A stretch of 64,000 bases of DNA from Roseibium sp. HPY-6. Its GTDB lineage: Bacteria; Pseudomonadota; Alphaproteobacteria; Rhizobiales; Stappiaceae. Shown here one piece after another: positions 1 through 64,000 of the stretch. Positions within the stretch are counted from its first letter, which is position 1, and the number at the start of each line of letters is the position of its first letter. Both the position numbers and the translations under genes were made by a program. Under the pieces are notes generated by a model. The model did not search any database. It saw nothing but the letters and a program-made list of their open reading frames with translations, and was not told the origin of the DNA. The DNA is taken from positions 1,426,001-1,490,000 of the forward strand of contig NZ_JBEWCD010000002.1 in the NCBI RefSeq assembly GCF_040530035.1, read 5' to 3'.

Positions 1-1193
1 CAATGCTCGCGATGACCGCTGTTGCGGCGTTCATTCCCAGACGGTCTGCGAGCCGTCGTGTCAGGCTGAATACGCAGCGTGAAATGCGCCGTATGTGGCC
101 CGGTACCGGAATGAAGATGACAGTCGATGCGCTGCCGACGCCGTGTTTCGTGGCGGACGGGCGCGGCATCACGCGTTATGTCAATGCACAGGCGTTGGCC
201 ACCTATGACGGCGTGAAACCGGGGGATCCGCTGTCTTTCTCCCTGCGTGCCCCCTCTCTGCTGGAGGCGTTTGACCGTGTGTGCAATTCTGGTGGCGCTG
301 AACGGATCAGCTGGATTGAAAAAGTCCCGACCGAGACTTGGTACGAAGCTCACATTGCGCCCATCTACATGCCAGGTTCGAGTGCGCAGGGCCGCTCCAA
401 CCCGCTGCCTGATTTCATTCTTGTTGTTATTCAGGATCTGACCGAAAACCGGCGTCTGGAGCGCATGAGAACCGACTTCGTCGCAAACGCCAGCCATGAA
501 TTGCGCACGCCTCTTGCGTCTTTGACCGGCTTCATCGAGACCCTTCAGGGGCCTGCGCGCAACGATCCGGAGGCTCAGGACCGGTTCCTGTCGATCATGC
601 TGGATCAGGCCGGACGAATGCGCCGGCTGATCGACGATATCCTGTCTTTGTCCAGGATCGAGCTGAAGGCGCATGTTCGCCCTGCTTCGATTGTCGATCT
701 TGCTGAGATCATTCGTCATACGTCTGACGCACTGTCCCCGCTGGCCAGGGACATGGACGTGAAGATTCGCATCGATTTGCCTAAAACGGCCGTTCGGTTG
801 AGAGGCGACAGGGATGAGCTTATACAGGTCGTTGAAAATCTGGTTGAAAACGCCCTGAAATACGGCAGCTCCGGAAACTTTGTCGATGTGGGTCTGAGTG
901 CACAAGTGGATGATCTGAATGCTGCGTCGTGGGTGTTGTCTGTCCGTGATTATGGTGAGGGCATACCAAGCGAACATCTTCCGCGGCTCACGGAAAGATT
1001 TTACCGGGTGGACGTGGAATCAAGCCGTGCACTGAAGGGGACAGGCCTCGGACTCGCGATTGTAAAACACATCCTGACTCGGCATCGCGCACGTCTGGAG
1101 GTCGAGAGCGAGCCGGGTGAGGGAGCCACATTCAGGGTCCGTCTGCCTGCGCTCGAGCAATCCGACGAGCAGGAAGAAACAGCATCTGCATGA
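1..1193 (+). CDS. phoR: Phosphate regulon sensor histidine kinase PhoR (5' end outside window)
   Basis: Membrane sensor kinase that phosphorylates PhoB when phosphate is scarce. The visible 396 residues hold a PAS-like region (about 40-145), a HisKA dimerisation domain with the phospho-acceptor His in NASHELRTP (about residue 165) and a HATPase domain with an N box (VENLVENALKYG) and a G2 box (GTGLGLAIVKH). The frame is open to the window edge and the usual N-terminal membrane helices are missing, so the true start is upstream. It sits ahead of pstSCAB-phoU-phoB, the normal order in Rhizobiales. Function is firm; only the N-terminus is unseen. Confidence 0.93.
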   Translation, partial: MLAMTAVAAFIPRRSASRRVRLNTQREMRRMWPGTGMKMTVDALPTPCFVADGRGITRYVNAQALATYDGVKPGDPLSFSLRAPSLLEAFDRVCNSGGAERISWIEKVPTETWYEAHIAPIYMPGSSAQGRSNPLPDFILVVIQDLTENRRLERMRTDFVANASHELRTPLASLTGFIETLQGPARNDPEAQDRFLSIMLDQAGRMRRLIDDILSLSRIELKAHVRPASIVDLAEIIRHTSDALSPLARDMDVKIRIDLPKTAVRLRGDRDELIQVVENLVENALKYGSSGNFVDVGLSAQVDDLNAASWVLSVRDYGEGIPSEHLPRLTERFYRVDVESSRALKGTGLGLAIVKHILTRHRARLEVESEPGEGATFRVRLPALEQSDEQEETASA

Positions 1194-1464
1194 CGAGCCG
1201 CAGTGAAGTGATCGTCTTGAAGGCTTGCCGTGAAACGCGATTGTTTTCTTCGCCAAGCGATTAAAACTGTTTCAAGAGACCGTTTGCCGAGAGATTGCCA
1301 AACCCTGTCACGGGATCTTGTTCTGAATATCTCTTTTGATGATCGGGAAGCGCCGGCGCAGTGTTCTGACAAGTGGAGCGTCCATTTCCTTTGATGCATG
1401 GCCGCAGCCTGAAGCGATCTGAACTAACTCGACGTCAGTGTGATTCCGCAACCTGCAACCGTTG

Positions 1465-1588
1465 CGTCAGTGTAACATTCATGCAGGCCCGACTTTGACA
1501 CAAAACAGTCAAGAAAACAAAATTATCTATATTTTTCAATAATTTAAATTGTCACAAAACTGAGAAGAAACTGTCATAGAACTCTCAT
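1465..1588 (+). promoter_or_regulatory. Pho-box array upstream of pstS
   Basis: Four 7-base half-sites begin at 1549 (TTGTCAC), 1560 (CTGAGAA), 1571 (CTGTCAT) and 1582 (CTCTCAT), exactly 11 bases apart. This is the PhoB spacing of 7-base direct repeats separated by 4. The pair at 1571-1588 is close to the consensus CTGTCATANANCTGTCA. Two weaker pairs lie at 1465-1482 and 1494-1511. The array sits about 90 bases before the pstS start, so PhoB control of pst is very likely. A possible -10 element lies near 1597-1602. The rest of 1194-1674 is AT-rich with no convincing gene. Confidence 0.85.
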
Positions 1589-1674
1589 CCAGCGGGCCTA
1601 GTTTCCCGGCATCACACGTGCATCTCGTGTTCGGTGATCCTCTACAAACCTTGACATTCAAAGGGAGTGGTCAA

Positions 1675-2712
1675 GTGAAATTTACGACCCTCGTAAGCGC
1701 AACGGCTCTCGCTGTTGCTTCCACTGCATTCGTTGGCGCAGCTCAGGCTCGTGACCAGGTTCAGGTTGCAGGTTCTTCTACAGTTCTTCCGTACGCTTCC
1801 ATCGTTGCTGAAGCTTTTGGCGAAAACACCGACTTCCCGACACCTGTCGTTGAGTCCGGTGGTTCTTCCGCAGGCCTGAAGCGCTTCTGTGAAGGTGTTG
1901 GCGAAAACACCATCGACGTTGCCAACGCTTCCCGCAAGATCCGCGAAAAAGAAATCAAGGCATGTGCCGAAGCTGGTGTCAAAGACATCATCGAAGTGCG
2001 CATCGGCTATGATGGAATCGTGTTCGCGTCTCAAAAAGACGGTCCTGCTTTCACAGCTTTCGAACCGGTTGACGTTTTCAACGCGCTCGGCGCTAAAGTT
2101 CTGAAGGACGGCGAGATCGTCGACAACCCTTACAACAAGTGGTCTGAGTTCAACTCTGAACTGCCGGATGTCGACATTGCGGCCTTCATTCCGGGCACAA
2201 AGCACGGCACACGTGAAGTCTTCGAAGAGAAGGTTCTGGCTGTTGGTTGTGAAGAGTCCGGTGCCCTGAAGGCAATGATGGATGGTGGCATGTCCGAGGA
2301 CGATGCTGAAGACGCCTGCATCGCAGTCCGTCGCGACGGCAAGTCCGTTGACATCGACGGTGACTACACCGAGACGCTTGCCCGCATCGACACCAACTCG
2401 AACGGCATCGGTGTCTTTGGTCTCGCATTCTATGAGAACAACACCGACAAGCTGAAAGTCGCCACCATGAGCGGCATTGCTCCGTCCACCGAGACGATCG
2501 CTTCCGGCGAGTATCCGGTTTCCCGTCCGCTGTACTTCTATATCAAGAAGGCACATATCGGCGTGATCCCGGGCCTGAAAGAGTACGCTCAGTTCTTCAT
2601 CGCTGACGAAATTGCTGGTCCGCAGGGCCCGCTGGCTCAGTATGGCCTGGTATCCGATCCGGAACTGGCAGCTGTTCAGGCGTCCGTCGCCAACGAAGAG
2701 ACAATGAAGTAA
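1675..2712 (+). CDS. pstS: Phosphate ABC transporter substrate-binding protein PstS
   Basis: Periplasmic phosphate-binding protein that delivers phosphate to PstCAB. The protein is about 345 residues. A GTG start at 1675 is preferred because AGGGAG lies about 8 bases upstream and the product then begins with a clean Sec signal peptide (about 25 residues, ending AAQA before RDQVQVAGSS). Phosphate-loop motifs of the family are visible, including GSSTVLPY and ESGGSSAGLKRFCEG. An in-frame GTG at 1618 would add an unlikely N-terminal tail. The gene lies directly below the Pho boxes and is followed by a terminator, which fits high expression. Confidence 0.95.
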   Translation: MKFTTLVSATALAVASTAFVGAAQARDQVQVAGSSTVLPYASIVAEAFGENTDFPTPVVESGGSSAGLKRFCEGVGENTIDVANASRKIREKEIKACAEAGVKDIIEVRIGYDGIVFASQKDGPAFTAFEPVDVFNALGAKVLKDGEIVDNPYNKWSEFNSELPDVDIAAFIPGTKHGTREVFEEKVLAVGCEESGALKAMMDGGMSEDDAEDACIAVRRDGKSVDIDGDYTETLARIDTNSNGIGVFGLAFYENNTDKLKVATMSGIAPSTETIASGEYPVSRPLYFYIKKAHIGVIPGLKEYAQFFIADEIAGPQGPLAQYGLVSDPELAAVQASVANEETMK

Positions 2713-2733
2713 TCGAGCCCTCGCTCGATCGAC

Positions 2734-2765
2734 GGGGCGGCATATTCCGCCGCCCCTTTTCTTTT
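2734..2765 (+). terminator. Intrinsic terminator between pstS and pstC
   Basis: Perfect 8-bp stem GGGGCGGC/GCCGCCCC (2734-2741 and 2749-2756) with a 7-base loop, followed by a T-rich run. Its place inside the operon suggests partial termination that gives more PstS than permease. Confidence 0.85.
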
Positions 2766-2793
2766 CGATTTTCGTTTTTATCCGGGGGAGCAA

Positions 2794-4266
2794 ATGCCTT
2801 TGTTCTGGCTCATCTTGATCGTGCTTGCCATCGCTGGGGTGGGGTACGTTCTGGGGCGGTCGCGGGCCATGTCCAGTGCTGGGGGAGAGCTGTCAGCTCT
2901 GCATTCCCTACCGTCCTATTACGGGGCAAACGTAGCAATGAAGGTGGTTGTCCCTGCCTTTCTGCTCCTCATTGTATGGCTGCTCGCGCAGCCATTTTAC
3001 GTTAACAACGTCATTTCCGGTATGATCCCTGAAACGTCGATCGCAGAAGGATCGTCCCGCGGGCTTGTTCTTGCCGAGGTACGCCGCGCTGCGAGAGGCC
3101 TCGACAACGCTGTTGCAACGGGCGCGATGACCGAGCAATTCGCGCGCAATGCCCGTGCCGACTTCGCGGACATAAGCACGCGTCTCAGAGATGCTGGGCA
3201 GATCGTTACATCCGAGATCACGCAGCCGATCCTACGGGCCGCACAGCGGTATCGCATTCTGAATGCGACCGGCAATCTGATCATGTCGATTGCGGTCATT
3301 CTGGTCGCACTTTTCGCGGCATTCTGGGCTATCCGGGAAACCAATGCCGAGTTCAGGGCGCGAAACGTCGTTGAACAGGGCGTCAAGGCAATCCTCATTG
3401 CGGCGGCGTCTATCGCCATCCTGACCACCATCGGGATCGTGTTGTCTCTGGTGTTCAACACCTGGGAGTTTTTCAGACTATATCCCGCCTCCGACTTCTT
3501 CTTCGGCCTGACTTGGTCGCCGAGTTTCTCCGGGCGCGGAAGCTCGTCCCAGCTTGGCATCCTGCCGCTGCTCTGGGGCACCCTCTATATTTCGATCGTC
3601 GCGCTCCTCGTTGCCGTCCCGATCGGCCTTTTCGCGGCGGTATACCTGTCCGAATACGCAGGACCCAAGGTGCGCGCCGTCGCCAAGCCGCTGCTTGAGG
3701 TGCTGGCCGGTATCCCGACAATCGTTTATGGCCTTTTCGCGCTTCTGACCGTAGGCCCGCTGCTCTTGTCCGTCTTTGGTAATGAGGGCCTCGGAATCAT
3801 GCAGGCGGGAACGGCGGTCATGACCGCGGGCCTCGTCATGGGTATCATGCTGATCCCGTTTGTGAGCTCGCTGTCGGACGACATCATCAACGCTGTGCCC
3901 CAGGCAATGCGCGACGGGTCCTACGGTCTTGGAGCAACCAAGTCCGAAACGGTGCGCCAGGTAATCCTGCCGGCGGCGCTTCCCGGGATCGTGGGTGCGA
4001 TCCTGCTGGCGGCCTCACGTGCGATCGGTGAAACGATGATCGTGGTCCTCGGTGCCGGTGCGGCTGCGCGCCTCAGCCTCAATCCGTTCGAGGCCATGAC
4101 AACCGTCACCGCCAAGATCGTCAGTCAGCTGACCGGAGATGCAGACTTTGCGTCGCCTGTCGCGCTGGTTGCCTTCGCGCTTGGCATGACACTCTTCGTG
4201 ATAACCCTGGGTCTCAATATTGTCGCACTCTATATCGTGCGCAAATACCGGGAGCAGTATGACTGA
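2794..4266 (+). CDS. pstC: Phosphate ABC transporter permease PstC
   Basis: One of the two membrane subunits of the phosphate importer. At 490 residues it is much longer than E. coli PstC (about 320); the extra N-terminal half with added membrane segments is typical of the alphaproteobacterial form. The C-terminal half carries the binding-protein-dependent permease domain, including the EAA-type loop around AMRDGSYGLGATKSET, which docks with PstB. The start is ATG after GGGGGAG. Its TGA overlaps the pstA ATG by one base, implying coupled translation. Confidence 0.95.
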   Translation: MPLFWLILIVLAIAGVGYVLGRSRAMSSAGGELSALHSLPSYYGANVAMKVVVPAFLLLIVWLLAQPFYVNNVISGMIPETSIAEGSSRGLVLAEVRRAARGLDNAVATGAMTEQFARNARADFADISTRLRDAGQIVTSEITQPILRAAQRYRILNATGNLIMSIAVILVALFAAFWAIRETNAEFRARNVVEQGVKAILIAAASIAILTTIGIVLSLVFNTWEFFRLYPASDFFFGLTWSPSFSGRGSSSQLGILPLLWGTLYISIVALLVAVPIGLFAAVYLSEYAGPKVRAVAKPLLEVLAGIPTIVYGLFALLTVGPLLLSVFGNEGLGIMQAGTAVMTAGLVMGIMLIPFVSSLSDDIINAVPQAMRDGSYGLGATKSETVRQVILPAALPGIVGAILLAASRAIGETMIVVLGAGAAARLSLNPFEAMTTVTAKIVSQLTGDADFASPVALVAFALGMTLFVITLGLNIVALYIVRKYREQYD

Positions 4267-5615
4267 TGACCGACGCAACACTTCCTCCCGAGACATCCGC
4301 ATCGCCGGCGAAAGCTCCGATGCAGCCGAAGTCGCTCTACGCGCTTGATGATCTGACACGCAAACGCAACGCTGCTGAGAAGCGCTTTCAGGCTTACGGC
4401 ATTGGAGCGATTGCGATCGGGCTGTTCTTTCTTGTCGTTTTGGCCTACGCGATCATCTCGCAGGGATTTCCGGCTTTCTCGCGCACGGTCGTTGAAGTTG
4501 AGTTCACTCTGACGCAGGAACAGTACGACGCTGCCGAAGGCACGCTGTTCAAGACAAGGGCCTACGAGGAAATCTTCATCAATGCGCTGACCGGCCAGCT
4601 CCAGGAAAGCGGTATTGAAACACCCGTGGAACCCGAAGCCATCGAGCGCATCGTCGGCAAGCCGGGTGGTACGATCCGCGAGTTTTTCCGGGAAAATGAG
4701 GACCAACTGGGCCAACCGGTCAGGTTCGACCTTGCAGCATCCTCAAGGGTAGACGGTTATATGAGCGGTCGTATCACCCGTGAAGGCATGACCGACAGCC
4801 GCTTTCTGATGAAATCGGATCTGGACGTCGTTGATAATCTTGTCGAGGCTGGCGTCATCAAGACCGTTTTTAACTGGCCTTTCATCACCGGTGCGGACGC
4901 CGGTGTGGACAATGCCGCAGCGGCGGGCATCGGCGCTTCGGTGATCGGGTCTTTCTTCATGATGCTGGTGGTTCTGTTTTTGTCGCTTCCGATAGGCGTG
5001 GCCGCCTCCATCTATCTTGAAGAATTCGCACCGCAGAACAGGTTCACGGATCTGATTGAGGTGAATATCTCGAACCTGGCGGCCGTTCCTTCTATCGTTT
5101 TCGGTATTCTGGGTCTGGCGGTCTTCATCCAGTTCATGCATTTGCCTCAATCTGCGCCGCTGGTCGGCGGCTTGGTCCTGACGCTGATGACGCTGCCGAC
5201 GATCATTATCTCCACGCGCGCTTCGCTGAAGGCGGTTCCGCCAAGCATCCGGGACGCAGCACTCGGTGTTGGCGCTTCCAAGATGCAGGCGATCTTCCAT
5301 CACGTGCTGCCGCTGGCGATGCCCGGCATTCTGACCGGAACCATTATCGGGCTGGCACAGGCACTGGGCGAAACGGCACCGCTGCTTCTGATCGGTATGG
5401 TCGGGTTCGTCGCGCGCGGTTACCCGGATGGCTTCATCGCCGGCTTCACCGAGCCGAATTCGGCAATGCCTGCACAGATCTACACCTGGGCGGCGCGGTC
5501 CGATCTCGCGTTTACTGAGAAAGCTTGGGGTGGAATTATCGTCCTCCTGATCTTCCTCCTCTCAATGAACATTCTCGCGATCATCCTGCGCCGCAGGTTT
5601 GAACGCCGCTGGTAA
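4266..5615 (+). CDS. pstA: Phosphate ABC transporter permease PstA
   Basis: Second membrane subunit of the phosphate importer, 449 residues, again the long alphaproteobacterial form with a roughly 200-residue region between the first helix and the transport domain. The permease domain includes [17 protein letters not shown], the coupling loop to PstB, and a run of hydrophobic helices to the C-terminus. It starts inside the pstC stop codon and ends 11 bases before pstB. Confidence 0.95.
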
Positions 5616-5626
5616 GGATTGATGCG

Positions 5627-6424
5627 ATGAACGAGATGCCGAGTATTGAACAGGCGAACGAAATGACCGAGAGCAAAATATCCGCAAACAAGGTTCAGGT
5701 CTTTTATGGCGATACACATGCCATCAAGGACGTGGACATTGAAATCCAACCGCGTTCGGTGACGTCTTTCATCGGCCCGTCCGGCTGCGGCAAGTCGACC
5801 TTCCTGCGCACGATCAACCGCATGAACGACACGATTGATATCTGCCGCGTGGAAGGATCGATCAAGATCGACAACGAAGATATCTACGACCCCAAAGTCG
5901 ATCCGGTGCAGCTTCGGGCGAAGGTCGGGATGGTTTTCCAGAAACCGAACCCGTTCCCGAAGTCGATCTACGACAACATCGCCTATGGTCCGCGTATCCA
6001 CGGTCTCGCCCGCAATAAGGCGGAACTCGACGACATAGTGTCCTCGAGCCTCCAGAAAGCCGGCCTTTGGGAAGAGGTGAAAAATCGTCTGGACGAGCCC
6101 GGAACGGGAATGTCCGGTGGGCAGCAGCAACGTCTGTGCATCGCGCGCGCCATTGCGGTCAGCCCGGAAGTGATCCTGATGGACGAACCTTGCTCGGCCC
6201 TTGACCCGATTGCCACGGCAAAGGTCGAGGAGTTGATCGATGAGCTGCGTGAGAATTACACCATTGTCATCGTGACGCATTCCATGCAGCAGGCGGCGCG
6301 TGTTTCTCAGCGTACAGCTTTTTTCCACCTGGGTATTCTGGTTGAAGAAGGTCCGACGGAGGACATCTTCACAAATCCGAAAGACAAGCGCACTCAGGAT
6401 TACATTACTGGCCGCTTCGGCTAA
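5627..6424 (+). CDS. pstB: Phosphate ABC transporter ATP-binding protein PstB
   Basis: Cytoplasmic ATPase of the phosphate importer, 265 residues. Walker A is GPSGCGKST (about residues 50-58), the ABC signature is [14 protein letters not shown], Walker B is [13 protein letters not shown], and the switch His is in VTHSMQQA. Length and motif order match PstB closely. It lies between pstA and phoU in the same transcription unit and also signals phosphate sufficiency to PhoR through PhoU. Confidence 0.97.
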
Positions 6425-6455
6425 GCGGTTTTCCGAAATCGGAAAGGGACACAGG

Positions 6456-7154
6456 ATGTCTGAACACATTGTCTCGGCATATGACGAGGAACTGACGGAA
6501 ATGGCCGGTAAGGTCGCCGAAATGGGTGGCCTCGCGGAACGCGCCTTTGCCGACGCGGTCGCAGCTCTTGTTTCTCAGGATCACGAACTCGCCAAGACCA
6601 CTGTCGCAAACGACGAACGGCTCGATACGCTGCACCAGGCGGTTGAGGCAAAATTGATCGAAATGATCGCGCGCCGTCAGCCCATGGGGCAGGACCTTCG
6701 CGAAATCACCGCGGCAAGCCGCATCGCCAACGATCTTGAGCGAGTTGGTGATCTGGCGAAAAACGTCGCCAAGCGCGCGATTGCGATCGACAGCAATCTG
6801 CAATCGAAGAAGCTGGCGATCGGCGTTGAACACATGACGGAACTCGCGCTCGGCCAGCTAAAGCTGGTACTCGACGCCTACACGCAACGCGACGCGGAAG
6901 CAGCTCGCCGGGTGCAGGAGGCCGATGCTGAAGTCGACGCCATCTACACGTCCCTGTTCCGTGAACTGCTGACTTATATGATGGAAGATCCGCGCGTGAT
7001 CACTCAATGCGTGCACCTGTTGTTCTGCGCCAAGAACATCGAGCGCATCGGTGACCATGCAACCAATATTGCGGAAAACGTCTACTACATGGTCACCGGC
7101 GAACGGCTTCCCGAAGACCGTGAAAAGCTTGATGAAACAACAAGTGCTGGCTAA
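6456..7154 (+). CDS. phoU: Phosphate signalling complex protein PhoU
   Basis: Helical cytoplasmic protein, 232 residues, that links the Pst transporter to PhoR and keeps the Pho regulon off when phosphate is plentiful. Two PhoU repeats are present, each with the metal-binding pattern (ASRIANDLERVGDLAKNVAK and the second copy CAKNIERIGDHATNIAENV). The ATG at 6456 is chosen because the product aligns with the family from MSEHIVSAYDEEL and a purine-rich GGAAAGGGAC precedes it. A small hairpin (6431-6444) lies just upstream. Confidence 0.95.
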   Translation: MSEHIVSAYDEELTEMAGKVAEMGGLAERAFADAVAALVSQDHELAKTTVANDERLDTLHQAVEAKLIEMIARRQPMGQDLREITAASRIANDLERVGDLAKNVAKRAIAIDSNLQSKKLAIGVEHMTELALGQLKLVLDAYTQRDAEAARRVQEADAEVDAIYTSLFRELLTYMMEDPRVITQCVHLLFCAKNIERIGDHATNIAENVYYMVTGERLPEDREKLDETTSAG

Positions 7155-7180
7155 GCACTGAAAGACTGCGGGACTCTTTC

Positions 7181-7202
7181 GGCCGGCATGCGTGTGCCGG
7201 CC
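7181..7202 (+). other. Hairpin between phoU and phoB
   Basis: Perfect 8-bp inverted repeat GGCCGGCA/TGCCGGCC with a 6-base loop in the 70-base phoU-phoB gap. It has no T-tract, so it is more likely an mRNA processing or stability element than a full terminator. Confidence 0.5.
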
Positions 7203-7224
7203 GGTAATATCGGAGCGTGAACGA

Positions 7225-7923
7225 ATGCCGAAAGTGCTGATCGTTGAAGACGAAGAACCGCTCAGCCTTCTCTTGAGATACAATTTGGAAGCGGAAGGGT
7301 ACCAGGTCGAATCCTGTGTCCGTGGAGACGAAGCCGAAATCCGCCTGCGGGAGAGCCTGCCGGATCTGCTCCTGCTGGACTGGATGCTTCCCGGGCTCTC
7401 CGGAATTGAACTGTGCCGGCGCCTGCGGGCACGGGAAGACACCGAACGTTTGCCGATCATTATGCTCACGGCGCGCGGCGAGGAAGCAGAACGTATCCGC
7501 GGTCTGTCGACTGGTGCCGATGACTATGTCGTAAAGCCTTTTTCGGTCCCCGAGCTCATGGCAAGGGTGCGCGCAATCCTGCGCCGAGCGAGTCCGGAAG
7601 TCGTCTCCACGATGCTCAGGTCCGGTGACATTGAACTCGACCGTGAAACCCACCGTGTTCGCCGTAACACCAAGGAAATACACCTGGGGCCGACCGAGTT
7701 CCGGCTTCTTGAGTTCCTGATGACTTCCCCGGGCCGCGTGTTCTCGCGTGAACAGCTTCTGGACGGTGTCTGGGGTCACGATGTTTATGTCGATGAACGT
7801 ACGGTGGATGTTCATGTTGGCAGGCTGCGCAAGGCGCTCAACAAGGGCAAGGCGAAGGATCCGATCCGGACCGTGCGTGGCGCAGGCTACGCCTTCAATG
7901 ACCAGTTCTCGATTGCCAGCTGA
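7225..7923 (+). CDS. phoB: Phosphate regulon response regulator PhoB
   Basis: OmpR-family response regulator, 232 residues, that binds Pho boxes. The receiver domain has the acidic pair VEDEE, the phospho-acceptor Asp in LLLDWMLPG (about residue 52), and the conserved Lys in DYVVKPF. The C-terminal winged helix includes GPTEFRLLEFLM and VDVHVGRLRKAL. ATG at 7225 is preceded by GGAG and gives the standard N-terminus MPKVLIVEDEE. It is the last gene of the pst unit before a strong terminator. Confidence 0.95.
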   Translation: MPKVLIVEDEEPLSLLLRYNLEAEGYQVESCVRGDEAEIRLRESLPDLLLLDWMLPGLSGIELCRRLRAREDTERLPIIMLTARGEEAERIRGLSTGADDYVVKPFSVPELMARVRAILRRASPEVVSTMLRSGDIELDRETHRVRRNTKEIHLGPTEFRLLEFLMTSPGRVFSREQLLDGVWGHDVYVDERTVDVHVGRLRKALNKGKAKDPIRTVRGAGYAFNDQFSIAS

Positions 7924-7977
7924 CAGGTTCTCGCGGGCAATACTTAACCGAAACCCGACGGACTTTTTGTCCAAAAC

Positions 7978-8006
7978 AAAAAACCCGCCACAAAGGCGGG
8001 TTTTTC
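7978..8006. terminator. Intrinsic terminator between phoB and gcrA
   Basis: Stem AACCCGCC/GGCGGGTT with loop ACAAA, flanked by A-rich sequence on one side and TTTTT on the other. It can therefore serve phoB and the convergent gcrA. Confidence 0.88.
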
Positions 8007-8023
8007 AATGGTTGAGGAAAATA

Positions 8024-8560
8024 TCAGGAGGCCTGCGCAACCGTCTTTCGCTCGCGGCGCCGGTCAGCAACAGGCTGATAAGCGATCTTGCAGTGATATG
8101 CACAATAAGGAACGCCAGCATCGGAAACGCGGCCACAGAAATAGAAATCGTCCGTCGCAGGATCACCGATCGGCCACTTACAGGTCCGCTCAGTCAGCGT
8201 AAGGATCGTTGCGCGCTGAGAAATCGGAATGACCATCTCGGGCATGGGTTCCAACTCAGGCTTGATATCAGCGACAGGTGCAGGTGACGTGTCCACCTTG
8301 AGTGCCGTAGCTCCGATCATCTGCGGTTGCTGCACAGGTTTCTTTGGTGCTGCTCCTGCAGCGGGGCTGGCGGTGCGCGGCCGGCGCGGCTTTGCGCTGG
8401 AACTTGAGGTCTTTGCACGTCCGGAAAGCCCGAGCCGGTGCACCTTGCCGATCACGGCGTTGCGGGTCACACCCCCGAGTTCGCCTGCGATCTGACTTGC
8501 ACTCAGGCCTTCGCTCCAAAGTTTCTTGAGCAGTTCAACCCGTTCGTTCGTCCAACTCAT
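8024..8560 (-). CDS. gcrA: GcrA cell-cycle regulator
   Basis: Alphaproteobacterial transcription factor that binds sigma70 and acts at GANTC sites methylated by CcrM. The N-terminus MSWTNERVELLKKLW plus the helix-turn-helix around GVTRNAVIGKVHRLGLSGR is the family signature. The C-terminal sigma-interaction module (CKWPIGDP...FCG...YC.YH) is also present. The length, 178 residues, is normal. An ATG three codons upstream is possible, but the family start and an AAAGGGTG ribosome site favour 8560. The middle linker is Ala/Pro/Lys-rich, as usual. Confidence 0.95.
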   Translation of the reverse strand: MSWTNERVELLKKLWSEGLSASQIAGELGGVTRNAVIGKVHRLGLSGRAKTSSSSAKPRRPRTASPAAGAAPKKPVQQPQMIGATALKVDTSPAPVADIKPELEPMPEMVIPISQRATILTLTERTCKWPIGDPATDDFYFCGRVSDAGVPYCAYHCKIAYQPVADRRRERKTVAQAS

Positions 8561-8608
8561 TGCCCGCACCCTTTAGTTCGGCCATTTGGCCATTAACCTC
8601 GTGTCAGA

Positions 8609-8622
8609 CATGCTCTAGCATG
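8609..8622. promoter_or_regulatory. Perfect inverted repeat upstream of gcrA
   Basis: CATGCT-CT-AGCATG lies about 50 bases before the gcrA start, within its likely promoter. It could be an operator; no known binding protein is assigned. Confidence 0.35.
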
Positions 8623-8826
8623 CCTAATTTTGGCATATCTTGTGCCTCTTGGTGATGTGCCGCACGAGATCTCGTGTTTGATGAGCCAGAGGTTACAATA
8701 ACGTTAATTTGTGAGGCAACCGCTTCACCCAAACCAGTTGGGGATGAGCGGACTTTTCCCCAGTTATGGTAAGGCCTTCCAGCGTTTCACGAAACGTGAC
8801 TTTAAGTGCCGGCAGCAGCATTTCCA

Positions 8827-8855
8827 TTGACAGCCAACGGTACGCGCGGTGTATA
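8827..8855 (+). promoter_or_regulatory. Strong sigma70-type promoter for the argD operon leader
   Basis: TTGACA at 8827-8832 and TGTATA at 8850-8855 are separated by exactly 17 bases. Transcription should begin near 8861, about 225 bases before argD, giving a long leader. Confidence 0.65.
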
Positions 8856-8861
8856 AGCATC

Positions 8862-9087
8862 TTGCGACGTGCCGCCTCATCGGGGCGGCACGTTGCGTTT
8901 TGGCTTGTCCGCACTCGTGAAGCGCACCGGATCAAACGGGCTCGTTTCCCGGGCAAGTGCCGCAACAGGAAACGGGAAATATCGGCCTGGGCGGTTTGGC
9001 GTTCGAGCTTGATCGATGACACCATGTAGAGAGCATTTCACCTGCCTTCAAAAGGAGGCTGGGTGCTCTGAGGAGTAAAAAGAGGTT
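8862..9087 (+). ncRNA. Structured leader of argD (possible attenuator or small RNA)
   Basis: Two hairpins lie between the predicted start of transcription and argD. The first (8868-8892, CGTGCCGCC/GGCGGCACG, loop 7) starts within ten bases of the likely +1 and is followed by TTGCGTTTT, a weak T-rich tail. The second (9030-9069) pairs AGAGCA with TGCTCT around a second stem (GCCTTC/GGAGGC) and ends just before the argD ribosome site. No convincing coding sequence is seen in 8561-9087. It could be an attenuated 5' UTR or a short stand-alone RNA; the class is unknown. Confidence 0.4.
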
Positions 9088-10287
9088 ATGTCCGCGACTG
9101 CGCTGTTTGGAAACTATGCAAGATCAAATCTGACATTTGATCATGGGGAAGGTGTCTGGCTGGTTACCAAGGACGGCCGACGATTCCTCGATTGCGGTTC
9201 CGGCATCGCAGTGAATTCCTGCGGGCACGGCCATCCGCATCTGGTCAAGACGCTTCAGGAGCAGGCAGCCAAACTCTGGCACGTCTCCAACCTTCATCAG
9301 ATCCCGGACGGCGAACGTCTGGCACAGCGCCTCGTTGAGGCGACATTTGCCGACAGGGTGCTGTTTGTAAATTCGGGTGCAGAGGCGATGGAAGCTGCGA
9401 TTAAATGCGCGCGGCGGTATCACTATGACAACAACGAACCCGATCGCTATCAGATCGTGACCTTCGAGGGAGCGTTCCACGGCCGGACCCTTGGAACGAT
9501 TGCGGCCGGCGGCCAGGCGAAATACCTGGAAGGGTTTGGTCCCAAGGCACCGGGTTTCGACCAGGTCCCGGCAGGAGACCTGGATGCGCTCAAGGCGGTC
9601 ATAGGCCCGCACACGGCGGCGCTTGCAATTGAACCGATCCAGGGTGAAGGCGGCATTCGTGAAATCCAACCGGAATTCCTGCGCGCGCTGAGGCAGCTTT
9701 GCGACGACAACGGCATCTTGCTGATCTTCGACGAGATCCAGACGGGTGTTGGACGCACTGGAAAACTCTTCGCCTACCAATGGGCCGGTGTGAGCCCGGA
9801 CATCATGGCCGTCGCAAAGGGCATCGGTGGCGGCTTTCCAATGGGAGCGTGCCTAGCAACCGAGCGAACCGCTTCGGCTCTCGCTCCCGGGACCCATGGC
9901 ACCACCTTCGGCGGCAACCCGCTGGCCATGACGGTTGGCAATGCGGTCCTTGATGTTGTTTTGGCGGACGGGTTTCTCGAAGAGGTGCAGAAAAAGGGCC
10001 TCAGCTTCAAGCAGAAACTGGCAGGGCTCGTCGACAGCCACCCAAAGGTACTGGATCAGGTGCGCGGCACGGGTCTCATGCTGGGGCTCAGATGCGTTGT
10101 GCCGGCAGCGGAATACGTGTCCGCGGCGCGAGACGCTGGACTGCTGGCCGTTCCAGCTGGTGACAACGTCGTGCGTATCATGCCGCCTTTGACAATGACC
10201 GAAGACGAAATCTCTGTGGCACTGGAACGCCTGGAGCAGGCAGCGATCGCGGTTGAGGCAAAGCTTGTGGAAGGAGCGGCCGAATGA
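9088..10287 (+). CDS. argD: Acetylornithine aminotransferase ArgD
   Basis: PLP enzyme of arginine biosynthesis that converts N-acetylglutamate semialdehyde to N-acetylornithine. It has 399 residues, the usual length. Visible motifs are [27 protein letters not shown] (phosphate-binding region), [12 protein letters not shown] and the PLP-binding Lys in [13 protein letters not shown] (about residue 244). The start is ATG after a purine-rich ribosome site. The stop overlaps argF by four bases (ATGA), so the two are translationally coupled. Confidence 0.95.
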
Positions 10288-11213
10288 CTGCCAACGCCGC
10301 TTACCGGAACTTTCTGGACCTCACCGACTTCGAGGGAGATGAACTGCGCGCTATTCTGGATACAGCGCGCAGGATCAAGGCGTCGCGAAACGGTGTCCGC
10401 CGGGGCGAGGGACCGCTCGCCGGCAAGATACTTGCGATGATTTTTGAACAGCCTTCCACCCGTACGCGGATTTCGTTCGATGTCGGAATGCGCGAGCTTG
10501 GCGGTGAGACGCTGATGCTCACCGGCGCGGAAATGCAGCTTGGCCGTGGTGAAAGCATTGGTGACACGGCCAAGGTCCTGTCGCGGTTTGTTGATGCCAT
10601 CATGATCCGCATTCTCGATCATGGCGAATTGAACGAGCTTGCCGAGCACGCGACTGTCCCGGTGATCAACGGGCTCACGAAAGTCTCGCATCCCTGTCAG
10701 ATAATGGCGGACCTGATGACCTTCGAAGAGCATCGCGGGTCAATCAGCGGCAAAAGCATTGCCTGGACCGGCGACAGCAACAATGTGCTGGCGTCCTGGG
10801 TACACGCCGCGCCACGACTGGACTTCGAAATGCGGATCGCGACGCCGGGCGAACTGGCGCCGCCCCAGGAGCTGATCGACACGGCTCGCGCAAAGGGTGG
10901 TTCCATTTTGGTCACGACAGACCCATATGAGGCGGTCAAGGGAACCGATTGCGTGATTACGGATTGCTGGGTGTCCATGGGCGACGACGATTCACAGTCC
11001 CGTCACAACCTCCTCAGCACGTACCAGGTAAACAATCGTCTGATGGCCGAGGCAAACAGCGACGCTATCTTTATGCATTGTCTTCCGGCGCATCGCGGCG
11101 AGGAGGTTACCTCCGAAGTCATGGATGGTCCCAATTCCGTGGTTTTTGACGAAGCCGAGAACAGGCTCCATGCCCAAAAGGGCATTCTTGCCTGGTGTTT
11201 CGGCAAAGGTTGA
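10284..11213 (+). CDS. argF: Ornithine carbamoyltransferase ArgF
   Basis: Makes citrulline from ornithine and carbamoyl phosphate. The 309-residue protein carries the carbamoyl-phosphate motif STRTR (about 58-62), HPCQI, the ornithine-binding loop region SMGDD, and the catalytic HCLP motif ([12 protein letters not shown]). It overlaps argD by four bases and is followed 12 bases later by hslO, an arrangement common in Rhizobiales. Confidence 0.96.
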
Positions 11214-11225
11214 GGCATAGCCGAC

Positions 11226-12200
11226 GTGGCACTGAATCTTGAAGAACTGGGTATCGCGCCCGCAGGGCTGGACGCTGTCCGGCCCTTTGCCGTGGAAGAA
11301 CTGGATGTACGTGGCCGGGCGGTCGCGTTCGGTCCTGTTCTGGAGAGCATTCTGGGACGGCATGACTATCCCGAACCGGTTTCCCGCCTGCTTGCGGAAG
11401 CAATTGTGCTCACGGGCTTGCTTGGAACGTCGCTGAAGTTCGACGGTCGTTTCACCCTGCAGACCCAAACCGAGGGTCCGGTATCGATGCTGGTCGTCGA
11501 TTTCGCATCCCCCGATGCGATCCGCGCCTGCGCGACATTCGACGCTGACCGCGTAGAAACCCTGGCGAAGGCAGGCAAGGCAACGCCGGAGGCATTGCTG
11601 GGGCACGGACACCTGGCCATGACCATTGATCAGGGCCAGCACATGCAGCGATATCAGGGCTTGGTGGAGCTCGATGGCATATCGCTGGAAGAAGTAGCGC
11701 GCCGTTACTTCGAACGCTCAGAGCAGATTCCGACCGAGATCCGCCTTGGTGTCGGCGAGCTCTATACGCGCCGAGAAGGTGAGGGCCATGCCAAAACCTG
11801 GACAGCTGGCGGTATTTTGATCCAGTTCTTGCCGGAAGCACCTGAGCGCTTGCGTCAGGCGGACATCGATCCGGGAGACGCTCCGGAAGGAACGCTGCCG
11901 CATGAGGTCGAGGAAGATGACGCCTGGGTGGAGGCAAAGTTTCTGGTCGACACCGTAAAGGATGTCGAGCTGACCGATCCGGAAGTCAGTGTCGAAATGC
12001 TGCTGTTCCGGTTGTTCCACGAACGCGGCGTGCGCCTGTTCGACGCGCAGCCCCTGTCAGACAAATGCCGTTGTTCACGGGAAAAAATCGAAGGTGTTCT
12101 TGCCGGGTTCCGGGAAGACGAAATCGCGGACATGACCGTGGATGGCAAGATCGTTGTGACCTGCGAGTTCTGTAATGCCAAATACGAATTTGAGGCGTGA
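11226..12200 (+). CDS. hslO: Redox-regulated chaperone Hsp33
   Basis: Cytoplasmic holdase activated by oxidative unfolding. The 324-residue protein ends with the zinc-binding redox switch, seen here as CRC (in DKCRCSREK) and CEFC (in VTCEFCNAKYEF), the CXC and CXXC pairs of the family. The start is GTG in MALNLEELG. It follows argF closely and is probably cotranscribed with it. An AAAAT/ATTTT inverted repeat after the stop is too weak to call a terminator. Confidence 0.93.
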   Translation: MALNLEELGIAPAGLDAVRPFAVEELDVRGRAVAFGPVLESILGRHDYPEPVSRLLAEAIVLTGLLGTSLKFDGRFTLQTQTEGPVSMLVVDFASPDAIRACATFDADRVETLAKAGKATPEALLGHGHLAMTIDQGQHMQRYQGLVELDGISLEEVARRYFERSEQIPTEIRLGVGELYTRREGEGHAKTWTAGGILIQFLPEAPERLRQADIDPGDAPEGTLPHEVEEDDAWVEAKFLVDTVKDVELTDPEVSVEMLLFRLFHERGVRLFDAQPLSDKCRCSREKIEGVLAGFREDEIADMTVDGKIVVTCEFCNAKYEFEA

Positions 12201-12377
12201 TTGCGTCAAAATTCGCGATTTTGGCTGTTCAGACATATTCCGTTACAATTTTCAGGGTGCGTTTTGGCACTTCGGGACGTATCCGGGTCTTGAATTTCGC
12301 AGTGCGAAGTAAATCTTATCCCCATGCATGATAGTCTTTAGCCCGAACAATATTTGGTAGCCCCGGAACGCTGAAAC

Positions 12378-13781
12378 ATGTTGCAGTCTTTGCCTCAGGA
12401 CTCCGGAAACAAACCGGTCTCTGAAGTCCTTCCACCCGTCGATCCGCAATCTGGCGGCGGATGGAAGCGGGCTATGCTCATTCTCAAAGCGCTGCTGCAG
12501 GCGCTGATTGCGTTCGCCATATTGCTCGGTGCCTTCCAGGGACTGAAGACCCTGGTCGCGACGAAGCCCGAGGTTCCCAAGCGCCCTATCGTGGAACGCA
12601 GCTACGCCGTCGAGACGGCAACGCTTGAAAAGGGAAGTTTCGCGCCGGATATCAATGTCTTTGGCGAAACGACTGCGGGCCGTGAAGTTGAATTGCGGGC
12701 ACTTGTCGCTGGGGAAGTAACCGAGGCGCATCCGAATCTCAAGGCAGGCGGGCACATCTCACAGGGCGATGTTCTTCTTGCCATCGACCGCTTTGACTAC
12801 GAGGGCGCGGTGACCGAGGCTGAGGCCAATCTTGCCGAAGCGCGCGCGGGCCTCGTGGAGAGCGAAGGCCGCGTCGAACTTGAAAAAGCCAATGTTGTCC
12901 GAGCACGGGAACAGCTTGATTTCGCACAGCGGGATCTGGAGCGCGCGGAGGAATTGATTGGACGGGGCGCGGTAACGGAAAGAACTGTTGATGACCGGCG
13001 CCTGCTTGTCTCGCAGCGCCAGCAGGCAGTTGAGCAGCGTCAGAACTCGCTCGCCCTTGAAGAAGCCAAGGTTGTCCAGCAGACCGCGACGCTCAAACGT
13101 CTCCAATGGGGACTTGAAAACGCAAATCGCCAGCTGGACAACACAGTGCTGCGCGCGCCCTTCGATGCGATTGTGCGCACGGAAGCTGCCGAACCGGGAC
13201 GCCTGGTCAGTGTCAACGACGCGGTTGTTTCGCTTTACAGCAGCGACGAGTTCGAGGTGCGCTTTACGCTCTCCGACAACCAGTATGGGCGCTTGCTTGC
13301 CGACAGCGGAACGGTCGTAGGCCGGCCGGTGGAAGTGACCTGGTATCTCGGCAACAAGGCTGTCTCCTATCCGGCGACCGTGAGCCGGATCGGCGCGGAT
13401 GTTGCCAGCACGCGCGGCGGTGTCGAAGTGATCGCCGTGATCGACAGCGCGGACGCGGCCGTTCCTCTTCGCCCCGGTGCCTTTGTAGAAGTGACCCTGC
13501 CGGACCGGACCTATCCCGACAGTTTCCGAATTCCGGAGACCGCGTATTACGGTGGAGGGACGGTCTATGTCGTCGTCGACGACAGGCTAGAGCCGCGCGA
13601 AGTTGATGCTCTTGCGATCGATGACGGCTTCATACTCGTCAGCGGCGACCTGCAACCGGGCGAAACCCTGCTGACCACCCGGATACCCGAAGCCGGGGCC
13701 GGATTGCTGGTCAATGATGTGACAGGCGCGGCAGCGGCTGGCACGCAGTCAGCCGCCGGTCCCAGTGCAAAAGCCGAATAG
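12378..13781 (+). CDS. RND efflux periplasmic adaptor (membrane fusion protein)
   Basis: Adaptor subunit of a tripartite RND pump, 467 residues. After a Pro/Gly-rich cytoplasmic tail there is one membrane helix (about residues 35-55), then the biotinyl-lipoyl-like half motifs (LRALVAGEVTEAHPNLKAGG and VLRAPFDAIVR) flanking a long alpha-helical hairpin with coiled-coil heptads (about 145-250), then a beta-barrel region. The permease gene follows after 12 bases. No outer-membrane factor is in the window, so a shared TolC is likely. The substrate is unknown. Confidence 0.9.
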   Translation: MLQSLPQDSGNKPVSEVLPPVDPQSGGGWKRAMLILKALLQALIAFAILLGAFQGLKTLVATKPEVPKRPIVERSYAVETATLEKGSFAPDINVFGETTAGREVELRALVAGEVTEAHPNLKAGGHISQGDVLLAIDRFDYEGAVTEAEANLAEARAGLVESEGRVELEKANVVRAREQLDFAQRDLERAEELIGRGAVTERTVDDRRLLVSQRQQAVEQRQNSLALEEAKVVQQTATLKRLQWGLENANRQLDNTVLRAPFDAIVRTEAAEPGRLVSVNDAVVSLYSSDEFEVRFTLSDNQYGRLLADSGTVVGRPVEVTWYLGNKAVSYPATVSRIGADVASTRGGVEVIAVIDSADAAVPLRPGAFVEVTLPDRTYPDSFRIPETAYYGGGTVYVVVDDRLEPREVDALAIDDGFILVSGDLQPGETLLTTRIPEAGAGLLVNDVTGAAAAGTQSAAGPSAKAE

Positions 13782-13793
13782 CGAGGCTGTTCG

Positions 13794-16700
13794 ATGAGAA
13801 ACATTCGCTCCCGTGGTTTCCTTGAGTTGATCGTTCGCCATGCGAATGCCGCCAATCTGATCATGGTCGTGATGGTCCTGTTCGGCGCTTATGGACTCGC
13901 CAAGTTGAACACGCAGTTCTTCCCGACGATCAAGACGGATCGGATCTCTGTTTCGATCGCGTGGCCTGGCGCGAGTGCGGAGGACGTTGCCTCCAACATC
14001 CTGGAAGTGATCGAACCGGAGTTGCGGTTTATCGACGGGCTCGACGAGATCGTCTCCTACGGCCGCGAGGGCGCGGCATCGGTCCAGATGGAATTCATCG
14101 AAGGCACCGATATGCAAAAGGCGCTTTCCGATGTTGAGCAGGCGGTGTCCGGTGTCACCACTCTGCCACTCGATTCAGAAACCCCGGTCATATCCGCTTC
14201 CACATTCACAGATGGTGTTGCGACAATTGCCTTGCGCGGACCATTCTCGGAACAGGCGCTCAAAGTGTTCGCCCGTCAGATGCGGGACGATCTTTTGTCC
14301 AGGGGGATCGACAAGGTCGAATTGTCCGGGTTCCGCGCGCCGGAGTATCTGGTTGAGATCCCTGAACGGGAACTCCGCCGCTTGGATCTGACCATCTCCG
14401 ATGTCGCCGGTCAGATTGCCGGCAACACGATAGATTTGCCCGCCGGCAATCTGGATGGTGCCGTCGAGCGGCAGATCCGGGCGTTGTCGGAAGAGCGGTC
14501 GCCGGAAGCCGTCGGACGCGTCGAAGTCAAGTCCTTTGCATCGGGTGAAAAAACGATCGTAGACGACATTGGCACTGTCGTCCGGGATTTTGACTCGAAC
14601 GAAAATCAGGGTTTTTCCAATGGAACCCGGGCGATTGAACTGCAGATCCTGCGCACGGAAATGACCGACACCCTGAAGGCGGCACAGATTGTCGACGACT
14701 ATCTTGCCGAAGTGTCTCTGCAGCTGCCTCAATCCCTTCAAATACTGAAATACGATGTGCGTGCCGACGCTGTGAAAGGCAGGATTACGCTCCTGGTTGA
14801 AAACGGACTGACAGGTCTGGTTCTGGTGGTTGCGATCCTGTTTCTGTTCCTGAATGCAAGGATCGCGCTTTGGGTCGCGGCAGGTATTCCCGTTGCGATG
14901 ATGGCGACGCTCGGGATCATGTGGCTGATGGGTGAGAGCATTAACATGATCTCCATGTTTGCGCTCATCATGATGCTGGGTGTCATCGTCGATGATGCGA
15001 TTGTCGTGGGTGAACACACGGCGACGCGCCGAAGCATGGGCGATGATCCGAACGAAGCTGCGATCAACGGTGCAACCACCATGCTGGCGCCGATCTTCGC
15101 GGCAAGTCTTACGACCATTGCCGCGTTCTTACCGATCCTGTTGATCGGCGATGTGCTCGGACAGATCATGGGCACCTTGCCAGTCGTCGTCGTCGCGGTT
15201 GTTATCGCGTCCTTGATCGAGTGCTTTCTTGTGCTCCCCGGCCACTTGTCTCACGCGCTCGGCAAGCAACCGGGCTGGAGTTGGTGGCGCGTCGTCCTGG
15301 TCGCTGGCATACCGGCGTTTTTCCTGAGCGCACTGGTGGCCCAGCCAGACATCTCCGTGCCGCCCTATCTTGATGTTGTCGACGATCCGCTGAGGGCTCT
15401 GAGGGACTCAGTCGGGGTGGTCGTGTTTGAGATGATCATCATCTGCCTTTGCTTTTCAGCGGCACTTGCATTTGAAAGCCTGCTCATGGTCCTGCGCCGG
15501 AAGAAGCAGCGTCGCGACGATCCGGATCGACCGGGCTGGTTCCGCCGCGGCTTTGACAATGGCTTCGGTTGGATACGTGACTACCCGTTCCGCGCGTTCG
15601 TCTCTGTGGCCGTGCATTGGCGCTATGCGACGCTTGCTGTCGCCATTGCAGCCATGATCCTTGCGGTTGGTCTCGTCCGTGGCGGCCGTGTAGGCTTCAC
15701 CTTCTTTCCCTCGCCCGAGGCTGAAAACCTGACGGCGTCCATCTTCTTCAATGCCGGCATACCGGAAGCTGAGGCAATCGCCGGCATTGGCCGGATTGAA
15801 CAGGCGTTGAAGGACGCGGAAGCCGGCCTGACCCGCGAGAATGGCGAAACGCTGGTGGTGGCCTCTTATGCGACGCTTGGGCAGGCGGGAAACAATCGGG
15901 GCGATAACGTTGCGAACATCACCGTTCAGCTGAGCCGCTCGGAGGAGCGCACGGTTCGAACGCCTGAAATCGTCAGGGCCTGGCGCGCCGCGTTGCCTGC
16001 CATACCTGGGACATCGCGCATTGCCGTTGCTGAACGCAGGGGCGGGCCTCCCGGGCGTGATCTGGATATCCGCCTGACCGGAGCGCCCTTGAATGACCTG
16101 AAGGCGGCGGCTGAGAAACTTCAGGAAGAACTGTCGGCTTTCCCGGGCACCAGTGCCGTTGAAGATGATCTGCCTTTTGGAAAACCGGAGCTTCTCGTAG
16201 AGCTGACACCAAGGGGCCGTGCGCTCGGCTTCACGGTAGAAACTGCGGCGCGGCAAATCCGTAATGCGTTTGAAGGCAATATTGCCCGGCGTTTTGCGGA
16301 AGGCGATGAAGAAGTCTCGGTGAGGGTCAAGCAGGTTTTCGATGCCGACGGTTCTGCGGCCCTGCGTCAATTGTCGCTGCGAACGCCGGCTGGTGATTTC
16401 GTACCCTTGACGGAAGTAGTCGACCTCACGGACGCGCAAGGGTTTTCTGTCATTCTGCGCAGGGACGGTCGGACAGTGGTCACGGTTGTTGCCGATGTCG
16501 ACAGCACGATTACATCAAATAATGAGATCATCGCGGAATTGAACAAGGAGTTCCTGCCGGAACTGGCGCAGACCTACGGTCTTGAATACTCGTTCGCCGG
16601 CAGGGCAGAAGAACAGTCGAATGCATTTTCCGACCTATTGACGGGCATTTTGATGGCCGTCGCCGGGATCTACATCATCCTTGCTGCAATCTTTGCAAGC

Positions 16701-17195
16701 TATTCGCGGCCGATCGTTGTGATGTCGATCATTCCATTCGGCATCGTCGGTGCGATTGCCGGCCATTATCTGATGGGCTTCAACCTGACCATCTTGAGCA
16801 TGATCGGACTTTTGGGCCTCGCCGGGATCCTGGTCAACAACTCCATCATTCTCGTTGCGCGCTTTGAAGAACGTCTGGCCGCGGGCGAGGCCATGGATGC
16901 AGCTGCCATAGGTTCCAGTTGTGATCGCCTGCGAGCTGTTCTGCTGACCTCTATGACCACGATTGGCGGTCTGCTGCCCTTGATGTTCGAAACGAGCCTT
17001 CAGGCCCAGTTCCTTTTGCCCATGGCGATCACAATCGTATTCGGTCTGGCAACGGCGACCGCGCTGGTGCTCGTGCTTGTCCCGGCACTGATTATGATCG
17101 GGGACGACATCGGGAGGATCATCTTCCTCAAAAATAGACAGCCACGCACGCCCTCGGCAGCTGCAACCGGTCAAAGTGTGACGCCGGCAGAATAG
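13794..17195 (+). CDS. RND family efflux permease
   Basis: Inner-membrane proton-driven exporter of the AcrB/HAE-1-like superfamily, 1133 residues, slightly longer than the usual 1020-1050. It has the twofold architecture: helix 1, large periplasmic loop, helices 2-6 (with GVIVDDAIVVGEH, the conserved acidic pair in helix 4), a roughly 140-residue insert around 490-600 with extra hydrophobic segments and a basic stretch, then the second half with GLAGILVNNSIILVARFEERL. It forms an operon with the adaptor upstream. The substrate cannot be read from sequence. Confidence 0.92.
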   Translation: MRNIRSRGFLELIVRHANAANLIMVVMVLFGAYGLAKLNTQFFPTIKTDRISVSIAWPGASAEDVASNILEVIEPELRFIDGLDEIVSYGREGAASVQMEFIEGTDMQKALSDVEQAVSGVTTLPLDSETPVISASTFTDGVATIALRGPFSEQALKVFARQMRDDLLSRGIDKVELSGFRAPEYLVEIPERELRRLDLTISDVAGQIAGNTIDLPAGNLDGAVERQIRALSEERSPEAVGRVEVKSFASGEKTIVDDIGTVVRDFDSNENQGFSNGTRAIELQILRTEMTDTLKAAQIVDDYLAEVSLQLPQSLQILKYDVRADAVKGRITLLVENGLTGLVLVVAILFLFLNARIALWVAAGIPVAMMATLGIMWLMGESINMISMFALIMMLGVIVDDAIVVGEHTATRRSMGDDPNEAAINGATTMLAPIFAASLTTIAAFLPILLIGDVLGQIMGTLPVVVVAVVIASLIECFLVLPGHLSHALGKQPGWSWWRVVLVAGIPAFFLSALVAQPDISVPPYLDVVDDPLRALRDSVGVVVFEMIIICLCFSAALAFESLLMVLRRKKQRRDDPDRPGWFRRGFDNGFGWIRDYPFRAFVSVAVHWRYATLAVAIAAMILAVGLVRGGRVGFTFFPSPEAENLTASIFFNAGIPEAEAIAGIGRIEQALKDAEAGLTRENGETLVVASYATLGQAGNNRGDNVANITVQLSRSEERTVRTPEIVRAWRAALPAIPGTSRIAVAERRGGPPGRDLDIRLTGAPLNDLKAAAEKLQEELSAFPGTSAVEDDLPFGKPELLVELTPRGRALGFTVETAARQIRNAFEGNIARRFAEGDEEVSVRVKQVFDADGSAALRQLSLRTPAGDFVPLTEVVDLTDAQGFSVILRRDGRTVVTVVADVDSTITSNNEIIAELNKEFLPELAQTYGLEYSFAGRAEEQSNAFSDLLTGILMAVAGIYIILAAIFASYSRPIVVMSIIPFGIVGAIAGHYLMGFNLTILSMIGLLGLAGILVNNSIILVARFEERLAAGEAMDAAAIGSSCDRLRAVLLTSMTTIGGLLPLMFETSLQAQFLLPMAITIVFGLATATALVLVLVPALIMIGDDIGRIIFLKNRQPRTPSAAATGQSVTPAE

Positions 17196-17198
17196 ACT

Positions 17199-17840
17199 TC
17201 AAAGCGATGCGGCGAACGTAGCCGTCGTCCGGGCCGCGATATCGATGTTTCCGTCGAGCGTAGCAGGAGATTTACCGCGCGGACCGAAATCGTGATTTCC
17301 GTCTTCAAGATAGGCGAGCGAAACGTGGCCCGGCAGCGATATCTCGTCGAGCTCGGGTTTTGAGCCAAACGGATCCCTGTCGCCCTGCAGGATGAGAACC
17401 GGTCGCTTGGTTTCTTCCAGTGGCGCCATCCTCCAGGCTGCATCCGGTTTGCCGGTGGGGTGGAACGGATAACCGTAACAGCAGACACCGCCGACCCGCG
17501 AGGGCAGGGATCCCCCGCCGCCCAGCATAGCCGCAACGCGCCCGCCCATGGACTTGCCGCCCAGAAGGATCGGGCCACCGGTCACGGGTAACAATGCCTG
17601 CAGAGCAGTTTGGAACTCAGCGATCAGCTTTTCCGCGCGCGGGGGCGGTCGCTTGCTGCCGCCAGTCCGCCGTCCGGCCATATAAGCAAACTCGAACCGT
17701 GCCACGGCAACGCCGTGTTCACAAAGCGCGTTTGCGAGCTTTTCCATGAATGTGGAATCCATTGGTGCGCCGGCGCCGTGAGCCAACAAAAGCGTGGCAA
17801 CAGGTGTGGTGCCGGGTTGTGTCCAGAGAAAGTCGTTCAT
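17199..17840 (-). CDS. Alpha/beta hydrolase, KANL3/Tex30-like
   Basis: Small cytoplasmic alpha/beta-hydrolase of about 213 residues. It has LLLAHGAGAPMDS near the N-terminus (oxyanion region), the nucleophile elbow GGKSMGGR, the acid region LQGDRDPFG and the catalytic His in EDGNHDFGP. This is the pattern of the KANL3/Tex30 hydrolase family, whose bacterial substrate is not established. ATG at 17840 is chosen because the product then begins where the family does; a start at 17951 would add 37 atypical residues. It is convergent with the RND permease, three bases apart. Confidence 0.85.
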   Translation of the reverse strand: MNDFLWTQPGTTPVATLLLAHGAGAPMDSTFMEKLANALCEHGVAVARFEFAYMAGRRTGGSKRPPPRAEKLIAEFQTALQALLPVTGGPILLGGKSMGGRVAAMLGGGGSLPSRVGGVCCYGYPFHPTGKPDAAWRMAPLEETKRPVLILQGDRDPFGSKPELDEISLPGHVSLAYLEDGNHDFGPRGKSPATLDGNIDIAARTTATFAASL

Positions 17841-17983
17841 GGTGATGTGATCTGTCGCAGCTTCAATTTCTGTCGTGCGGGCTATAATTTGCCGTAGGTT
17901 GTCCCATTTTACGGGCCAGGGATGGCTACAGGGTTGGATCGGCCCTGACAAGCAGCATAACGAAATACCGGAAGACTGTGTGC

Positions 17984-18835
17984 ATGTTTGAACAGTTAGA
18001 CATCAACCAGGTGCGTATGGCCTTTTTTGGCGGTGTGTTTCTGGTTATGGCATTGCTTGAGGCAGGCCTTCCGAGGCGAAAGTTGGAAAACGGCCGGTTG
18101 AAGCGTTGGCCGACCAACTGGGGGCTTATCATACTGGACTCCATTCTCGTCAGACTGGTTTTCCCGATTGGCGGCGTCGGCCTTGCACTTCTGGCGCAGG
18201 AACAAGGCTGGGGCCTGTTCGGACTGACCGGCTGGAACGGTCTCGCCGCCGGTGTGATCACTTTCCTGGTATTGGACCTGGCCGTTTGGGGCCAGCATGT
18301 CGCGTCACACAAGATTCCGCTGTTTTGGCGCATTCATCGTGTGCACCACGCGGACAGCGAAGTGGACGCGACAACGGCGCTCAGGTTCCACCCGATCGAA
18401 ATTCTGCTGTCCTTTGTCTGGAAAGGCCTTGTCATCGTGGCCCTTGGCGGTCCCGTGGAAGCGGTCCTGATTTTTGAGATTGTTCTCAATGCCTCTGCCG
18501 TCTTTGGGCATGCAAACCTCAAGCTTCCCGGCGCCCTAGACCGTCTTTTGCGGTTCGTAATCGTGACGCCGGATATGCATCGGATCCATCATTCCGTGAT
18601 CCAGCGGGAAACCGACTCGAACTACGGCTTCTACCTGTCTATCTGGGACAGGCTGTTTGGCACTTACATTGAAGAACCTGAAAAAGGGCACGAAGGAATG
18701 GAAATCGGGCTTGGTCCCTCGCTGACGCCGAAAGCCCACCAAATGCCGTTCAGTCTTGCCATACCCTTTTTGAAGAACAGGCAAAAACCGGAACCGGATC
18801 CAGAACCATTGGAGATCGGCAAGCGCAATCAGTAG
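17984..18835 (+). CDS. Sterol desaturase/fatty acid hydroxylase family membrane protein
   Basis: Integral membrane di-iron oxygenase of the fatty-acid-hydroxylase superfamily, about 283 residues, with four or five hydrophobic helices. The histidine clusters expected for iron binding are visible: HVASH, HRVHH, HANLK and HRIHHS, the last followed by a further His-free C-terminal tail. It probably hydroxylates or desaturates a lipid; substrates vary widely in this family. A GTG two codons upstream (17978) is an alternative start. It ends tail-to-tail with the next gene, with a 7-base overlap of stops. Confidence 0.88.
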   Translation: MFEQLDINQVRMAFFGGVFLVMALLEAGLPRRKLENGRLKRWPTNWGLIILDSILVRLVFPIGGVGLALLAQEQGWGLFGLTGWNGLAAGVITFLVLDLAVWGQHVASHKIPLFWRIHRVHHADSEVDATTALRFHPIEILLSFVWKGLVIVALGGPVEAVLIFEIVLNASAVFGHANLKLPGALDRLLRFVIVTPDMHRIHHSVIQRETDSNYGFYLSIWDRLFGTYIEEPEKGHEGMEIGLGPSLTPKAHQMPFSLAIPFLKNRQKPEPDPEPLEIGKRNQ

Positions 18836-19662
18836 AAGCTGATCGGGAAATACCGGAGATACAGCTCCCGGAACACGCCTTTTTGCTGCAGCTGCCTCAG
18901 GGCATAGTTAAGTGCCGCCGCGCGCTCCGCATCTTCGGACCGCGTCGCAATTGCCATTCCCTGATCGAAAAAGCCCGGCTCCAGCCAGGGGCCGCCGGCA
19001 AAAGCGCAGCACTCATCGGCGGACTCGCTTGGTAGCCAGAAGGCGAGGCTCAACCCGTCACCGAAATGCGCATCCGCGTCTCCTGATTTGACAGCCTCGC
19101 GTGCATCAGAAACGCTTTCAAATCCTGAAATGTTTGCGCCGGGCCAAAACCGCTCTGCAAATGCTTCGTATCTGGAGCCGGAAACCACGGCGATGGTTTT
19201 CCCGGCAAGCGCTTGTTCGTTGAATGCGTCGGCCTTTTCCGCCTGCACAACAAACCTTGCCGGAAGCTTGAGATAGTCGTCGGTGAAATTCAGCCGTCTT
19301 GTTGCCGGAAACTCGCGTGAAAGACCGGATATGATCGCGTCGCCTTCTTCTTCATCCAGCGCTGATAGCAGAACGTTGAAATCCTTTATCCTGAGTGCGC
19401 AGGAGCTTTCAAGCTCCTGACAAAGCGCACGCGCGAGGTCGACATTGAAACCGGTGAGGCGACCTTGTGGATCACGAAACACAAAAGGGGGATAATTGTC
19501 AGTTGCAAGAAACTGGATCTTGTCTGGAATTGAGCCCGGCCTGTCATGCACGGCTTTGGGATCCCAGAAATTAGGAACCTGAAAATCCGTAGCCTGACCT
19601 ACGCCCGGAAACACCGGGGTCAGACCCAGAAAAAGCAATGTCGCGATCGCAAACTGCTTCAT
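18829..19662 (-). CDS. Periplasmic amino-acid-type (family 3) solute-binding protein
   Basis: Secreted type II periplasmic binding protein, about 277 residues. A Sec signal peptide covers roughly the first 23 residues (MKQFAIATLLFLGLTP...). The mature part has the SBP_bac_3 features LATDNYPPFVF, GFNVDLARALC and AGKTIAVVSGSRYEAF. No permease or ATPase gene is adjacent, so it may be an orphan receptor or serve a transporter elsewhere. The ATG at 19662 is chosen over upstream codons because it gives the signal peptide. Confidence 0.9.
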   Translation of the reverse strand: MKQFAIATLLFLGLTPVFPGVGQATDFQVPNFWDPKAVHDRPGSIPDKIQFLATDNYPPFVFRDPQGRLTGFNVDLARALCQELESSCALRIKDFNVLLSALDEEEGDAIISGLSREFPATRRLNFTDDYLKLPARFVVQAEKADAFNEQALAGKTIAVVSGSRYEAFAERFWPGANISGFESVSDAREAVKSGDADAHFGDGLSLAFWLPSESADECCAFAGGPWLEPGFFDQGMAIATRSEDAERAAALNYALRQLQQKGVFRELYLRYFPISFY

Positions 19663-19974
19663 GGCATTGTGAATCGTAGGACCTTGTTGCCTGTCACATC
19701 GTAAAGGGCTTGGCCACCAAAGCATGGGACCGAGTCGTTTTTTTGTTCTGGCAACCATAGCCCAATCGTCGCGGCCGCGTCAGAAAAATGAAAACAGCGC
19801 GCCTCTCGAACCGTCAGGCCACCGGGCATTGGCCACAGAAGAAGCTGTCAGCCAACGGTCTGCGCGACGCATTCGAAATCTGGATGGATGGTGGAAGCCC
19901 TGCCTTGTGCGACCTGCCCACGGTCGGCAAATGCCGAAATCTATGATTCGGAATTAAGGGTGGCGTGTTTCGGT
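19663..19974. other. Intergenic region without a supported gene
   Basis: 312 bases upstream of the binding-protein gene. Short open frames here have no ribosome sites or recognisable products; nothing else is seen. Confidence 0.5.
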
Positions 19975-20175
19975 TTAGTGTAGATCGTCCTTTTCCAAGT
20001 CGGTCAGACTCACCCTGTCAGCCATCTTTACAAGCCAGTGCAAAGTCTTCTTCTGTTCGTCATTCAGATGATCCATTTCAGAAATCTTCAACACTGTTTC
20101 GCGATGGTTGTTCCAGGCTAGGAAAAAATCAACAACATCCGAAACATCATCAATAATAGAGCTTTTTTCAGACAA
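19975..20175 (-). CDS. Small acidic hypothetical protein (66 aa)
   Basis: Not recognised. The product is 66 residues, hydrophilic and acidic, and likely all-helical (DVVDFFLAWNN, KKTLHWLVKMAD). It begins at a TTG at 20173-20175 with only a weak purine stretch (CAAGAAAA) upstream. Composition is protein-like on this strand and not on the opposite one. It is divergent from the regulator gene at 20319, so it may share that promoter region and could belong to the same accessory cassette. No family assignment is offered. Confidence 0.55.
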   Translation of the reverse strand: MSEKSSIIDDVSDVVDFFLAWNNHRETVLKISEMDHLNDEQKKTLHWLVKMADRVSLTDLEKDDLH

Positions 20176-20318
20176 TTTTCTTGCTCGCGGTTCTGTTCCT
20201 CACTCCGTGAGTTTAGAGGGAGTTGGCCGCCAGCGAGCGTGAAAAAAGTGTGAAGCGGTTGGATAGTGGCTATAAGTGCTGTTCTATAGAATGCGTAATT
20301 TTCTCGAGGCGATGGGGC

Positions 20319-21962
20319 ATGCGCGGTAAGTTATTGGAAATCAGCTTATTTGGGTCCTGCATCGTCCGTTCGCTTGAGCCCGGCGCTTTCGAGATCACGG
20401 GTAAAAAACACCGTGCCATTTTTGCTTTGCTTGCAACAGCGCCGCATGGCTGCCGGAGCCGTACTTTCCTTCAGGAAACCCTGTGGGGCGCTGCCTGTTA
20501 CGATACAGGCAGGCAGAGCCTGAGGCGCGCTTTGTCCGATATCAAAGCTGCCATGGGGCCTTACTACAACCAGCTTATCACGACCAATAACTCGGATGTC
20601 ACGCTTGATCTGAGCAACGTGGTTTTTGCCGGACAGCCCGGGCAAGGCACTTTTTTGGAAGGCCTGGACGTGCCGGCTCCCCTCTTCGAGGAATGGCGGG
20701 ACTCGGTTCGGGCTAGTCCGGAACAGATTCAGGCGTTGTTCCGATCACCATCGTCGTCATTACCGAGACCGCCGGTGCCTTCGGTGACAGTGATGCCGTT
20801 GCTGAGTTTGGAAAACAATCCTGAACTCACGATCCTTGGCGACTGGTTTGCTGAAGAGATCTGCCGTTCGCTGTCCCGCACTAACCTGCTTGCGGTGATT
20901 TCGCATTTTTCCAGTCGCGCCCTTGCTGGCCGCAGGATTGATATAGAAGCTATTCGCTCCAAACTGTCTGTTGACTACTGCGTTGCAGGCAGCATTCGCC
21001 AGATCGGTGATGAAGTGATTACCGACGTCGATTTCCTGGATGTCGAGACGGGCCGCATTTTGTGGACGCGGCAATTCAGTGGAAAGCTTAACGACTTTAT
21101 CAGCGATGCGGGACAAGGGCTCAACAACATCGTCACTTCGGTCGGCAACGCGATCGCGACTGACACGCTGCGCTACATTCGTGGACGTCCGATCAACGAA
21201 ATAGCCGACCATAAGTTATTGATGGCCGGCGTGAGTTTGATGCACAAGTCGACCTTACGCGATTTTGCGAAGTCACGGGAGCTTCTGGACGAAGCTGTCA
21301 GCCGTTCGCCTACCTCGGCGGAGGTTCTCGCCTGGCGCGGCAAGTGGCACATTTTGAGCGTCATCAACGGATGGAGCTCCGATCCTGCAAAGGACACGAA
21401 GGGTGCTATCGGCAATACGTCAAAGGCGCTCGATATAGACCCGGAAAACGCCTTCTGCCTGACGATTGACGGATTTGCCCACAACAATCTGCTCAGGCGC
21501 TTGGACGTTGCTTCGGACCGTTACGAGAGTGCGCTGGAAACCAATCCGAACGAGGCATTGTCGTGGCTATTGCGAAGCGCCTTGTTTGCGTTCCAAGACG
21601 CGCCGCAGCAATCTGTTCATGCCGCAGACAAGGCACGCAAGCTTTCTCCGATTGATCCGTTCAAGTATTTCTTCGATTGCTTAAGCGCAACGGCCTATCT
21701 TGCTGCAGATGATTACGAAATGGCCCTGAATCTGGCGAACAAGTCGCTGGAAAACAACAAACGCCATCTTTCTACAATGCGGGTGAAGATTACTGCATTG
21801 CATTTTCTTGAGCGTGACGAAGAGGCGAAACAAGTCGCTCAGGAGCTCAAACTTAGGCAGCCTGACTTTTCTGTCGAAAGTTACATACGTGCACACCCGG
21901 CCGCCGACTACCAAGGCGGTCAAAAAGTCGCGCGCGCCCTGCGTGCGGCCGGATTCGATTAA
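20319..21962 (+). CDS. SARP/TolB-like/TPR transcriptional regulator
   Basis: Multidomain regulator of about 547 residues. The N-terminus (about 1-105) resembles a SARP-type winged helix (EISLFGSCIV, QSLRRALSDIKAAM). The middle (about 160-300) is a TolB/FlgO-type domain common in CadC- and adenylate-cyclase-like regulators, with SVTVMPLLSLE and YCVAGSIRQIGDEV. The C-terminal half has tetratricopeptide-like helices (ALDIDPENAFCL, ALETNPNEALSW). It lacks an obvious membrane helix. The start is uncertain: ATG at 20319 fits the domain but has a distant ribosome site. It lies 21 bases before the PAP2 gene and is probably its regulator. Confidence 0.8.
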   Translation: MRGKLLEISLFGSCIVRSLEPGAFEITGKKHRAIFALLATAPHGCRSRTFLQETLWGAACYDTGRQSLRRALSDIKAAMGPYYNQLITTNNSDVTLDLSNVVFAGQPGQGTFLEGLDVPAPLFEEWRDSVRASPEQIQALFRSPSSSLPRPPVPSVTVMPLLSLENNPELTILGDWFAEEICRSLSRTNLLAVISHFSSRALAGRRIDIEAIRSKLSVDYCVAGSIRQIGDEVITDVDFLDVETGRILWTRQFSGKLNDFISDAGQGLNNIVTSVGNAIATDTLRYIRGRPINEIADHKLLMAGVSLMHKSTLRDFAKSRELLDEAVSRSPTSAEVLAWRGKWHILSVINGWSSDPAKDTKGAIGNTSKALDIDPENAFCLTIDGFAHNNLLRRLDVASDRYESALETNPNEALSWLLRSALFAFQDAPQQSVHAADKARKLSPIDPFKYFFDCLSATAYLAADDYEMALNLANKSLENNKRHLSTMRVKITALHFLERDEEAKQVAQELKLRQPDFSVESYIRAHPAADYQGGQKVARALRAAGFD

Positions 21963-21983
21963 TTTTTCAATCAGGAGGACATC

Positions 21984-23096
21984 ATGGCCTATTTCGGGGG
22001 CTTTGGGGGCTTTGGGGGCTTCGGCGGATTTGGCGGCTTCGGTGGTTTCGGAGGCTTTGGTGGCTTCGGCAACCTGAATGCCACCGGGCTTGGCAGTTTT
22101 ATACCAGGTGGCGGCGGGCTTGATCCGATGACGGTTCAGGGTCTGCAAACCAGCGCGCAGGCGATAAGTCATGTCGCCGGGCAAGCTGAGCAGCACGGCT
22201 CCCGTGAGCTCAATTTTTCCAACCCGGAGAATCTCGGATTTTGGTCCGATTGGGTCAGGGCGTCTTTGTATCTGAGTGATTTCCTGAGTGAATTGCAGTG
22301 GATAGCCCCTGACACGCCGGCCGAAACCGTCAAGCTTTCGTATCGGTCGCAGCGCGGCGACGCGCATGATCTGTTCGAAATTGTCCGTCCCGAACCGAAG
22401 GTCTTTGAGGAGCAAATGATATTTCTGCGCTCCTATATGGACCAGCGGCCTGAACGGACTGCGGAAATCCTCTCACAACTTGGGTTTCCGGCACCCTATT
22501 TTGCAATGATCCTTGGGCTGAACAATGCGCGAAACAGCAACACGTTCGAGCTGATAACCGTTACACAGGTGCTCGCCGCCCACGTTGCAATGATTGTCAA
22601 GCATCACCTGGCGATCCGGCGGCCGGATCGCATCGGAGCAACGGTTCTCCCGATCATTCCGACCCCGGGACACGGCAGTTTTCCGAGTGCCCATGCAACG
22701 GAAGCCTTTGCAGTCGCGCGTCTGCTGGAAGGACTTCTGGATACGGTCAAAACGCATTATCCGGACCCCGACAAGCGCGTGAAACTTGTCTACAAACAAG
22801 CGGAGCGGATTGCGGTGAGCCGAACTGTTGCAGGCGTTCATTATCCAATCGACAGTTGGGCTGGCGCTTTGCTAGGAAAACTGGTCGGCGAGATCATCTT
22901 GAACAAATGCGGCAAGACTTCTTCCGTGACCGGTTTGAAATATGATGCCAAGGCTGAGTCAGACTTCATTCTGGCTTCGTACCAGAACCCTGAGTGGAAA
23001 GATCATGGCGTAAGCGACCTTCAGGCTTTCCAGGTCACCGAAAGCCCTCTCTTCAGCTGGCTGTGGGGCAGGGTCGTCAAAGAATTCACCTTGTGA
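21984..23096 (+). CDS. PAP2/vanadium-haloperoxidase-like protein with Phe-Gly-Gly repeat N-terminus
   Basis: 370 residues in two parts. Residues 4-30 are a perfect FGG tandem repeat followed by a Gly-rich linker. The rest carries a complete PAP2-superfamily phosphate/vanadate site: K(x6)RP in KHHLAIRRPD, the PSAH variant of PSGH in GSFPSAHATE, and SR(x5)H(x3)D in SRTVAGVHYPID, with normal spacing. It could be an acid phosphatase or vanadium haloperoxidase; the sequence does not decide. No signal peptide or membrane helix is seen. A strong ribosome site (CAGGAGG) precedes ATG. It is followed 15 bases later by the subtilase. Confidence 0.85.
   Translation: MAYFGGFGGFGGFGGFGGFGGFGGFGGFGNLNATGLGSFIPGGGGLDPMTVQGLQTSAQAISHVAGQAEQHGSRELNFSNPENLGFWSDWVRASLYLSDFLSELQWIAPDTPAETVKLSYRSQRGDAHDLFEIVRPEPKVFEEQMIFLRSYMDQRPERTAEILSQLGFPAPYFAMILGLNNARNSNTFELITVTQVLAAHVAMIVKHHLAIRRPDRIGATVLPIIPTPGHGSFPSAHATEAFAVARLLEGLLDTVKTHYPDPDKRVKLVYKQAERIAVSRTVAGVHYPIDSWAGALLGKLVGEIILNKCGKTSSVTGLKYDAKAESDFILASYQNPEWKDHGVSDLQAFQVTESPLFSWLWGRVVKEFTL
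21993..22073 (+). repeat. 9-base tandem repeat coding FGG x8
   Basis: Eight 9-base units (TTY GGN GGN) plus a ninth unit ending FGN, at the 5' end of the PAP2-like gene. The first three units are nearly identical (GGCTTTGGG); later ones differ at third positions. Loss or gain of whole units would keep the frame. Confidence 0.9.
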
Positions 23097-23111
23097 TCGA
23101 GGTGCTCAATC

Positions 23112-25256
23112 ATGAATGACCTCAGCGTTAACAGCGGCAGTGACAACACTGCCGCGACACTCAGAAATTACCTCGGACCGTATGAAGCCTGGAATTTCGG
23201 AATTGGAAAAGCCTATGCATTTCCGCCATTTCACAATGTCGAAGCGTCGTATCTGACGGCACTGGCCGAACTCGGGCAACCGGAAAAGCCCGGTTCCTTG
23301 CAACCGGCCGACCCCGGTCAGCAGGGTCAGGGAATGTGGTTGCCTGCGATGTGGGGCGCTTCGGAGGATATTGCCCTTCGTTTCTGGCCGATCGTTGTCG
23401 AAAACCGGTCAAAGCCGGATGGTTCGCGCGATAGCCTCAGTTTGAACCTCGTTGATGCGATGCCACCCGATACGCCCGGACAGGCGCGGTTTCGGATGGC
23501 CTTTCCCGTGGAAGACAAGGCGATGGGCAATCCCGAAAAGCGTGTGCCGGGAGAGCCGTCCTGGTCGCACGATCCCAATGTTCCGAAAGGCGATACTGCT
23601 CAAAAGACGCTTAATGTGCTTGGCGTGATCGATGACGGTATTCCCTTTGCGCATCGCAATTTCAGAGCGCAGGACGGCAAGAGAACCCGGATGGAATTCT
23701 GCTGGCTTCAGTCCGCGCACCGGTGCGCGGGAACTGAGGAAGCGGTCCTTTTCGGCCGTGAATTCACGCGGGGTGCAATTGAACAGCTGATCCGGGATCA
23801 CGGCGCCGATGAAGACGCTCTCTATGCGGCTGCAGGTGCGTCCGGCGAACAGTTCGGTGCAGGCGCTGCAATAAACCGTCTCGCGACCCACGGGTCGCGC
23901 GTGATGGATGTCGCAGCGGGTGCCGATCCTGAAAATGGTGCTGACGTGCCTGAGGAAACGCGTCTGATCGCGGTGCAGCTCCCCAACACGTATGGATGGG
24001 ACACGTCAAGTTTCGGCAAAGACATGTATATGCTGTCCGCCGTACACTATATTCTTGAACGCGCTGAACGCGTCGCCAAGGGGTACGGCGTGGAAAACAT
24101 CCGCGTGACGATCAACATCAGCTACGGATTTTCCGCCGGTCGTCATGATGGGATCGGCGAGCTGGAAGCCGCGCTCGACGAACTCGTCAGCGAGCGCCGC
24201 AAGCTCGGCAGGCCGACCGCAATGGTCATACCATCCGGGAACACGTTCCAGGACCGGCTTCATGGCGAGATAAACGCGGCCGACTTCGGATCGGGATCAT
24301 TTGAGCTTTTGTGGACGACGCAGCCAAACGATCGCTCGTCCAATTACCTTGAAATCTGGTTCCCGGACGGATTGAATCCGGAGGGCTTTTCTTTTGAAAT
24401 CGAAGCACCCTTTTCGAAGGCCAAGACCCAGATGGAGCTGACGCCGGATCCGGCATTTCAACACGGTGATCCGAGACGCTTTGAGACCATAGAAGTTGCC
24501 AGGACAGGCCAAACCGATGCAATCGGGCAGGTCAGTATAGACAATCACCGGAAAAAGGATCGTTGGCGCGTACTTGTCGCCCTGGCGCCAAGCGAACCGC
24601 ATGACCCCGATCTCCCGGCGGCGCCGGCAGGTGATTGGAAAGTCACGCTGAAACGCGGTCCGCAAGCGCCAACCAATCACGACCCCATCTATTTGTGGGT
24701 TCAGCGCGACATTGACCTGGAGCCTTTTTTGACAGGCTCCAGGCAAAGCTACCTCAGAGATGAAGACTACAGGCTCGTCGACGACGATGGAAAAGAGGCA
24801 GAATCAGACCTGGCCGAAAGCCATGTAAAGCGTTTCGGCAGCTTGAACGGTATGGCGACCGGGGCTACGACGCTGGTCGTTTCCGGCTGCCGCCCGGACA
24901 TCAATGCGGAATTGAGTTCGCAAACGCTCGTCCCTTCGGTCTTCAGCGCAGCCGGTAAGCCATCTTCCGACACGGCAGTCGGCCATGTCGACTGCACCGC
25001 ACTTGCGGACCGATCTTATGTCAGTCCGGGGGTTGTTGGCGCAGGGACGCGCAGCGGATCCTATTCCACGGTGCTTGGGACCAGTGTTGCGGCGCCTTTT
25101 GTGGCGAGGCGTTTGTCAGAAGCGTTTGCTACGTGCTCCAGTGTAGAGATCAAGCAAGCTGAAAGTGAAAACTATCTTCCCATTCTGAATAAAGTTGAAC
25201 TGCCAAATCAGGACAGTGAAAGAACAGCTCGCTTGGGAAAATTTCTGATCATCTGA
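23112..25256 (+). CDS. S8 (subtilisin-like) serine peptidase
   Basis: Large subtilase of 714 residues. Catalytic Asp lies in VLGVIDDGIPFAH (about 174-175), His in RLATHGSRVMDVAAG (about 260), oxyanion Asn in VIPSGNTF (about 377), and Ser in VLGTSVAAPFVARR (about 658). About 160 residues precede the catalytic Asp and a roughly 250-residue insert separates Asn and Ser. No signal peptide or transmembrane helix is visible, unlike most secreted subtilases, so it may act in the cytoplasm or leave by another route. It sits in an operon with the PAP2-like gene. Its substrate is unknown; the neighbour is a possible target. Confidence 0.9.
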   Translation: MNDLSVNSGSDNTAATLRNYLGPYEAWNFGIGKAYAFPPFHNVEASYLTALAELGQPEKPGSLQPADPGQQGQGMWLPAMWGASEDIALRFWPIVVENRSKPDGSRDSLSLNLVDAMPPDTPGQARFRMAFPVEDKAMGNPEKRVPGEPSWSHDPNVPKGDTAQKTLNVLGVIDDGIPFAHRNFRAQDGKRTRMEFCWLQSAHRCAGTEEAVLFGREFTRGAIEQLIRDHGADEDALYAAAGASGEQFGAGAAINRLATHGSRVMDVAAGADPENGADVPEETRLIAVQLPNTYGWDTSSFGKDMYMLSAVHYILERAERVAKGYGVENIRVTINISYGFSAGRHDGIGELEAALDELVSERRKLGRPTAMVIPSGNTFQDRLHGEINAADFGSGSFELLWTTQPNDRSSNYLEIWFPDGLNPEGFSFEIEAPFSKAKTQMELTPDPAFQHGDPRRFETIEVARTGQTDAIGQVSIDNHRKKDRWRVLVALAPSEPHDPDLPAAPAGDWKVTLKRGPQAPTNHDPIYLWVQRDIDLEPFLTGSRQSYLRDEDYRLVDDDGKEAESDLAESHVKRFGSLNGMATGATTLVVSGCRPDINAELSSQTLVPSVFSAAGKPSSDTAVGHVDCTALADRSYVSPGVVGAGTRSGSYSTVLGTSVAAPFVARRLSEAFATCSSVEIKQAESENYLPILNKVELPNQDSERTARLGKFLII

Positions 25257-25280
25257 CGTAGTAAAGTTCATTTTATTACT

Positions 25281-25312
25281 GAAAGGCCCGGTCTTCGCCG
25301 GGCCTTTCGCTT
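25281..25312 (+). terminator. Hairpin after the subtilase gene
   Basis: Perfect 11-bp stem GAAAGGCCCGG/CCGGGCCTTTC with a 6-base loop, followed by a weak T-containing tail (GCTTTG). Probably a terminator, possibly a leaky one. Confidence 0.7.
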
Positions 25313-25599
25313 TGTGAGGTTTTGAATTCACGCTTTTCTCACGCGCGTGAAGCCAATGATTATTGTAAAACAAAATCAACACGGCGCAGTCAAACGAAGC
25401 CACTCGGGGCGGACAAGACCGCACCGGATCTGTCGGGTCCCCGGCAGTCACGAAGGAAAAGACAGTTCGACGGTTTCGGCCGCACGGACAAAGGTGGAAA
25501 AGAGCCGTCAGCCGGTTTCCGTTTCCGCCAGCATTCGGGAAGCAGGTCCGAAGGATTGCGACTTCCTGATGTTTGTCGACGCAAGCTTTGGAGGTAGTC
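25313..25599 (+). other. Gap between subtilase and SGNH hydrolase genes
   Basis: About 290 bases with overlapping short frames in two phases, basic in composition and without ribosome sites. I do not call a gene. It may hold a promoter for the SGNH gene. Confidence 0.4.
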
Positions 25600-26499
25600 A
25601 TGTACGCCGATATCCTGGAAGCGACGGTCCTGAACAATACCCGCTACGAAAAAGACCCCAACAGGTGTCTTGCCTACCATGTTCTGGACGACACGCGGGC
25701 ACCTCTTTCGCAAGAGCAGGTCGCCGTGGAATGGTCAGCGTCCGGCAAAGGCGACGATGCCCACCCGATCAGGGTCCGCCGCTCACCATTGCGTGTATGT
25801 GCCGGTGGTGATTCCTGGATCAATGTCGTGATCGAGGTGTCCAGGTACCTCGGCTACAACAAGACCTTTTTCGACATTCTCGAGGGATATTACCAGACAG
25901 CAAGTTCAGCATGGCCGGGTCATTCCTTCGACGACATGATCAACGAGAAACCGTTTCGTGTTCATGTCGACACCGGCGTCTACGACTATCTGGTGTTTTC
26001 TGGCGGCGGCAACGAGGTTCTGGGCGGTGTCGCTCTCACGAAACTCCTGAAAGACCGGAGCGCAACGCTGGGATCTGATGAGCCGGAAGATTTTCTCCAG
26101 ATGGACAGGCTTGAAGCGATCCTGGACAAACTGAAAGACGGCTACGTCGAAATTGCAGAGTACCTGCGCAAGCGCGCACCGCGTACGCAATTGCTTGTGC
26201 ACGGGTATGACTATCCCGTCGCGCACAGCGATGGTCCATGGTTTGGCCGGCCGTTCGTGAAGCGCAATTTTCGCTTCGAAGCCGACAAGGAACGGATTAC
26301 AGCCATCCTCCACTACCTTGTCGACCGGTTTTATGGGTTTTTGCAGGAAGTGGACGACCAGTATCCGAACGTAACCCTGGTCGATATCAGGAATGTGGTT
26401 CGGGGCCGGTGGACGGATGAGTTTCACCCGGACCTGGATGCGTCCAAGGACATTGCAGGATTTTATCGCAACGTGATCGATGGCTATCCCATCGTCTAG
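25600..26499 (+). CDS. SGNH/GDSL-like hydrolase
   Basis: 299-residue protein, start at ATG 25600 behind GGAGGT. Hallmarks of the SGNH fold are present: block I GGDSWINV (Ser nucleophile), block III SGGGNEVLGG (Asn), and a C-terminal FHPD acid-His pair (block V, in WTDEFHPDL). It is probably an esterase, acyl hydrolase or deacetylase. No signal peptide is seen. It lies in the same direction as the PAP2-like and subtilase genes and its transcript is closed by a strong terminator, so it is likely the last gene of the cassette. Confidence 0.78.
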   Translation: MYADILEATVLNNTRYEKDPNRCLAYHVLDDTRAPLSQEQVAVEWSASGKGDDAHPIRVRRSPLRVCAGGDSWINVVIEVSRYLGYNKTFFDILEGYYQTASSAWPGHSFDDMINEKPFRVHVDTGVYDYLVFSGGGNEVLGGVALTKLLKDRSATLGSDEPEDFLQMDRLEAILDKLKDGYVEIAEYLRKRAPRTQLLVHGYDYPVAHSDGPWFGRPFVKRNFRFEADKERITAILHYLVDRFYGFLQEVDDQYPNVTLVDIRNVVRGRWTDEFHPDLDASKDIAGFYRNVIDGYPIV

Positions 26500-26601
26500 C
26501 ACAAGGTTTTGCGGGCAACCGCGTCATCCCTTTTTGCCGACTGGTTCATCTGAATCTGAAGCGCTATATCTTTGAAAATAAATTGCTTTTAGTTGTATTC
26601 G

Positions 26602-26633
26602 GTGGCGGGGCTTTCCCCGCCACTTATTTTTTC
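26602..26633 (+). terminator. Intrinsic terminator closing the 20-26.5 kb cassette
   Basis: Perfect 9-bp stem GTGGCGGGG/CCCCGCCAC with a CTTT loop, then TTATTTTTT. Confidence 0.9.
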
Positions 26634-27364
26634 AGCAATCACGCTGGTTCCGAATTCAGTTTACTGGTCGAAAATTGTTTGGCCGTTTGCACCAAGCGGA
26701 CCGGCAGCCGGTGTCCGGTTCCAGAGTGCGACTTGCTCAAGACAAAGACAGAAATGTCCACTGCGGTTATGACCGATTCCGAAATCAAACCGGCCTTCGA
26801 TGGACGTACGGCCTCAGCAGGCAAAAATTCGAAGGCCGCGTTCGAGGCGCAAAATCAAAAGCAGGTTCGGGATCTTCATGCCGCTACGCTTCAGGTGGCA
26901 AGTTCCAGCGAAAGTCAGCCGGGTTTCCGTGCCTTGTTTAGGAAGCGCTTTTTTTGTCGGCATCCTGCGCAACCCTCAAGTCAACAAGACCGAACTCTTC
27001 TCCAGAAATCCCGGTAAACCTCGGCGTGGCGGGGGTGGGGCATCAAGGGGGAAATTGGTGTGCTGCCGATCTTCTTGAAAACTGTCAACTGAGAGAAGGA
27101 AGGCTTGTTGGCTCGCCATCATTTCAGTATGAAGCGATCTTCGCTAGGGGTTTTCAGAGATCAGCGGCGGCTCTCAGCCATGAAAGTCAAAACGCCAATG
27201 GTTGAATGAATGAGCCAGCTCGCGTTCGGTTGGCGAGTGTTGGCGCCCAAACGCGACAATAAGATTGCGCTTCAGGTTTTTGAGTGCTTGAAGGCTCTAC
27301 TGGTTCAAACTCGAACAGTTTCAGTGCTAACTCACGAGTCTTTTGGGCAAAAAGTCGTTCCGCA
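26634..27364. other. Long non-coding or poorly coding interval
   Basis: About 730 bases between the cassette terminator and the glycan island. Several short overlapping frames occur, but only the one at 26754 is worth listing. No repeats or insertion-sequence ends are recognised. It may mark an island boundary. Confidence 0.4.
26754..27017 (+). CDS. Possible small hypothetical protein (87 aa)
   Basis: Weak candidate. From ATG 26754 the first 65 codons read as a plausible hydrophilic protein (MSTAVMTDSEIKPAFDG, then Gln/Lys-rich helix), while the C-terminal part is Cys/Arg-rich and looks like out-of-frame sequence. There is no clear ribosome site. It could be a decayed gene fragment. Confidence 0.25.
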   Translation: MSTAVMTDSEIKPAFDGRTASAGKNSKAAFEAQNQKQVRDLHAATLQVASSSESQPGFRALFRKRFFCRHPAQPSSQQDRTLLQKSR

Positions 27365-28054
27365 ATGAAAAAGATAGCCATCCTGCAGTCAAACTATATC
27401 CCCTGGAAAGGGTATTTCGACCTTATCGCTGCGGTCGACGAGTTCATTTTGTTTGACGACATGCAATACACGCGGCGCGATTGGAGAAACCGCAACCAGA
27501 TCAAAGCCCCGCAGGGTTTGCAGTGGTTGACCATTCCGGTGCAGGTAAAGGGCAAGTACCATCAGAAGATTCGGGAAACGAAGATCGATGGAACAGATTG
27601 GCCAGAGGCTCACTGGCGGAACCTGGCTCAATGCTATCGTCGCGCACCACACTTTAAGGAAATATCCGAGTGGCTGGAACCACTATACGCCGAATGCACG
27701 GAAAACCATCTTTCGCCGCTTAACCGGCGGTTCATTGAAACGATCTGCGACTTCCTGGAAATCCGCACGGTGATTTCAAACTCATGGGATTACACACTGG
27801 TTGACGGCAAGACGGAGCGGCTTGCCGGACTATGCGCCGGTGCGGACGGAACCGAGTACATTTCCGGCCCATCTGCGAAAGACTACATCGACGAAAAAAT
27901 CTTCCAGGAGCAGAATATCAAGCTCACCTGGTTCGATTACACAGGCTATCTGGAATATCCGCAGCTTTGGGGAGAGTTTGCTCATAATGTCACAATTCTC
28001 GATCTCCTGTTCAACTGCGGAAAAGATGCGTCCAAGTACATGAGATACGTTTGA
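27365..28054 (+). CDS. WbqC family protein
   Basis: 229-residue cytoplasmic protein of the WbqC-like family, recognised from the N-terminus [18 protein letters not shown] and the [14 protein letters not shown] motif. Members are common in O-antigen and other glycan clusters; a role in sugar or acyl-group processing is suspected but the reaction is not established. ATG at 27365 gives the family start. It is the first gene of the glycan island and converges on the beta-propeller gene. Confidence 0.9.
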
Positions 28055-28168
28055 AGACCCTGTCAGGGCCTTCTTCCCGAATAGTCTTTGCGGTACAGGG
28101 AACTTCGCCGTGAGCGGCAATTGTCAGGCTCGGGTTCATTCCGCTTCACTCGCGCGCTTCGAGCGAAG

Positions 28169-29119
28169 CTAGACATCTCCTTCCAGGATCGCCAGACCAA
28201 ATCCGGTTCGTCCATAACCGTCACCATTATAGAGCATGTAGAAACGGTTATTGTGCGCGAATACATGGGGGTAGCAGACCATGTCGTGATCAAAGTCCCC
28301 CTGAGCGCCTGGAAGAAGGCCGGCCGTGAGATCGTCACGACGTGTCCACTCCATCAAGTCGGGGGAAGTGGCAAACCCGACCCGGTAAGTCTCGTGACTG
28401 GGGCCGGCTCGAAAGCAATACCAAAGTCCGAAGTCTCCCTCCGGCAGTTTTTGGAGGCCGCGAGGGACAAAGGCATATTCGAGTTCGTTCTCAAATTTTA
28501 CGACCGACCGCGGTGGCGACGACCAGTCAAAGCCATCGCGAGAAGATCGCGTCTTGATGTCATAGAAGTGCTTCGGCTTGTCACCGTCTTTTTCATGTTT
28601 CCAGTCAACGAAGGACGTATAAAACATGTGGTATTGGTCGTTGAACCTGTACACAAGCGGTCCGGTTGCAAACAAGGGGTCATATTTGTCCCGGCCCAGC
28701 ACAGGCCCCTCAAATACTTTTTCAAATGTCCTGCCAGCGTCGGTGCTGCGAGCAACACCAATCGCGTTCTCGAATGGGATCTTCACGCCCAGCGTCCACC
28801 CCGCATAGTAGAGCAGCCATTCATTCCCGTTTTTCACAACGGAAAATGGTGTGATCCCGTTGTCGTCAAACGTTCCTGTTCTGCCAAAATTCAGCAACGG
28901 CGAAGTTTCTATGTTCAGAATCTTCTGCGGGTTGTTGAGGTCAATGTCCAGGTAATACGGCTTCGCAATATTCTCAGACGATCTGGCCTCAAAAAACACT
29001 CGGTAAAGGTCGCCATCCAACTGGACCGCGAATGGCATGCGCGCATAACTGATCATCTGCGCGCTGTTGTTGTCGGCACAGAAAATATGTCCCAACTTGC
29101 GCCATTGCTGATCAGACAT
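28169..29119 (-). CDS. Five-bladed beta-propeller, glycoside-hydrolase-like protein
   Basis: About 316 residues with repeated strands typical of the GH43/GH32/GH130-type propeller fold: FFEARSSEN, YYAGWTLG, GVARSTDAGRTFEK, YHMFYTSFVDW, VGFATSPDLMEWTRR, FYMLYNGDGYGRTGFG. Catalytic acids cannot be assigned, so it may be a sugar-binding or phosphorylase-like enzyme. No signal peptide is seen, which suggests a cytoplasmic role in glycan precursor handling. Its ATG (29119) overlaps the end of the upstream glycosyltransferase gene by 8 bases, so the two are coupled. A perfect inverted repeat (28156-28169) lies at its stop. Confidence 0.8.
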   Translation of the reverse strand: MSDQQWRKLGHIFCADNNSAQMISYARMPFAVQLDGDLYRVFFEARSSENIAKPYYLDIDLNNPQKILNIETSPLLNFGRTGTFDDNGITPFSVVKNGNEWLLYYAGWTLGVKIPFENAIGVARSTDAGRTFEKVFEGPVLGRDKYDPLFATGPLVYRFNDQYHMFYTSFVDWKHEKDGDKPKHFYDIKTRSSRDGFDWSSPPRSVVKFENELEYAFVPRGLQKLPEGDFGLWYCFRAGPSHETYRVGFATSPDLMEWTRRDDLTAGLLPGAQGDFDHDMVCYPHVFAHNNRFYMLYNGDGYGRTGFGLAILEGDV

Positions 29120-30053
29120 CTTTTTCATGTTCCAACACTTTCTGAACTATTGTGTACGGGCGATGACGGACCTCATCAAACAACTGCGCGACATAAATTC
29201 CCAAAATTCCAAGCATGAGAATTATTAGGCCGCCGACGAGGTACAAGGATGCGATGACACTGGTCCACCCGGGCAGCGAACTAATTCCGAGAAGGCGCTG
29301 CGTTACCAGGTAGACAGTGAAAGACAAACCAAAAATGAAAATAAAGAAACCGAAAACGGAAATTATGTTCAGCGGTACAGTGCTGAAATTCACAACGGAG
29401 TTTAACGCCTGCACCACTTTTCTCTTAAGTGTATAGGTCGTCGAACCCTTGTTGCCTTTCTGGACGGTTATTGCAACTTGCTTGTAACCCGTAAGAACAA
29501 CCAGGCCACCCAGGAAGGGACTTCTGTCGCGGTGTTCAACCAGAGAGGCTGTGAATTCTCTTGTCATCAGTTTGGCGATCAGAGCGTTGTGCGGGATCGT
29601 TACGCCGGCGATCAAATCCAGGATGTTGTAAAACAACGTTCCGCTAAAGCGCTCAATGAACCAGCCCTTGCGCGCGGGCTGAACCCCATAAACGATATCT
29701 GCTTCGCTGGTGTCCATCTCACGCCAGAAATCCAAGAGGCTTTCGGGTGGCTCTTCCAGATCAACATCAATGACAAAGACCCGCTCACCGCGTGCATACG
29801 ACAAACCGGTAATAATCGCCTTGTGATGACCGAAATTGCGGGAGAGTTGCACGATGCGGATTTTTGACCCATTTGCCTGCACTTGTTTGGCGGCTTCAAG
29901 ACTTCGCCCCGGACAACCGTCATCTACCAAAATGATCTCGTAGTTGGATACGCCGAGATCCGCTATTGAAGCTTCGATTCTGCGCACAAACTCGGGTATA
30001 AAATCCTCAGATTTGTACATTGTCGCGACGATCGACAGATCAACCTCGGGCAT
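29112..30053 (-). CDS. GtrB-like polyprenyl-phosphate glycosyltransferase (GT2)
   Basis: 313-residue GT2 enzyme. The GT-A domain has LSIVATMYKSEDFI, ILVDDGCPG and the metal-binding DVDLEEPP, followed by a conserved region ending in two C-terminal membrane helices (IISVFGFFIFIFGL and LILMLGILGIYVAQ). This is the architecture of GtrB/ArnC/DPM1-like enzymes, which transfer a sugar from a nucleotide to undecaprenyl phosphate. ATG 30053 gives the family N-terminus. A gtrA homologue at 36.1 kb and a candidate GtrC at 39.4 kb suggest a scattered gtrABC set. Confidence 0.9.
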   Translation of the reverse strand: MPEVDLSIVATMYKSEDFIPEFVRRIEASIADLGVSNYEIILVDDGCPGRSLEAAKQVQANGSKIRIVQLSRNFGHHKAIITGLSYARGERVFVIDVDLEEPPESLLDFWREMDTSEADIVYGVQPARKGWFIERFSGTLFYNILDLIAGVTIPHNALIAKLMTREFTASLVEHRDRSPFLGGLVVLTGYKQVAITVQKGNKGSTTYTLKRKVVQALNSVVNFSTVPLNIISVFGFFIFIFGLSFTVYLVTQRLLGISSLPGWTSVIASLYLVGGLIILMLGILGIYVAQLFDEVRHRPYTIVQKVLEHEKDV

Positions 30054-30543
30054 CAAACCAACTCCAGAGTGCAATAGTGAGCGACAATCATCACGATCGA
30101 ATGCGTTCTGACTGACGATGTATGGCCAGCAACAATACCAATATAACGACACAGGTGAGCGAACATCGTTTTTGCAGCTTCACCTTGCGGCTGCTGGTGG
30201 GTACCTGTCCGACAGACGAAATTAGGCAGATCTTTAACCAATGCCACCTTTGCTTTTGTGAAGTAGCCGCAAGCAGTTCCGCACCGTTTCAGATGCACAA
30301 TGCTGTTCAAAGGTATTGCTTGTGACCGGCGGCTATGTCGGTCGGGCACACATACAGTTGCGTTGATCATTTGAGCTACGGTGCAGGATTAAGGATTGCG
30401 TTTGCCAGTATCCGATAACACAGCCAGATCAGGGTTTGTCCTGGCGTGAACCGACTGGCTGGTTTCTCTTTCGATGCCTGATGTGGTTTTATCACTGAGT
30501 TCGGCGGCACCAAGGCTTTGACATCTCGGCGACGTGTAATTTC
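30054..30543. other. 490-base intergenic region
   Basis: Lies between two minus-strand genes. No supported gene, repeat or terminator is seen. It could hold the promoter of the glycosyltransferase and propeller pair. Confidence 0.45.
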
Positions 30544-31482
30544 TTACTTTGAAAGTACATACATGGTTTCCCATCCGCCGACATACGGCCAAATTGCAAA
30601 CTTCTTGCGCTTGTGGAAAAAGAACTCGATGTTTGCAGGGAGTTTCATGCTGGCCGCGATCAAGTAACGGTACCAGTTGGTCCTCCAGTCGATCTCCACA
30701 ATTGATGGCGAAGAATGGACGATACCCAGCTTTTCGCAAAAAACGTCAGGGACACGGTTCCAAAAATCGACGCCGAGATCATGCATATGTGCCGGAAACG
30801 AAAAGTCTATTGCCGGTACAATTCTTTTTAAGGGAACTATGTATGGCGTTCTGACATAAAGGTGCCCTTCCGGCTTCAGCAAGCCAATCAGGTCGTTCAT
30901 GGCAGTACGCAAGTCGATGACATGTTCCAACGACGCCGACGCAATGATGAGATCATACTTGCCGTCAACGGAATCCGTACTTTCATGTTTCGTGATCACG
31001 AAGCGGTCCGACTCAGCAGAAACCAAATCATCCCCATAATCGATCACATCTATCTCTAGCTTCTCAGGTCCTTGCAGAAGGGACGAAAATGCAAGCGCCA
31101 ACGCACCGTCCCCGCCGCCGAAATCCAGCAATCTGAAAGTCTTGGAGTTTGATCCAACATCTGGAAGAATATTGAAAATGTGTTTCGCAAATCTCTGAGG
31201 ATTTGAGAACGTTACGTTCAGCTCTTCTTCGTTGAAATCCGCGTAAAACTTCGAAAATACTTCGTCGTAATACTTCCTCAGATATTCCGGCTTGGCGTGG
31301 TGCGATGTGGAAACAGCCTTGCAAACTGAACATTTTAAAAGAGATATTGTAGGGTTTGACTGAACTTCTCCGACGTTTTTCTTGGGAAGTTCGGACCCGC
31401 ATGCCGGACATTTTTCGAATTTCATCAAGTCGTCGGATTCAAGCTCGACCGATATTTTTTGCAATGATTGTTGAACTTTCAT
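30544..31482 (-). CDS. Class I SAM methyltransferase with N-terminal zinc ribbon
   Basis: About 312 residues. The N-terminus has two Cys pairs (CPACG and CSVC), matching the zinc-binding domain found before many sugar C- or O-methyltransferases. A Rossmann methyltransferase domain follows, with the SAM-binding motif LLDFGGGDGALA, the acidic VIDYG and the post-motif LIIASASLEHV. Position in the glycan island suggests methylation of a sugar or acyl group. The start is uncertain: ATG 31482 is used, and ATG 31425 just before the zinc ribbon is also possible. Confidence 0.85.
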   Translation of the reverse strand: MKVQQSLQKISVELESDDLMKFEKCPACGSELPKKNVGEVQSNPTISLLKCSVCKAVSTSHHAKPEYLRKYYDEVFSKFYADFNEEELNVTFSNPQRFAKHIFNILPDVGSNSKTFRLLDFGGGDGALALAFSSLLQGPEKLEIDVIDYGDDLVSAESDRFVITKHESTDSVDGKYDLIIASASLEHVIDLRTAMNDLIGLLKPEGHLYVRTPYIVPLKRIVPAIDFSFPAHMHDLGVDFWNRVPDVFCEKLGIVHSSPSIVEIDWRTNWYRYLIAASMKLPANIEFFFHKRKKFAIWPYVGGWETMYVLSK

Positions 31483-31836
31483 TGTATCTGGACTCGCTTG
31501 CTTCGGCTGAAAATTTTTAGAGTTTCTACAAAAGGAACAAAGAGAAAAAAAGACCAAATGCGGGCCTGACACGCGATTATCAGCTCTGATAATTTGGTCT
31601 GGCTTTCTTTTCGAATTCTGTTTGATTGTGCCTCAGATTCGTGTAGGTCGACCTTCAGGGTAACCACCGGCCTCAGGTGAGAATGAAGCGTTTCTCGGCT
31701 CCGGAAAACTGTTTCGAGTGCGGAAAAGGTGGAGAACGAGGTGCTCATTGACTTTAGCACGCCAAAAGTGTCTTTCATCGAAAAACCAGCACAAGCGCCA
31801 GCACCGTTGGTATGTTTATATCTGTAGGCCAAAACC
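31483..31836. other. Divergent promoter region of the glycan island
   Basis: 354 AT-rich bases between the minus-strand methyltransferase and the plus-strand carrier-protein operon. It includes the palindrome at 31576-31593. No gene is supported here. Confidence 0.5.
31576..31593. promoter_or_regulatory. 18-base palindrome, candidate operator
   Basis: ATTATCAG-CT-CTGATAAT, a perfect inverted repeat in the region shared by two divergent glycan operons. A regulator binding site is inferred from position only. Confidence 0.4.
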
Positions 31837-32511
31837 ATGGAAAAAAAAGTTGTTCTAGTCGGAAACGCCGTTACCGCAGAAGTTCTCTATTCTTATCTTA
31901 AGATTGACGCGCGTTATCAGGTCTCTGGTCTTGTTGTCGACGACCAGTATGTCGACACCGGAACGAATTCCGACGTGAGAACAATTGCCTTGTCACATTT
32001 GGCCGAAGAGTACCCGCGTGATGAATATACCCTCATCATGGCCATGGGCTACAACGATCTCAATCAAACGCGCGAGAGGTTGTTCAACAAGCTGGTCGAT
32101 TTGGGTTATGAATTTGAAACCTACGTGCATCCAACCGCTTTTGTCGCTCCAGACGCAACCGTTGGCCAAGGCTCGGTGGTCCTTCCCCACGCCGTCATCG
32201 AACCACATTCCTCAGTCGGTTCAAACACTATGGTATGGAGCAACGTGACACTCGCCCACCACAGCACAGTTGGAGCAAATTGCTGGGTCGCTGCAGGAAC
32301 GGTGGTGTCTGGAAAGGCCGTCATTGAGCGCAACTCCTTCCTGGGCGTCAGTTCAATCATCGTGAATGAGGTTACTGTGGGTGAATTCAACATCATCGGT
32401 GCCGGGGCCTTGGTGTCACGCGACACAAAACCTCATTCAGTCCACCTGTCTCGATCAGCCGAACCCTTCCGTTTTTCGTCGGAAGAATATGTCAAGCATT
32501 TCGGAATTTAA
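31837..32511 (+). CDS. PglD/NeuD-like sugar O/N-acyltransferase (left-handed beta-helix)
   Basis: 224 residues. A small N-terminal Rossmann-like domain (KKVVLVGNAVTAEVL) is followed by hexapeptide repeats of a left-handed beta-helix (VAPDATVGQGSVV, HSTVGANCWVAAGTVVSG), as in PglD, PerB and NeuD, which acylate the amino group of nucleotide-linked 4-amino sugars. Here a carrier protein gene begins one base after its stop, so the acyl donor may be carrier-bound rather than acetyl-CoA. That is inference from gene order. It is the first gene of a tightly packed operon. Confidence 0.88.
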   Translation: MEKKVVLVGNAVTAEVLYSYLKIDARYQVSGLVVDDQYVDTGTNSDVRTIALSHLAEEYPRDEYTLIMAMGYNDLNQTRERLFNKLVDLGYEFETYVHPTAFVAPDATVGQGSVVLPHAVIEPHSSVGSNTMVWSNVTLAHHSTVGANCWVAAGTVVSGKAVIERNSFLGVSSIIVNEVTVGEFNIIGAGALVSRDTKPHSVHLSRSAEPFRFSSEEYVKHFGI

Positions 32512-32512
32512 G

Positions 32513-32752
32513 ATGAACGCCAAACTTACAGAACTACTTGCCGAGGTTTTCGGACTGCGTCCAACTGAAATCCACCCAGAACTTCAAAAAACCGATGTCG
32601 GCTCGTGGGACTCACTGAAGCAGATGGATCTCGTCATGTCCCTGGAGCGGGCCTACGATATCGTGCTGGATCTCCCCGACATTTTGCGCATGACTTCGGT
32701 TGCGGAGATCGTTGCCGTTCTTGAAGACAAAGGAGTGTCTTTTGAAGACTGA
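32513..32752 (+). CDS. Stand-alone acyl/peptidyl carrier protein
   Basis: 79-residue carrier protein. The phosphopantetheine-bearing Ser is in GSWDSLKQMDLV (about residue 37), followed by the typical helix LERAYDIVLD. It is not the fatty-acid AcpP, whose site reads DSLD; it resembles carriers used in specialised aminoacyl or acyl transfer. It begins one base after the acyltransferase and overlaps the SDR gene by 11 bases, so all three are coupled. Confidence 0.9.
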   Translation: MNAKLTELLAEVFGLRPTEIHPELQKTDVGSWDSLKQMDLVMSLERAYDIVLDLPDILRMTSVAEIVAVLEDKGVSFED

Positions 32753-33482
32753 GGGAACGGTTGCACTCGTCACCGGCGGAGCGCGTGGCCTTGGACTGGA
32801 AATCGCACAGCACTTGTCTGGAGCGGGCGCAACAGTGGTTGTCGCAGACAGAAATGCCGAAGCGCTTGCGGCACTTTCTCCAGCGCTTGAAGGTTGCGTG
32901 ATGGACGTCACAGATCCCGCTCAGGTGAAGTCGCAGGTTGCCAACATCATCGATAAGCACAAGCGTATCGATATACTGGTCAACAATGCCGGTGTTATTT
33001 CAAGCGAACCTCTCGTCAATCTCACCAACCCTGACGGCATCATGCATGACTATGGCCGTTTCCGGGACTCTTTGACCGTTAATCTCGATTCTGTCTTTAT
33101 CGTCACCTCAGCGGTGGTGGAACACATGGTCAAACTTCGTATCAGGGGAGCGATTGTAAATATCAGCTCAATCAGCGCCTGCGGCAACGAAGGCCAGACG
33201 GCCTATTCCGCGGCTAAGGCCGGCGTAAACGCAATGACGGTGACTTGGTCGAAAGAGCTCGGGCGCTGGGGTATCCGTTCAAACGCTGTTGCTCCGGGGT
33301 TCATAGGGACCGATTCCACACACTCTGCCGTTACTGAAACAGCGATAAAACATATCCGGGATAACACGCCGCTGCGCAGGCTTGGTGACGCCAGCGAGGT
33401 TGCCGCTGCAGTTAGAACGCTGATAGAAAACGATTTTCTGAACGGGGTCATTCTCGACGTGAATGGCGGGCTCAGGATCTGA
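32742..33482 (+). CDS. SDR family oxidoreductase (FabG-like)
   Basis: 246-residue short-chain dehydrogenase/reductase. It has the cofactor motif TGGARGLG, the NNAG motif, catalytic Ser in ISSIS and the YSAAK Tyr-Lys pair, and a C-terminal LDVNGG. The start is TTG at 32742, chosen because AAGGAGTG lies 6 bases upstream inside the carrier-protein gene; no ATG or GTG fits. It probably reduces a carrier-bound acyl group or a sugar. Its TGA overlaps the next ATG by one base. Confidence 0.88.
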   Translation: MKTEGTVALVTGGARGLGLEIAQHLSGAGATVVVADRNAEALAALSPALEGCVMDVTDPAQVKSQVANIIDKHKRIDILVNNAGVISSEPLVNLTNPDGIMHDYGRFRDSLTVNLDSVFIVTSAVVEHMVKLRIRGAIVNISSISACGNEGQTAYSAAKAGVNAMTVTWSKELGRWGIRSNAVAPGFIGTDSTHSAVTETAIKHIRDNTPLRRLGDASEVAAAVRTLIENDFLNGVILDVNGGLRI

Positions 33483-34357
33483 TGGCGACCGGTTTTGTTT
33501 TTGTCGGCAACAGACGTTTCGTGCTTGAGCGTATGATTGCCGAGGAGCTGAATGTCACCTCAGTGTTTGTCGTCGCGGGGACGCACCTGGAACGAGACTT
33601 GCAGCGCGGCATGATCTCAGGTGTGTCGGACTACTCGACTGTCAGTAGCAAACGGGAGCTCCTTCAACACCTGGAACAGAGCTGCTACGACGTACTTGTT
33701 TCCAATGGCTGCCCCTACATCCTTCCCGTGAGCGAGTTGCCCGCCGCGCGCTATGTAAATATCCACCCGTCCTGCCTCCCTGACTTGCGGGGCGTCGACC
33801 CGGTGATCGGCTCCGTACTGCACAAACGGGATGGCGGTGCCACGTGTCACGTTATGGATGCCGGCATTGATACCGGAGACATCATATCCAGCGTTCGGAT
33901 TCCTTTTTCGCCTGATCTGGACGTTACGACACTCTATCAGTTGAGTTTCATTGCTGAGCAGGACGCATTTTCAAAGGCGCTTGCTCGAAACTTTGAACCT
34001 CAGCGGGCACAGCCCGATGAGCCTGAGGCAATTTACTACTCCCGCAGTGCGGAGGATCAGAGAATTACCTTTCAAGAGGACAATGATTTGATCCTTCAAA
34101 AGGTCAAGGCGTTCAACAACCGTTCTCAAGGTTGCGGTTTCAGTGTCCAGGGAACTAAGTTTCGCGTCTTTTCAGCACAGCGCATGCTAAATCCCTTCAT
34201 CGGCAAGGCGCTGGAGGGGTTCCCCGAATGCGTGGTTGGATTGAGCTACGAGAACAGCATTGTCTTTCGCAAGGACGGCGAAATCATGAGGTTTTTGGAG
34301 ATCCAATCGGACGGGGGCGAGATCATCGCCGTTGGTTCCAGCTTGTTGCAACCCTAG
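33482..34357 (+). CDS. Formyltransferase, sugar N-formyltransferase type
   Basis: 291 residues with the 10-formyl-tetrahydrofolate transferase core. The catalytic triad is readable: Asn and His in VNIHPSCLP (about 93 and 95) and Asp in DAGIDTGDI (about 130), with HPSxLPDLRG characteristic. The C-terminal half differs from Met-tRNA formyltransferase and fits sugar N-formyltransferases (VioF, QdtF type), which formylate dTDP-amino sugars. In this operon it could instead formylate a carrier-bound aminoacyl group. The WecE-type aminotransferase at 36.8 kb would provide the amino sugar. Confidence 0.85.
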   Translation: MATGFVFVGNRRFVLERMIAEELNVTSVFVVAGTHLERDLQRGMISGVSDYSTVSSKRELLQHLEQSCYDVLVSNGCPYILPVSELPAARYVNIHPSCLPDLRGVDPVIGSVLHKRDGGATCHVMDAGIDTGDIISSVRIPFSPDLDVTTLYQLSFIAEQDAFSKALARNFEPQRAQPDEPEAIYYSRSAEDQRITFQEDNDLILQKVKAFNNRSQGCGFSVQGTKFRVFSAQRMLNPFIGKALEGFPECVVGLSYENSIVFRKDGEIMRFLEIQSDGGEIIAVGSSLLQP

Positions 34358-34561
34358 TTGGCTTCGACTAAACGTGACGAACAAGATCACTTGATAAGGT
34401 TCATTCAAAGTCTTTAGCGAGACGTGCGATTTATCGGATACGGGACGCACGCCCGTTAATTGCTGGAACCACCCTCCTACAAGGGCGACACCAAACAGCG
34501 AATTGCTCCCGATTTCCTGTCCGTTAGCCTTTCAGGAAACAGAGACTTCCGACAAATTGAT

Positions 34562-36118
34562 ATGACCGCCATTCCGCACCACTATAATCTGGGCAATCTC
34601 CTCGCCGAAACACTGACCCGGCACTCCACACGACCGGCACTGCGCTACGCTGAGAGCGATCACTCTTTTGGTGATCTGGGAACCTGGGCCGCCTCGCTTG
34701 CAACTCTCCTTCTGGGCAAGGGGCTCAGCCGTGGCGACGTGATCGCCATTGGGCACGACAAACACCCTCTTTCATATGCCCTTATGATTGCGTCGCTTCG
34801 TCTTGGTATCGCTTATGTCAATTTCGACGTCTGTTCACCAATCGCACGAACGAAGCGAATCCTCGAAGTAAGCGCCCCTTCTTTGCTGTTCTACGATGAT
34901 GCGACCTATCGGGAAGAGATGACCGAGCTGGCAGGCGCGCAGGGCTGCGAGTTGATCTTGCTTGAGACGACAAGCCTGCCAGAGACCAGCGACGAAGATC
35001 TTAAGCGCCAGCAGGAATGCTGCCGGTTGGTGGATGGTTCGACCATCGCCTACATAATGTTCACTTCGGGTTCAACGGGAATACCAAAGGGCGTCGCGGT
35101 TACGCATGAGAACCTTTTGCACTTTATCGACTGGGGCCGGGAGTGTTTCGACGTCACGGAAGAAGACAATTTTTCAAATCTCAGTCCGATGTATTTCGAC
35201 AACTCGGTTTTCGATTTCTATGTAGGCCTCTTCAACGGCGCATCGCTCAGTCCGGTCCATCGGGGCCTGCTCACCAAGCCGTATGACTTGGTCGCCTATG
35301 TGAGCGCGCGCAACTGTACGATCTGGTTCTCGGTCCCTTCGGCGCTGATGTATCTCATGGCGGTGAAGGCGATTGGTCCTGGCGCACTTGAAAACCTGCG
35401 TGCCATCATTTTCGGCGGCGAGGGATACCCAAAGGTGGAACTCAAGAAGCTTTATGACCGTTTCGAAAAGCAGGCGAGTCTCGTGAATGTCTATGGACCG
35501 ACGGAATGCACATGCATCTGTAGCGCTCACACGCTGAGTCCGGTCGATTTTGAGGACATGGAAGGGCTACCGACTCTTGGTCGCCTGAACAAGAATTTCG
35601 ACTTTGTCATTCTGGACGATGCCGGTGATGAAGCCGCTGAAGGCGAACTCTGTCTGATCGGGCCGAATGTGGCAGCCGGGTACTTCAATGATCTTGAGCG
35701 CACTGGCGCCGCCTTCCATACGCTCACCGATCCGACGCGCTATATGAAACGGATGTACCGCACAGGTGACCTGGTGAGGGAGGATGATGGACAGCTGCAT
35801 TTCATTGGCCGCAAGGACAATCAAATCAAGCACATGGGTTACCGGATCGAACTTGAAGAGATAGAAAACGCGCTTGTGAGGTTGACCCAGGTTGACCAGG
35901 CTGCGGTCGTCTACCTCCGCAAGCAGGCGGCATTCGGCAAGCTGATCGCGTATGTCGCGTGTAAAAATAACGTAGAAGACGGAGTGCTGCTGAAAGAGCT
36001 TGGTCAGCTGGTGCCTGACTACATGGTCCCGCATCGTCTTCACATATTGCCGGAACTCCCGAAAAACGCCAACGGCAAGGTCGATCGGCAAGCCCTGCGC
36101 GCCCTCTCGGAGCAGTAA
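34562..36118 (+). CDS. Stand-alone amino-acid adenylation enzyme (DltA/NRPS A-domain-like)
   Basis: About 518 residues of the ANL superfamily. Core motifs are FTSGSTGIPKGV (P-loop), YFDNSVFDFY (A4), VYGPTE (A5), YRTGDLV (A7) and NANGKVDRQAL (A10, catalytic Lys). The Asp of the FDNS motif matches the residue that binds the substrate amino group in DltA and NRPS A-domains, pointing to an amino acid substrate rather than a fatty acid. It likely loads the carrier protein at 32.5 kb. A 204-base gap separates it from the formyltransferase gene. The ATG 34562 is preferred to a TTG at 34460. Confidence 0.87.
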   Translation: MTAIPHHYNLGNLLAETLTRHSTRPALRYAESDHSFGDLGTWAASLATLLLGKGLSRGDVIAIGHDKHPLSYALMIASLRLGIAYVNFDVCSPIARTKRILEVSAPSLLFYDDATYREEMTELAGAQGCELILLETTSLPETSDEDLKRQQECCRLVDGSTIAYIMFTSGSTGIPKGVAVTHENLLHFIDWGRECFDVTEEDNFSNLSPMYFDNSVFDFYVGLFNGASLSPVHRGLLTKPYDLVAYVSARNCTIWFSVPSALMYLMAVKAIGPGALENLRAIIFGGEGYPKVELKKLYDRFEKQASLVNVYGPTECTCICSAHTLSPVDFEDMEGLPTLGRLNKNFDFVILDDAGDEAAEGELCLIGPNVAAGYFNDLERTGAAFHTLTDPTRYMKRMYRTGDLVREDDGQLHFIGRKDNQIKHMGYRIELEEIENALVRLTQVDQAAVVYLRKQAAFGKLIAYVACKNNVEDGVLLKELGQLVPDYMVPHRLHILPELPKNANGKVDRQALRALSEQ

Positions 36119-36119
36119 A

Positions 36120-36524
36120 GTGACGCTGGACACGATCATCACAACGACAAGGCAAATGGTGCGGTACGGCGTTGTAGGCGCGCTTACCAATCTGTTGGGT
36201 TACCTGATTTATCTTCTCGTGACCTGGCTTTGGCTCGAGCCGAAGGTAGCTGTTGCGATAATGTATCCAATTGCGGCATTGACCGCTTATTTCGGTCACG
36301 CGAAATATACATTCGAATACAACGGGTACCAGACCCGCGGGTTGTTTCGTTATTGCGTTTCGCACGCCATCGGCTACGCCACGAGTTTGGGAATGCTGTT
36401 TGTATTTTTTGACTTGCTGGGCTACCCGCACCAGCTGGTACAGGCTGCATCGATTTTCGTCGTGGCTGGCCTTCTGTTTCTTCTCTTCCGGTTTTACGTT
36501 TTTCGGGAAGTGTCAAAGAGCTAA
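36120..36524 (+). CDS. gtrA: GtrA family membrane protein (candidate flippase)
   Basis: 134 residues with four membrane helices, the GtrA family. GtrA proteins are thought to flip undecaprenyl-phosphate-linked sugars for side-chain addition outside the cytoplasm. GTG at 36120 is chosen because it follows the ligase stop by one base and has GGAG upstream; the first residues (TLDTIITTTRQMVRYGVVGAL) fit the family. The partner GtrB is at 29.1 kb. Confidence 0.88.
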   Translation: MTLDTIITTTRQMVRYGVVGALTNLLGYLIYLLVTWLWLEPKVAVAIMYPIAALTAYFGHAKYTFEYNGYQTRGLFRYCVSHAIGYATSLGMLFVFFDLLGYPHQLVQAASIFVVAGLLFLLFRFYVFREVSKS

Positions 36525-36789
36525 GCGTTTGATCCTGTTTGGTTCATTTCGTCGGACCAGCCGCTGTCGCTGACAACTCAGAACCAATAATAACCGAACG
36601 CCTTGGACCGACGTCTCTTCAACGTGGGAAAACATATTGCTGCTCTTTCAAAGCAGTGAGATCCCAATATATTGAAAAGGCCATTGTTACTATCTTGAGT
36701 GGCGGTCTGCGCAGGTCGGTAATCGGCTCTTTCGAGCCACTATCAGCAAACGGTTCCTGATCTGATCAAGAAACAAGGACGGTGAGCTA

Positions 36790-37932
36790 ATGAAATCAAA
36801 CAGTCACATTCCCTTTAACTGGCCGCACATGACCGGCAAGGAGCTGTATTATATCGCCGACGCGCACTTTAAGGGCAGGCTTGCCGGCGACGGTCCGTTT
36901 ACAAAGCTCTGCCACGCGTGGATCGAAGAAAACAGCGGATGCAGCAAAGCACTTCTGACGCATTCATGTACTGCTGCACTGGAAATGGCCGCGTTGTTGT
37001 TGGACATCGAGCCTGGTGACGAAATTATTATGCCGTCCTATACATTTGTGTCGACGGCGAATGCGTTCGTGCTTCGAGGTGGTGTGCCGGTCTTCGTTGA
37101 TATACGCGAAGATACCCTCAATCTGGATGAAAGCCTGCTCGAAGCTGCGATCACACCCCGAACCAGAGCGATTGTGCCGGTGCACTATGCGGGTGTCGGG
37201 TGCGAAATGGACACCATTTTGAGCATCGCGCGCAAGCACGGTTTGCACGTTGTGGAAGATGCTGCGCAGGGCGTGATGGCAAGCTACAAGGACCGCATGC
37301 TTGGAAGCATCGGTGATCTGGGAACCTACAGTTTCCATGAGACGAAAAACGTAATCTCCGGCGAAGGGGGGGCTCTCCTAGTCAACGACGAAACTTTGTC
37401 AGTGAGAGCTGAGATTATCCGTGAAAAAGGAACCGACAGAAGCCGTTTTTTCAGGGGCGAGATAGACAAATATTCTTGGCAGGAAGTTGGATCATCCTTT
37501 TTGCCCGGCGAATTGATTGCAGCCTTTCTGTGGGCGCAGCTTGAAGAAGCACAGAAGATCACTGAGCAAAGACTGTCGAACTGGCGCTATTACCACGATT
37601 TGATGGAGCCCCTTGAAGCGAGCGGTATCCTGCGTCGCCCGATCATCCCCGCGGAGTGCCGGCACAACGCTCACATGTACTATGTCTTGTTTTCGCCGGA
37701 CATCGACAGACAAAGTGTGCTCGAGAGTTTCAAGAAAAACGGCATTGATTCCGTTTTTCATTACGTTCCCCTGCATTCAGCCCCGGCGGGCATGCGCTAT
37801 GGTCGAGCGCATGGCAATCTCGAAATTACGAATGAGTATTCCGAAAGGCTTGTCCGACTGCCGTTCTGGACGACAATAACCGTTGAACAACAGGACGAAG
37901 TTGCCCGGACACTGAAAAACGCAATCGGTTGA
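36790..37932 (+). CDS. wecE: dTDP-4-amino-4,6-dideoxygalactose transaminase (WecE/RffA)
   Basis: 380-residue PLP aminotransferase of the DegT/DnrJ/EryC1 family. It matches WecE closely: IPFNWPHMTGKELYYI, SCTAALEMAALLLDI, PSYTFVSTANAFVLRGG, VVEDAAQGVMASYKDR and the PLP Lys in FHETKNVISGEGGALL (about 186). It aminates dTDP-4-keto-6-deoxyglucose to the 4-amino-4,6-dideoxy sugar (Fuc4N type). C4 stereochemistry cannot be proved from sequence. It has its own 265-base upstream region, which contains a small hairpin (36725-36738). Confidence 0.9.
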   Translation: MKSNSHIPFNWPHMTGKELYYIADAHFKGRLAGDGPFTKLCHAWIEENSGCSKALLTHSCTAALEMAALLLDIEPGDEIIMPSYTFVSTANAFVLRGGVPVFVDIREDTLNLDESLLEAAITPRTRAIVPVHYAGVGCEMDTILSIARKHGLHVVEDAAQGVMASYKDRMLGSIGDLGTYSFHETKNVISGEGGALLVNDETLSVRAEIIREKGTDRSRFFRGEIDKYSWQEVGSSFLPGELIAAFLWAQLEEAQKITEQRLSNWRYYHDLMEPLEASGILRRPIIPAECRHNAHMYYVLFSPDIDRQSVLESFKKNGIDSVFHYVPLHSAPAGMRYGRAHGNLEITNEYSERLVRLPFWTTITVEQQDEVARTLKNAIG

Positions 37933-38080
37933 TTTTCTGCTCCCAGAGCGCAGGCCAAGCGTTGAGTTTCCTGGCACGACCACGGTCGCCGGCGTCTTTG
38001 ACTTGGCGGGTAATGACAGTGCGTAGCGGCGCTGCAGGTCATTGTTTCAAAAGATGGACGATACGGTCGAACGCGGCGCA

Positions 38081-39004
38081 CTAGTCGGACGGGTTCAGCA
38101 CTGTCTTTGATTGGGGGCGAACACAAATCTCGTGCAACAAATTGAAGTAGTCATTCGATTTGTTGTTTTCGCAAAGTGCGACCAGGTCTGATCTGTCAAT
38201 CCATCCGTTGCGCCATGCCATTTCTTCCGGGCTGGCGATCATCAAGCCGTTCCGGCGTTGCATGGTTCGGACGTATTGGCTCGCCTCGAACAAGCCTTCG
38301 GGCGTTCCCCCGTCAAGCCAGGCGACACCACGCCCCAGGTCAACTGCTTTGAGGCTTCCGTCGGCCAGATAAAGCTTGTTGAGGTCGGTGATTTCCAATT
38401 CGTTCCGCTTGGACGGCTTGAGGGATTTCGCGAATTCCACGGCACGACCGTCGTAACAATAAAAGCCTGGAACCGCTAGATTGGATCGCGGGTGATCCGG
38501 TTTTTCTTCCAAACTCAGGACTTCGTGGTCGCCACTGAGTTCAACAACGCCAAAGGCTTCAGGGTTCTTGACGGGGTAGCCAAGAATGCTGGCGCCAACG
38601 TTTTCTTCCAGAACGCGCTGAAGCACTGAAGCTAGGTTCGATCCGTGGATCAGGTTGTCACCCAGAACCAAGACCGAGTCCCGGTTGCCGATCTGCTGGG
38701 CGCACAGGAGAAAAACCTCGGCGATGCCGTGAGGCTCATCCTGATGGACATAATTCAGCGTCATGCCCCATTGACTGCCGTCGCCAAGCAGACCTCTGAA
38801 AGCCGCTTCATCCTCCGGCCGGCAAATGAAGACAACTTCACGAACCTTGATGAGCATCAGCAAAGAAAGAGAATAGTAAATCAGCGGTTTATCGTAGACA
38901 TGGAGAAGATGTTTATTGACGGATCTTGTTGTCGGAAAAAGTCGGCTGCCGGTACCCCCAGCAAGCAAAAGACCGATTGGATCTTTCCCAGGTTCATTTG
39001 TCAT
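38081..39004 (-). CDS. rmlA: Glucose-1-phosphate thymidylyltransferase RmlA
   Basis: About 307 residues of nucleotidyltransferase fold. LLLAGGTGSRLFPTT is the nucleotide loop; VLGDNLIHG, EKP and a product region ending WLDGGTPEGLFEAS follow RmlA. It makes dTDP-glucose, the entry to dTDP-deoxysugars. The usual partner dTDP-glucose 4,6-dehydratase is not in the window. The sequence diverges from typical RmlA at the start (RSVNKHLLHVYDKP), though all core motifs remain. It is on the strand opposite wecE and converges with it. Confidence 0.88.
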   Translation of the reverse strand: MTNEPGKDPIGLLLAGGTGSRLFPTTRSVNKHLLHVYDKPLIYYSLSLLMLIKVREVVFICRPEDEAAFRGLLGDGSQWGMTLNYVHQDEPHGIAEVFLLCAQQIGNRDSVLVLGDNLIHGSNLASVLQRVLEENVGASILGYPVKNPEAFGVVELSGDHEVLSLEEKPDHPRSNLAVPGFYCYDGRAVEFAKSLKPSKRNELEITDLNKLYLADGSLKAVDLGRGVAWLDGGTPEGLFEASQYVRTMQRRNGLMIASPEEMAWRNGWIDRSDLVALCENNKSNDYFNLLHEICVRPQSKTVLNPSD

Positions 39005-39447
39005 TCTTATTCTTGCCCCGCAATCAAAGCGCAGTGTCTTCGAGCGTTTCATCAAGCCCGAGGTGGCCAGCAGTGTATGTCTTGCGTTATCTCAGCGTTG
39101 TCAATTGCATATCTGAAATATTGCCCCGTCCCGTTTTGCTTGAGGGTAATCCTGTTTTGGGAAAGCAGCGACGACCGGGGGGCGTTAAGCCGGCAGACCG
39201 CGCAAAACGGTTGTTGATGGCGAAGGAGCGTCGCAGGAAGAGCCCGTCCCTGCTTCGGGGGCGGCTGCCTCATGGCGAAGGCTTGGGATGCAGTTTCAAG
39301 CCGGCACACGGATTGCGCGCTGAAATCATGATGGACCGTATTTGCGACTTGTACTAACACTCACGCTAGCGCGGTGTTTCATGGTTTCCCGCACGCGTGT
39401 CGCCTATTCTTGAAGCGCCTCACTAACGGTGGAGATTTTTTCTGAAA
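39005..39447. other. 443-base divergent intergenic region
   Basis: Between rmlA (minus) and the membrane protein gene (plus). It must hold both promoters. A short plus-strand stretch from about 39218 reads as an Arg/Ser-rich peptide with no family and is not called. No repeats are clear. Confidence 0.45.
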
Positions 39448-41235
39448 ATGAAGCGTTCAGTGTTTAACTGGTCTTTTGTTGTTTGTGTCATCTGGTTTCC
39501 AGTTTTCTATATTATTTTCTCACTTTTTTTTACTGTAGTGGTGAGTTCTATTTATTTTTTTGACAGCTTTAATTTGCTCAACAATATTTTTGGCAGCGTT
39601 TTATTTTTATTTGTTTCAAGCGCTCTTTGCTGCCTGCTTTTCTATCGCGTTGAAAATCTGCCTTATCACGCGCCCGGAACCAGGGCATATGGCGCAACGG
39701 TCATCGCTGTAGGGCTGATTTTCTTTGTATTTGTTGGCAGCATCCGGCTCATATACGGAGTGGGAACACCATTTGCCCCAATGTTGATGCATGCGGGATT
39801 GCTCCACCATGACATCGTATTCAGGCTCAGTATTTCGAGTATCTTATCGGAAAATGCTCTCATCACGGCAGGCGTGAATGGATACGTTAATACAATCAGT
39901 CCGTCTTTGTTTGAGGTGTCTCTGGGCGGCTTGTCGGCTTTTTTAGGTTCGAATCCGGTTGACGTTTTTTATGCATATTTCTCCGGGTTCGTTCCGGCTA
40001 TCTGGTTATTGTTGCTCGTCGCAATTCCGATCATCCTCGGAGCGCCGGTGTTATTGGCGGCATGGGCCCCGGTCGCGATTGCAACGATCAGTTTGTTCTC
40101 CCTGACCGTAGAAGTTCCGTACTGGGGAATGAAGCCTTTCATAAATGCCCCATACGCTTTCGCGCTTATGTTTCTGCTGCTGCAGGTATTCGTGCTTGTG
40201 CGGCTGGCGCTTGCGTCAAAGGCTTACAAAGAAACGGACATGCCATTCGGAACGGCAGCAAAATTTTGCGCGCTGATGGTAATTGTTGCGACACTGGCAA
40301 CGGCTTCAAAAATTCAGGTTGGCTTCGTCACTTCGGCGGGGGCTTGTATTGCAATACTGATCCTGCCGATGAAATTGGTACATCGCCTGGCCCTGCTCAC
40401 AGTTTGTTCGGTCTTGTTAGCGTTGGCGGGGTTCTATGCAATTTATTTTTCACTGGAATTTGTTGGTGGGCTGGAAATCATAGTCAAGTGGAAGCTGCTC
40501 GCACTACATGCCGGTGTTGCGCTTTTGCTCGTGTTGTTCATGGTCAGCGATCGAGATCCGTCAGTGAAGTGGTTGTCGCTCCCGCTCACCGTGATGCTGC
40601 TTGCAGCTTTGGTCACACCCACTCTCTATGCCAGTGGGAACCAGGAGACCTTCTTTCATAATCAGGCACTTTGGATTTCCGTGCCGGTTATAGTCGGTAT
40701 CGCTTCGAACAGAGGGCTCCTGCAATCCCGGATGACTTTAAAGATTGCGCTGGCGGCGGTTGTCTTGATCAACGCCCTGACGATATTTGAGTTGGCTGAC
40801 AACAACGCCCTGAAAACCCGCATGGATAGATCGCTCCAACGCATCGCTTCCAGCTTGCAAGCCAGCGACCCAACTCTCACCCAAACGTTAAACGCAGTTC
40901 AACAGGCAGCAAATCAAATTGACGGTGATTTAAATGTAGGTCTGTTCATTCCGCACGAGAACAAAGAATTCTGGGCTCTGGGGTATTCTTGTATCTTTCC
41001 GAATTTTTATCTTCAGGCGAATACCGGCATGGCGCTTCTGGTTGGAAACCGCCCGATAACGGAACGGTGCCCAAACCCAATCGCCGGATATCAGAGCATC
41101 CCGCAGAACCTTACCCCGCCCTATACGCCCGACGCGCTTTGCCCCATCGCACGAAGCCGCTCCGTTGATGCGGTGATTTTGGTGAACGATATAGATCGTC
41201 TGCCACTAGACGTCATTGATTGCAGAGGAAGCTAG
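39448..41235 (+). CDS. Multi-spanning membrane protein, candidate GtrC/GT-C glycosyltransferase
   Basis: Not recognised as a named family. 595 residues with about 12-14 predicted membrane helices up to residue 430, then a roughly 150-residue soluble C-terminal domain (VGLFIPHENKEFW, YSCIFPNFYLQ, PCPIARSR-like Cys-containing stretch). A large extracytoplasmic loop after helix 3 (HAGLLHHDIVFRL) is reminiscent of GT-C enzymes. Together with GtrA and GtrB-like neighbours it is a natural candidate for the serotype-specific transferase GtrC. The 5' end is markedly AT-rich relative to flanking housekeeping genes, which fits acquired DNA. Confidence 0.6.
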   Translation: MKRSVFNWSFVVCVIWFPVFYIIFSLFFTVVVSSIYFFDSFNLLNNIFGSVLFLFVSSALCCLLFYRVENLPYHAPGTRAYGATVIAVGLIFFVFVGSIRLIYGVGTPFAPMLMHAGLLHHDIVFRLSISSILSENALITAGVNGYVNTISPSLFEVSLGGLSAFLGSNPVDVFYAYFSGFVPAIWLLLLVAIPIILGAPVLLAAWAPVAIATISLFSLTVEVPYWGMKPFINAPYAFALMFLLLQVFVLVRLALASKAYKETDMPFGTAAKFCALMVIVATLATASKIQVGFVTSAGACIAILILPMKLVHRLALLTVCSVLLALAGFYAIYFSLEFVGGLEIIVKWKLLALHAGVALLLVLFMVSDRDPSVKWLSLPLTVMLLAALVTPTLYASGNQETFFHNQALWISVPVIVGIASNRGLLQSRMTLKIALAAVVLINALTIFELADNNALKTRMDRSLQRIASSLQASDPTLTQTLNAVQQAANQIDGDLNVGLFIPHENKEFWALGYSCIFPNFYLQANTGMALLVGNRPITERCPNPIAGYQSIPQNLTPPYTPDALCPIARSRSVDAVILVNDIDRLPLDVIDCRGS

Positions 41236-41406
41236 CAGCGGAACTGAAACTCGAAACGTCGATCTGTCGCGCCTTAGAGCCGAAGTCGTGAGCTGACGAT
41301 CGCCGGTTCGACAAACTCATCATGAAGTAATGATGTTGTTTGCTTCCGGTCTTGCCCGCAGACGCCATCGAATTCATTGAACTGGCGGCGAAATTCCTGG
41401 CCACCA

Positions 41407-41480
41407 TGGAGCGGGTGAGGGGAATCGAACCCCCGTCTTAAGCTTGGGAAGCTTCTGCTCTACCATTGAGCTACACCCGC
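41407..41480 (-). tRNA. tRNA-Gly(CCC)
   Basis: On the minus strand the sequence folds as a cloverleaf: acceptor GCGGGTG/CACCCGC, D arm GCTC-AATGGTA-GAGC, anticodon loop TTCCCAA with CCC, T arm ending TTCGATT, and an encoded CCA end. It is 74 bases with CCA. The outermost anticodon-stem pair is a G-A mismatch. It marks the end of the glycan island and could be an integration target. Confidence 0.95.
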
Positions 41481-41636
41481 TTTGCAACCCAAGTACTGAG
41501 CCGACTTGGTGAAGCTGTCAAGCGGACAAGAGTGCTTTTCCGTCTTACTTGATCTTGCGCTGCAGCGCAGAAATCGCCATGTTCGCGCCGGCGCAAGAGC
41601 GCGGTGTTTTGAACGGACAAACTCCAGGTCAGGTAA

Positions 41637-42437
41637 ATGCGAAATCAGGTCAGGGCGCTGGTTACCTCGCGCAATTGGGAAATCTGCATCATCGGGATCA
41701 TCATGCTGAATGCGGTGACGCTCGGCCTGGAAACCAGTGCGTTCATGATGAACAGCGTCGGTACGTGGCTGATCCTGATCGACAAGGTCATTCTGGGAAT
41801 TTTCGTTGTCGAACTGATCCTGCGTCTTTACGCGCACGGTCTGAAATTCTTCAAGGATCCCTGGAGCCTCTTCGATTTTGCCATCGTCGGCATTGCCCTG
41901 GTTCCCTCGACCGGGCCGATGTCCGTCCTCCGGTCGCTACGCATCCTGCGTGTCTTGCGCCTGATTTCCGTTGTGCCATCGCTGCGGCGCGTGATCGGCG
42001 GGTTGATTGCTGCTTTGCCGGGCATGGGCTCCATCGTCGTGCTGATGGCGCTGGTCTTTTATGTCTTTGCCGTCATGGCGACCAAGCTGTTCGGCCAGTC
42101 CTTCCCGGAATGGTTCGGCGATCTGGGTGCTTCGCTCTATACGCTTTTCCAGATCATGACGCTGGAAAGCTGGTCCATGGGCATTGTGCGTCCCGTTATG
42201 GAAGTCTACCCGCTTTCCTGGATATTCTTCGTGCCGTTTATTCTGTGCACCGCCTTCACCGTGCTGAACCTCTTTATCGGTATCATCGTCTCAGCCATGC
42301 AGGAGGAGCATGAAGCCGAAGCAGATGCCAACCGCCAGGCGATCCACGACGACACGGGCCTCATCCTGGAAGAGGTCAAGGCACTCAGGGAAGAACTGCG
42401 GGAGTTGCGGGTCAAGGTCGCCGAAAAATCGTCGTGA
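41637..42437 (+). CDS. Voltage-gated sodium channel, NaChBac/NavMs type
   Basis: 266-residue single-domain ion channel. The S4 voltage sensor is RSLRILRVLRLI (regularly spaced Arg, about 99-110); the selectivity filter is TLESWSM (about 175-181), the signature of bacterial sodium channels; S5 and S6 flank it. A C-terminal acidic, coiled-coil tetramerisation helix follows (LEEVKALREELRELR). ATG 41637 gives a complete N-terminal helix. Channels of this type are frequent in marine and alkaliphilic bacteria. It directly follows the tRNA region and is not in an obvious operon. Confidence 0.92.
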   Translation: MRNQVRALVTSRNWEICIIGIIMLNAVTLGLETSAFMMNSVGTWLILIDKVILGIFVVELILRLYAHGLKFFKDPWSLFDFAIVGIALVPSTGPMSVLRSLRILRVLRLISVVPSLRRVIGGLIAALPGMGSIVVLMALVFYVFAVMATKLFGQSFPEWFGDLGASLYTLFQIMTLESWSMGIVRPVMEVYPLSWIFFVPFILCTAFTVLNLFIGIIVSAMQEEHEAEADANRQAIHDDTGLILEEVKALREELRELRVKVAEKSS

Positions 42438-42507
42438 GGACCGCGTCCAGCGCCTATGTCGCCTGCTGAGCTTGCCTTTCCAGTAAACGCATGATTTGTC
42501 GGAACAT

Positions 42508-43962
42508 ATGGCAGGCGAAGCAAAAGGCACAATAGCAGCGGGCCATCAGCTGACCGCTGAAGCGGGAGCTGAAATGCTGCGCAATGGCGGCAACGCCCTT
42601 GATGCGGCAATCGCCGCGCTCGCGATGGCGTGCGTGTGCGAGCCGGTTCTGGCTTCGCCGGGCGGCGGCGGATTCGCGATAATCCGCAGCGGTCGGAGCG
42701 GAGCAACCACGCTGCTCGATTTTTTTCCTCAAACGCCTCGGCAACAACGCGGCGACATTGCCGACGGCTTTCACAGCATCACCGCAGATTTCGGGTCGGC
42801 CACGCAGGTTTTTCACATCGGACCTGCGACTGTCGCCTCGCCGGGCTTTTTTGCAGGTCTGACGGCACTCCGCGAGGCGGGCGCTACGTTGCCCTTTGCC
42901 GACCTCTTTGCGCCGGCGATACACGCGGCAACGTCCGGGCACCGCATAACCGCTTATCAGTATTATCTGTCGACCGTGGTGCGGCCGATCCTGACTGCGA
43001 CGCAGGCTTCTGCAGACCTGTTTGCGCCTTCAGGCGATTTGCCGCGCGTCGGATCGGTCTTTCAAAATCCCGGCCTTGCGGAAATGTTCGAAGAATGGGC
43101 GCGCGGAGGCTGGCTGCACTCAGGGATCGCGGGTCAAATCCTTCAGGAGCAGAAGCGTGGCGGCCATCTGCGCCGTGCGGACTTGGAAGGCTATGAGGTC
43201 GTCGCGCGTGAACCACTTCGTATCGCGCTAGACGGCGCTTCGGTTTTCCTAAATCCGCCGCCGGCCGCTTGCGGCGCATTGATCCGTTACGCGTTGACCC
43301 ATCTTGAGCGATGCGACATGCCAGCCATGGCAACGGCTCTGCAGCTGACCGATGAAGCCCGCCGATTGGTCCGCGGAGACCTCGCAAGGCTCCTGGACCG
43401 GCCCATGCGCCAGAAGGGAACAACCCACATCTCAACAGTCGATGCCCAGGGAAATGCCTGCTCAGTGACGGTCTCGAACGGTACTGGCAATGGTGAGATC
43501 GTTGCCGGGTATGGCTTCATGCTGAACAACATTCTTGGAGAAGAGGATGTGAACCCGCATGGATCGCAAGACTGGCCGACGAATGTGCGCCTGGCCTCAA
43601 TGATGTGCCCGACGCTGATCGAGACAAAGGACGGAAACCTGATCGCTCTCGGGTCCGGCGGGTCCAGTCGAATCCGTTCGGCAATATTTCAGGTTGTTGC
43701 GCGCTTGTGTTTGGGGCAGGCCGGACTGAAAGAAGCGGTCCGTGCACCGCGCCTTCACATTGAAAATGGACATCTGGATGTTGAGGCGATTGAGGCCGGT
43801 ATTGATATTGAAGAATTGAAAAGCCTCTTTCCCGACCATCGTATCTGGGCGGAAAAGAACATGTTCTTCGGCGGCGTACATGCCGTCAGCGCCGATAGCC
43901 GTGGCTATTTTTCGAGTATCGGAGACGACCGCCGGGAAGGCGCCGCCGTGATCGTCGATTGA
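42508..43962 (+). CDS. Gamma-glutamyltranspeptidase-like Ntn hydrolase
   Basis: About 484 residues of the GGT fold. The N-terminal LTAEAGAEMLRNGGNALDAAIA, the autoprocessing/catalytic Thr in KGTTHISTVD (about 305-310) and the Gly-Ser loop GSGGSSRIRS are present. No signal peptide is seen, and it is shorter than periplasmic GGT (about 560-580), so a cytoplasmic, specialised hydrolase is likely, possibly for gamma-glutamyl conjugates. The start is uncertain: ATG 42508 has a close GGAA; a TTG at 42496 is possible. Confidence 0.85.
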   Translation: MAGEAKGTIAAGHQLTAEAGAEMLRNGGNALDAAIAALAMACVCEPVLASPGGGGFAIIRSGRSGATTLLDFFPQTPRQQRGDIADGFHSITADFGSATQVFHIGPATVASPGFFAGLTALREAGATLPFADLFAPAIHAATSGHRITAYQYYLSTVVRPILTATQASADLFAPSGDLPRVGSVFQNPGLAEMFEEWARGGWLHSGIAGQILQEQKRGGHLRRADLEGYEVVAREPLRIALDGASVFLNPPPAACGALIRYALTHLERCDMPAMATALQLTDEARRLVRGDLARLLDRPMRQKGTTHISTVDAQGNACSVTVSNGTGNGEIVAGYGFMLNNILGEEDVNPHGSQDWPTNVRLASMMCPTLIETKDGNLIALGSGGSSRIRSAIFQVVARLCLGQAGLKEAVRAPRLHIENGHLDVEAIEAGIDIEELKSLFPDHRIWAEKNMFFGGVHAVSADSRGYFSSIGDDRREGAAVIVD

Positions 43963-44053
43963 ACTCAGGCGCGGTACTCAGATGTCTCAGCTTTTAAGGT
44001 CGATCAACTAGCCGACTTCAGCTCTCCAATCATACTCGCACAAACTCTCCTTG

Positions 44054-44174
44054 GTCTTCCCGGCCAAGCGCAGCGCGAGCCGGGACCGGAGAGGCAGGGC
44101 CCCGGCATTTTGAGCGCATGTCCTCGGCTGCCCGATCCCGGCTCGTCCTCCGGACGTCCGGGATGACGGTGGTG
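44054..44174. repeat. Nested inverted repeat element, copy 1
   Basis: About 121 bases. The ends are near-inverted (GTCTTCCCGG and CCGGGATGAC) and an inner pair is also inverted (GAGCCGGGACC and GATCCCGGCTC), so the strand could fold as two nested stems. Copy 2 lies 300 bases on, about 90% identical. It resembles the intergenic palindromic repeats of Rhizobiales. Confidence 0.8.
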
Positions 44175-44352
44175 GGATGTTTTCAAGTGATTGATGCGCT
44201 TGCAGAACCGGTATCGAGGATTACCTCTTTCACAGCTCCTTTCTGTCAACGGGAAGCGGATGCACAAGATGAAAAGTCAGTTTTCTTCAAACCCGCAATA
44301 ACAAAGTGCGCGCAACCCCTGAGCGTGAGCAAGCTCAACAAAACCCTCCGTC

Positions 44353-44474
44353 GTCTTCCCGGCCAAGCGCAGCGCGAGCCGGGACCGGAGAGGCAGGGCC
44401 TCGGCACATTTGAGCGCATGCCCTCGGCTCCCTGATCCCGGCTCACCCTCCGGGCGTCCGGGATGACGATGGTG
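44353..44474. repeat. Nested inverted repeat element, copy 2
   Basis: About 122 bases, same outer and inner inverted pairs as copy 1, with one inserted base and scattered substitutions in the loop. The paired bases are mostly kept. Confidence 0.8.
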
Positions 44475-44585
44475 TAGGGTTGAGGGCAAAAGGATGCAGG
44501 CGCTGCCGGTCTAGAAAACAAGCCGCGTCCATCTTTGCCTCTGGAGTGTTGATGTTAAGGTTTACACGGCAATCACGAAAGGACG

Positions 44586-45134
44586 CTAAAGCTTTGCCAG
44601 TGCCTCTTCCGGGCCTTCAACGGTCAGTTCTACACCGGTCTCCGTATAGTTCCGCGCAACGACCGTCAGGCCGAGCCTCTCTATCCTTCGCTCCAGCTCG
44701 GAGCTTGCCGCAAACGTTGCGTTCAGTCTTCTGCTCGTGATCTTCTGGAACGGCACGAGATCCGCATTGCCGATAGCATCCTGAGCAGCGCCGGAATAGG
44801 CGCGCGCAAGTCCGCCGCCACCAAGTTTGGTACCACCGAAGTAACGCACAATCAGAACGGCGCAATTGATCAGATCGGCGCCCTGAAGCACGCGCAAAGT
44901 CGGCATACCTGAAGTTCCGGCCGGTTCGCCATCATCCTTGCCGCTTTCCTCGATCCGGCCGTCATCCAGCAGGCGGCGATGCGCGGTAACGATGTGGTTG
45001 GCTTTCCTGTGCTCCTTGCGCAGCGAGTCGAGGCGCTGGTCGAATTGTTGGATCGGCATCAGAAACGCCAGAAAGCGGGACTTCCGGTCCTCCAGAAACC
45101 CCTCATATTCGCGCGTGACGGTCTTCAGGGGCAT
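44586..45134 (-). CDS. YigZ/IMPACT family protein
   Basis: 182 residues. The N-terminal IMPACT domain has RKSRFLAFLMPI, DDGEPAGTSGMP and VRYFGGTKLGGGGLARAY, the family signatures; a DUF1949-like C-terminal domain follows (LERRIERLGLTVVARNY). The bacterial role is unclear (elongation-factor-like fold, possibly translation-related or proline dipeptide hydrolysis). It is six bases downstream of dcd, probably in the same transcript. Confidence 0.92.
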   Translation of the reverse strand: MPLKTVTREYEGFLEDRKSRFLAFLMPIQQFDQRLDSLRKEHRKANHIVTAHRRLLDDGRIEESGKDDGEPAGTSGMPTLRVLQGADLINCAVLIVRYFGGTKLGGGGLARAYSGAAQDAIGNADLVPFQKITSRRLNATFAASSELERRIERLGLTVVARNYTETGVELTVEGPEEALAKL

Positions 45135-45140
45135 GGCGTC

Positions 45141-46277
45141 TTACGACGGCACCCGGAAGTGTTTCGACAGTTTCAGTGCCTGGCCCTGGTAGTTCGAGCC
45201 GATGCCTTCGCCGTAGAGCGTGACCGGCCGCTCCGCCATGTGCTCATAAACGAGCCGGCCGATAGTCTGACCGTGTTCGACGATAAAGGGAACGTCGTGG
45301 GAGCGGACCTCGAGCACGGCCCTGGATCCGACGCCGCCTGCGTCTGCGTGCCCAAACCCGGGATCGAAAAAGCCGGCATAGTGCACCCGAAATTCCCCAA
45401 CAAGCGGATCGAACGGCACCATTTCGGCGGCAAAATCCGGCGGCACATGGACCGCCTCCTGGCTGACTAGGATATAGAACGCGTCCGGATCGAGGATCAG
45501 TTCACCCTTCTGGCGCCGGTAAATCGGTTCCCAGAAATCAAGCGGATCCTGGGCTCCGACTACATCGACGTCAATGAGCCCGGAATGATGCTTGGCGCGA
45601 TAGCCGATCAGGCTGTCCGGGCCGTTTCCTTCAAGGTCGATCGACAACTGCACACCGCCGCCGATGCGCTCGTTGCCGCCGCTCATCAGCGTATGGGTCC
45701 GGTGCACGTCCTCAAGGATGGCATCGGCAATCAGCGAATGACCACGCCGGAAACGGATCTGGCTGAGGCGTGACCCGCTGCGCACGAGGATCGGAAAGGT
45801 GAGGGGTGAAATCTCCGCATAAAGCGGACCCTTGTATCCGGCCGGAACCGTGTCGAAGGCAAGGCCATTGTCGGTGATCACGCGTGTGAAAACGTCAAGA
45901 CGACCGGTCGAACTCTTCGGATTTGCGGTCGCTGAAATGTCTGATGCCAGGGCAAGGCTTTCCTGAAGCGGCACGATATAGACACAGCCGGTTTCCAGGA
46001 CTGCACCGTCCCTGAGGTCGACCGTGTGAAGTTTCAACTCTTCCAGGCGGTCGGCGACGCGGATTTCGGGGCCAGGCAGAAAGCTGGCACGAACGCGAAA
46101 AGCCACCGCGCCGAGGCGAAGGTCCAGACTGGCGGGTTGGATCTGCCCGGAAACAGGGGCTTCATCGGCCGAAATTTCACCGGCGGCGAACATTTCGCGA
46201 ATGATCCGCTCCGGTAAAATCCCGCTTGCTGCAAGGGTTGCGCTTCCGTTCAAGGCCTCGCCGGTTGGCACGTTCAT
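45141..46277 (-). CDS. dcd: 2'-deoxycytidine 5'-triphosphate deaminase (Dcd, long form)
   Basis: Converts dCTP to dUTP for thymidylate synthesis. The 378-residue form, with a tandem arrangement of two Dcd-like trimerisation modules, is typical of Alphaproteobacteria. Visible motifs include SGQIQPASLDLRLG, ANPKSSTGRLDVF, VPAGYKGPLYAEI, and in the second half VHYAGFFDPGFG and LEVRSHDVPFIVEHGQ. ATG 46277 gives the usual N-terminus and a GGGA ribosome site; upstream codons on the minus strand run into the metZ leader. Divergent from metZ. Confidence 0.93.
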   Translation of the reverse strand: MNVPTGEALNGSATLAASGILPERIIREMFAAGEISADEAPVSGQIQPASLDLRLGAVAFRVRASFLPGPEIRVADRLEELKLHTVDLRDGAVLETGCVYIVPLQESLALASDISATANPKSSTGRLDVFTRVITDNGLAFDTVPAGYKGPLYAEISPLTFPILVRSGSRLSQIRFRRGHSLIADAILEDVHRTHTLMSGGNERIGGGVQLSIDLEGNGPDSLIGYRAKHHSGLIDVDVVGAQDPLDFWEPIYRRQKGELILDPDAFYILVSQEAVHVPPDFAAEMVPFDPLVGEFRVHYAGFFDPGFGHADAGGVGSRAVLEVRSHDVPFIVEHGQTIGRLVYEHMAERPVTLYGEGIGSNYQGQALKLSKHFRVPS

Positions 46278-46412
46278 GAAGAATTCCCGTCTTTTGTCCT
46301 TAGAGGAATCCTTAAAGGATAGGTTGGCCCGCGCCAACAGGCTTTGTCGGTTCACGAGAACTTTCGCTGAAGATGATTGACCGCAGCAAGGTTTTCCCTT
46401 ACCACGGAGCCA

Positions 46413-46468
46413 TTCCGTGGTGATTTGGGCCGGCCGGCTTGCAGCCACGTTAAATAAATCGCTAAAAA
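46413..46468 (+). promoter_or_regulatory. SAM-II riboswitch aptamer
   Basis: The conserved segments CGTGGTGATTTG, GCCGGCTTGCAGCCACGTTAAA and a final GCTAAA (parts written separately; the whole spans 46413-46468) match the metA motif/SAM-II aptamer of Alphaproteobacteria. It is directly upstream of metZ, a methionine-synthesis gene. Confidence 0.93.
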
Positions 46469-46482
46469 AGGCCGGAGGTGCG

Positions 46483-46510
46483 AACCCCGGTCTTGAGGCT
46501 GGGGTTTTTT
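46483..46510 (+). terminator. Riboswitch expression-platform terminator
   Basis: Stem AACCCCGGTC/GGCTGGGGTT (two wobble pairs) with a TTGA loop, followed by TTTTTT, 15 bases after the aptamer and 22 before metZ. It fits SAM-induced termination. Confidence 0.85.
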
Positions 46511-46531
46511 GCGTTTGGAGCGAACAAGACA

Positions 46532-47722
46532 ATGACTGAGTCCACCACCAAGAACTGGCGTCCTGCAACCTCTTTGGTTCACGGCGGTACCATGCGTTCG
46601 CCTTTTGGTGAAACCTCGGAAGCCATGTATCTGACCCAAGGCTTTGTCTACGACAATGCCGAGGCGGCGGAAGCGCGCTTCAATGGCGAAGACCCGGGCT
46701 TTGTCTATTCCCGCTATGCCAACCCGACCGTTTCCATGTTTGAAGATCGCATCAAAGCGCTTGAAGGTGCGGAAGCTGCGCGTGGTACTGCGAGCGGCAT
46801 GGCCGCGGTGAACCTTGCCCTGATGGCGTCAGTCAAGGCCGGCGATCACGTGATCGCGGCAAAAGCGCTGTTCGGCTCCTGCCGCTACATTTGCGAAACA
46901 CTGTTGCCGCGCTTTGGCGTCGAAAGCACGCTCGTCGACGGGACGGATATCGAACAGTGGAAGGCGGCGGTGCGACCGAACACACGCGCGCTTTTTTTGG
47001 AAAGCCCGACCAACCCGACGCTGGAAGTCATCGATGTTTCAGCGGTCGCGGAGATTGCAAAAACGGCCGGCGCGCGCCTTATCGTCGACAACGTGTTTGC
47101 CACCCCGCTTTACCAGTCACCGCTTCAGCTTGGGGCCGATGTTGTTGTCTATTCGGCAACGAAGCATATCGATGGCCAGGGTCGATGCCTTGGCGGTGTG
47201 GTTCTGTCCGATGAAGAATGGATCGTCGACGAAGTCATGCCGTTTGTGAAGCATACGGGTCCGCATATGAGCCCGTTTAACGCCTGGGTCCTGATGAAGG
47301 GCCTTGAAACGCTTCCGATCCGTGTCGCGCGACAGACCGAGAGCGCGGGACAGATTGCCGATTTTCTCGCCGGCCAATCCAAGGTCAAGCGGCTGATCTA
47401 CCCCGGGCGGGACGACCATCCGCAGGCGGATCTGGCCAAGCGGCAGATGCGTGCCGGTTCGACCATGGTGGCCCTGGAAATCGAAGGCGGCAAAGAGGCG
47501 GCCTTCCGCTTCACCAATGCGCTGGACATCATCCGGATCTCCAACAACCTTGGCGATGCGAAAAGCCTGATCACCCATCCGGCAACAACGACGCACCAGT
47601 CGATCGGTGAAGAAGCGCGCGCCGAACTCGGTATCACCGACGGCATTTTGCGGCTGTCGGTCGGGCTGGAAGATCCGCAGGATCTGCTGGAAGACGTCGA
47701 AAAAGCGCTGAACGCGGTCTGA
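46532..47722 (+). CDS. metZ: O-succinylhomoserine sulfhydrylase MetZ
   Basis: PLP enzyme making homocysteine from O-succinylhomoserine and sulfide. 396 residues. Key features: VYSRYANPTVSMFEDRIKALEG, the PLP Lys in SATKHIDGQGR (about 211), and the C-terminal ISNNLGDAKSLITHPATTTH. ATG 46532 follows GGAG. It is controlled by the SAM-II riboswitch. It is followed by a hairpin and the convergent WYL regulator. Confidence 0.94.
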   Translation: MTESTTKNWRPATSLVHGGTMRSPFGETSEAMYLTQGFVYDNAEAAEARFNGEDPGFVYSRYANPTVSMFEDRIKALEGAEAARGTASGMAAVNLALMASVKAGDHVIAAKALFGSCRYICETLLPRFGVESTLVDGTDIEQWKAAVRPNTRALFLESPTNPTLEVIDVSAVAEIAKTAGARLIVDNVFATPLYQSPLQLGADVVVYSATKHIDGQGRCLGGVVLSDEEWIVDEVMPFVKHTGPHMSPFNAWVLMKGLETLPIRVARQTESAGQIADFLAGQSKVKRLIYPGRDDHPQADLAKRQMRAGSTMVALEIEGGKEAAFRFTNALDIIRISNNLGDAKSLITHPATTTHQSIGEEARAELGITDGILRLSVGLEDPQDLLEDVEKALNAV

Positions 47723-47730
47723 GGTGATGC

Positions 47731-47759
47731 TCAGGCAGGGAGAATGAAACCCTGCCTGA
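47731..47759. terminator. Hairpin after metZ
   Basis: Perfect 10-bp stem TCAGGCAGGG/CCCTGCCTGA with a 9-base loop between convergent genes. It lacks a T-tract on either strand, so it may act as an mRNA end or stability element rather than an intrinsic terminator. Confidence 0.45.
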
Positions 47760-47769
47760 ACGGTGATCG

Positions 47770-48489
47770 TCAATCGAACGTCTGCCGAACCGGGCGGACG
47801 CTGTCGTCGAAGGGCACATGGCGTCGTCGAAAGGTTGAACCCTCGACGCATTCGGCTGCGCTGATCCGGTCCATTCGGAAGTGCCGGAAATCCTGGCGCG
47901 ACGGGTCCCAGGCGACCAGATACCAGAGCGGCGGCAGGATCAGCATGGCTTGCGGCTCCACATGCCGCGTCGTCTCAGCGCCCTTCGCGTCCCTATAGCG
48001 GAAGCGCAGGTGCAAGCGATTGAGAAAGGCCGGTTCAAAGGCCGGCAGAAGCGCGGGGTCCATTGTTCCCAGATCGGATATGTCGACCTCGGGAGCAAGC
48101 GGTCCGACGTAGAGACAATCCAAAAAACGCCGTAAATCCCGAACCTTGTCCGAAGGCAGAGCTTTCTCGATCTTGGCAAGAGCCGCGTCTGCAAGACCCG
48201 AGAAGGGAAGGGTGCCGGCAGCTCTCATGCTTGCAACGCTGATCAGAAGCGCGAAGACCTCAGCGACTGAGAGACGCGCAGTGGTCTGGATGGAGTGCGG
48301 ATCAAGGTAAAGGCCGCCTCCGCGGCCGATTTGCGAGTGAATGGCAAACCCTTCATCGCGCAGGGCTGCAATGTCGCGCAACACAGTGCGCCGAGAAGCG
48401 CCAACCTCTTCTGCCAGGCGAGAAATGGTGGATGTGCCTTGACGGCGAAGGTTGCGCACGAGAGCGTCTTGTCGGTGGCGTGCATTCAT
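47770..48489 (-). CDS. HTH/WYL-domain transcriptional regulator (YafY type)
   Basis: 239 residues. The N-terminal winged helix has TISRLAEEVGASRRTVLRDIAALRDEG, followed by a WYL domain (FRYRDAKG, WYLVAWDPSRQDFRHFRMDRI). WYL domains often sense nucleotides or other small ligands. It is divergent from the epoxide-hydrolase-like gene with an inverted repeat in between, so autoregulation and control of that gene are likely. Confidence 0.88.
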   Translation of the reverse strand: MNARHRQDALVRNLRRQGTSTISRLAEEVGASRRTVLRDIAALRDEGFAIHSQIGRGGGLYLDPHSIQTTARLSVAEVFALLISVASMRAAGTLPFSGLADAALAKIEKALPSDKVRDLRRFLDCLYVGPLAPEVDISDLGTMDPALLPAFEPAFLNRLHLRFRYRDAKGAETTRHVEPQAMLILPPLWYLVAWDPSRQDFRHFRMDRISAAECVEGSTFRRRHVPFDDSVRPVRQTFD

Positions 48490-48511
48490 TTGGTTAGGCT
48501 ATCGATTAATA

Positions 48512-48528
48512 GTGCCAGTTTTTGGCAC
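48512..48528. promoter_or_regulatory. Inverted repeat, candidate WYL-regulator operator
   Basis: GTGCCA-GTTTT-TGGCAC, flanked by TAAT and ATTA, centred in the 86-base region between the WYL regulator and the hydrolase it faces. Confidence 0.55.
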
Positions 48529-48575
48529 CATTAAGCTTCATGTAACGGCTTTAAAAGTCAACAAGGAGCAGAGCA

Positions 48576-49520
48576 GTGTTCAATCCAACCGATTTTCCAA
48601 GTCCGTGCCTCATTGCTGTGAACGGCGTCGAACTTGAAGTATTTGAAGCAGGACGCGAACATTCGGGAAATCCGATTGTGCTCTGTCACGGTTGGCCGGA
48701 ACACGCGTTTTCCTGGCGCTACCAGATGCCCGCGCTTGCCGAGGCGGGCTACCATGTCATCGTCCCCAATCAGCGTGGCTACGGAAACTCGTCGCAACCA
48801 GGCAATGTTACCGCCTACGATATTGACCATCTGACAGGAGATCTTGTCGCGCTCCTTGATCACTATGGTTACGAGGATGCTGTCTTTGCCGGTCACGACT
48901 GGGGAGCGATGGTCGTTTGGGGATTGGCCTTGTTGCATCCGAACCGGGTCCGCAAGGTGATCAACCTGAGCCTGCCGTACCAGGAGCGCGGCGAAAAGCC
49001 ATGGGTCGAGCTCATGGAGACTTTTCTCGGCGCTGACAATTATTTCGTCCACTTCAACCGGAAGCCGGGCGTAGCGGATGCGGTCTTTCAGGAAAACACC
49101 TGCAGGTTTCTCCGAAGTCTTTACCGGAAAAACGAGCCCCCGGCGGCACCGGAACCGGGTATGGCCCTTATAAATCTTGCCAGGGCGGAGGAGCCACGCG
49201 GCGAAGCCGTCATGAGTGAAGCCGAACTGAGTGTCTTCGTTTCCGCCTTCGAGAGATCGGGCTTCACGGGCAGCATCAACTGGTACCGGAACCTTGACCG
49301 CAACTGGCATCTCCTGGCGGATGTGGACCCGGTCATCAGGCAGCCCGCGCTCATGATCTATGGCGACAGGGATCCCATCCCGAAGTCCGAAAACCTCTCG
49401 CAGTTCGTGCCGGATGTGGATGTGGTCAGCCTGGACTGCGGCCATTGGATCCAGCAGGAAAAACCGGACGAGACGAACCGCGAGATTCTGGCTTGGCTGG
49501 AACGACAGAACACCGCCTAG
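48576..49520 (+). CDS. Alpha/beta hydrolase, epoxide-hydrolase-like
   Basis: 314 residues. HGWPE is the oxyanion motif, AGHDWGAM holds the nucleophilic Asp, and DRDPI and CGHWIQQE supply the acid and His, as in soluble epoxide hydrolases and haloalkane dehalogenases. The tyrosine-bearing lid (NWYRNLDRNW) favours epoxide hydrolase. GTG start at 48576 with AAGGAG 7 bases upstream. Divergent from the WYL regulator. The substrate is unknown. Confidence 0.9.
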   Translation: MFNPTDFPSPCLIAVNGVELEVFEAGREHSGNPIVLCHGWPEHAFSWRYQMPALAEAGYHVIVPNQRGYGNSSQPGNVTAYDIDHLTGDLVALLDHYGYEDAVFAGHDWGAMVVWGLALLHPNRVRKVINLSLPYQERGEKPWVELMETFLGADNYFVHFNRKPGVADAVFQENTCRFLRSLYRKNEPPAAPEPGMALINLARAEEPRGEAVMSEAELSVFVSAFERSGFTGSINWYRNLDRNWHLLADVDPVIRQPALMIYGDRDPIPKSENLSQFVPDVDVVSLDCGHWIQQEKPDETNREILAWLERQNTA

Positions 49521-49565
49521 CTGATGCTCCGTCAATTCAAGTCTGCTTCCGGTGCGCCTTACCGG

Positions 49566-50501
49566 TCAGCTCTCTCCGGCTGAAGCGATCTCAGGGTCTG
49601 CCCGGTTCTTTGACCGATGCTTCAGGAACTCCACGAGCAGCCTGAGGCACTCTACCCTTTTGTTCTGCGCAGGATAGTAGATGTAAAACGGGGGGAGGTC
49701 CTTGGCGTATGGCTTGAGGACCCTCTCAAGTTCTCCGGTCTTCAGATGATCCTCCATTGTCGCCTTCATGGACCAGCCGACACCGTGGCCCTCGCGCGCG
49801 GCTTGAATAACGCCAGCGGCGGAATCGAAGATCAGCCGGGCGGGCGGGTCGATGCATGTGTCCTGGCCATCCTCGGTTACCCACCATTCCCGCAGCTCAC
49901 CGGAACTGGGGAGCCGTTGTCGTATGCACTGATGGTCCAAAAGGTCACGAGGCGTACGGGGCAAGCCATGGTTCTGGAGATATGAGGGCGCGGCAAAGAA
50001 GGCTGACTTGATCGGTGGGGTAATGCGTACCGCGATCATGTCAGGGCTCAGCATGTCGCCCATGCGAATGCCCGCATGAATTCCCCGGCGGACGATATCG
50101 ACCAGTTCTTCATTCCAGGAAATATCCAGGTTGATGCCCGGGTGTCTTGCCAGGAAGTCTTTCAGAACGGGTGCGAGTGCGGCGATATAAGCGCCGCGCG
50201 AAAGGCTCAGCCTTAACGTGCCGGTTGTCGAGCGCGCCATCTCCTTCGTTTTCTTGAAGGCGTAGGTCAGGTCCCGATGCGCAGGCGCAGCGGCATCGAA
50301 AAGAATTTTCCCGGCTTCGGTGAGCTCCAAGCTGCGTGTCGTGCGGAAAAACAGTTCAATTCCCAACCGGTCTTCAAGCGCCTTAAGCTGCAGGCTCACG
50401 GCGGGTGCTCCGACGCCGAGCACTTCTGCGGCTGATCGCATTGATCCTTCACGAACAATGGTTAGAAAGACCTCGATGCCATGTGTGGGTATGCGCTCCA
50501 T
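49566..50501 (-). CDS. LysR family transcriptional regulator
   Basis: 311 residues. The N-terminal HTH (FLTIVREGSMRSAAEVLGVGAPAVSLQLKALEDRLGIELFFRTTRSLELTEAG) is given here only as positions about 11-66, with key pattern SxxxAAxxLGVxxPAVSLQ. The remainder is the effector-binding domain. It is divergent from the DMT exporter, the usual arrangement for regulator and target. The ligand is unknown. Confidence 0.9.
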   Translation of the reverse strand: MERIPTHGIEVFLTIVREGSMRSAAEVLGVGAPAVSLQLKALEDRLGIELFFRTTRSLELTEAGKILFDAAAPAHRDLTYAFKKTKEMARSTTGTLRLSLSRGAYIAALAPVLKDFLARHPGINLDISWNEELVDIVRRGIHAGIRMGDMLSPDMIAVRITPPIKSAFFAAPSYLQNHGLPRTPRDLLDHQCIRQRLPSSGELREWWVTEDGQDTCIDPPARLIFDSAAGVIQAAREGHGVGWSMKATMEDHLKTGELERVLKPYAKDLPPFYIYYPAQNKRVECLRLLVEFLKHRSKNRADPEIASAGES

Positions 50502-50509
50502 TCTTTAAA

Positions 50510-50522
50510 ATTATCAAATAAT
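50510..50522. promoter_or_regulatory. ATTAT-CAA-ATAAT, candidate LysR-type site
   Basis: A perfect 5-3-5 inverted repeat with the T-N11-A spacing typical of LysR boxes, in the region between the LysR gene and the divergent transporter. Confidence 0.4.
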
Positions 50523-50604
50523 GCCTTCAATTTGCAATGCCTACCCAAACTAATGCCACGACGGTACGTCTTGGAAACGAAGAACTTTGCGCAAGGAAGA
50601 TCAC

Positions 50605-51537
50605 TTGAACGACAACACGCTCTCCCGTCCGCAGAACATCGTCGGTGGTGTGGTCCTGATCGTTGCAGCGGCGCTTACGATCTCGATCCAGGATGTGGTG
50701 TTCAAGTTATTCAGCAGCAACATGACCCTGTGGCAGATTTTCGCGCTGCGCGGCATGCTCGCGATACCTATGCTTTGGGCAGTTCTGTGGGCGAGGGGAG
50801 TGCATCGGGGCGTCGTTCGCGCCGCGTTCGGAAAATGGCCGATGTTACGATCGGTCTTCATCACGACCACGTTTCTGGCGTTTTATGCAGCAATCCCGTT
50901 CCTGAGCCTGTCGACCGTCGGCGCGGCCAACTATCTTGCCCCGATCTTTGTGGCGCTTCTGTCCGCATATGCGATCGGGGAGGCTGTCGGACCGTTCGGA
51001 AGGCTGGGTATCGTTCTCGGGTTTGCCGGCGTCGTGGTATTGCTGCAACCGGGGACCGACGCGTTCTCGCCCTGGGCGCTGCTTCCCGTTGTCGGAGCTG
51101 CGTTTTATGCGATGGCGCACATTACGACGCGGGTCAAATGCCAGGACACCCCGCTTTCTGCCCTTTCGCTGTCGCAGACTATTGTCATGCTGACGGCGGG
51201 CGTTTCTGTCAGTGCCCTGATTTACCTGGTTGTTCCGCCCGGCGACTTGCTCCGTGAGTATCCCTACATTTTTGGTGTGTGGTCGGATATCGGTTTGACA
51301 GACTGGCTGGTCCTCGCGCTGCTGGCGGGATTGACGATCGTCATTGGAATGATGCTGGCAGGCGCCTACCAGGCCGCCCCACCCGCCATCGTCTCAACCT
51401 TCGAATACAGCTATCTCGTGTTCGTCGCGATCTGGGACATTTTGTTTTTCGGCATATCGCCGAGTTTTGCATCTGTGACCGGCATGATGATGATTGTCAG
51501 CGCAGGACTGCTGGTGCTCCGCCGGAAGGCGCGGTGA
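50605..51537 (+). CDS. DMT (EamA-type) transporter
   Basis: 310 residues with about ten membrane helices in two EamA repeats (second repeat from about 150; GLTIVIGMMLAGAYQAAPPAIVSTFEYSYLVF region given by its family pattern). A likely metabolite exporter. TTG at 50605 is chosen as start because AAGGAAG sits 6 bases upstream; an earlier TTG at 50587 lacks a site. Divergent from the LysR regulator. It ends 8 bases before the convergent CDF gene. Confidence 0.85.
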   Translation: MNDNTLSRPQNIVGGVVLIVAAALTISIQDVVFKLFSSNMTLWQIFALRGMLAIPMLWAVLWARGVHRGVVRAAFGKWPMLRSVFITTTFLAFYAAIPFLSLSTVGAANYLAPIFVALLSAYAIGEAVGPFGRLGIVLGFAGVVVLLQPGTDAFSPWALLPVVGAAFYAMAHITTRVKCQDTPLSALSLSQTIVMLTAGVSVSALIYLVVPPGDLLREYPYIFGVWSDIGLTDWLVLALLAGLTIVIGMMLAGAYQAAPPAIVSTFEYSYLVFVAIWDILFFGISPSFASVTGMMMIVSAGLLVLRRKAR

Positions 51538-51545
51538 TCGCGTTT

Positions 51546-52538
51546 TCACGCGGCTTCCTTGGACATGCCGCAGCGGTGCACTTCCACAGTCACATGCACG
51601 ATCCCAAGGCTCTCGGGGATCAGTGCCTTGTAGTGGTTCGGGCTGCGGGGGTGATCACTGACAATCGTGGCCTCGGCGGCATGCTGTCCCTGGCCGATCG
51701 CCCAGACATGCAGGTCGGCGATCCTGTCGCTCTCGTCAGCCCGGAGCGCCGCGCGCACCTGATCGATCAATCGGTCATCCGCTTGCCAGTCCAGGAGAAC
51801 TTTTGCCGACATCCGCAGTAGGCCGAATGACCAATGTGCGACAAGAGCGGCGCCGACAATGCCCATGACTGGATCAAGCCACGTCGCCCCCGCGAACTTG
51901 CCGGCAAGGAGCGCGAGAATTGCCAGAAGCGACGTCAGCGCATCTGCCAGAACATGGAGATAAGCGGCCCTCAGGTTGTGGTCCTTATGGATTTCGGAGG
52001 TCTGCTCATCGTCATGATCGTGCCCGTGATGATGGTGGTGGTGGTCATGATCATGCCCGTGACCATGCCCATGCTCGTGATGGTGGTGGTGATGCGGAGT
52101 GGACGCGAGCAGCCAAGCGCTGGCGCCGTTCACGAGAAGTCCAATCACAGCGACCAGAATTGCCTGGTCGAAACTGATGGCAACGGGGTTGAACAGCCGC
52201 TCGATGCTTTCAACGGCCATGAGTGCGGCAAAACCTACCAGAAGGATCGCACTGGCGAATGCCGCCAGGCTGTTGACCTTGCCCGTTCCGAATGAAAAAC
52301 GCCGATTGGCGGCTTGCCGCCGCGCATAGACATAGGCGGCGACACTGATGCCGAGCGCTGCCGCATGGCTTGCCATGTGCAGTCCGTCGGCGAGGAGCGC
52401 CATCGAGCCGTAGTAAAGTCCGGCGAAGACCTCCACGACCATGAAGACGGCGGTCACAACGACAATGATGAGTGTCCGCCGTTCGCCCGGGCGCGCCTTG
52501 TCCTGACCGAAAACGTGGTCGTGTGTCCAGGAGGACAT
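51546..52538 (-). CDS. dmeF: Cation diffusion facilitator, DmeF-like metal exporter
   Basis: About 330 residues. Six membrane helices with the metal-site motifs of CDF proteins (ADGLHMASHAAAL, HVLADALTSLLAI). Between helices 4 and 5 is a very His-rich cytoplasmic loop of about 30 residues with about 20 His, then a C-terminal regulatory domain. DmeF exports Co/Ni in rhizobia; metal preference here is inferred. No DmeR-type repressor gene is adjacent. ATG 52538 is used; a GTG five codons upstream is possible. Confidence 0.85.
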   Translation of the reverse strand: MSSWTHDHVFGQDKARPGERRTLIIVVVTAVFMVVEVFAGLYYGSMALLADGLHMASHAAALGISVAAYVYARRQAANRRFSFGTGKVNSLAAFASAILLVGFAALMAVESIERLFNPVAISFDQAILVAVIGLLVNGASAWLLASTPHHHHHHEHGHGHGHDHDHHHHHHGHDHDDEQTSEIHKDHNLRAAYLHVLADALTSLLAILALLAGKFAGATWLDPVMGIVGAALVAHWSFGLLRMSAKVLLDWQADDRLIDQVRAALRADESDRIADLHVWAIGQGQHAAEATIVSDHPRSPNHYKALIPESLGIVHVTVEVHRCGMSKEAA

Positions 52539-52893
52539 GTCTTTCGTGTGCACTTTAAAAAGTCTCCCGCAACATCCGGATCTGTTTATGTCCTACGACC
52601 TGATTCTATGCCTTTTGAACTTGTCTGAAATGCGTAGCACACGGCAGAGCAGACTGTCTTCGCAAGATGCCCGCTAAAGCGCCTGCGTTGCAGCTGACCG
52701 GCCCAGTATCATTGTCGCCATTCGGATACGGAAGAGGTGCCTTTGCCGGCATATGGTTTTTCGTCTTTGGGCATGCTTCAAGTTCACGCGCATACGCGTT
52801 ATCTGCCCGAAATACCGGTATCGTCTTCGAAGTGTCATGCGCGGTCGGTACGCCAGCGGTGGAGTTGGGAACTGCTTTTCGAAAGGCCAGTGT
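52539..52893. other. 355-base intergenic region
   Basis: Divergent between the CDF and sulfotransferase genes. Short overlapping frames occur without ribosome sites. No operator or repeat is clear. Confidence 0.45.
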
Positions 52894-53682
52894 ATGGGAA
52901 CGCAGGATAAGTCGGGATACCAGGCCTACGTCATCTGCACGTCGCCCCGCAGCGGCAGCACGCTCTTGTGCAAGCTTCTCGCGGCAACAGGGCAGGCGGG
53001 TGACCCGAAGTCCTACTTTCACAAAGCCAGTCTTGATGCCTGGCAGGCTCATTTCGGGCTGGAAGGCGAGGTTTTTCCAGGTGAACGCGAACGGCTTTCT
53101 GTTCTTTTTGAAACGGCCCGGCAAAAAGGCTCTGCCGGAACCGGGATCTTCGGTCTGAGATTGCAGCGCGGGAGTTTTGACTTCTTCTCAGCGAAGCTCA
53201 ATTCCCTTCATCCGGAATTGACGAGCCTTTCAGCACGGATCGAGGCCGTGTTCGGCAAACCGTTGTTTATCCATCTCACCCGGGACGACAAGGTTGCCCA
53301 GGCTGTCTCCTTCGTGAAAGCCAGCCAGACGGGGCTCTGGCACCAGGCGCCGGACGGGACCGAAATAGAAAGGCTGGCACCGCCGCAGGAACCAGCCTAT
53401 GACCACGCACGGATCAGGCAGCACGTCGAAGAGATGATGGCATATGATCAGGCCTGGATCGACTGGTTCGAGGACGAAGGTCTGACGCCGCGGCGCATAA
53501 CCTATGATGAACTCGCCCGTCAGCCCGTTGCAGCGGTCGAGACGATCCTCAGGGAACTTGGGCAGGATCCGAAAGCGGCTGCAGGCATTGAGCTCCCCGT
53601 CGCACGGCTGTCGGACAAGACCAACCGGGAATGGATCGAGCGTTTCAGAGCCGAGGAAACAGGCTCGTCATCCGGGTCCTGA
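52894..53682 (+). CDS. Stf0-type sulfotransferase
   Basis: 262 residues. It has the PAPS-binding 5'-phosphosulfate loop TSPRSGSTLLCKLL near the N-terminus, the 3'-phosphate region FIHLTRDDKVAQAVS and a closing motif ITYDELARQP, as in Stf0 (trehalose 2-sulfotransferase). Probably sulfates a glycolipid or sugar. ATG 52894 after GAAAGG gives the family start; upstream in-frame residues are atypical. Confidence 0.9.
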   Translation: MGTQDKSGYQAYVICTSPRSGSTLLCKLLAATGQAGDPKSYFHKASLDAWQAHFGLEGEVFPGERERLSVLFETARQKGSAGTGIFGLRLQRGSFDFFSAKLNSLHPELTSLSARIEAVFGKPLFIHLTRDDKVAQAVSFVKASQTGLWHQAPDGTEIERLAPPQEPAYDHARIRQHVEEMMAYDQAWIDWFEDEGLTPRRITYDELARQPVAAVETILRELGQDPKAAAGIELPVARLSDKTNREWIERFRAEETGSSSGS

Positions 53683-53779
53683 TGCGCCGCTTCAACCTCT
53701 ACACCGGGGGTTTTCGATTCTGCCCTGATTTACCCATTTGCGCGGTGCAGGTGTCGGATCGAAACGTCCTCGTGGCATT

Positions 53780-53906
53780 CGGACTTAAAAATGTCCGTAA
53801 TAAGCACTATATCTATAGTGATTTCCTGGTATTTTGGGGCTTGTCCTGCCCCGGAAATTCACCGGGTGGTTTGTATCTGTTTAGCGCAAACTTAAGCGGT
53901 TTTGCG
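53780..53906. promoter_or_regulatory. Cluster of four inverted repeats before the 53.9 kb operon
   Basis: CGGAC/GTCCG (53780-53797, 8-base loop); CACTATA-TC-TATAGTG (53805-53820, perfect); CCCGG/CCGGG (53850-53866); CGCAAA/TTTGCG (53885-53906). They fill the 260 bases before an unrecognised operon. They could be operators or leader structures. Confidence 0.5.
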
Positions 53907-53942
53907 ATAAGATAGCGCCGAGTTTGATTCTAGGAGGTTGGA

Positions 53943-54134
53943 ATGTCGAGTTCGTCCCGCCGGGAACGGCTTCTGAGGGAATTCAGCAAAGAATCAAAAG
54001 GTTCTTTTGCAACGGTGTATCGCGCCCTGTCTGAAGTGTCCGCCGAGGAGAACTCTTCTTCAATCAAGGAAGACGACGTTAGAAACAGGATTAAGAGCTT
54101 GTTGAAAGGCCAGAAGCCCGCGTTCGCAAGGTAA
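53943..54134 (+). CDS. Small hydrophilic hypothetical protein (63 aa)
   Basis: Not recognised. Highly charged and Ser-rich, mostly helical (SRRERLLREFSKESKG, DDVRNRIKSLL). A strong ribosome site AGGAGGTTGGA precedes the ATG, so translation is likely. It is six bases upstream of the membrane protein gene and surely cotranscribed. A partner or regulator role for that protein is inference. Confidence 0.75.
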   Translation: MSSSSRRERLLREFSKESKGSFATVYRALSEVSAEENSSSIKEDDVRNRIKSLLKGQKPAFAR

Positions 54135-54140
54135 TTGTGA

Positions 54141-54887
54141 GTGTCGCTAAGTAGCTCAACTTTATTGATTTTCCTGTTTTTGATACCTGGACTGATGTTC
54201 AGGTATTCTCTTTTTCAAGGATCGATTGTAAAGCGCCCCTTCGGGGCCGTGAACGTTGTCTTTTCCACGGTTTCAATACTGATCTATTCCGCAGGAATAT
54301 TGGTTTCTTTTGTGGTGGTTCTGAAGGTGCTGATTTTGAGCATGAACCTAGTATATCCATACAAGTTTCCAATAGAATTTATCGATGATGAAGGAAAATT
54401 CTTTCTGATTTACGACGCAATCAGATACAGCTTGATCAACTTTATTTTCGAATTTCCGGAAAAGGCAGTTATTACCTTTTTGGCTATTTGTATCTGGGCG
54501 CTTGTCTTGTCTGAGATGGTCAAAACAATAGCGATGAGGGTAATGGTGATCGGGCGTCTGATGTACGGCCCGCTCGCACCGCTTATGTCTCGAGAGCAAA
54601 ATAGAACCGGCATTTTCACCTGTTTCGTCCTGACGAAAATCGCAGATGGCAACAAGCGGATCATGTATGCCGGATATCCGGAAGAAGTCAGTCTCAAGGG
54701 GGCGAGCACGATAGATCACATCGTCATTCGCGAGCCGATCAAGTTCTACCTGAGGCTTGGCAGGGATCGGCCCCTGTCGACGCTGGCAACGTCGCAGCCT
54801 GTGTCTACGGCTACGTCAAGCAGCTACATTTATCTCTCCGGAGACGAGATCGAGAACGTCCACTTCGAAGGCTTTTATCTGAGCTGA
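54141..54887 (+). CDS. Membrane protein of unknown function (248 aa)
   Basis: Not recognised. Three hydrophobic segments are clear (about 5-20, 40-68 and 107-135), followed by a soluble C-terminal domain of about 100 residues rich in beta strands (GIFTCFVLTKIADGNKRIMY, IYLSGDEIENVHFEGFYLS given in part). The gene and its small partner are more AT-rich than neighbours. GTG start at 54141. Organisation resembles small membrane-plus-regulator accessory pairs, but no function is assigned. Confidence 0.8.
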   Translation: MSLSSSTLLIFLFLIPGLMFRYSLFQGSIVKRPFGAVNVVFSTVSILIYSAGILVSFVVVLKVLILSMNLVYPYKFPIEFIDDEGKFFLIYDAIRYSLINFIFEFPEKAVITFLAICIWALVLSEMVKTIAMRVMVIGRLMYGPLAPLMSREQNRTGIFTCFVLTKIADGNKRIMYAGYPEEVSLKGASTIDHIVIREPIKFYLRLGRDRPLSTLATSQPVSTATSSSYIYLSGDEIENVHFEGFYLS

Positions 54888-54911
54888 CTTCGACAGGCTG
54901 ACAGGTTTCGT

Positions 54912-55523
54912 CTAGTGCCTGTCCAGTGATTTGACACCGATCATCACGCGTGCGACTGCCGAGACGAAGCAGACCGCGGCAAAGGCCCAGGCAAGCAAGG
55001 CAAACCATGACGGGAATAGGGCCATGAGCAGAAACAAGGCAATTGTTTCAGTGCCTTCCGCCAGTCCACCCAGATAATAGAGAGATTTCGCACCCTGTTT
55101 GTCGGTTGAAAGACCGCGTCGTTCCGCCATGATCGCAAAGGCAAGGAACGCGGATCCGTTGGCGTAGAAACTGCAAAGCAGCGCCGCAGCGGGCAGGGCA
55201 TTGGCGGCGGGATCTTGGATTGCAAATGCCAGAGGGATAGCCCCATAGAAGAAGAAATCCAGAGTGATATCCAGGTAGCCGCCAAGATCGGTTTTTTGCG
55301 TCGCACGGGCCAGAGCACCGTCGAGCCCGTCGGCAAGGCGGTTCAGAGCGATCAGAACGAAACCGAGAAGAAAAAATCCTGAAGCGATCGCGACAGCCGC
55401 CCCGATGCCGATCGCAAAGCCGAAAAGCGTGACGGCATTCGGGCTGACCCCGGCTCTGGCAAGAAGGTGCCCCACCCGATTGAGCGGTGGGTCGATCAGA
55501 GGTCGTATGCGGGCGTCGAACAC
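54912..55523 (-). CDS. CDP-alcohol phosphatidyltransferase family protein
   Basis: 203 residues with about six membrane helices. The CDP-alcohol motif is present as DGLDGALAR...GGYLD...D (Asp 65, 68, 85 and 89 by my count), with one residue less than the common spacing between AR and G. It transfers a phosphatidyl or similar group to an alcohol. The acceptor cannot be read. The N-terminus MFDARIRPLIDPPLNR is typical of a group in Rhizobiales. Confidence 0.85.
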   Translation of the reverse strand: MFDARIRPLIDPPLNRVGHLLARAGVSPNAVTLFGFAIGIGAAVAIASGFFLLGFVLIALNRLADGLDGALARATQKTDLGGYLDITLDFFFYGAIPLAFAIQDPAANALPAAALLCSFYANGSAFLAFAIMAERRGLSTDKQGAKSLYYLGGLAEGTETIALFLLMALFPSWFALLAWAFAAVCFVSAVARVMIGVKSLDRH

Positions 55524-55671
55524 GGTATTGGACCTGGTTTGGGGAAAATCAGCGGCCTACATGCAAAATCCTTCCAGATTTCACAAGTAAGACTCTTTCA
55601 CGCTTATGTCATTCGCCCTATAAGCGCTTCCTGAAGTTGCGGATCACCGCCCCTGGATTGAAGGAACTACC

Positions 55672-56073
55672 GTGTCAGGCAGCTACAGCGCCACAACGCA
55701 AGGGATCGAAGTCTCGGTCGAACCGTTTTATCTGGACGATGAATCGAAACCGGAAGAAAGCGAGTTCATCTGGGCGTATATGGTGGAGATCCATAATGGC
55801 GGCTCGGAACCGGTTCAGTTGAAAACCAGGTACTGGCAGATCACCGATGCTCTCGGCCGCCAGGAAGAGGTTTCCGGCGACGGTGTCGTCGGCGAGCAGC
55901 CGGTGATCGAACCGGGCGAAACCTACGAATATTCATCGCATTGCCCGCTGTCGACCGACAGCGGCATCATGGCGGGTTCCTACGCGATGGAGCGGCCCGA
56001 CGGATCGCGGTTTGATGTTGCCATCCCTGCGTTTTCACTTGATCTGCCGGACGCCATCCGCAGCCTGAACTGA
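55672..56073 (+). CDS. apaG: ApaG domain protein
   Basis: 133-residue beta-sandwich protein of the ApaG family (IEVSVEPFYLDDES, YMVEIHNGGSEPVQL, RYWQITDALG, YSSHCPLSTDSGIMAGSY). Associated with cobalt/magnesium tolerance and Ap4A in enterics; its function in Alphaproteobacteria is unclear. GTG start at 55672. The next reading frame, a LuxR-type HTH, is in phase after its TGA. Confidence 0.93.
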   Translation: MSGSYSATTQGIEVSVEPFYLDDESKPEESEFIWAYMVEIHNGGSEPVQLKTRYWQITDALGRQEEVSGDGVVGEQPVIEPGETYEYSSHCPLSTDSGIMAGSYAMERPDGSRFDVAIPAFSLDLPDAIRSLN

Positions 56074-56127
56074 GTATTCCGCCGCGACCAATGCCAAAGG
56101 GATGGGCCGGAACGCAAACAACAGGGA

Positions 56128-56343
56128 TTGAACGAAGCATTTCAGCTCACATTGCGCGAACGCGAAGTGCTTGGTCAGTTGATCCACGCAGAAACAAACA
56201 GGGACACCGCGCGTTTGCTGTCTATTTCAGCAAAGACGGTCGGCCGAAAGCTGGAAAACAGCTACCGCAAGCTGGGCGTCCCATCCTGGGCTGCGCCTGC
56301 CATCAAGTCGCTGAGATCCGGCATCGCCGGATCCCGCGACTGA
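56128..56343 (+). CDS. Orphan LuxR-type helix-turn-helix protein
   Basis: 71 residues made almost only of a GerE/LuxR DNA-binding domain: LTLREREVLGQLIHA, then RLLSISAKTVGRKLENSYRKLG. It has no receiver or ligand domain. The start is doubtful (TTG at 56128 with GGGA immediately before). It is in the same frame as apaG, 54 bases after its stop, so it could be a decayed regulator remnant or a readthrough product. Confidence 0.55.
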   Translation: MNEAFQLTLREREVLGQLIHAETNRDTARLLSISAKTVGRKLENSYRKLGVPSWAAPAIKSLRSGIAGSRD

Positions 56344-56349
56344 TCCTGC

Positions 56350-56769
56350 TCAAACGGTGCGGTGCCGCGCGATGGCGCCGCGCTCGATGGCGGCCACGGT
56401 GAGCTTGTCGAGGCGGAACCGGTCGCGCAGCATCTGAAGAATGCGCAGTTCTTCCTGTTCGACGTGAAGGTCTGCCGCAGCGACCTCAACGGCGAGGGCA
56501 TAGGCCGTGTCGTAGAGCTTCGGCGGCAAGACGTCGCCGACGAGTTCCAGCACCAGCGACAGGCCGTTTTCTTCCTGAAGAATGTCGCCGCAGCGCTGCG
56601 CGGCGGGGATGATCCGGTTGCCGTCATATTCGCCGAACACCGGCAACATCTTGATCATGTCACCGATCGTGGCCAGTTCCTTATCTGTCATCGCGTTGTC
56701 TGAGGCAGACACAATCACCATCACGTAGATGAGGGCTTCCTGAACGCTGATCGGTTCATTGCTAGACAC
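56350..56769 (-). CDS. TerB family protein
   Basis: 139 residues with the all-helical TerB fold (ALIYVMVIVSASDNAMTDKELATIG, AADLHVEQEELRILQ given in part). Conserved acidic residues may bind metal. No other ter genes are nearby, so tellurite resistance should not be assumed. GTG start with GGAG upstream. Confidence 0.87.
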   Translation of the reverse strand: MSSNEPISVQEALIYVMVIVSASDNAMTDKELATIGDMIKMLPVFGEYDGNRIIPAAQRCGDILQEENGLSLVLELVGDVLPPKLYDTAYALAVEVAAADLHVEQEELRILQMLRDRFRLDKLTVAAIERGAIARHRTV

Positions 56770-56964
56770 TATTCATTCTCCACTGCGCCGGTTAAAGGGC
56801 AAATCGAAGACACGATGTATAGGGTTGGCGGGAAAGCTTCAAGTCAACGAAATGCGACATTTGATTGACTGTTGGCCTGCGCTTTTCTAGTGTCGCGCCG
56901 CAACATGAGGCCCTTTGGCAATTTTGCCGCCGCAAATTGCACTGTTTCCATCCAAATCAACAGA

Positions 56965-58635
56965 ATGAAACCCGAAATGACCGACCAATCCCTGCCTTTG
57001 CTTGACCTTTCGCAAGATTTTGTCGAGGCGGCCACGAAATCGAAAGCCTGGCCGTTCGAAGAAGCACGCAAACTGGTCAAACGCATCGGCAAGAGGGATC
57101 CGGAAAAACCGGTTCTGTTTGAAACCGGCTACGGTCCATCCGGATTGCCGCATATCGGAACGTTTGGGGAAGTCCTGCGCACCACCATGGTGCGCACAGC
57201 CTTCCGGCTGCTGACCGAAGACAAGATCCCGACGCGGTTGCTGTGCTTTTCCGACGATATGGACGGGATGCGCAAGATCCCGGAAAACGTGCCGGATCGC
57301 GCCGCGCTTGAACCTTATCTCCAATTGCCGCTTAGCGCCGTCCCAAATCCTTTTGGCGGCGATTACGAGAGCTTTGCCGCGCACAACAACGCGATGCTCC
57401 GCCGGTTCCTGGATACATTCGGCTTTGACTACGAGTTCGCGAGCGCAACGGAATACTACAAGTCCGGCAAGTTCGATGAGGTTCTGATCCGGGCAACGGA
57501 AAAGTATCAGAAGATCATGGACGTGATGCTGCCGACCCTTGGCGAAGAGCGTCAGGCGACCTATTCGCCCTTCCTGCCGATTTCACCGTCGTCGGGCCGT
57601 GTGCTCTATGTGCCGATGAAAGAGGTCAATCCGGCGGACGGTACGGTCACGTTTGACGACGAAACCGGCGAAGAGATCACCTTGTCCGTCACCGGCGGCA
57701 ATGTGAAGCTGCAATGGAAGCCGGACTTCGGCATGCGCTGGGCGGCCCTTGACGTCGACTTCGAGATGTTCGGCAAGGATCACCAGACGAATGCACCGAT
57801 CTACGACAAGATCTGCAACATTCTGGGCGGCAAGGCACCGGAACATTTCGTCTATGAGCTGTTCCTGGATGAAAAGGGCGAGAAGATTTCCAAGTCGAAG
57901 GGCAACGGTTTGACCATCGATGAATGGCTGACCTATGCCTCGCCGGAAAGCCTTGCGCTTTACAATTTCCAGAAGCCCAAGACGGCCAAGAAGCTCTACT
58001 TCGACGTCATCCCGAAGGCGGTCGACGAGTACTACACCTTCGTCCAGAAATACGGGCAAATGCCGGTGGAGCAGAAACTGCAGAACCCGGCCTGGCATAT
58101 TCATTCCGGAAACATTCCAGCGATCGATATGCCGGTTCCGTTCGCGATGCTTTTGAACCTTGTCTCGGCGTCCAACGCGGACAACAAGGAGGTGCTGTGG
58201 GCTTTCATCTCCCGCTATGCGCCGGGCGTGACCGCGGCAACGCATCCCGAGCTGGATGCGCTGGTTGGGTATGCCATCCGCTACTTTGAGGATTTTGTCA
58301 GGCCGACGAAGTCATTCAAAGCGCCTGATGAGGTTGAGCGGACCGCTCTTGAGCAATTGGACGCCAAACTGGCGGAGCTGCCGGATGATGCCGACGGTGC
58401 TGCCATTCAGGACGCCGTCCTCGATGTAGCGCGGGCGATCGAACGGTATCAGGATCCGAACAAAAAGGGTCCCGATGGCGGGCCAGGCGTATCCGTCGCC
58501 TGGTTCTCAGCGCTTTATCAGCTGCTGCTTGGGCAGGAAAAAGGGCCGCGTTTCGGCTCCTTTGTCGCGCTCTATGGTATCGCGGAAACCCGAGAGATGA
58601 TCCGCAAGGCGCTCGCCGGCGAATTGTCGGCTTAA
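56965..58635 (+). CDS. lysK: Lysyl-tRNA synthetase, class I
   Basis: Charges tRNA-Lys. About 556 residues. Class I signatures are the HIGH-like [11 protein letters not shown] and the KMSKS-like EKISKSKGN, proving the class I rather than class II enzyme, as usual in Alphaproteobacteria. ATG 56965 is used; ATG 56977 is an equally plausible start. Downstream it meets the VWA gene with a terminator for that gene in between. Confidence 0.96.
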
Positions 58636-58655
58636 CGGCCGACCGATGGAATTGG

Positions 58656-58681
58656 AAAAAGGCGGAGACGTGGTCTCCGCC
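58656..58681 (-). terminator. Intrinsic terminator of the VWA gene
   Basis: On the minus strand, stem GGCGGAGAC/GTCTCCGCC with a 3-base loop is followed by TTTTT, 5 bases after the VWA stop. Confidence 0.85.
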
Positions 58682-58686
58682 GACTT

Positions 58687-60774
58687 TCAGTTCTCAGCAA
58701 AGTCGGCAAGCTGCAAAAGTGATAAGAACTCGGCTCTGTATCCTAGCCTGTCGTCTCCGGCATGAGTTCGCGCCATTTCTGCCATCTCGCCCAACGTCCA
58801 GGCGCCCAGATAGCTGGATCCTTGCAGGTGCTGTGCAAAACCGGCAACAGCCGCCGCAAAGAGCGTTTCACTTTCCGGGATCTCAGACGTGGAGAATTTG
58901 ACAGGTGTGCTGATCAGGCGGCTTTTGGTTTCGCCGGGGAGCTTGTAGCGGAGCTTAACGAAAGCCACTTCGTCGGCAAATTCATCGCTAACAGCGGTGG
59001 CGGGTATTGTTTCGCTTACCTGATATCGCAAATCATCAAGACGCATTGCAGGAGATCCGACCGGGGTGACCTCATAAAGCGCCGTGACGGTGTGTCCCGC
59101 ACCGATATCACCGGCGTCTACTTTGTCGTTATTGAAATCCTCGCGTTGCAGCGCGCGCGTCTCATACCCGATCAATCTGTATTCGGCGATGGTTGCGGGA
59201 TTGAATTCAACCTGGATCTTTACATCGCTCGCAATCGTCATGAGGGATCCGACAACGCTTTCAACAAGCACTTTTCGAGCCTCTGCAAGCGTATCGATAT
59301 AGGCCGCAAACCCGTTGCCGTTCTGCGCCAGCGTTTGCATAAGGGCATCGTTGTAGTTTCCGCGCCCAAAGCCCAGCACTGAAAGTCCGATACCATTGTT
59401 ACTCTGATTTTTGATGTAGTCCTTCAAAGCACTGACACTGGAAAGGCCGACATTGAAATCGCCGTCTGTCGCCAGGAGGATACGCGCGTTGCCTCCGTTT
59501 TCCCGCATACTGTCCGCAAGAGCATAAGCCTCCTGCAGACCGGCATGTCCCGCGGTGCCTCCGCCAGGCCAGAGCGAATTGACAGCATCTGCAATTGATA
59601 TCTTGTCCGAAGCTGGTGTCGGCTCAAGCGCCACTCGGGCGTGCCCTGCATAAGTCACGATGGCAATCGTATCTTCCTCCCGCAAGGTTGCGAGCAGCAA
59701 CCGAAAGGCCTGCTTGAGGAGCGGCAGCTTGTCGGGCCGGTTCATCGATCCGGACGTATCGATCAGAAACACGAGATGCTGCGGCGGCAGATCCGCAAGG
59801 GGTATCTTGTAACCCTGCAATCCGATCTGAAGCAGCTTGGTGTCCGCATTCCAGGGCGTGTCGATCATCGAAACATTTGTCGAAAACGGAACTTCTGGCG
59901 AGTCTGGAAGCGGGTAGTCGTAACTGAAGTAATTGATCAATTCTTCGGGTCTGACGGCTTGCGGATGCGGACGCGCGCCGTTGACGAGATTGTTCCTCAC
60001 AAAAGAGTAGGAGGCGGTGTCGACATCGATTGAATAAGTCGATACCGGCGCGCTCGCAACCTTGTTAACAGTGCCACCGATCGCCTGCGGAAACCGCTCG
60101 CGGCTTAAGTCATGCGGCATCGCTGCGGCAGACTGCCGACGGGCCACATCAGCTTGTTTCCTTAACCTGTCAGAGCTTGGTGGCGCGAAAGCGGAGGAAG
60201 AAGCGGTCAGCCCCTGAGAGCTTACCCCGTCGAGCGACCCGGCTCCCAATCTGACTTGAGCTTGGCGTTCACGCGCTTCATTTGCGGCCTTGGCCGTCGG
60301 AACACCAAGATGCGACGTGTAAACCTGCCTTTGATCGGTGGATGCCGGCCTTGATGGCTCAGATTGCGCGAGCTGTCTGTGTTGCCGCGTTCGTGAAAAC
60401 CGATCAGTCCAGTCGATCTCTTGTGCGAAAGGTTTCGAACCGGGAACGGCCGTTACAACCTCGGTGTCAGTACGAGCCTGATCAACGGCCGCTGCTTCGG
60501 AAACAGCCTCAGATTTATCCGGCATCGCTGCTGAGCCCGCAGCGGATTGGATCTTCTCCGTTTTGGGGGCTGCCAGACGTGATGCCTTTTCAGGAGGGTG
60601 AGCCTGACTTGAAGCCGGAGATCCGCGGTCATCCGGCTTTGCAAAGCCCTTTGCAAGATCAGGAGCATCCGACCCGCTTCCGTTCTCTTTATTGAACACA
60701 AAGACTGCAATAAAGACGGCAATGCAAACTACGGAAACAACAGAAACTAACTTTCCAATTTGTCTGATAGACAT
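58687..60774 (-). CDS. YfbK-like von Willebrand factor A protein, membrane-anchored
   Basis: 695 residues. One N-terminal membrane helix (about 10-28), a long low-complexity Ala/Ser/Pro-rich linker (about 35-215), a YfbK N-terminal domain (VSTYSIDVDTASYSFVRNNL) and a VWA domain with the MIDAS motif DTSGSMNRPDK, then a C-terminal domain. Likely faces the periplasm and mediates protein contacts. The function of the family is not firmly known. No MoxR ATPase is adjacent. Confidence 0.9.
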   Translation of the reverse strand: MSIRQIGKLVSVVSVVCIAVFIAVFVFNKENGSGSDAPDLAKGFAKPDDRGSPASSQAHPPEKASRLAAPKTEKIQSAAGSAAMPDKSEAVSEAAAVDQARTDTEVVTAVPGSKPFAQEIDWTDRFSRTRQHRQLAQSEPSRPASTDQRQVYTSHLGVPTAKAANEARERQAQVRLGAGSLDGVSSQGLTASSSAFAPPSSDRLRKQADVARRQSAAAMPHDLSRERFPQAIGGTVNKVASAPVSTYSIDVDTASYSFVRNNLVNGARPHPQAVRPEELINYFSYDYPLPDSPEVPFSTNVSMIDTPWNADTKLLQIGLQGYKIPLADLPPQHLVFLIDTSGSMNRPDKLPLLKQAFRLLLATLREEDTIAIVTYAGHARVALEPTPASDKISIADAVNSLWPGGGTAGHAGLQEAYALADSMRENGGNARILLATDGDFNVGLSSVSALKDYIKNQSNNGIGLSVLGFGRGNYNDALMQTLAQNGNGFAAYIDTLAEARKVLVESVVGSLMTIASDVKIQVEFNPATIAEYRLIGYETRALQREDFNNDKVDAGDIGAGHTVTALYEVTPVGSPAMRLDDLRYQVSETIPATAVSDEFADEVAFVKLRYKLPGETKSRLISTPVKFSTSEIPESETLFAAAVAGFAQHLQGSSYLGAWTLGEMAEMARTHAGDDRLGYRAEFLSLLQLADFAEN

Positions 60775-60934
60775 GATGAGCCCCTATGTCGCGTGTCAGA
60801 CCCCACAACTCGTTGTGGGCAAAAAGACAACCTATAGGAGAGTGTAAGAAATCGCTGATTTTGTGAGTAAATTGGGAAGGAATTCGGACAATATTCCGGC
60901 ACAATTATGACTGGTTTTTGTGGTGGTTTGCCAC

Positions 60935-61840
60935 TTATTGCTGTGGTGCTTCTGCCGCCCTGTCCGGTTCAAATCCGAAGAACTCCTGGGCCGGTTGGTC
61001 CGTATCTGCGCTTTGGCTCCATTCGACGACCTCCGGTTCCAGTTCTTCAAGACCCGGCAGCGGAGCGTCGGGATCGGCTTCCCAGGCTGTCTTGGGCGCT
61101 GCGAATTGCCATTCATCCTGCCATTGGCCAAGCTTGCGCTGTTGTGCCAGAAGGGCAAAATCCTGATAGCCCTCCGGGGCGTCCGCGGTCGGTGTCGCCC
61201 AACCATAGCGCACCAGACGGGTGCTCAAGTCGATTTTGCCGCGCTTGCAGGAAGCCACGATCTGGTTTGGCCCGGTTTCCGCAAGCTTCTCGCAGGTGAT
61301 CTTGTACTGCCGGATGAGGCCGCGAAGAAACGTCCTTGCCCGCGTTCCGCAGGGCCAGGCACCGCCCTGTTCGGCAACGCAGGTTTCGTCGATCTTCAAT
61401 GGTTCGATATGGGCAAGTGTAACGACCAGTTTCTTGGACTTGATCCGTCCGCCATCCAGCACCTGAACGCGCCTGAGTTCCAGCGGCCCGTCCGGAACGG
61501 GGTCAACCGGTGGATTCATCAGCTCCTGAAAGCGCTCGGATGGCTCGACACGCTTCAGATCGCCACTGACCTCGGGGGCTGAAACACCGTCGGGTGACAC
61601 ATTGCGAATATCGACTGGAAGAGGCGCGTTGGCTTCATCAGTTTTTGCCGATGGTTGTTCCTCGGCGGCGCTTTCTTCTGGACGTGACGAAGGAACCTGT
61701 TCTTCGCTGATGCTCGGCCGGAGCGTTCCGGCGATTTGCCGCTCCGGAATCTCCGGCGGTTCTGCCAGCAACAGCCAGGCGACCAGACCGCCCGCAACGG
61801 TCAGCAAAAGTACAGGCACCAGGAAAGGCCGAAGCTTCAT
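60935..61840 (-). CDS. Membrane-anchored thermonuclease (SNase)-like protein
   Basis: 301 residues. N-terminal membrane helix (about 5-26), an acidic Pro-rich linker, then an SNase-like domain from about 120 (VLDGGRIKSKKLVVTLAHIEP, RGLIRQYKITCEK) and a Glu/Asp-rich tail. Canonical catalytic Arg/Glu residues are not clearly kept, so nuclease activity is uncertain. It lies near the VWA gene, same direction. Confidence 0.78.
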   Translation of the reverse strand: MKLRPFLVPVLLLTVAGGLVAWLLLAEPPEIPERQIAGTLRPSISEEQVPSSRPEESAAEEQPSAKTDEANAPLPVDIRNVSPDGVSAPEVSGDLKRVEPSERFQELMNPPVDPVPDGPLELRRVQVLDGGRIKSKKLVVTLAHIEPLKIDETCVAEQGGAWPCGTRARTFLRGLIRQYKITCEKLAETGPNQIVASCKRGKIDLSTRLVRYGWATPTADAPEGYQDFALLAQQRKLGQWQDEWQFAAPKTAWEADPDAPLPGLEELEPEVVEWSQSADTDQPAQEFFGFEPDRAAEAPQQ

Positions 61841-61891
61841 CGCGAGTCACTTAGTTGCTGCTGTATCGTGATCATAAGGTCCGAACACTAA

Positions 61892-61916
61892 AATACCGAG
61901 AAATTAAAACGGTATT
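61892..61916. promoter_or_regulatory. Inverted repeat in SNase/DUF952 divergent region
   Basis: AATACCG/CGGTATT with an 11-base AT-rich loop between two divergent genes. Possible operator; low certainty. Confidence 0.3.
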
Positions 61917-62066
61917 ATTTTGCATTTTCCCGGTCGAATTGCCATTCATCGGGAAAGTCCGTTTCTCCGGCTTGTTTGATGGCAGACCTGTCAGTAGTGT
62001 CCGCGCAATTTGAGGAAGCCACGTGTTGAGGCGACCGATGGCGCAAAGTGACGGAAACAGGAAGAA

Positions 62067-62411
62067 ATGACGCTGATTTTCAAGATCGTCCCGAAGTCGA
62101 TGTGGCAGGAAGCGGTAGTGGCGAATGTCTTCACAGGTGCTCCGGTTGACCTTGCTGACGGATTTATCCACTTCTCGACCGCCGAACAGGTTCGCGAAAC
62201 GGCTGCCAAACACTTCAGCGGCCAAAAGGATCTTCTGCTAGCGGCATTTGAAGCGGACAGATTTGCAGATGCGTTGAAATGGGAACCCTCCAGAGGCGGG
62301 GCATTGTTTCCGCACCTTTATGCCACCCTGGATCCTGCAACAGCCTTATGGGTCAAGGAGCTGCCAGTGTCTTCTAAAGGAGCGCACGTTTTCCCGGAGC
62401 TTGGCGAATGA
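62067..62411 (+). CDS. DUF952 family protein
   Basis: 114 residues matching the DUF952 family (GAPVDLADGFIHFSTAEQVRETAAKHF in pattern, with LKWEPSRGGALFPHLYATL). Function unknown; the fold is related to glutathione S-transferase-neighbour enzymes in some annotations, which I cannot confirm. AGGAAG ribosome site. It overlaps pyrD by four bases and is coupled to it. Confidence 0.9.
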   Translation: MTLIFKIVPKSMWQEAVVANVFTGAPVDLADGFIHFSTAEQVRETAAKHFSGQKDLLLAAFEADRFADALKWEPSRGGALFPHLYATLDPATALWVKELPVSSKGAHVFPELGE

Positions 62412-63502
62412 CGGCAGGCTGGCTGGAAAGTCTCACGCTCAAGGGACTTCAAGCCCTTGAAGCGGAAACGGCTCATCGCGTCACGGTTCTTGCCATGAAA
62501 TCCGGTCTCTTGTCCCGCGCTTCCGGGACGCCGGACCCCCGACTGGCGGTGCAGTTTTGGGATTTGCACTTTCCCAATCCCCTCGGGATAGCTGCCGGTT
62601 TCGACAAGAATGCCGAGGTGCCCGATGCCTTGCTGAAACTCGGTTTTGGGTTTACGGAAGTCGGGTCGGTCACGCCAAAGGCGCAACCCGGAAATCCGCG
62701 TCCGCGTGTCTTTCGGTTGCCCGCCGATGAAGGCGTCATAAACCGTTACGGCTTCAACAATGACGGCCACGATGCCATTCGCAAACGGCTGCTTTCCAGG
62801 AAAAAAGCGGGCGGTATCGTCGGTATCAATGTCGGTGCGAACAAGGACGCGACAGATCGCATTGCCGACTATGTGAGCGGCATAACGGAATTTGCCGATC
62901 TGGCCTCGTTTTTTACGGTGAATATCTCCTCTCCCAACACACCCGGCTTGAGGGATCTCCAGGCGCGCTCAGCGCTTGCCGAACTCCTTGAAGGCGTCTC
63001 CAATGCACGCCGCGAATGTGCGGACAGAACTGGCCGTAGGGTTCCGCTGCTCCTCAAGATTGCTCCCGACATTGTCGAGGAGGATCTGAAGGACATTGTC
63101 GAGGAGGTGCTTGAAAACGCCATCGACGGTTTGATCGTTTCCAACACCACCGTGGACAGGGACGGACTGAGCCGCTCGGGGCCGTACCAGGCGCTCGGTG
63201 GCCTGTCCGGAAAACCGCTTTTCAGAAAGTCGACAATCGTTCTTGCAAAGGCACGCAGGCTGGCCGGACCGGGTTTGCCGATCATCGGGGTCGGCGGCAT
63301 CGACAGTGCCGAGACCGCCTGGAGCAAGATCACGGCCGGAGCAGATCTTCTCCAGCTCTATTCCTCGTTGGTTTTCAAAGGCCCGTCGCTGATTGGTGAA
63401 ATTCTCTCAGGCCTTTCCGCCAAACTCGATCAGCACGGGCTGACGTCCCTGCGCGAGGCGCGGGACCGGGAGATGGAGTCCTGGGCATCTGAAGCCCATT
63501 AG
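62408..63502 (+). CDS. pyrD: Dihydroorotate dehydrogenase (quinone) PyrD
   Basis: Class 2, membrane-associated flavoenzyme of pyrimidine biosynthesis, 364 residues. Family patterns seen: NPLGIAAGFDKNAE, GSVTPKAQPGNPRPRVFRLP, NRYGFNNDG, NVGANK, NISSPNTPGLR (with catalytic Ser), LKIAPD, SNTTVDR, GVGGIDSAETAWSKI. The class 2 N-terminal helix is present. Tail-to-tail overlap with the next gene (4 bases). Confidence 0.95.
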   Translation: MTAGWLESLTLKGLQALEAETAHRVTVLAMKSGLLSRASGTPDPRLAVQFWDLHFPNPLGIAAGFDKNAEVPDALLKLGFGFTEVGSVTPKAQPGNPRPRVFRLPADEGVINRYGFNNDGHDAIRKRLLSRKKAGGIVGINVGANKDATDRIADYVSGITEFADLASFFTVNISSPNTPGLRDLQARSALAELLEGVSNARRECADRTGRRVPLLLKIAPDIVEEDLKDIVEEVLENAIDGLIVSNTTVDRDGLSRSGPYQALGGLSGKPLFRKSTIVLAKARRLAGPGLPIIGVGGIDSAETAWSKITAGADLLQLYSSLVFKGPSLIGEILSGLSAKLDQHGLTSLREARDREMESWASEAH

Positions 63503-64000
63503 AGTGCAGCAAAGGTTCTGTCCGCGCGCCGCCGGCACGCTGCCAGCAGAGTAATGCCTCGAAGTCCGAGAAAAATCCCCATGGCGAGCCAAAGACCATG
63601 GTTGCCAAGCAGCGGAAAGAGCGCGTAGTAGGCGGCAATGTAAACGGCCAGCGAAAGCAGCATCATGTTGCGCATCGTGTCGGACCAGGTGGCGCCTATG
63701 AAAACACCGTCCATCTGGAACGCCAGAACACCAAGCAGCGGCGTCAGAACGGCCCAGATCAGATATGTGTTTCCAATTTCCCGCACTTCCGGAGAGGTTG
63801 TCATGAACTCGATCATGGCAGGCCCGAACAGATAGAAGAGCGACGCAAGCACACCGGCCATGGCAAAACTCCAGAGCGCGGTGAGCTTGAGCATCCTGTC
63901 AAAGGCCGGGCGGAAGCGTGCGCCGACCGCACGTCCGGCGAGCTGTTCGGCAGCGGTTGCCAGGCCGTCGAGGAAATAGCCGGAGACCATAATGAATTTC
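63499..64000 (-). CDS. MATE family efflux transporter (partial)
   Basis: C-terminal part of a multidrug/toxin extrusion transporter; its frame continues past the window edge. About 165 residues visible, with four or five helices (LKLTALWSFAMAGVLASLFYLF region, FIGATWSDTMRN motif). The DinF-like subgroup is likely. The N-terminal half is outside the window. Confidence 0.85.
   Translation of the reverse strand, partial: KFIMVSGYFLDGLATAAEQLAGRAVGARFRPAFDRMLKLTALWSFAMAGVLASLFYLFGPAMIEFMTTSPEVREIGNTYLIWAVLTPLLGVLAFQMDGVFIGATWSDTMRNMMLLSLAVYIAAYYALFPLLGNHGLWLAMGIFLGLRGITLLAACRRRADRTFAAL

Follow-up and report, generated by a model that had tools for sequence, protein, structure and literature searches.

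A putative carrier-protein-based module for aminoacyl decoration of surface sugars in Roseibium sp. HPY-6

A gene cluster of Roseibium sp. HPY-6, contained in the 64,000-nucleotide stretch of DNA analysed here (the window), appears from its sequence to encode a module in which a small amino acid is activated on a carrier protein, attached to a surface amino sugar and capped with a formyl group, the cap in relatives being probably acetyl. A dissociated NRPS-like loading module serving sugar decoration would be the best explanation of the whole, cap and export included, and we hold it with slightly better than even confidence.

The lipopolysaccharide of Francisella victoria reportedly contains unusual amino acids. 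N-acylated aminoacyl sugars, the kind of product to be expected, are already known chemically: surface polysaccharides have been described whose sugars bear N-acylated amino acids, e.g. N-acetyl-alanyl, N-acetylglycyl and N-formyl-alanyl (PMC3210612, PMC10059132), and N-acyl-aminoacyl groups are known on such sugars (PMC3210612). No description of the gene set was found in the open-access literature searched, subscription papers being mostly outside the search. If the proposed reading is true, it would account for the making of a known class of decorations on surface sugars; it then supplies the enzyme set, provides a pocket signature for finding more such modules, makes a formyl or acetyl cap predictable from sequence, and gives the WbqC family and the GH130-like propeller a first functional context.

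Layout of the locus

The six genes named in the earlier note are all open on the forward strand and matched to their families by profile, in the order PglD-like acyltransferase, carrier, short-chain dehydrogenase/reductase (SDR), formyltransferase (FMT), adenylation enzyme (A) and GtrA; a WecE-type aminotransferase follows (Table 1). Their description as mostly overlapping or separated by one base applies to four of the five junctions (PglD-carrier, gap of 1; carrier-SDR, overlap of 11; SDR-FMT, overlap of 1; A-GtrA, gap of 1) but not to the FMT-A junction, the loose one, with a gap of 204 nucleotides, or 102 if the TTG at 34460 is the start. The claimed lack of a ketosynthase was borne out among the 12 ORFs of positions 27371-41235 run against Pfam and NCBIfam.

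Table 1. Features of the locus, with window coordinates and supporting evidence
Feature	Coordinates	Strand	Evidence
WbqC-family protein	27371..28054	+	PF08889 275.7 bits
GH130-like propeller protein, constant module partner	28169..29128	-	
GT2, polyprenyl-phosphate sugar synthase type	29112..30053	-	PF00535 83.1 bits; PgfS 147.7 and ArnC 133.7 bits, both below cut-off
SAM methyltransferase-like protein, divergent operon, module membership uncertain	30544..31572	-	PF13489 49.6 bits
PglD/NeuD-type hexapeptide N-acyltransferase (putative)	31837..32511	+	PF00132 62.7 bits, above cut-off; TIGR03570 152.5, just below cut-off 160.8
Carrier protein, 79 aa, phosphopantetheine serine	32513..32752	+	PF00550 36.4 bits, above cut-off; WDSL serine motif
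FabG/HADH2-like SDR	32742..33482	+	PF00106 158.8 bits, above cut-off; TTG start preceded by AGGAG
Formyltransferase (FMT)	33482..34357	+	PF00551 52.1 bits, above cut-off
Stand-alone amino-acid adenylation enzyme (A), DltA/NRPS A-domain type	34562..36118	+	PF00501 219.4 bits and PF13193, both above cut-off; TIGR01733 313.6, just below cut-off 317.4
GtrA-type membrane protein, putative prenyl-phosphate sugar flippase	36120..36524	+	PF04138 62 bits, above cut-off; GTG start at 36120
WecE-type aminotransferase, dTDP-4-amino-4,6-dideoxyhexose	36790..37932	+	TIGR02379 631.3 bits (cut-off 434.85); PRK11706 604.9 (375)
RmlA glucose-1-phosphate thymidylyltransferase	38081..39055	-	TIGR01207 363.3 bits (cut-off 360.65)
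595-aa polytopic membrane protein, possible periplasmic glycosyltransferase partner of GtrA/GT2 (inferred role)	39448..41235	+	13 hydrophobic segments (simple hydropathy script)

By profile scores, the aminotransferase, the PglD-type acyltransferase, the carrier and the FabG-like SDR are all present together, and RmlB is encoded elsewhere in the genome (482.4 bits, cut-off 365.1). The GtrA-family protein co-occurs with a GT2 whose PgfS and ArnC similarity lies below cut-off, and an export role is predicted for the pair. The 595-aa membrane protein gave no Pfam match, and for the WbqC-family protein no relative of known structure was found up to E = 1.

Distribution of the module and exchange of its acyl cap

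The gene-order survey proposed in the earlier note was run on the FMT family, for which 80 loci were found and the best 25 (L039-L063, E <= 1e-49) mapped; the remainder, L064-L118 (E of 2e-13 or higher), was assumed to consist of other formyltransferases and left out of the mapping. L010 and L011 are the same records as L039 and L040, and L049/L051 and L056/L058 are near-copies. The adenylation enzyme is present in 17 of the 25 loci, which carry labels of nine phyla and all of which (17/17) also have SDR, carrier, PglD and GH130-like propeller. Across the 22 A-bearing sugar-type loci, the carrier gene immediately precedes that of the SDR in every case, PglD, SDR and propeller are constant (22/22), an aminotransferase homologue occurs in 19 (not found in L042, L045 and L148) and a WbqC homologue likewise in 19. 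Because this gene content recurs in other phyla, the gene set is not a chance assembly.

Within the genus, at least 3 of the 45 genomes searched carry the arrangement, and other genome searches returned at least 1 to 5 matches per 48-398 genomes; these counts include the anchors and, with few candidates scored per genome, are lower bounds. The arrangement called unusual in the earlier note is thus rare per genome, yet the loci that share it bear the labels of nine phyla. Among plasmid records, neither the FMT (E <= 1e-40) nor the adenylation enzyme (E <= 1e-80) had a match.

Eight of the 25 FMT loci are without A. Three of them (L052, L055, L057) are cut off by a contig end beside the FMT. L043 (10 kb upstream, 3.5 kb downstream) has no A either, and since L054, L060, L061 and L062 have real flanks but no A, association with the adenylation enzyme is not exclusive for the FMT family.

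The Asn93-His95-Asp130 triad of the PF00551 (Formyl_trans_N) family is conserved in the window FMT and in 17/17 loci (18/18 rows). Against solved formyltransferases, the enzyme scored 53.9 bits with the LgrA F domain, 53.5 with VioF and about 50 with others, values that do not separate the aminoacyl-carrier type from the sugar type; NF005755 gave 40.3 bits (cut-off 238).

A GNAT acetyltransferase was found in 4/5 A-bearing loci without FMT versus 2/17 with FMT (Fisher p = 0.009, or 0.005 after collapsing near-copies; n is small, and the 5 FMT-less and 17 FMT loci came from different queries). The GNATs of the FMT-less loci belong to two Pfam families, PF12746 (L147, L148) and PF13302 (L149, L158). 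In L147, L148 and L158 the GNAT gene stands directly behind the SDR, in the slot of the FMT; in L149 it is on the other strand, elsewhere in the cluster. The near-copies L056 and L058 have both enzymes. L159 has A, SDR and carrier, but neither FMT nor GNAT was found there, and at the aligned positions its PglD lacks the His and its SDR the Asn. This distribution fits the amino acid being capped by either enzyme, FMT or GNAT, more than it fits an FMT working on the sugar amine.

The main alternative makes the sugar 4-amine itself the target of the FMT, in the manner of VioF or ArnA; the FMT would then serve another sugar or step, while the A, carrier, SDR and PglD set would make a separate acyl-amide. 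In its favour, sugar N-formyltransferases score the same as LgrA in the FMT comparison, the A-less FMT loci L054, L061 and L062 keep the aminotransferase and WbqC, and the ArnC-like GT2 recalls the Ara4N pathway, in which the sugar is formylated. Against this, all 17 FMT loci with A have the FMT in one cluster with A and PglD, and in the window it lies inside the operon; pairwise FMT and A distances correlate at 0.92 (raw distances, uncorrected for species relatedness), and the five A-less Bacillota FMTs form a group of their own (92/98). In addition to the GNAT exchange, the window encodes a single aminotransferase, hence one amine, which PglD would take, and FMT or GNAT would therefore need another. 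Direct sugar formylation is, on these grounds, rather unlikely.

Adenylation enzyme, carrier and associated enzymes

The adenylation enzyme combines an AMP-binding fold, a substrate-amine Asp and a Lys517-type lysine, with D and K present in 23/23 pocket rows. The Asp, whose retention the earlier note had claimed, is D213 (numbered from ATG) and is invariant in 15 aligned relatives. Amino-acid adenylation models scored 313.6 and 300.6 bits versus 185.4 for acyl-CoA ligases, and, among solved relatives with a single domain, a prolyl-carrier ligase (214.9 bits) and DltA (202.1 bits) scored highest. By these sequence features, the enzyme is classed as an amino-acid-type adenylation enzyme; family scores and pocket speak against a fatty-acid ligase, a reading that was rejected.

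The window pocket reads DNFFIFVCIK. The pattern DNFF[IFMV]FVCIK describes it together with all 22 A-bearing sugar-type loci, and DNFF[IFLV]F[VA]CIK describes 120/120 listed homologues, the best 120 of 5438. A hydrophobic pocket this tight would be suited to Gly or Ala, in which case the SDR would have no obvious job. Phage-collection records gave 25 matches to the enzyme, all below 60% identity (30-36% among the 10 listed), which are probably host DNA since the single record checked is DltA.

The carrier has the W[DE]S-motif Ser in the window and in 21 loci, and also in L149, whose carrier (PF00550 28.1 bits) had no BLAST match in the 22-locus comparison and was added by reading the locus. The SDR keeps Asp36, Ser, Tyr and Lys in the window and 22/22 loci, and Asn in 21/22; its nearest solved relatives are 3-oxoacyl-ACP reductases. 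In the PglD-like protein, His141 is found in the window and 21/22 loci, L159 having Asp. An overlap in L047, considered as a gene fusion that would prove contact, is composed of two frames and is no fusion.

The same type of adenylation enzyme is also encoded away from the sugar module in two loci; besides a carrier, its company is an uncharacterised membrane protein in L123 and an AAC(3)-like protein in L122.

These two loci favour a reading in which A and carrier feed an amino acid to a non-sugar target (lipid, peptide or polymer, as in Dlt), the co-location with sugar genes being incidental, which we consider improbable given the constant company of PglD, SDR and propeller and the frequent aminotransferase homologue in the sugar-type loci. 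Less probable still is a route in which carrier and SDR draw on primary metabolism to form a beta-hydroxyacyl group, with A as an acyl-acid ligase and a hydroxyacid as substituent: the viosamine island does share a PglD-like enzyme, a carrier and a FabG-like SDR (vioB, acp, vioR; PMC3927599), but the scanned ORFs hold no ketosynthase, the amine-binding Asp and the model scores of A point to an amino acid, and FMT or GNAT would be left without an amine substrate.

Proposed pathway and comparison with known systems

In the aminoacyl-decoration pathway that we favour, RmlA, with RmlB from elsewhere in the genome, would form dTDP-4-keto-6-deoxyglucose, and the WecE-type aminotransferase would convert it to dTDP-4-amino-4,6-dideoxyhexose. 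The adenylation enzyme very probably adenylates a small alpha-amino acid (similar in size to Gly, Ala, Ser or Thr) and charges the carrier with it. The SDR, probably an NAD(H)-linked beta-hydroxyacyl dehydrogenase/reductase, may act on the carrier-bound acyl group, a step that would favour Ser or Thr and to which we give even weight. The PglD-like enzyme is likely to move the carrier-bound aminoacyl group onto the 4-amine of the sugar. We lean, somewhat less firmly, towards FMT formylating the free alpha-amine, either before or after the aminoacyl group leaves the carrier, with GNAT acetylating it equivalently in relatives. The GT2 would then place the sugar on polyprenyl phosphate, GtrA would flip it, and the 595-aa membrane protein would attach it to the surface glycan.

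The route outlined in the earlier note, from amino acid through A and carrier to a 4-amino sugar, with N-formylation and GtrA export, thus draws support from sequence and comparison (the amino-acid-type A, its invariant DltA-like pocket, the carrier-SDR pair and the FMT/GNAT exchange), while the A-less FMT loci and the undiscriminating FMT scores count against it. In a more specific version, which we regard as unlikely, Ser or Thr would be loaded and the NAD(H)-type SDR would oxidise it on the carrier, before its transfer to the 4-amino sugar and stabilisation by N-formylation or N-acetylation; the product would be an alpha-acylamido-beta-oxoacyl sugar not described before, made by a phylum-crossing module with exchangeable caps in which propeller and WbqC would be new pathway enzymes.

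Oxidation of a Ser-carrier to an aminomalonyl-carrier, of the zwittermicin/colibactin type, employs a free A enzyme, a carrier and a hydroxyacyl dehydrogenase acting on the carrier-bound amino acid; the dehydrogenase family, acceptor and context of that route differ from those found here. The stand-alone A enzyme and free carrier resemble DltA/DltC D-alanylation, and the pocket shares the F299/F301 positions. However, a verified DltA (TIGR01734 821.7 bits) has the pocket DLMVFFTVAK and CGE, in contrast to DNFFIFVCIK and GGE here; the window enzyme stays below the DltA equivalog threshold (TIGR01734 284.0 bits, cut-off 559.85), and acceptor and partners also differ.

The Pseudomonas syringae viosamine island comprises vioA, vioB, vioS, vioR, acp, vioM and vioT (PMC3927599). 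The locus resembles this island in its 4-amino-6-deoxysugar aminotransferase, PglD/VioB-type N-acyltransferase, dedicated carrier and FabG-like SDR. The island, as described there, has an annotated ketosynthase III (VioS) and a 3-hydroxybutanoyl group (PMC3927599), whereas the locus has an amino-acid A enzyme and a formyltransferase, with no ketosynthase among the 12 scanned ORFs. Formyltransferase, amino-acid adenylation and carrier occur together in the initiation module (F-A-PCP) of LgrA, the linear gramicidin synthetase, which tops the solved-structure searches of both A and FMT by listed score, its A score summing two domains and its FMT score being tied with VioF. LgrA is a single polypeptide that feeds a peptide chain, whereas here the parts are separate and lie amid nucleotide-sugar genes.

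Gene block and its genomic setting

The six-gene block described in the earlier note was confirmed, with all genes on one strand from the PglD-like hexapeptide N-acyltransferase to GtrA. The junctions are mostly tight, four of the five being overlaps or 1-base gaps; the exception, between the formyltransferase (FMT) and the adenylation enzyme (A), measures 204 bases. A WecE-type aminotransferase downstream of GtrA, RmlA downstream of the block and RmlB, encoded elsewhere in the 7.03 Mb host genome, all scored above the cut-offs of their models. Divergent and upstream of the block lie genes for a GT2, a GH130-like propeller and a methyltransferase, and past these a WbqC-family gene, for whose product a search for a solved structural relative found none.

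Coordinates of the features in the window
Feature	Position	Strand	Remark
WbqC-family protein	27371-28054	+	PF08889
PglD-like protein	31837-32511	+	
Carrier	32513-32752	+	
Short-chain dehydrogenase (SDR)	32742-33482	+	TTG start
FMT	33482-34357	+	
A	34562-36118	+	
GtrA	36120-36524	+	
tRNA-Gly (ccc)	41407-41480		

The GC content of the 26-42 kb stretch is 0.47-0.54, below most of the window, and the tRNA gene lies near its end. The low-GC island spans about 26500-41500; a close relative (L039) shares the right-side flanks, and another locus (L040) carries the module at another place. The FMT is 90% identical to its nearest named match, from Roseibium, and was found at an identity of at least 69% in 3/45 genomes of the genus and 0/42 other genomes of the family. 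The block is thus a patchy island.

Recurrence of the module and exchange of the putative cap gene

The gene-order survey called for earlier covered the best 25 of the 80 FMT-family loci found. A, SDR, carrier, PglD and FMT recur together in 17 of the 25, and eight lack A. SDR, carrier, PglD and propeller are present in all 17 A-bearing loci and WbqC in 15; a WbqC homologue occurs in 19 of the 22 A-bearing sugar-type loci and in 4/8 A-less FMT loci. The 17 loci carry labels of nine phyla, single ones of which may be wrong because most loci are metagenome-assembled; Labrenzia, Thiocapsa, Francisella noatunensis and a strain of Lachnospiraceae are among the isolates that carry the module. With host kinship not factored out, the pairwise protein distances correlated at 0.92 for FMT versus A and 0.91 for A versus SDR, as would be expected if the module proteins travel together. 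Three A-less loci (L052, L055, L057) end at a contig edge and five (L043, L054, L060, L061, L062) have flanks. In the FMT tree, five A-less Bacillota FMTs group together (support 92/98), L043 and L055 branch with relatives that carry A, and L061 sits on a long branch.

The A-profile search, in samples that overlap one another and with anchors counted, found A in 3/398 genomes of the phylum sample, 5/397 of the order sample, and 1/48, 3/248, 1/198 and 1/199 of the others. Leaving out the window and anchors gave seven loci, two of which are systems other than the sugar module. In one (L122:9183-11826), an A with a module-type pocket has an AAC(3)-family protein on one side and, on the other, a carrier-like protein scoring just below the Pfam cut-off. 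In the other (L123:9983-13337), A, likewise with a module-type pocket (DNFFFFCCIK), precedes a membrane-like protein of 492 aa, which Pfam did not match, and then a carrier, an order resembling Dlt.

The other five loci are of the sugar type, and no FMT was found in them. L147 reads PglD, carrier, SDR, a GNAT acetyltransferase at the FMT position, A and a GtrA-like protein. Directly behind SDR, L148 carries a GNAT of the same Pfam family and L158 one of a different family, while the GNAT of L149 lies elsewhere in the cluster on the opposite strand. In L159 no GNAT was found, its unassigned ORFs giving a methyltransferase or no match. As a control, 29 unassigned and two GNAT-like ORFs from across the module in the 17 loci with FMT were scanned, and GNAT domains were confined to the latter two, in the near-copies L056 and L058. 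GNAT thus occurs in 4/5 loci without FMT versus 2/17 with it (Fisher one-sided p = 0.009, small sample; 4/5 versus 1/15, p = 0.005, with near-copies collapsed), the two sets coming from different queries. This exchange fits FMT as a putative amino-acid capping enzyme. The earlier proposal that an amino acid would be loaded on the carrier, perhaps formylated or reduced, and passed to a 4-amino sugar is partly supported, and the exchange adds strength to it.

Active sites and proposed route

Across the window and the 22 A-bearing sugar-type loci, the A pocket reads DNFF[IFMV]FVCIK in 23/23 rows; of the best 120 of 5438 homologues, 119 read DNFF[IFLV]FVCIK and one DNFFIFACIK. SDR keeps Asp36, Ser, Tyr and Lys in 23/23 rows and Asn in 22/23, PglD its His in 22/23, and FMT its Asn-His-Asp triad in 18/18. 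The carrier Ser is present in 22/22 aligned rows and, by reading the sequence, in L149; the carrier lies directly upstream of SDR in 22/22 loci. The sole exception for both the SDR Asn and the PglD His, changed in the alignment, is L159 (L159:4600-13700), whose PglD aligns poorly and which, having neither FMT nor GNAT, is possibly an uncapped or altered version.

A is of amino-acid type, and the enzymes nearest to it are free-standing ligases that load proline or D-alanine on a carrier. A verified DltA has a related but less tight pocket, and CGE where A has GGE; the substrate of A is read as a small amino acid. Since SDR falls in the FabG/HADH2 group, has an Asp of the type that usually goes with NAD(H) and invariably follows the carrier, we infer that it works on the carrier-bound acyl group, which would favour Ser or Thr; the hydrophobic A pocket would suit Gly or Ala too, in tension with this preference. 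PglD would move the aminoacyl group onto the one 4-amine that the aminotransferase provides, and FMT, or GNAT in relatives, would act on the amine that remains free, on the amino acid. GT2, GtrA and a 595-aa membrane protein suggest that the sugar is passed via prenyl phosphate to a periplasmic acceptor.

Comparison with known systems

Three known systems resemble the module. In Dlt, D-alanine is loaded on a free carrier; in LgrA, formyl, A and carrier domains are joined, for peptides. The genes described for the viosamine island include vioS, vioR, acp and vioB, and a ketosynthase is used there (PMC3927599). Recorded amino sugars bear N-acetyl-alanyl, N-acetylglycyl and 3-hydroxybutyryl-alanyl groups (PMC3210612), and an N-formyl-L-alanyl group is reported for Vibrio anguillarum O2 (PMC10059132); these N-acylated aminoacyl sugars are of the kind that the module would be expected to make.
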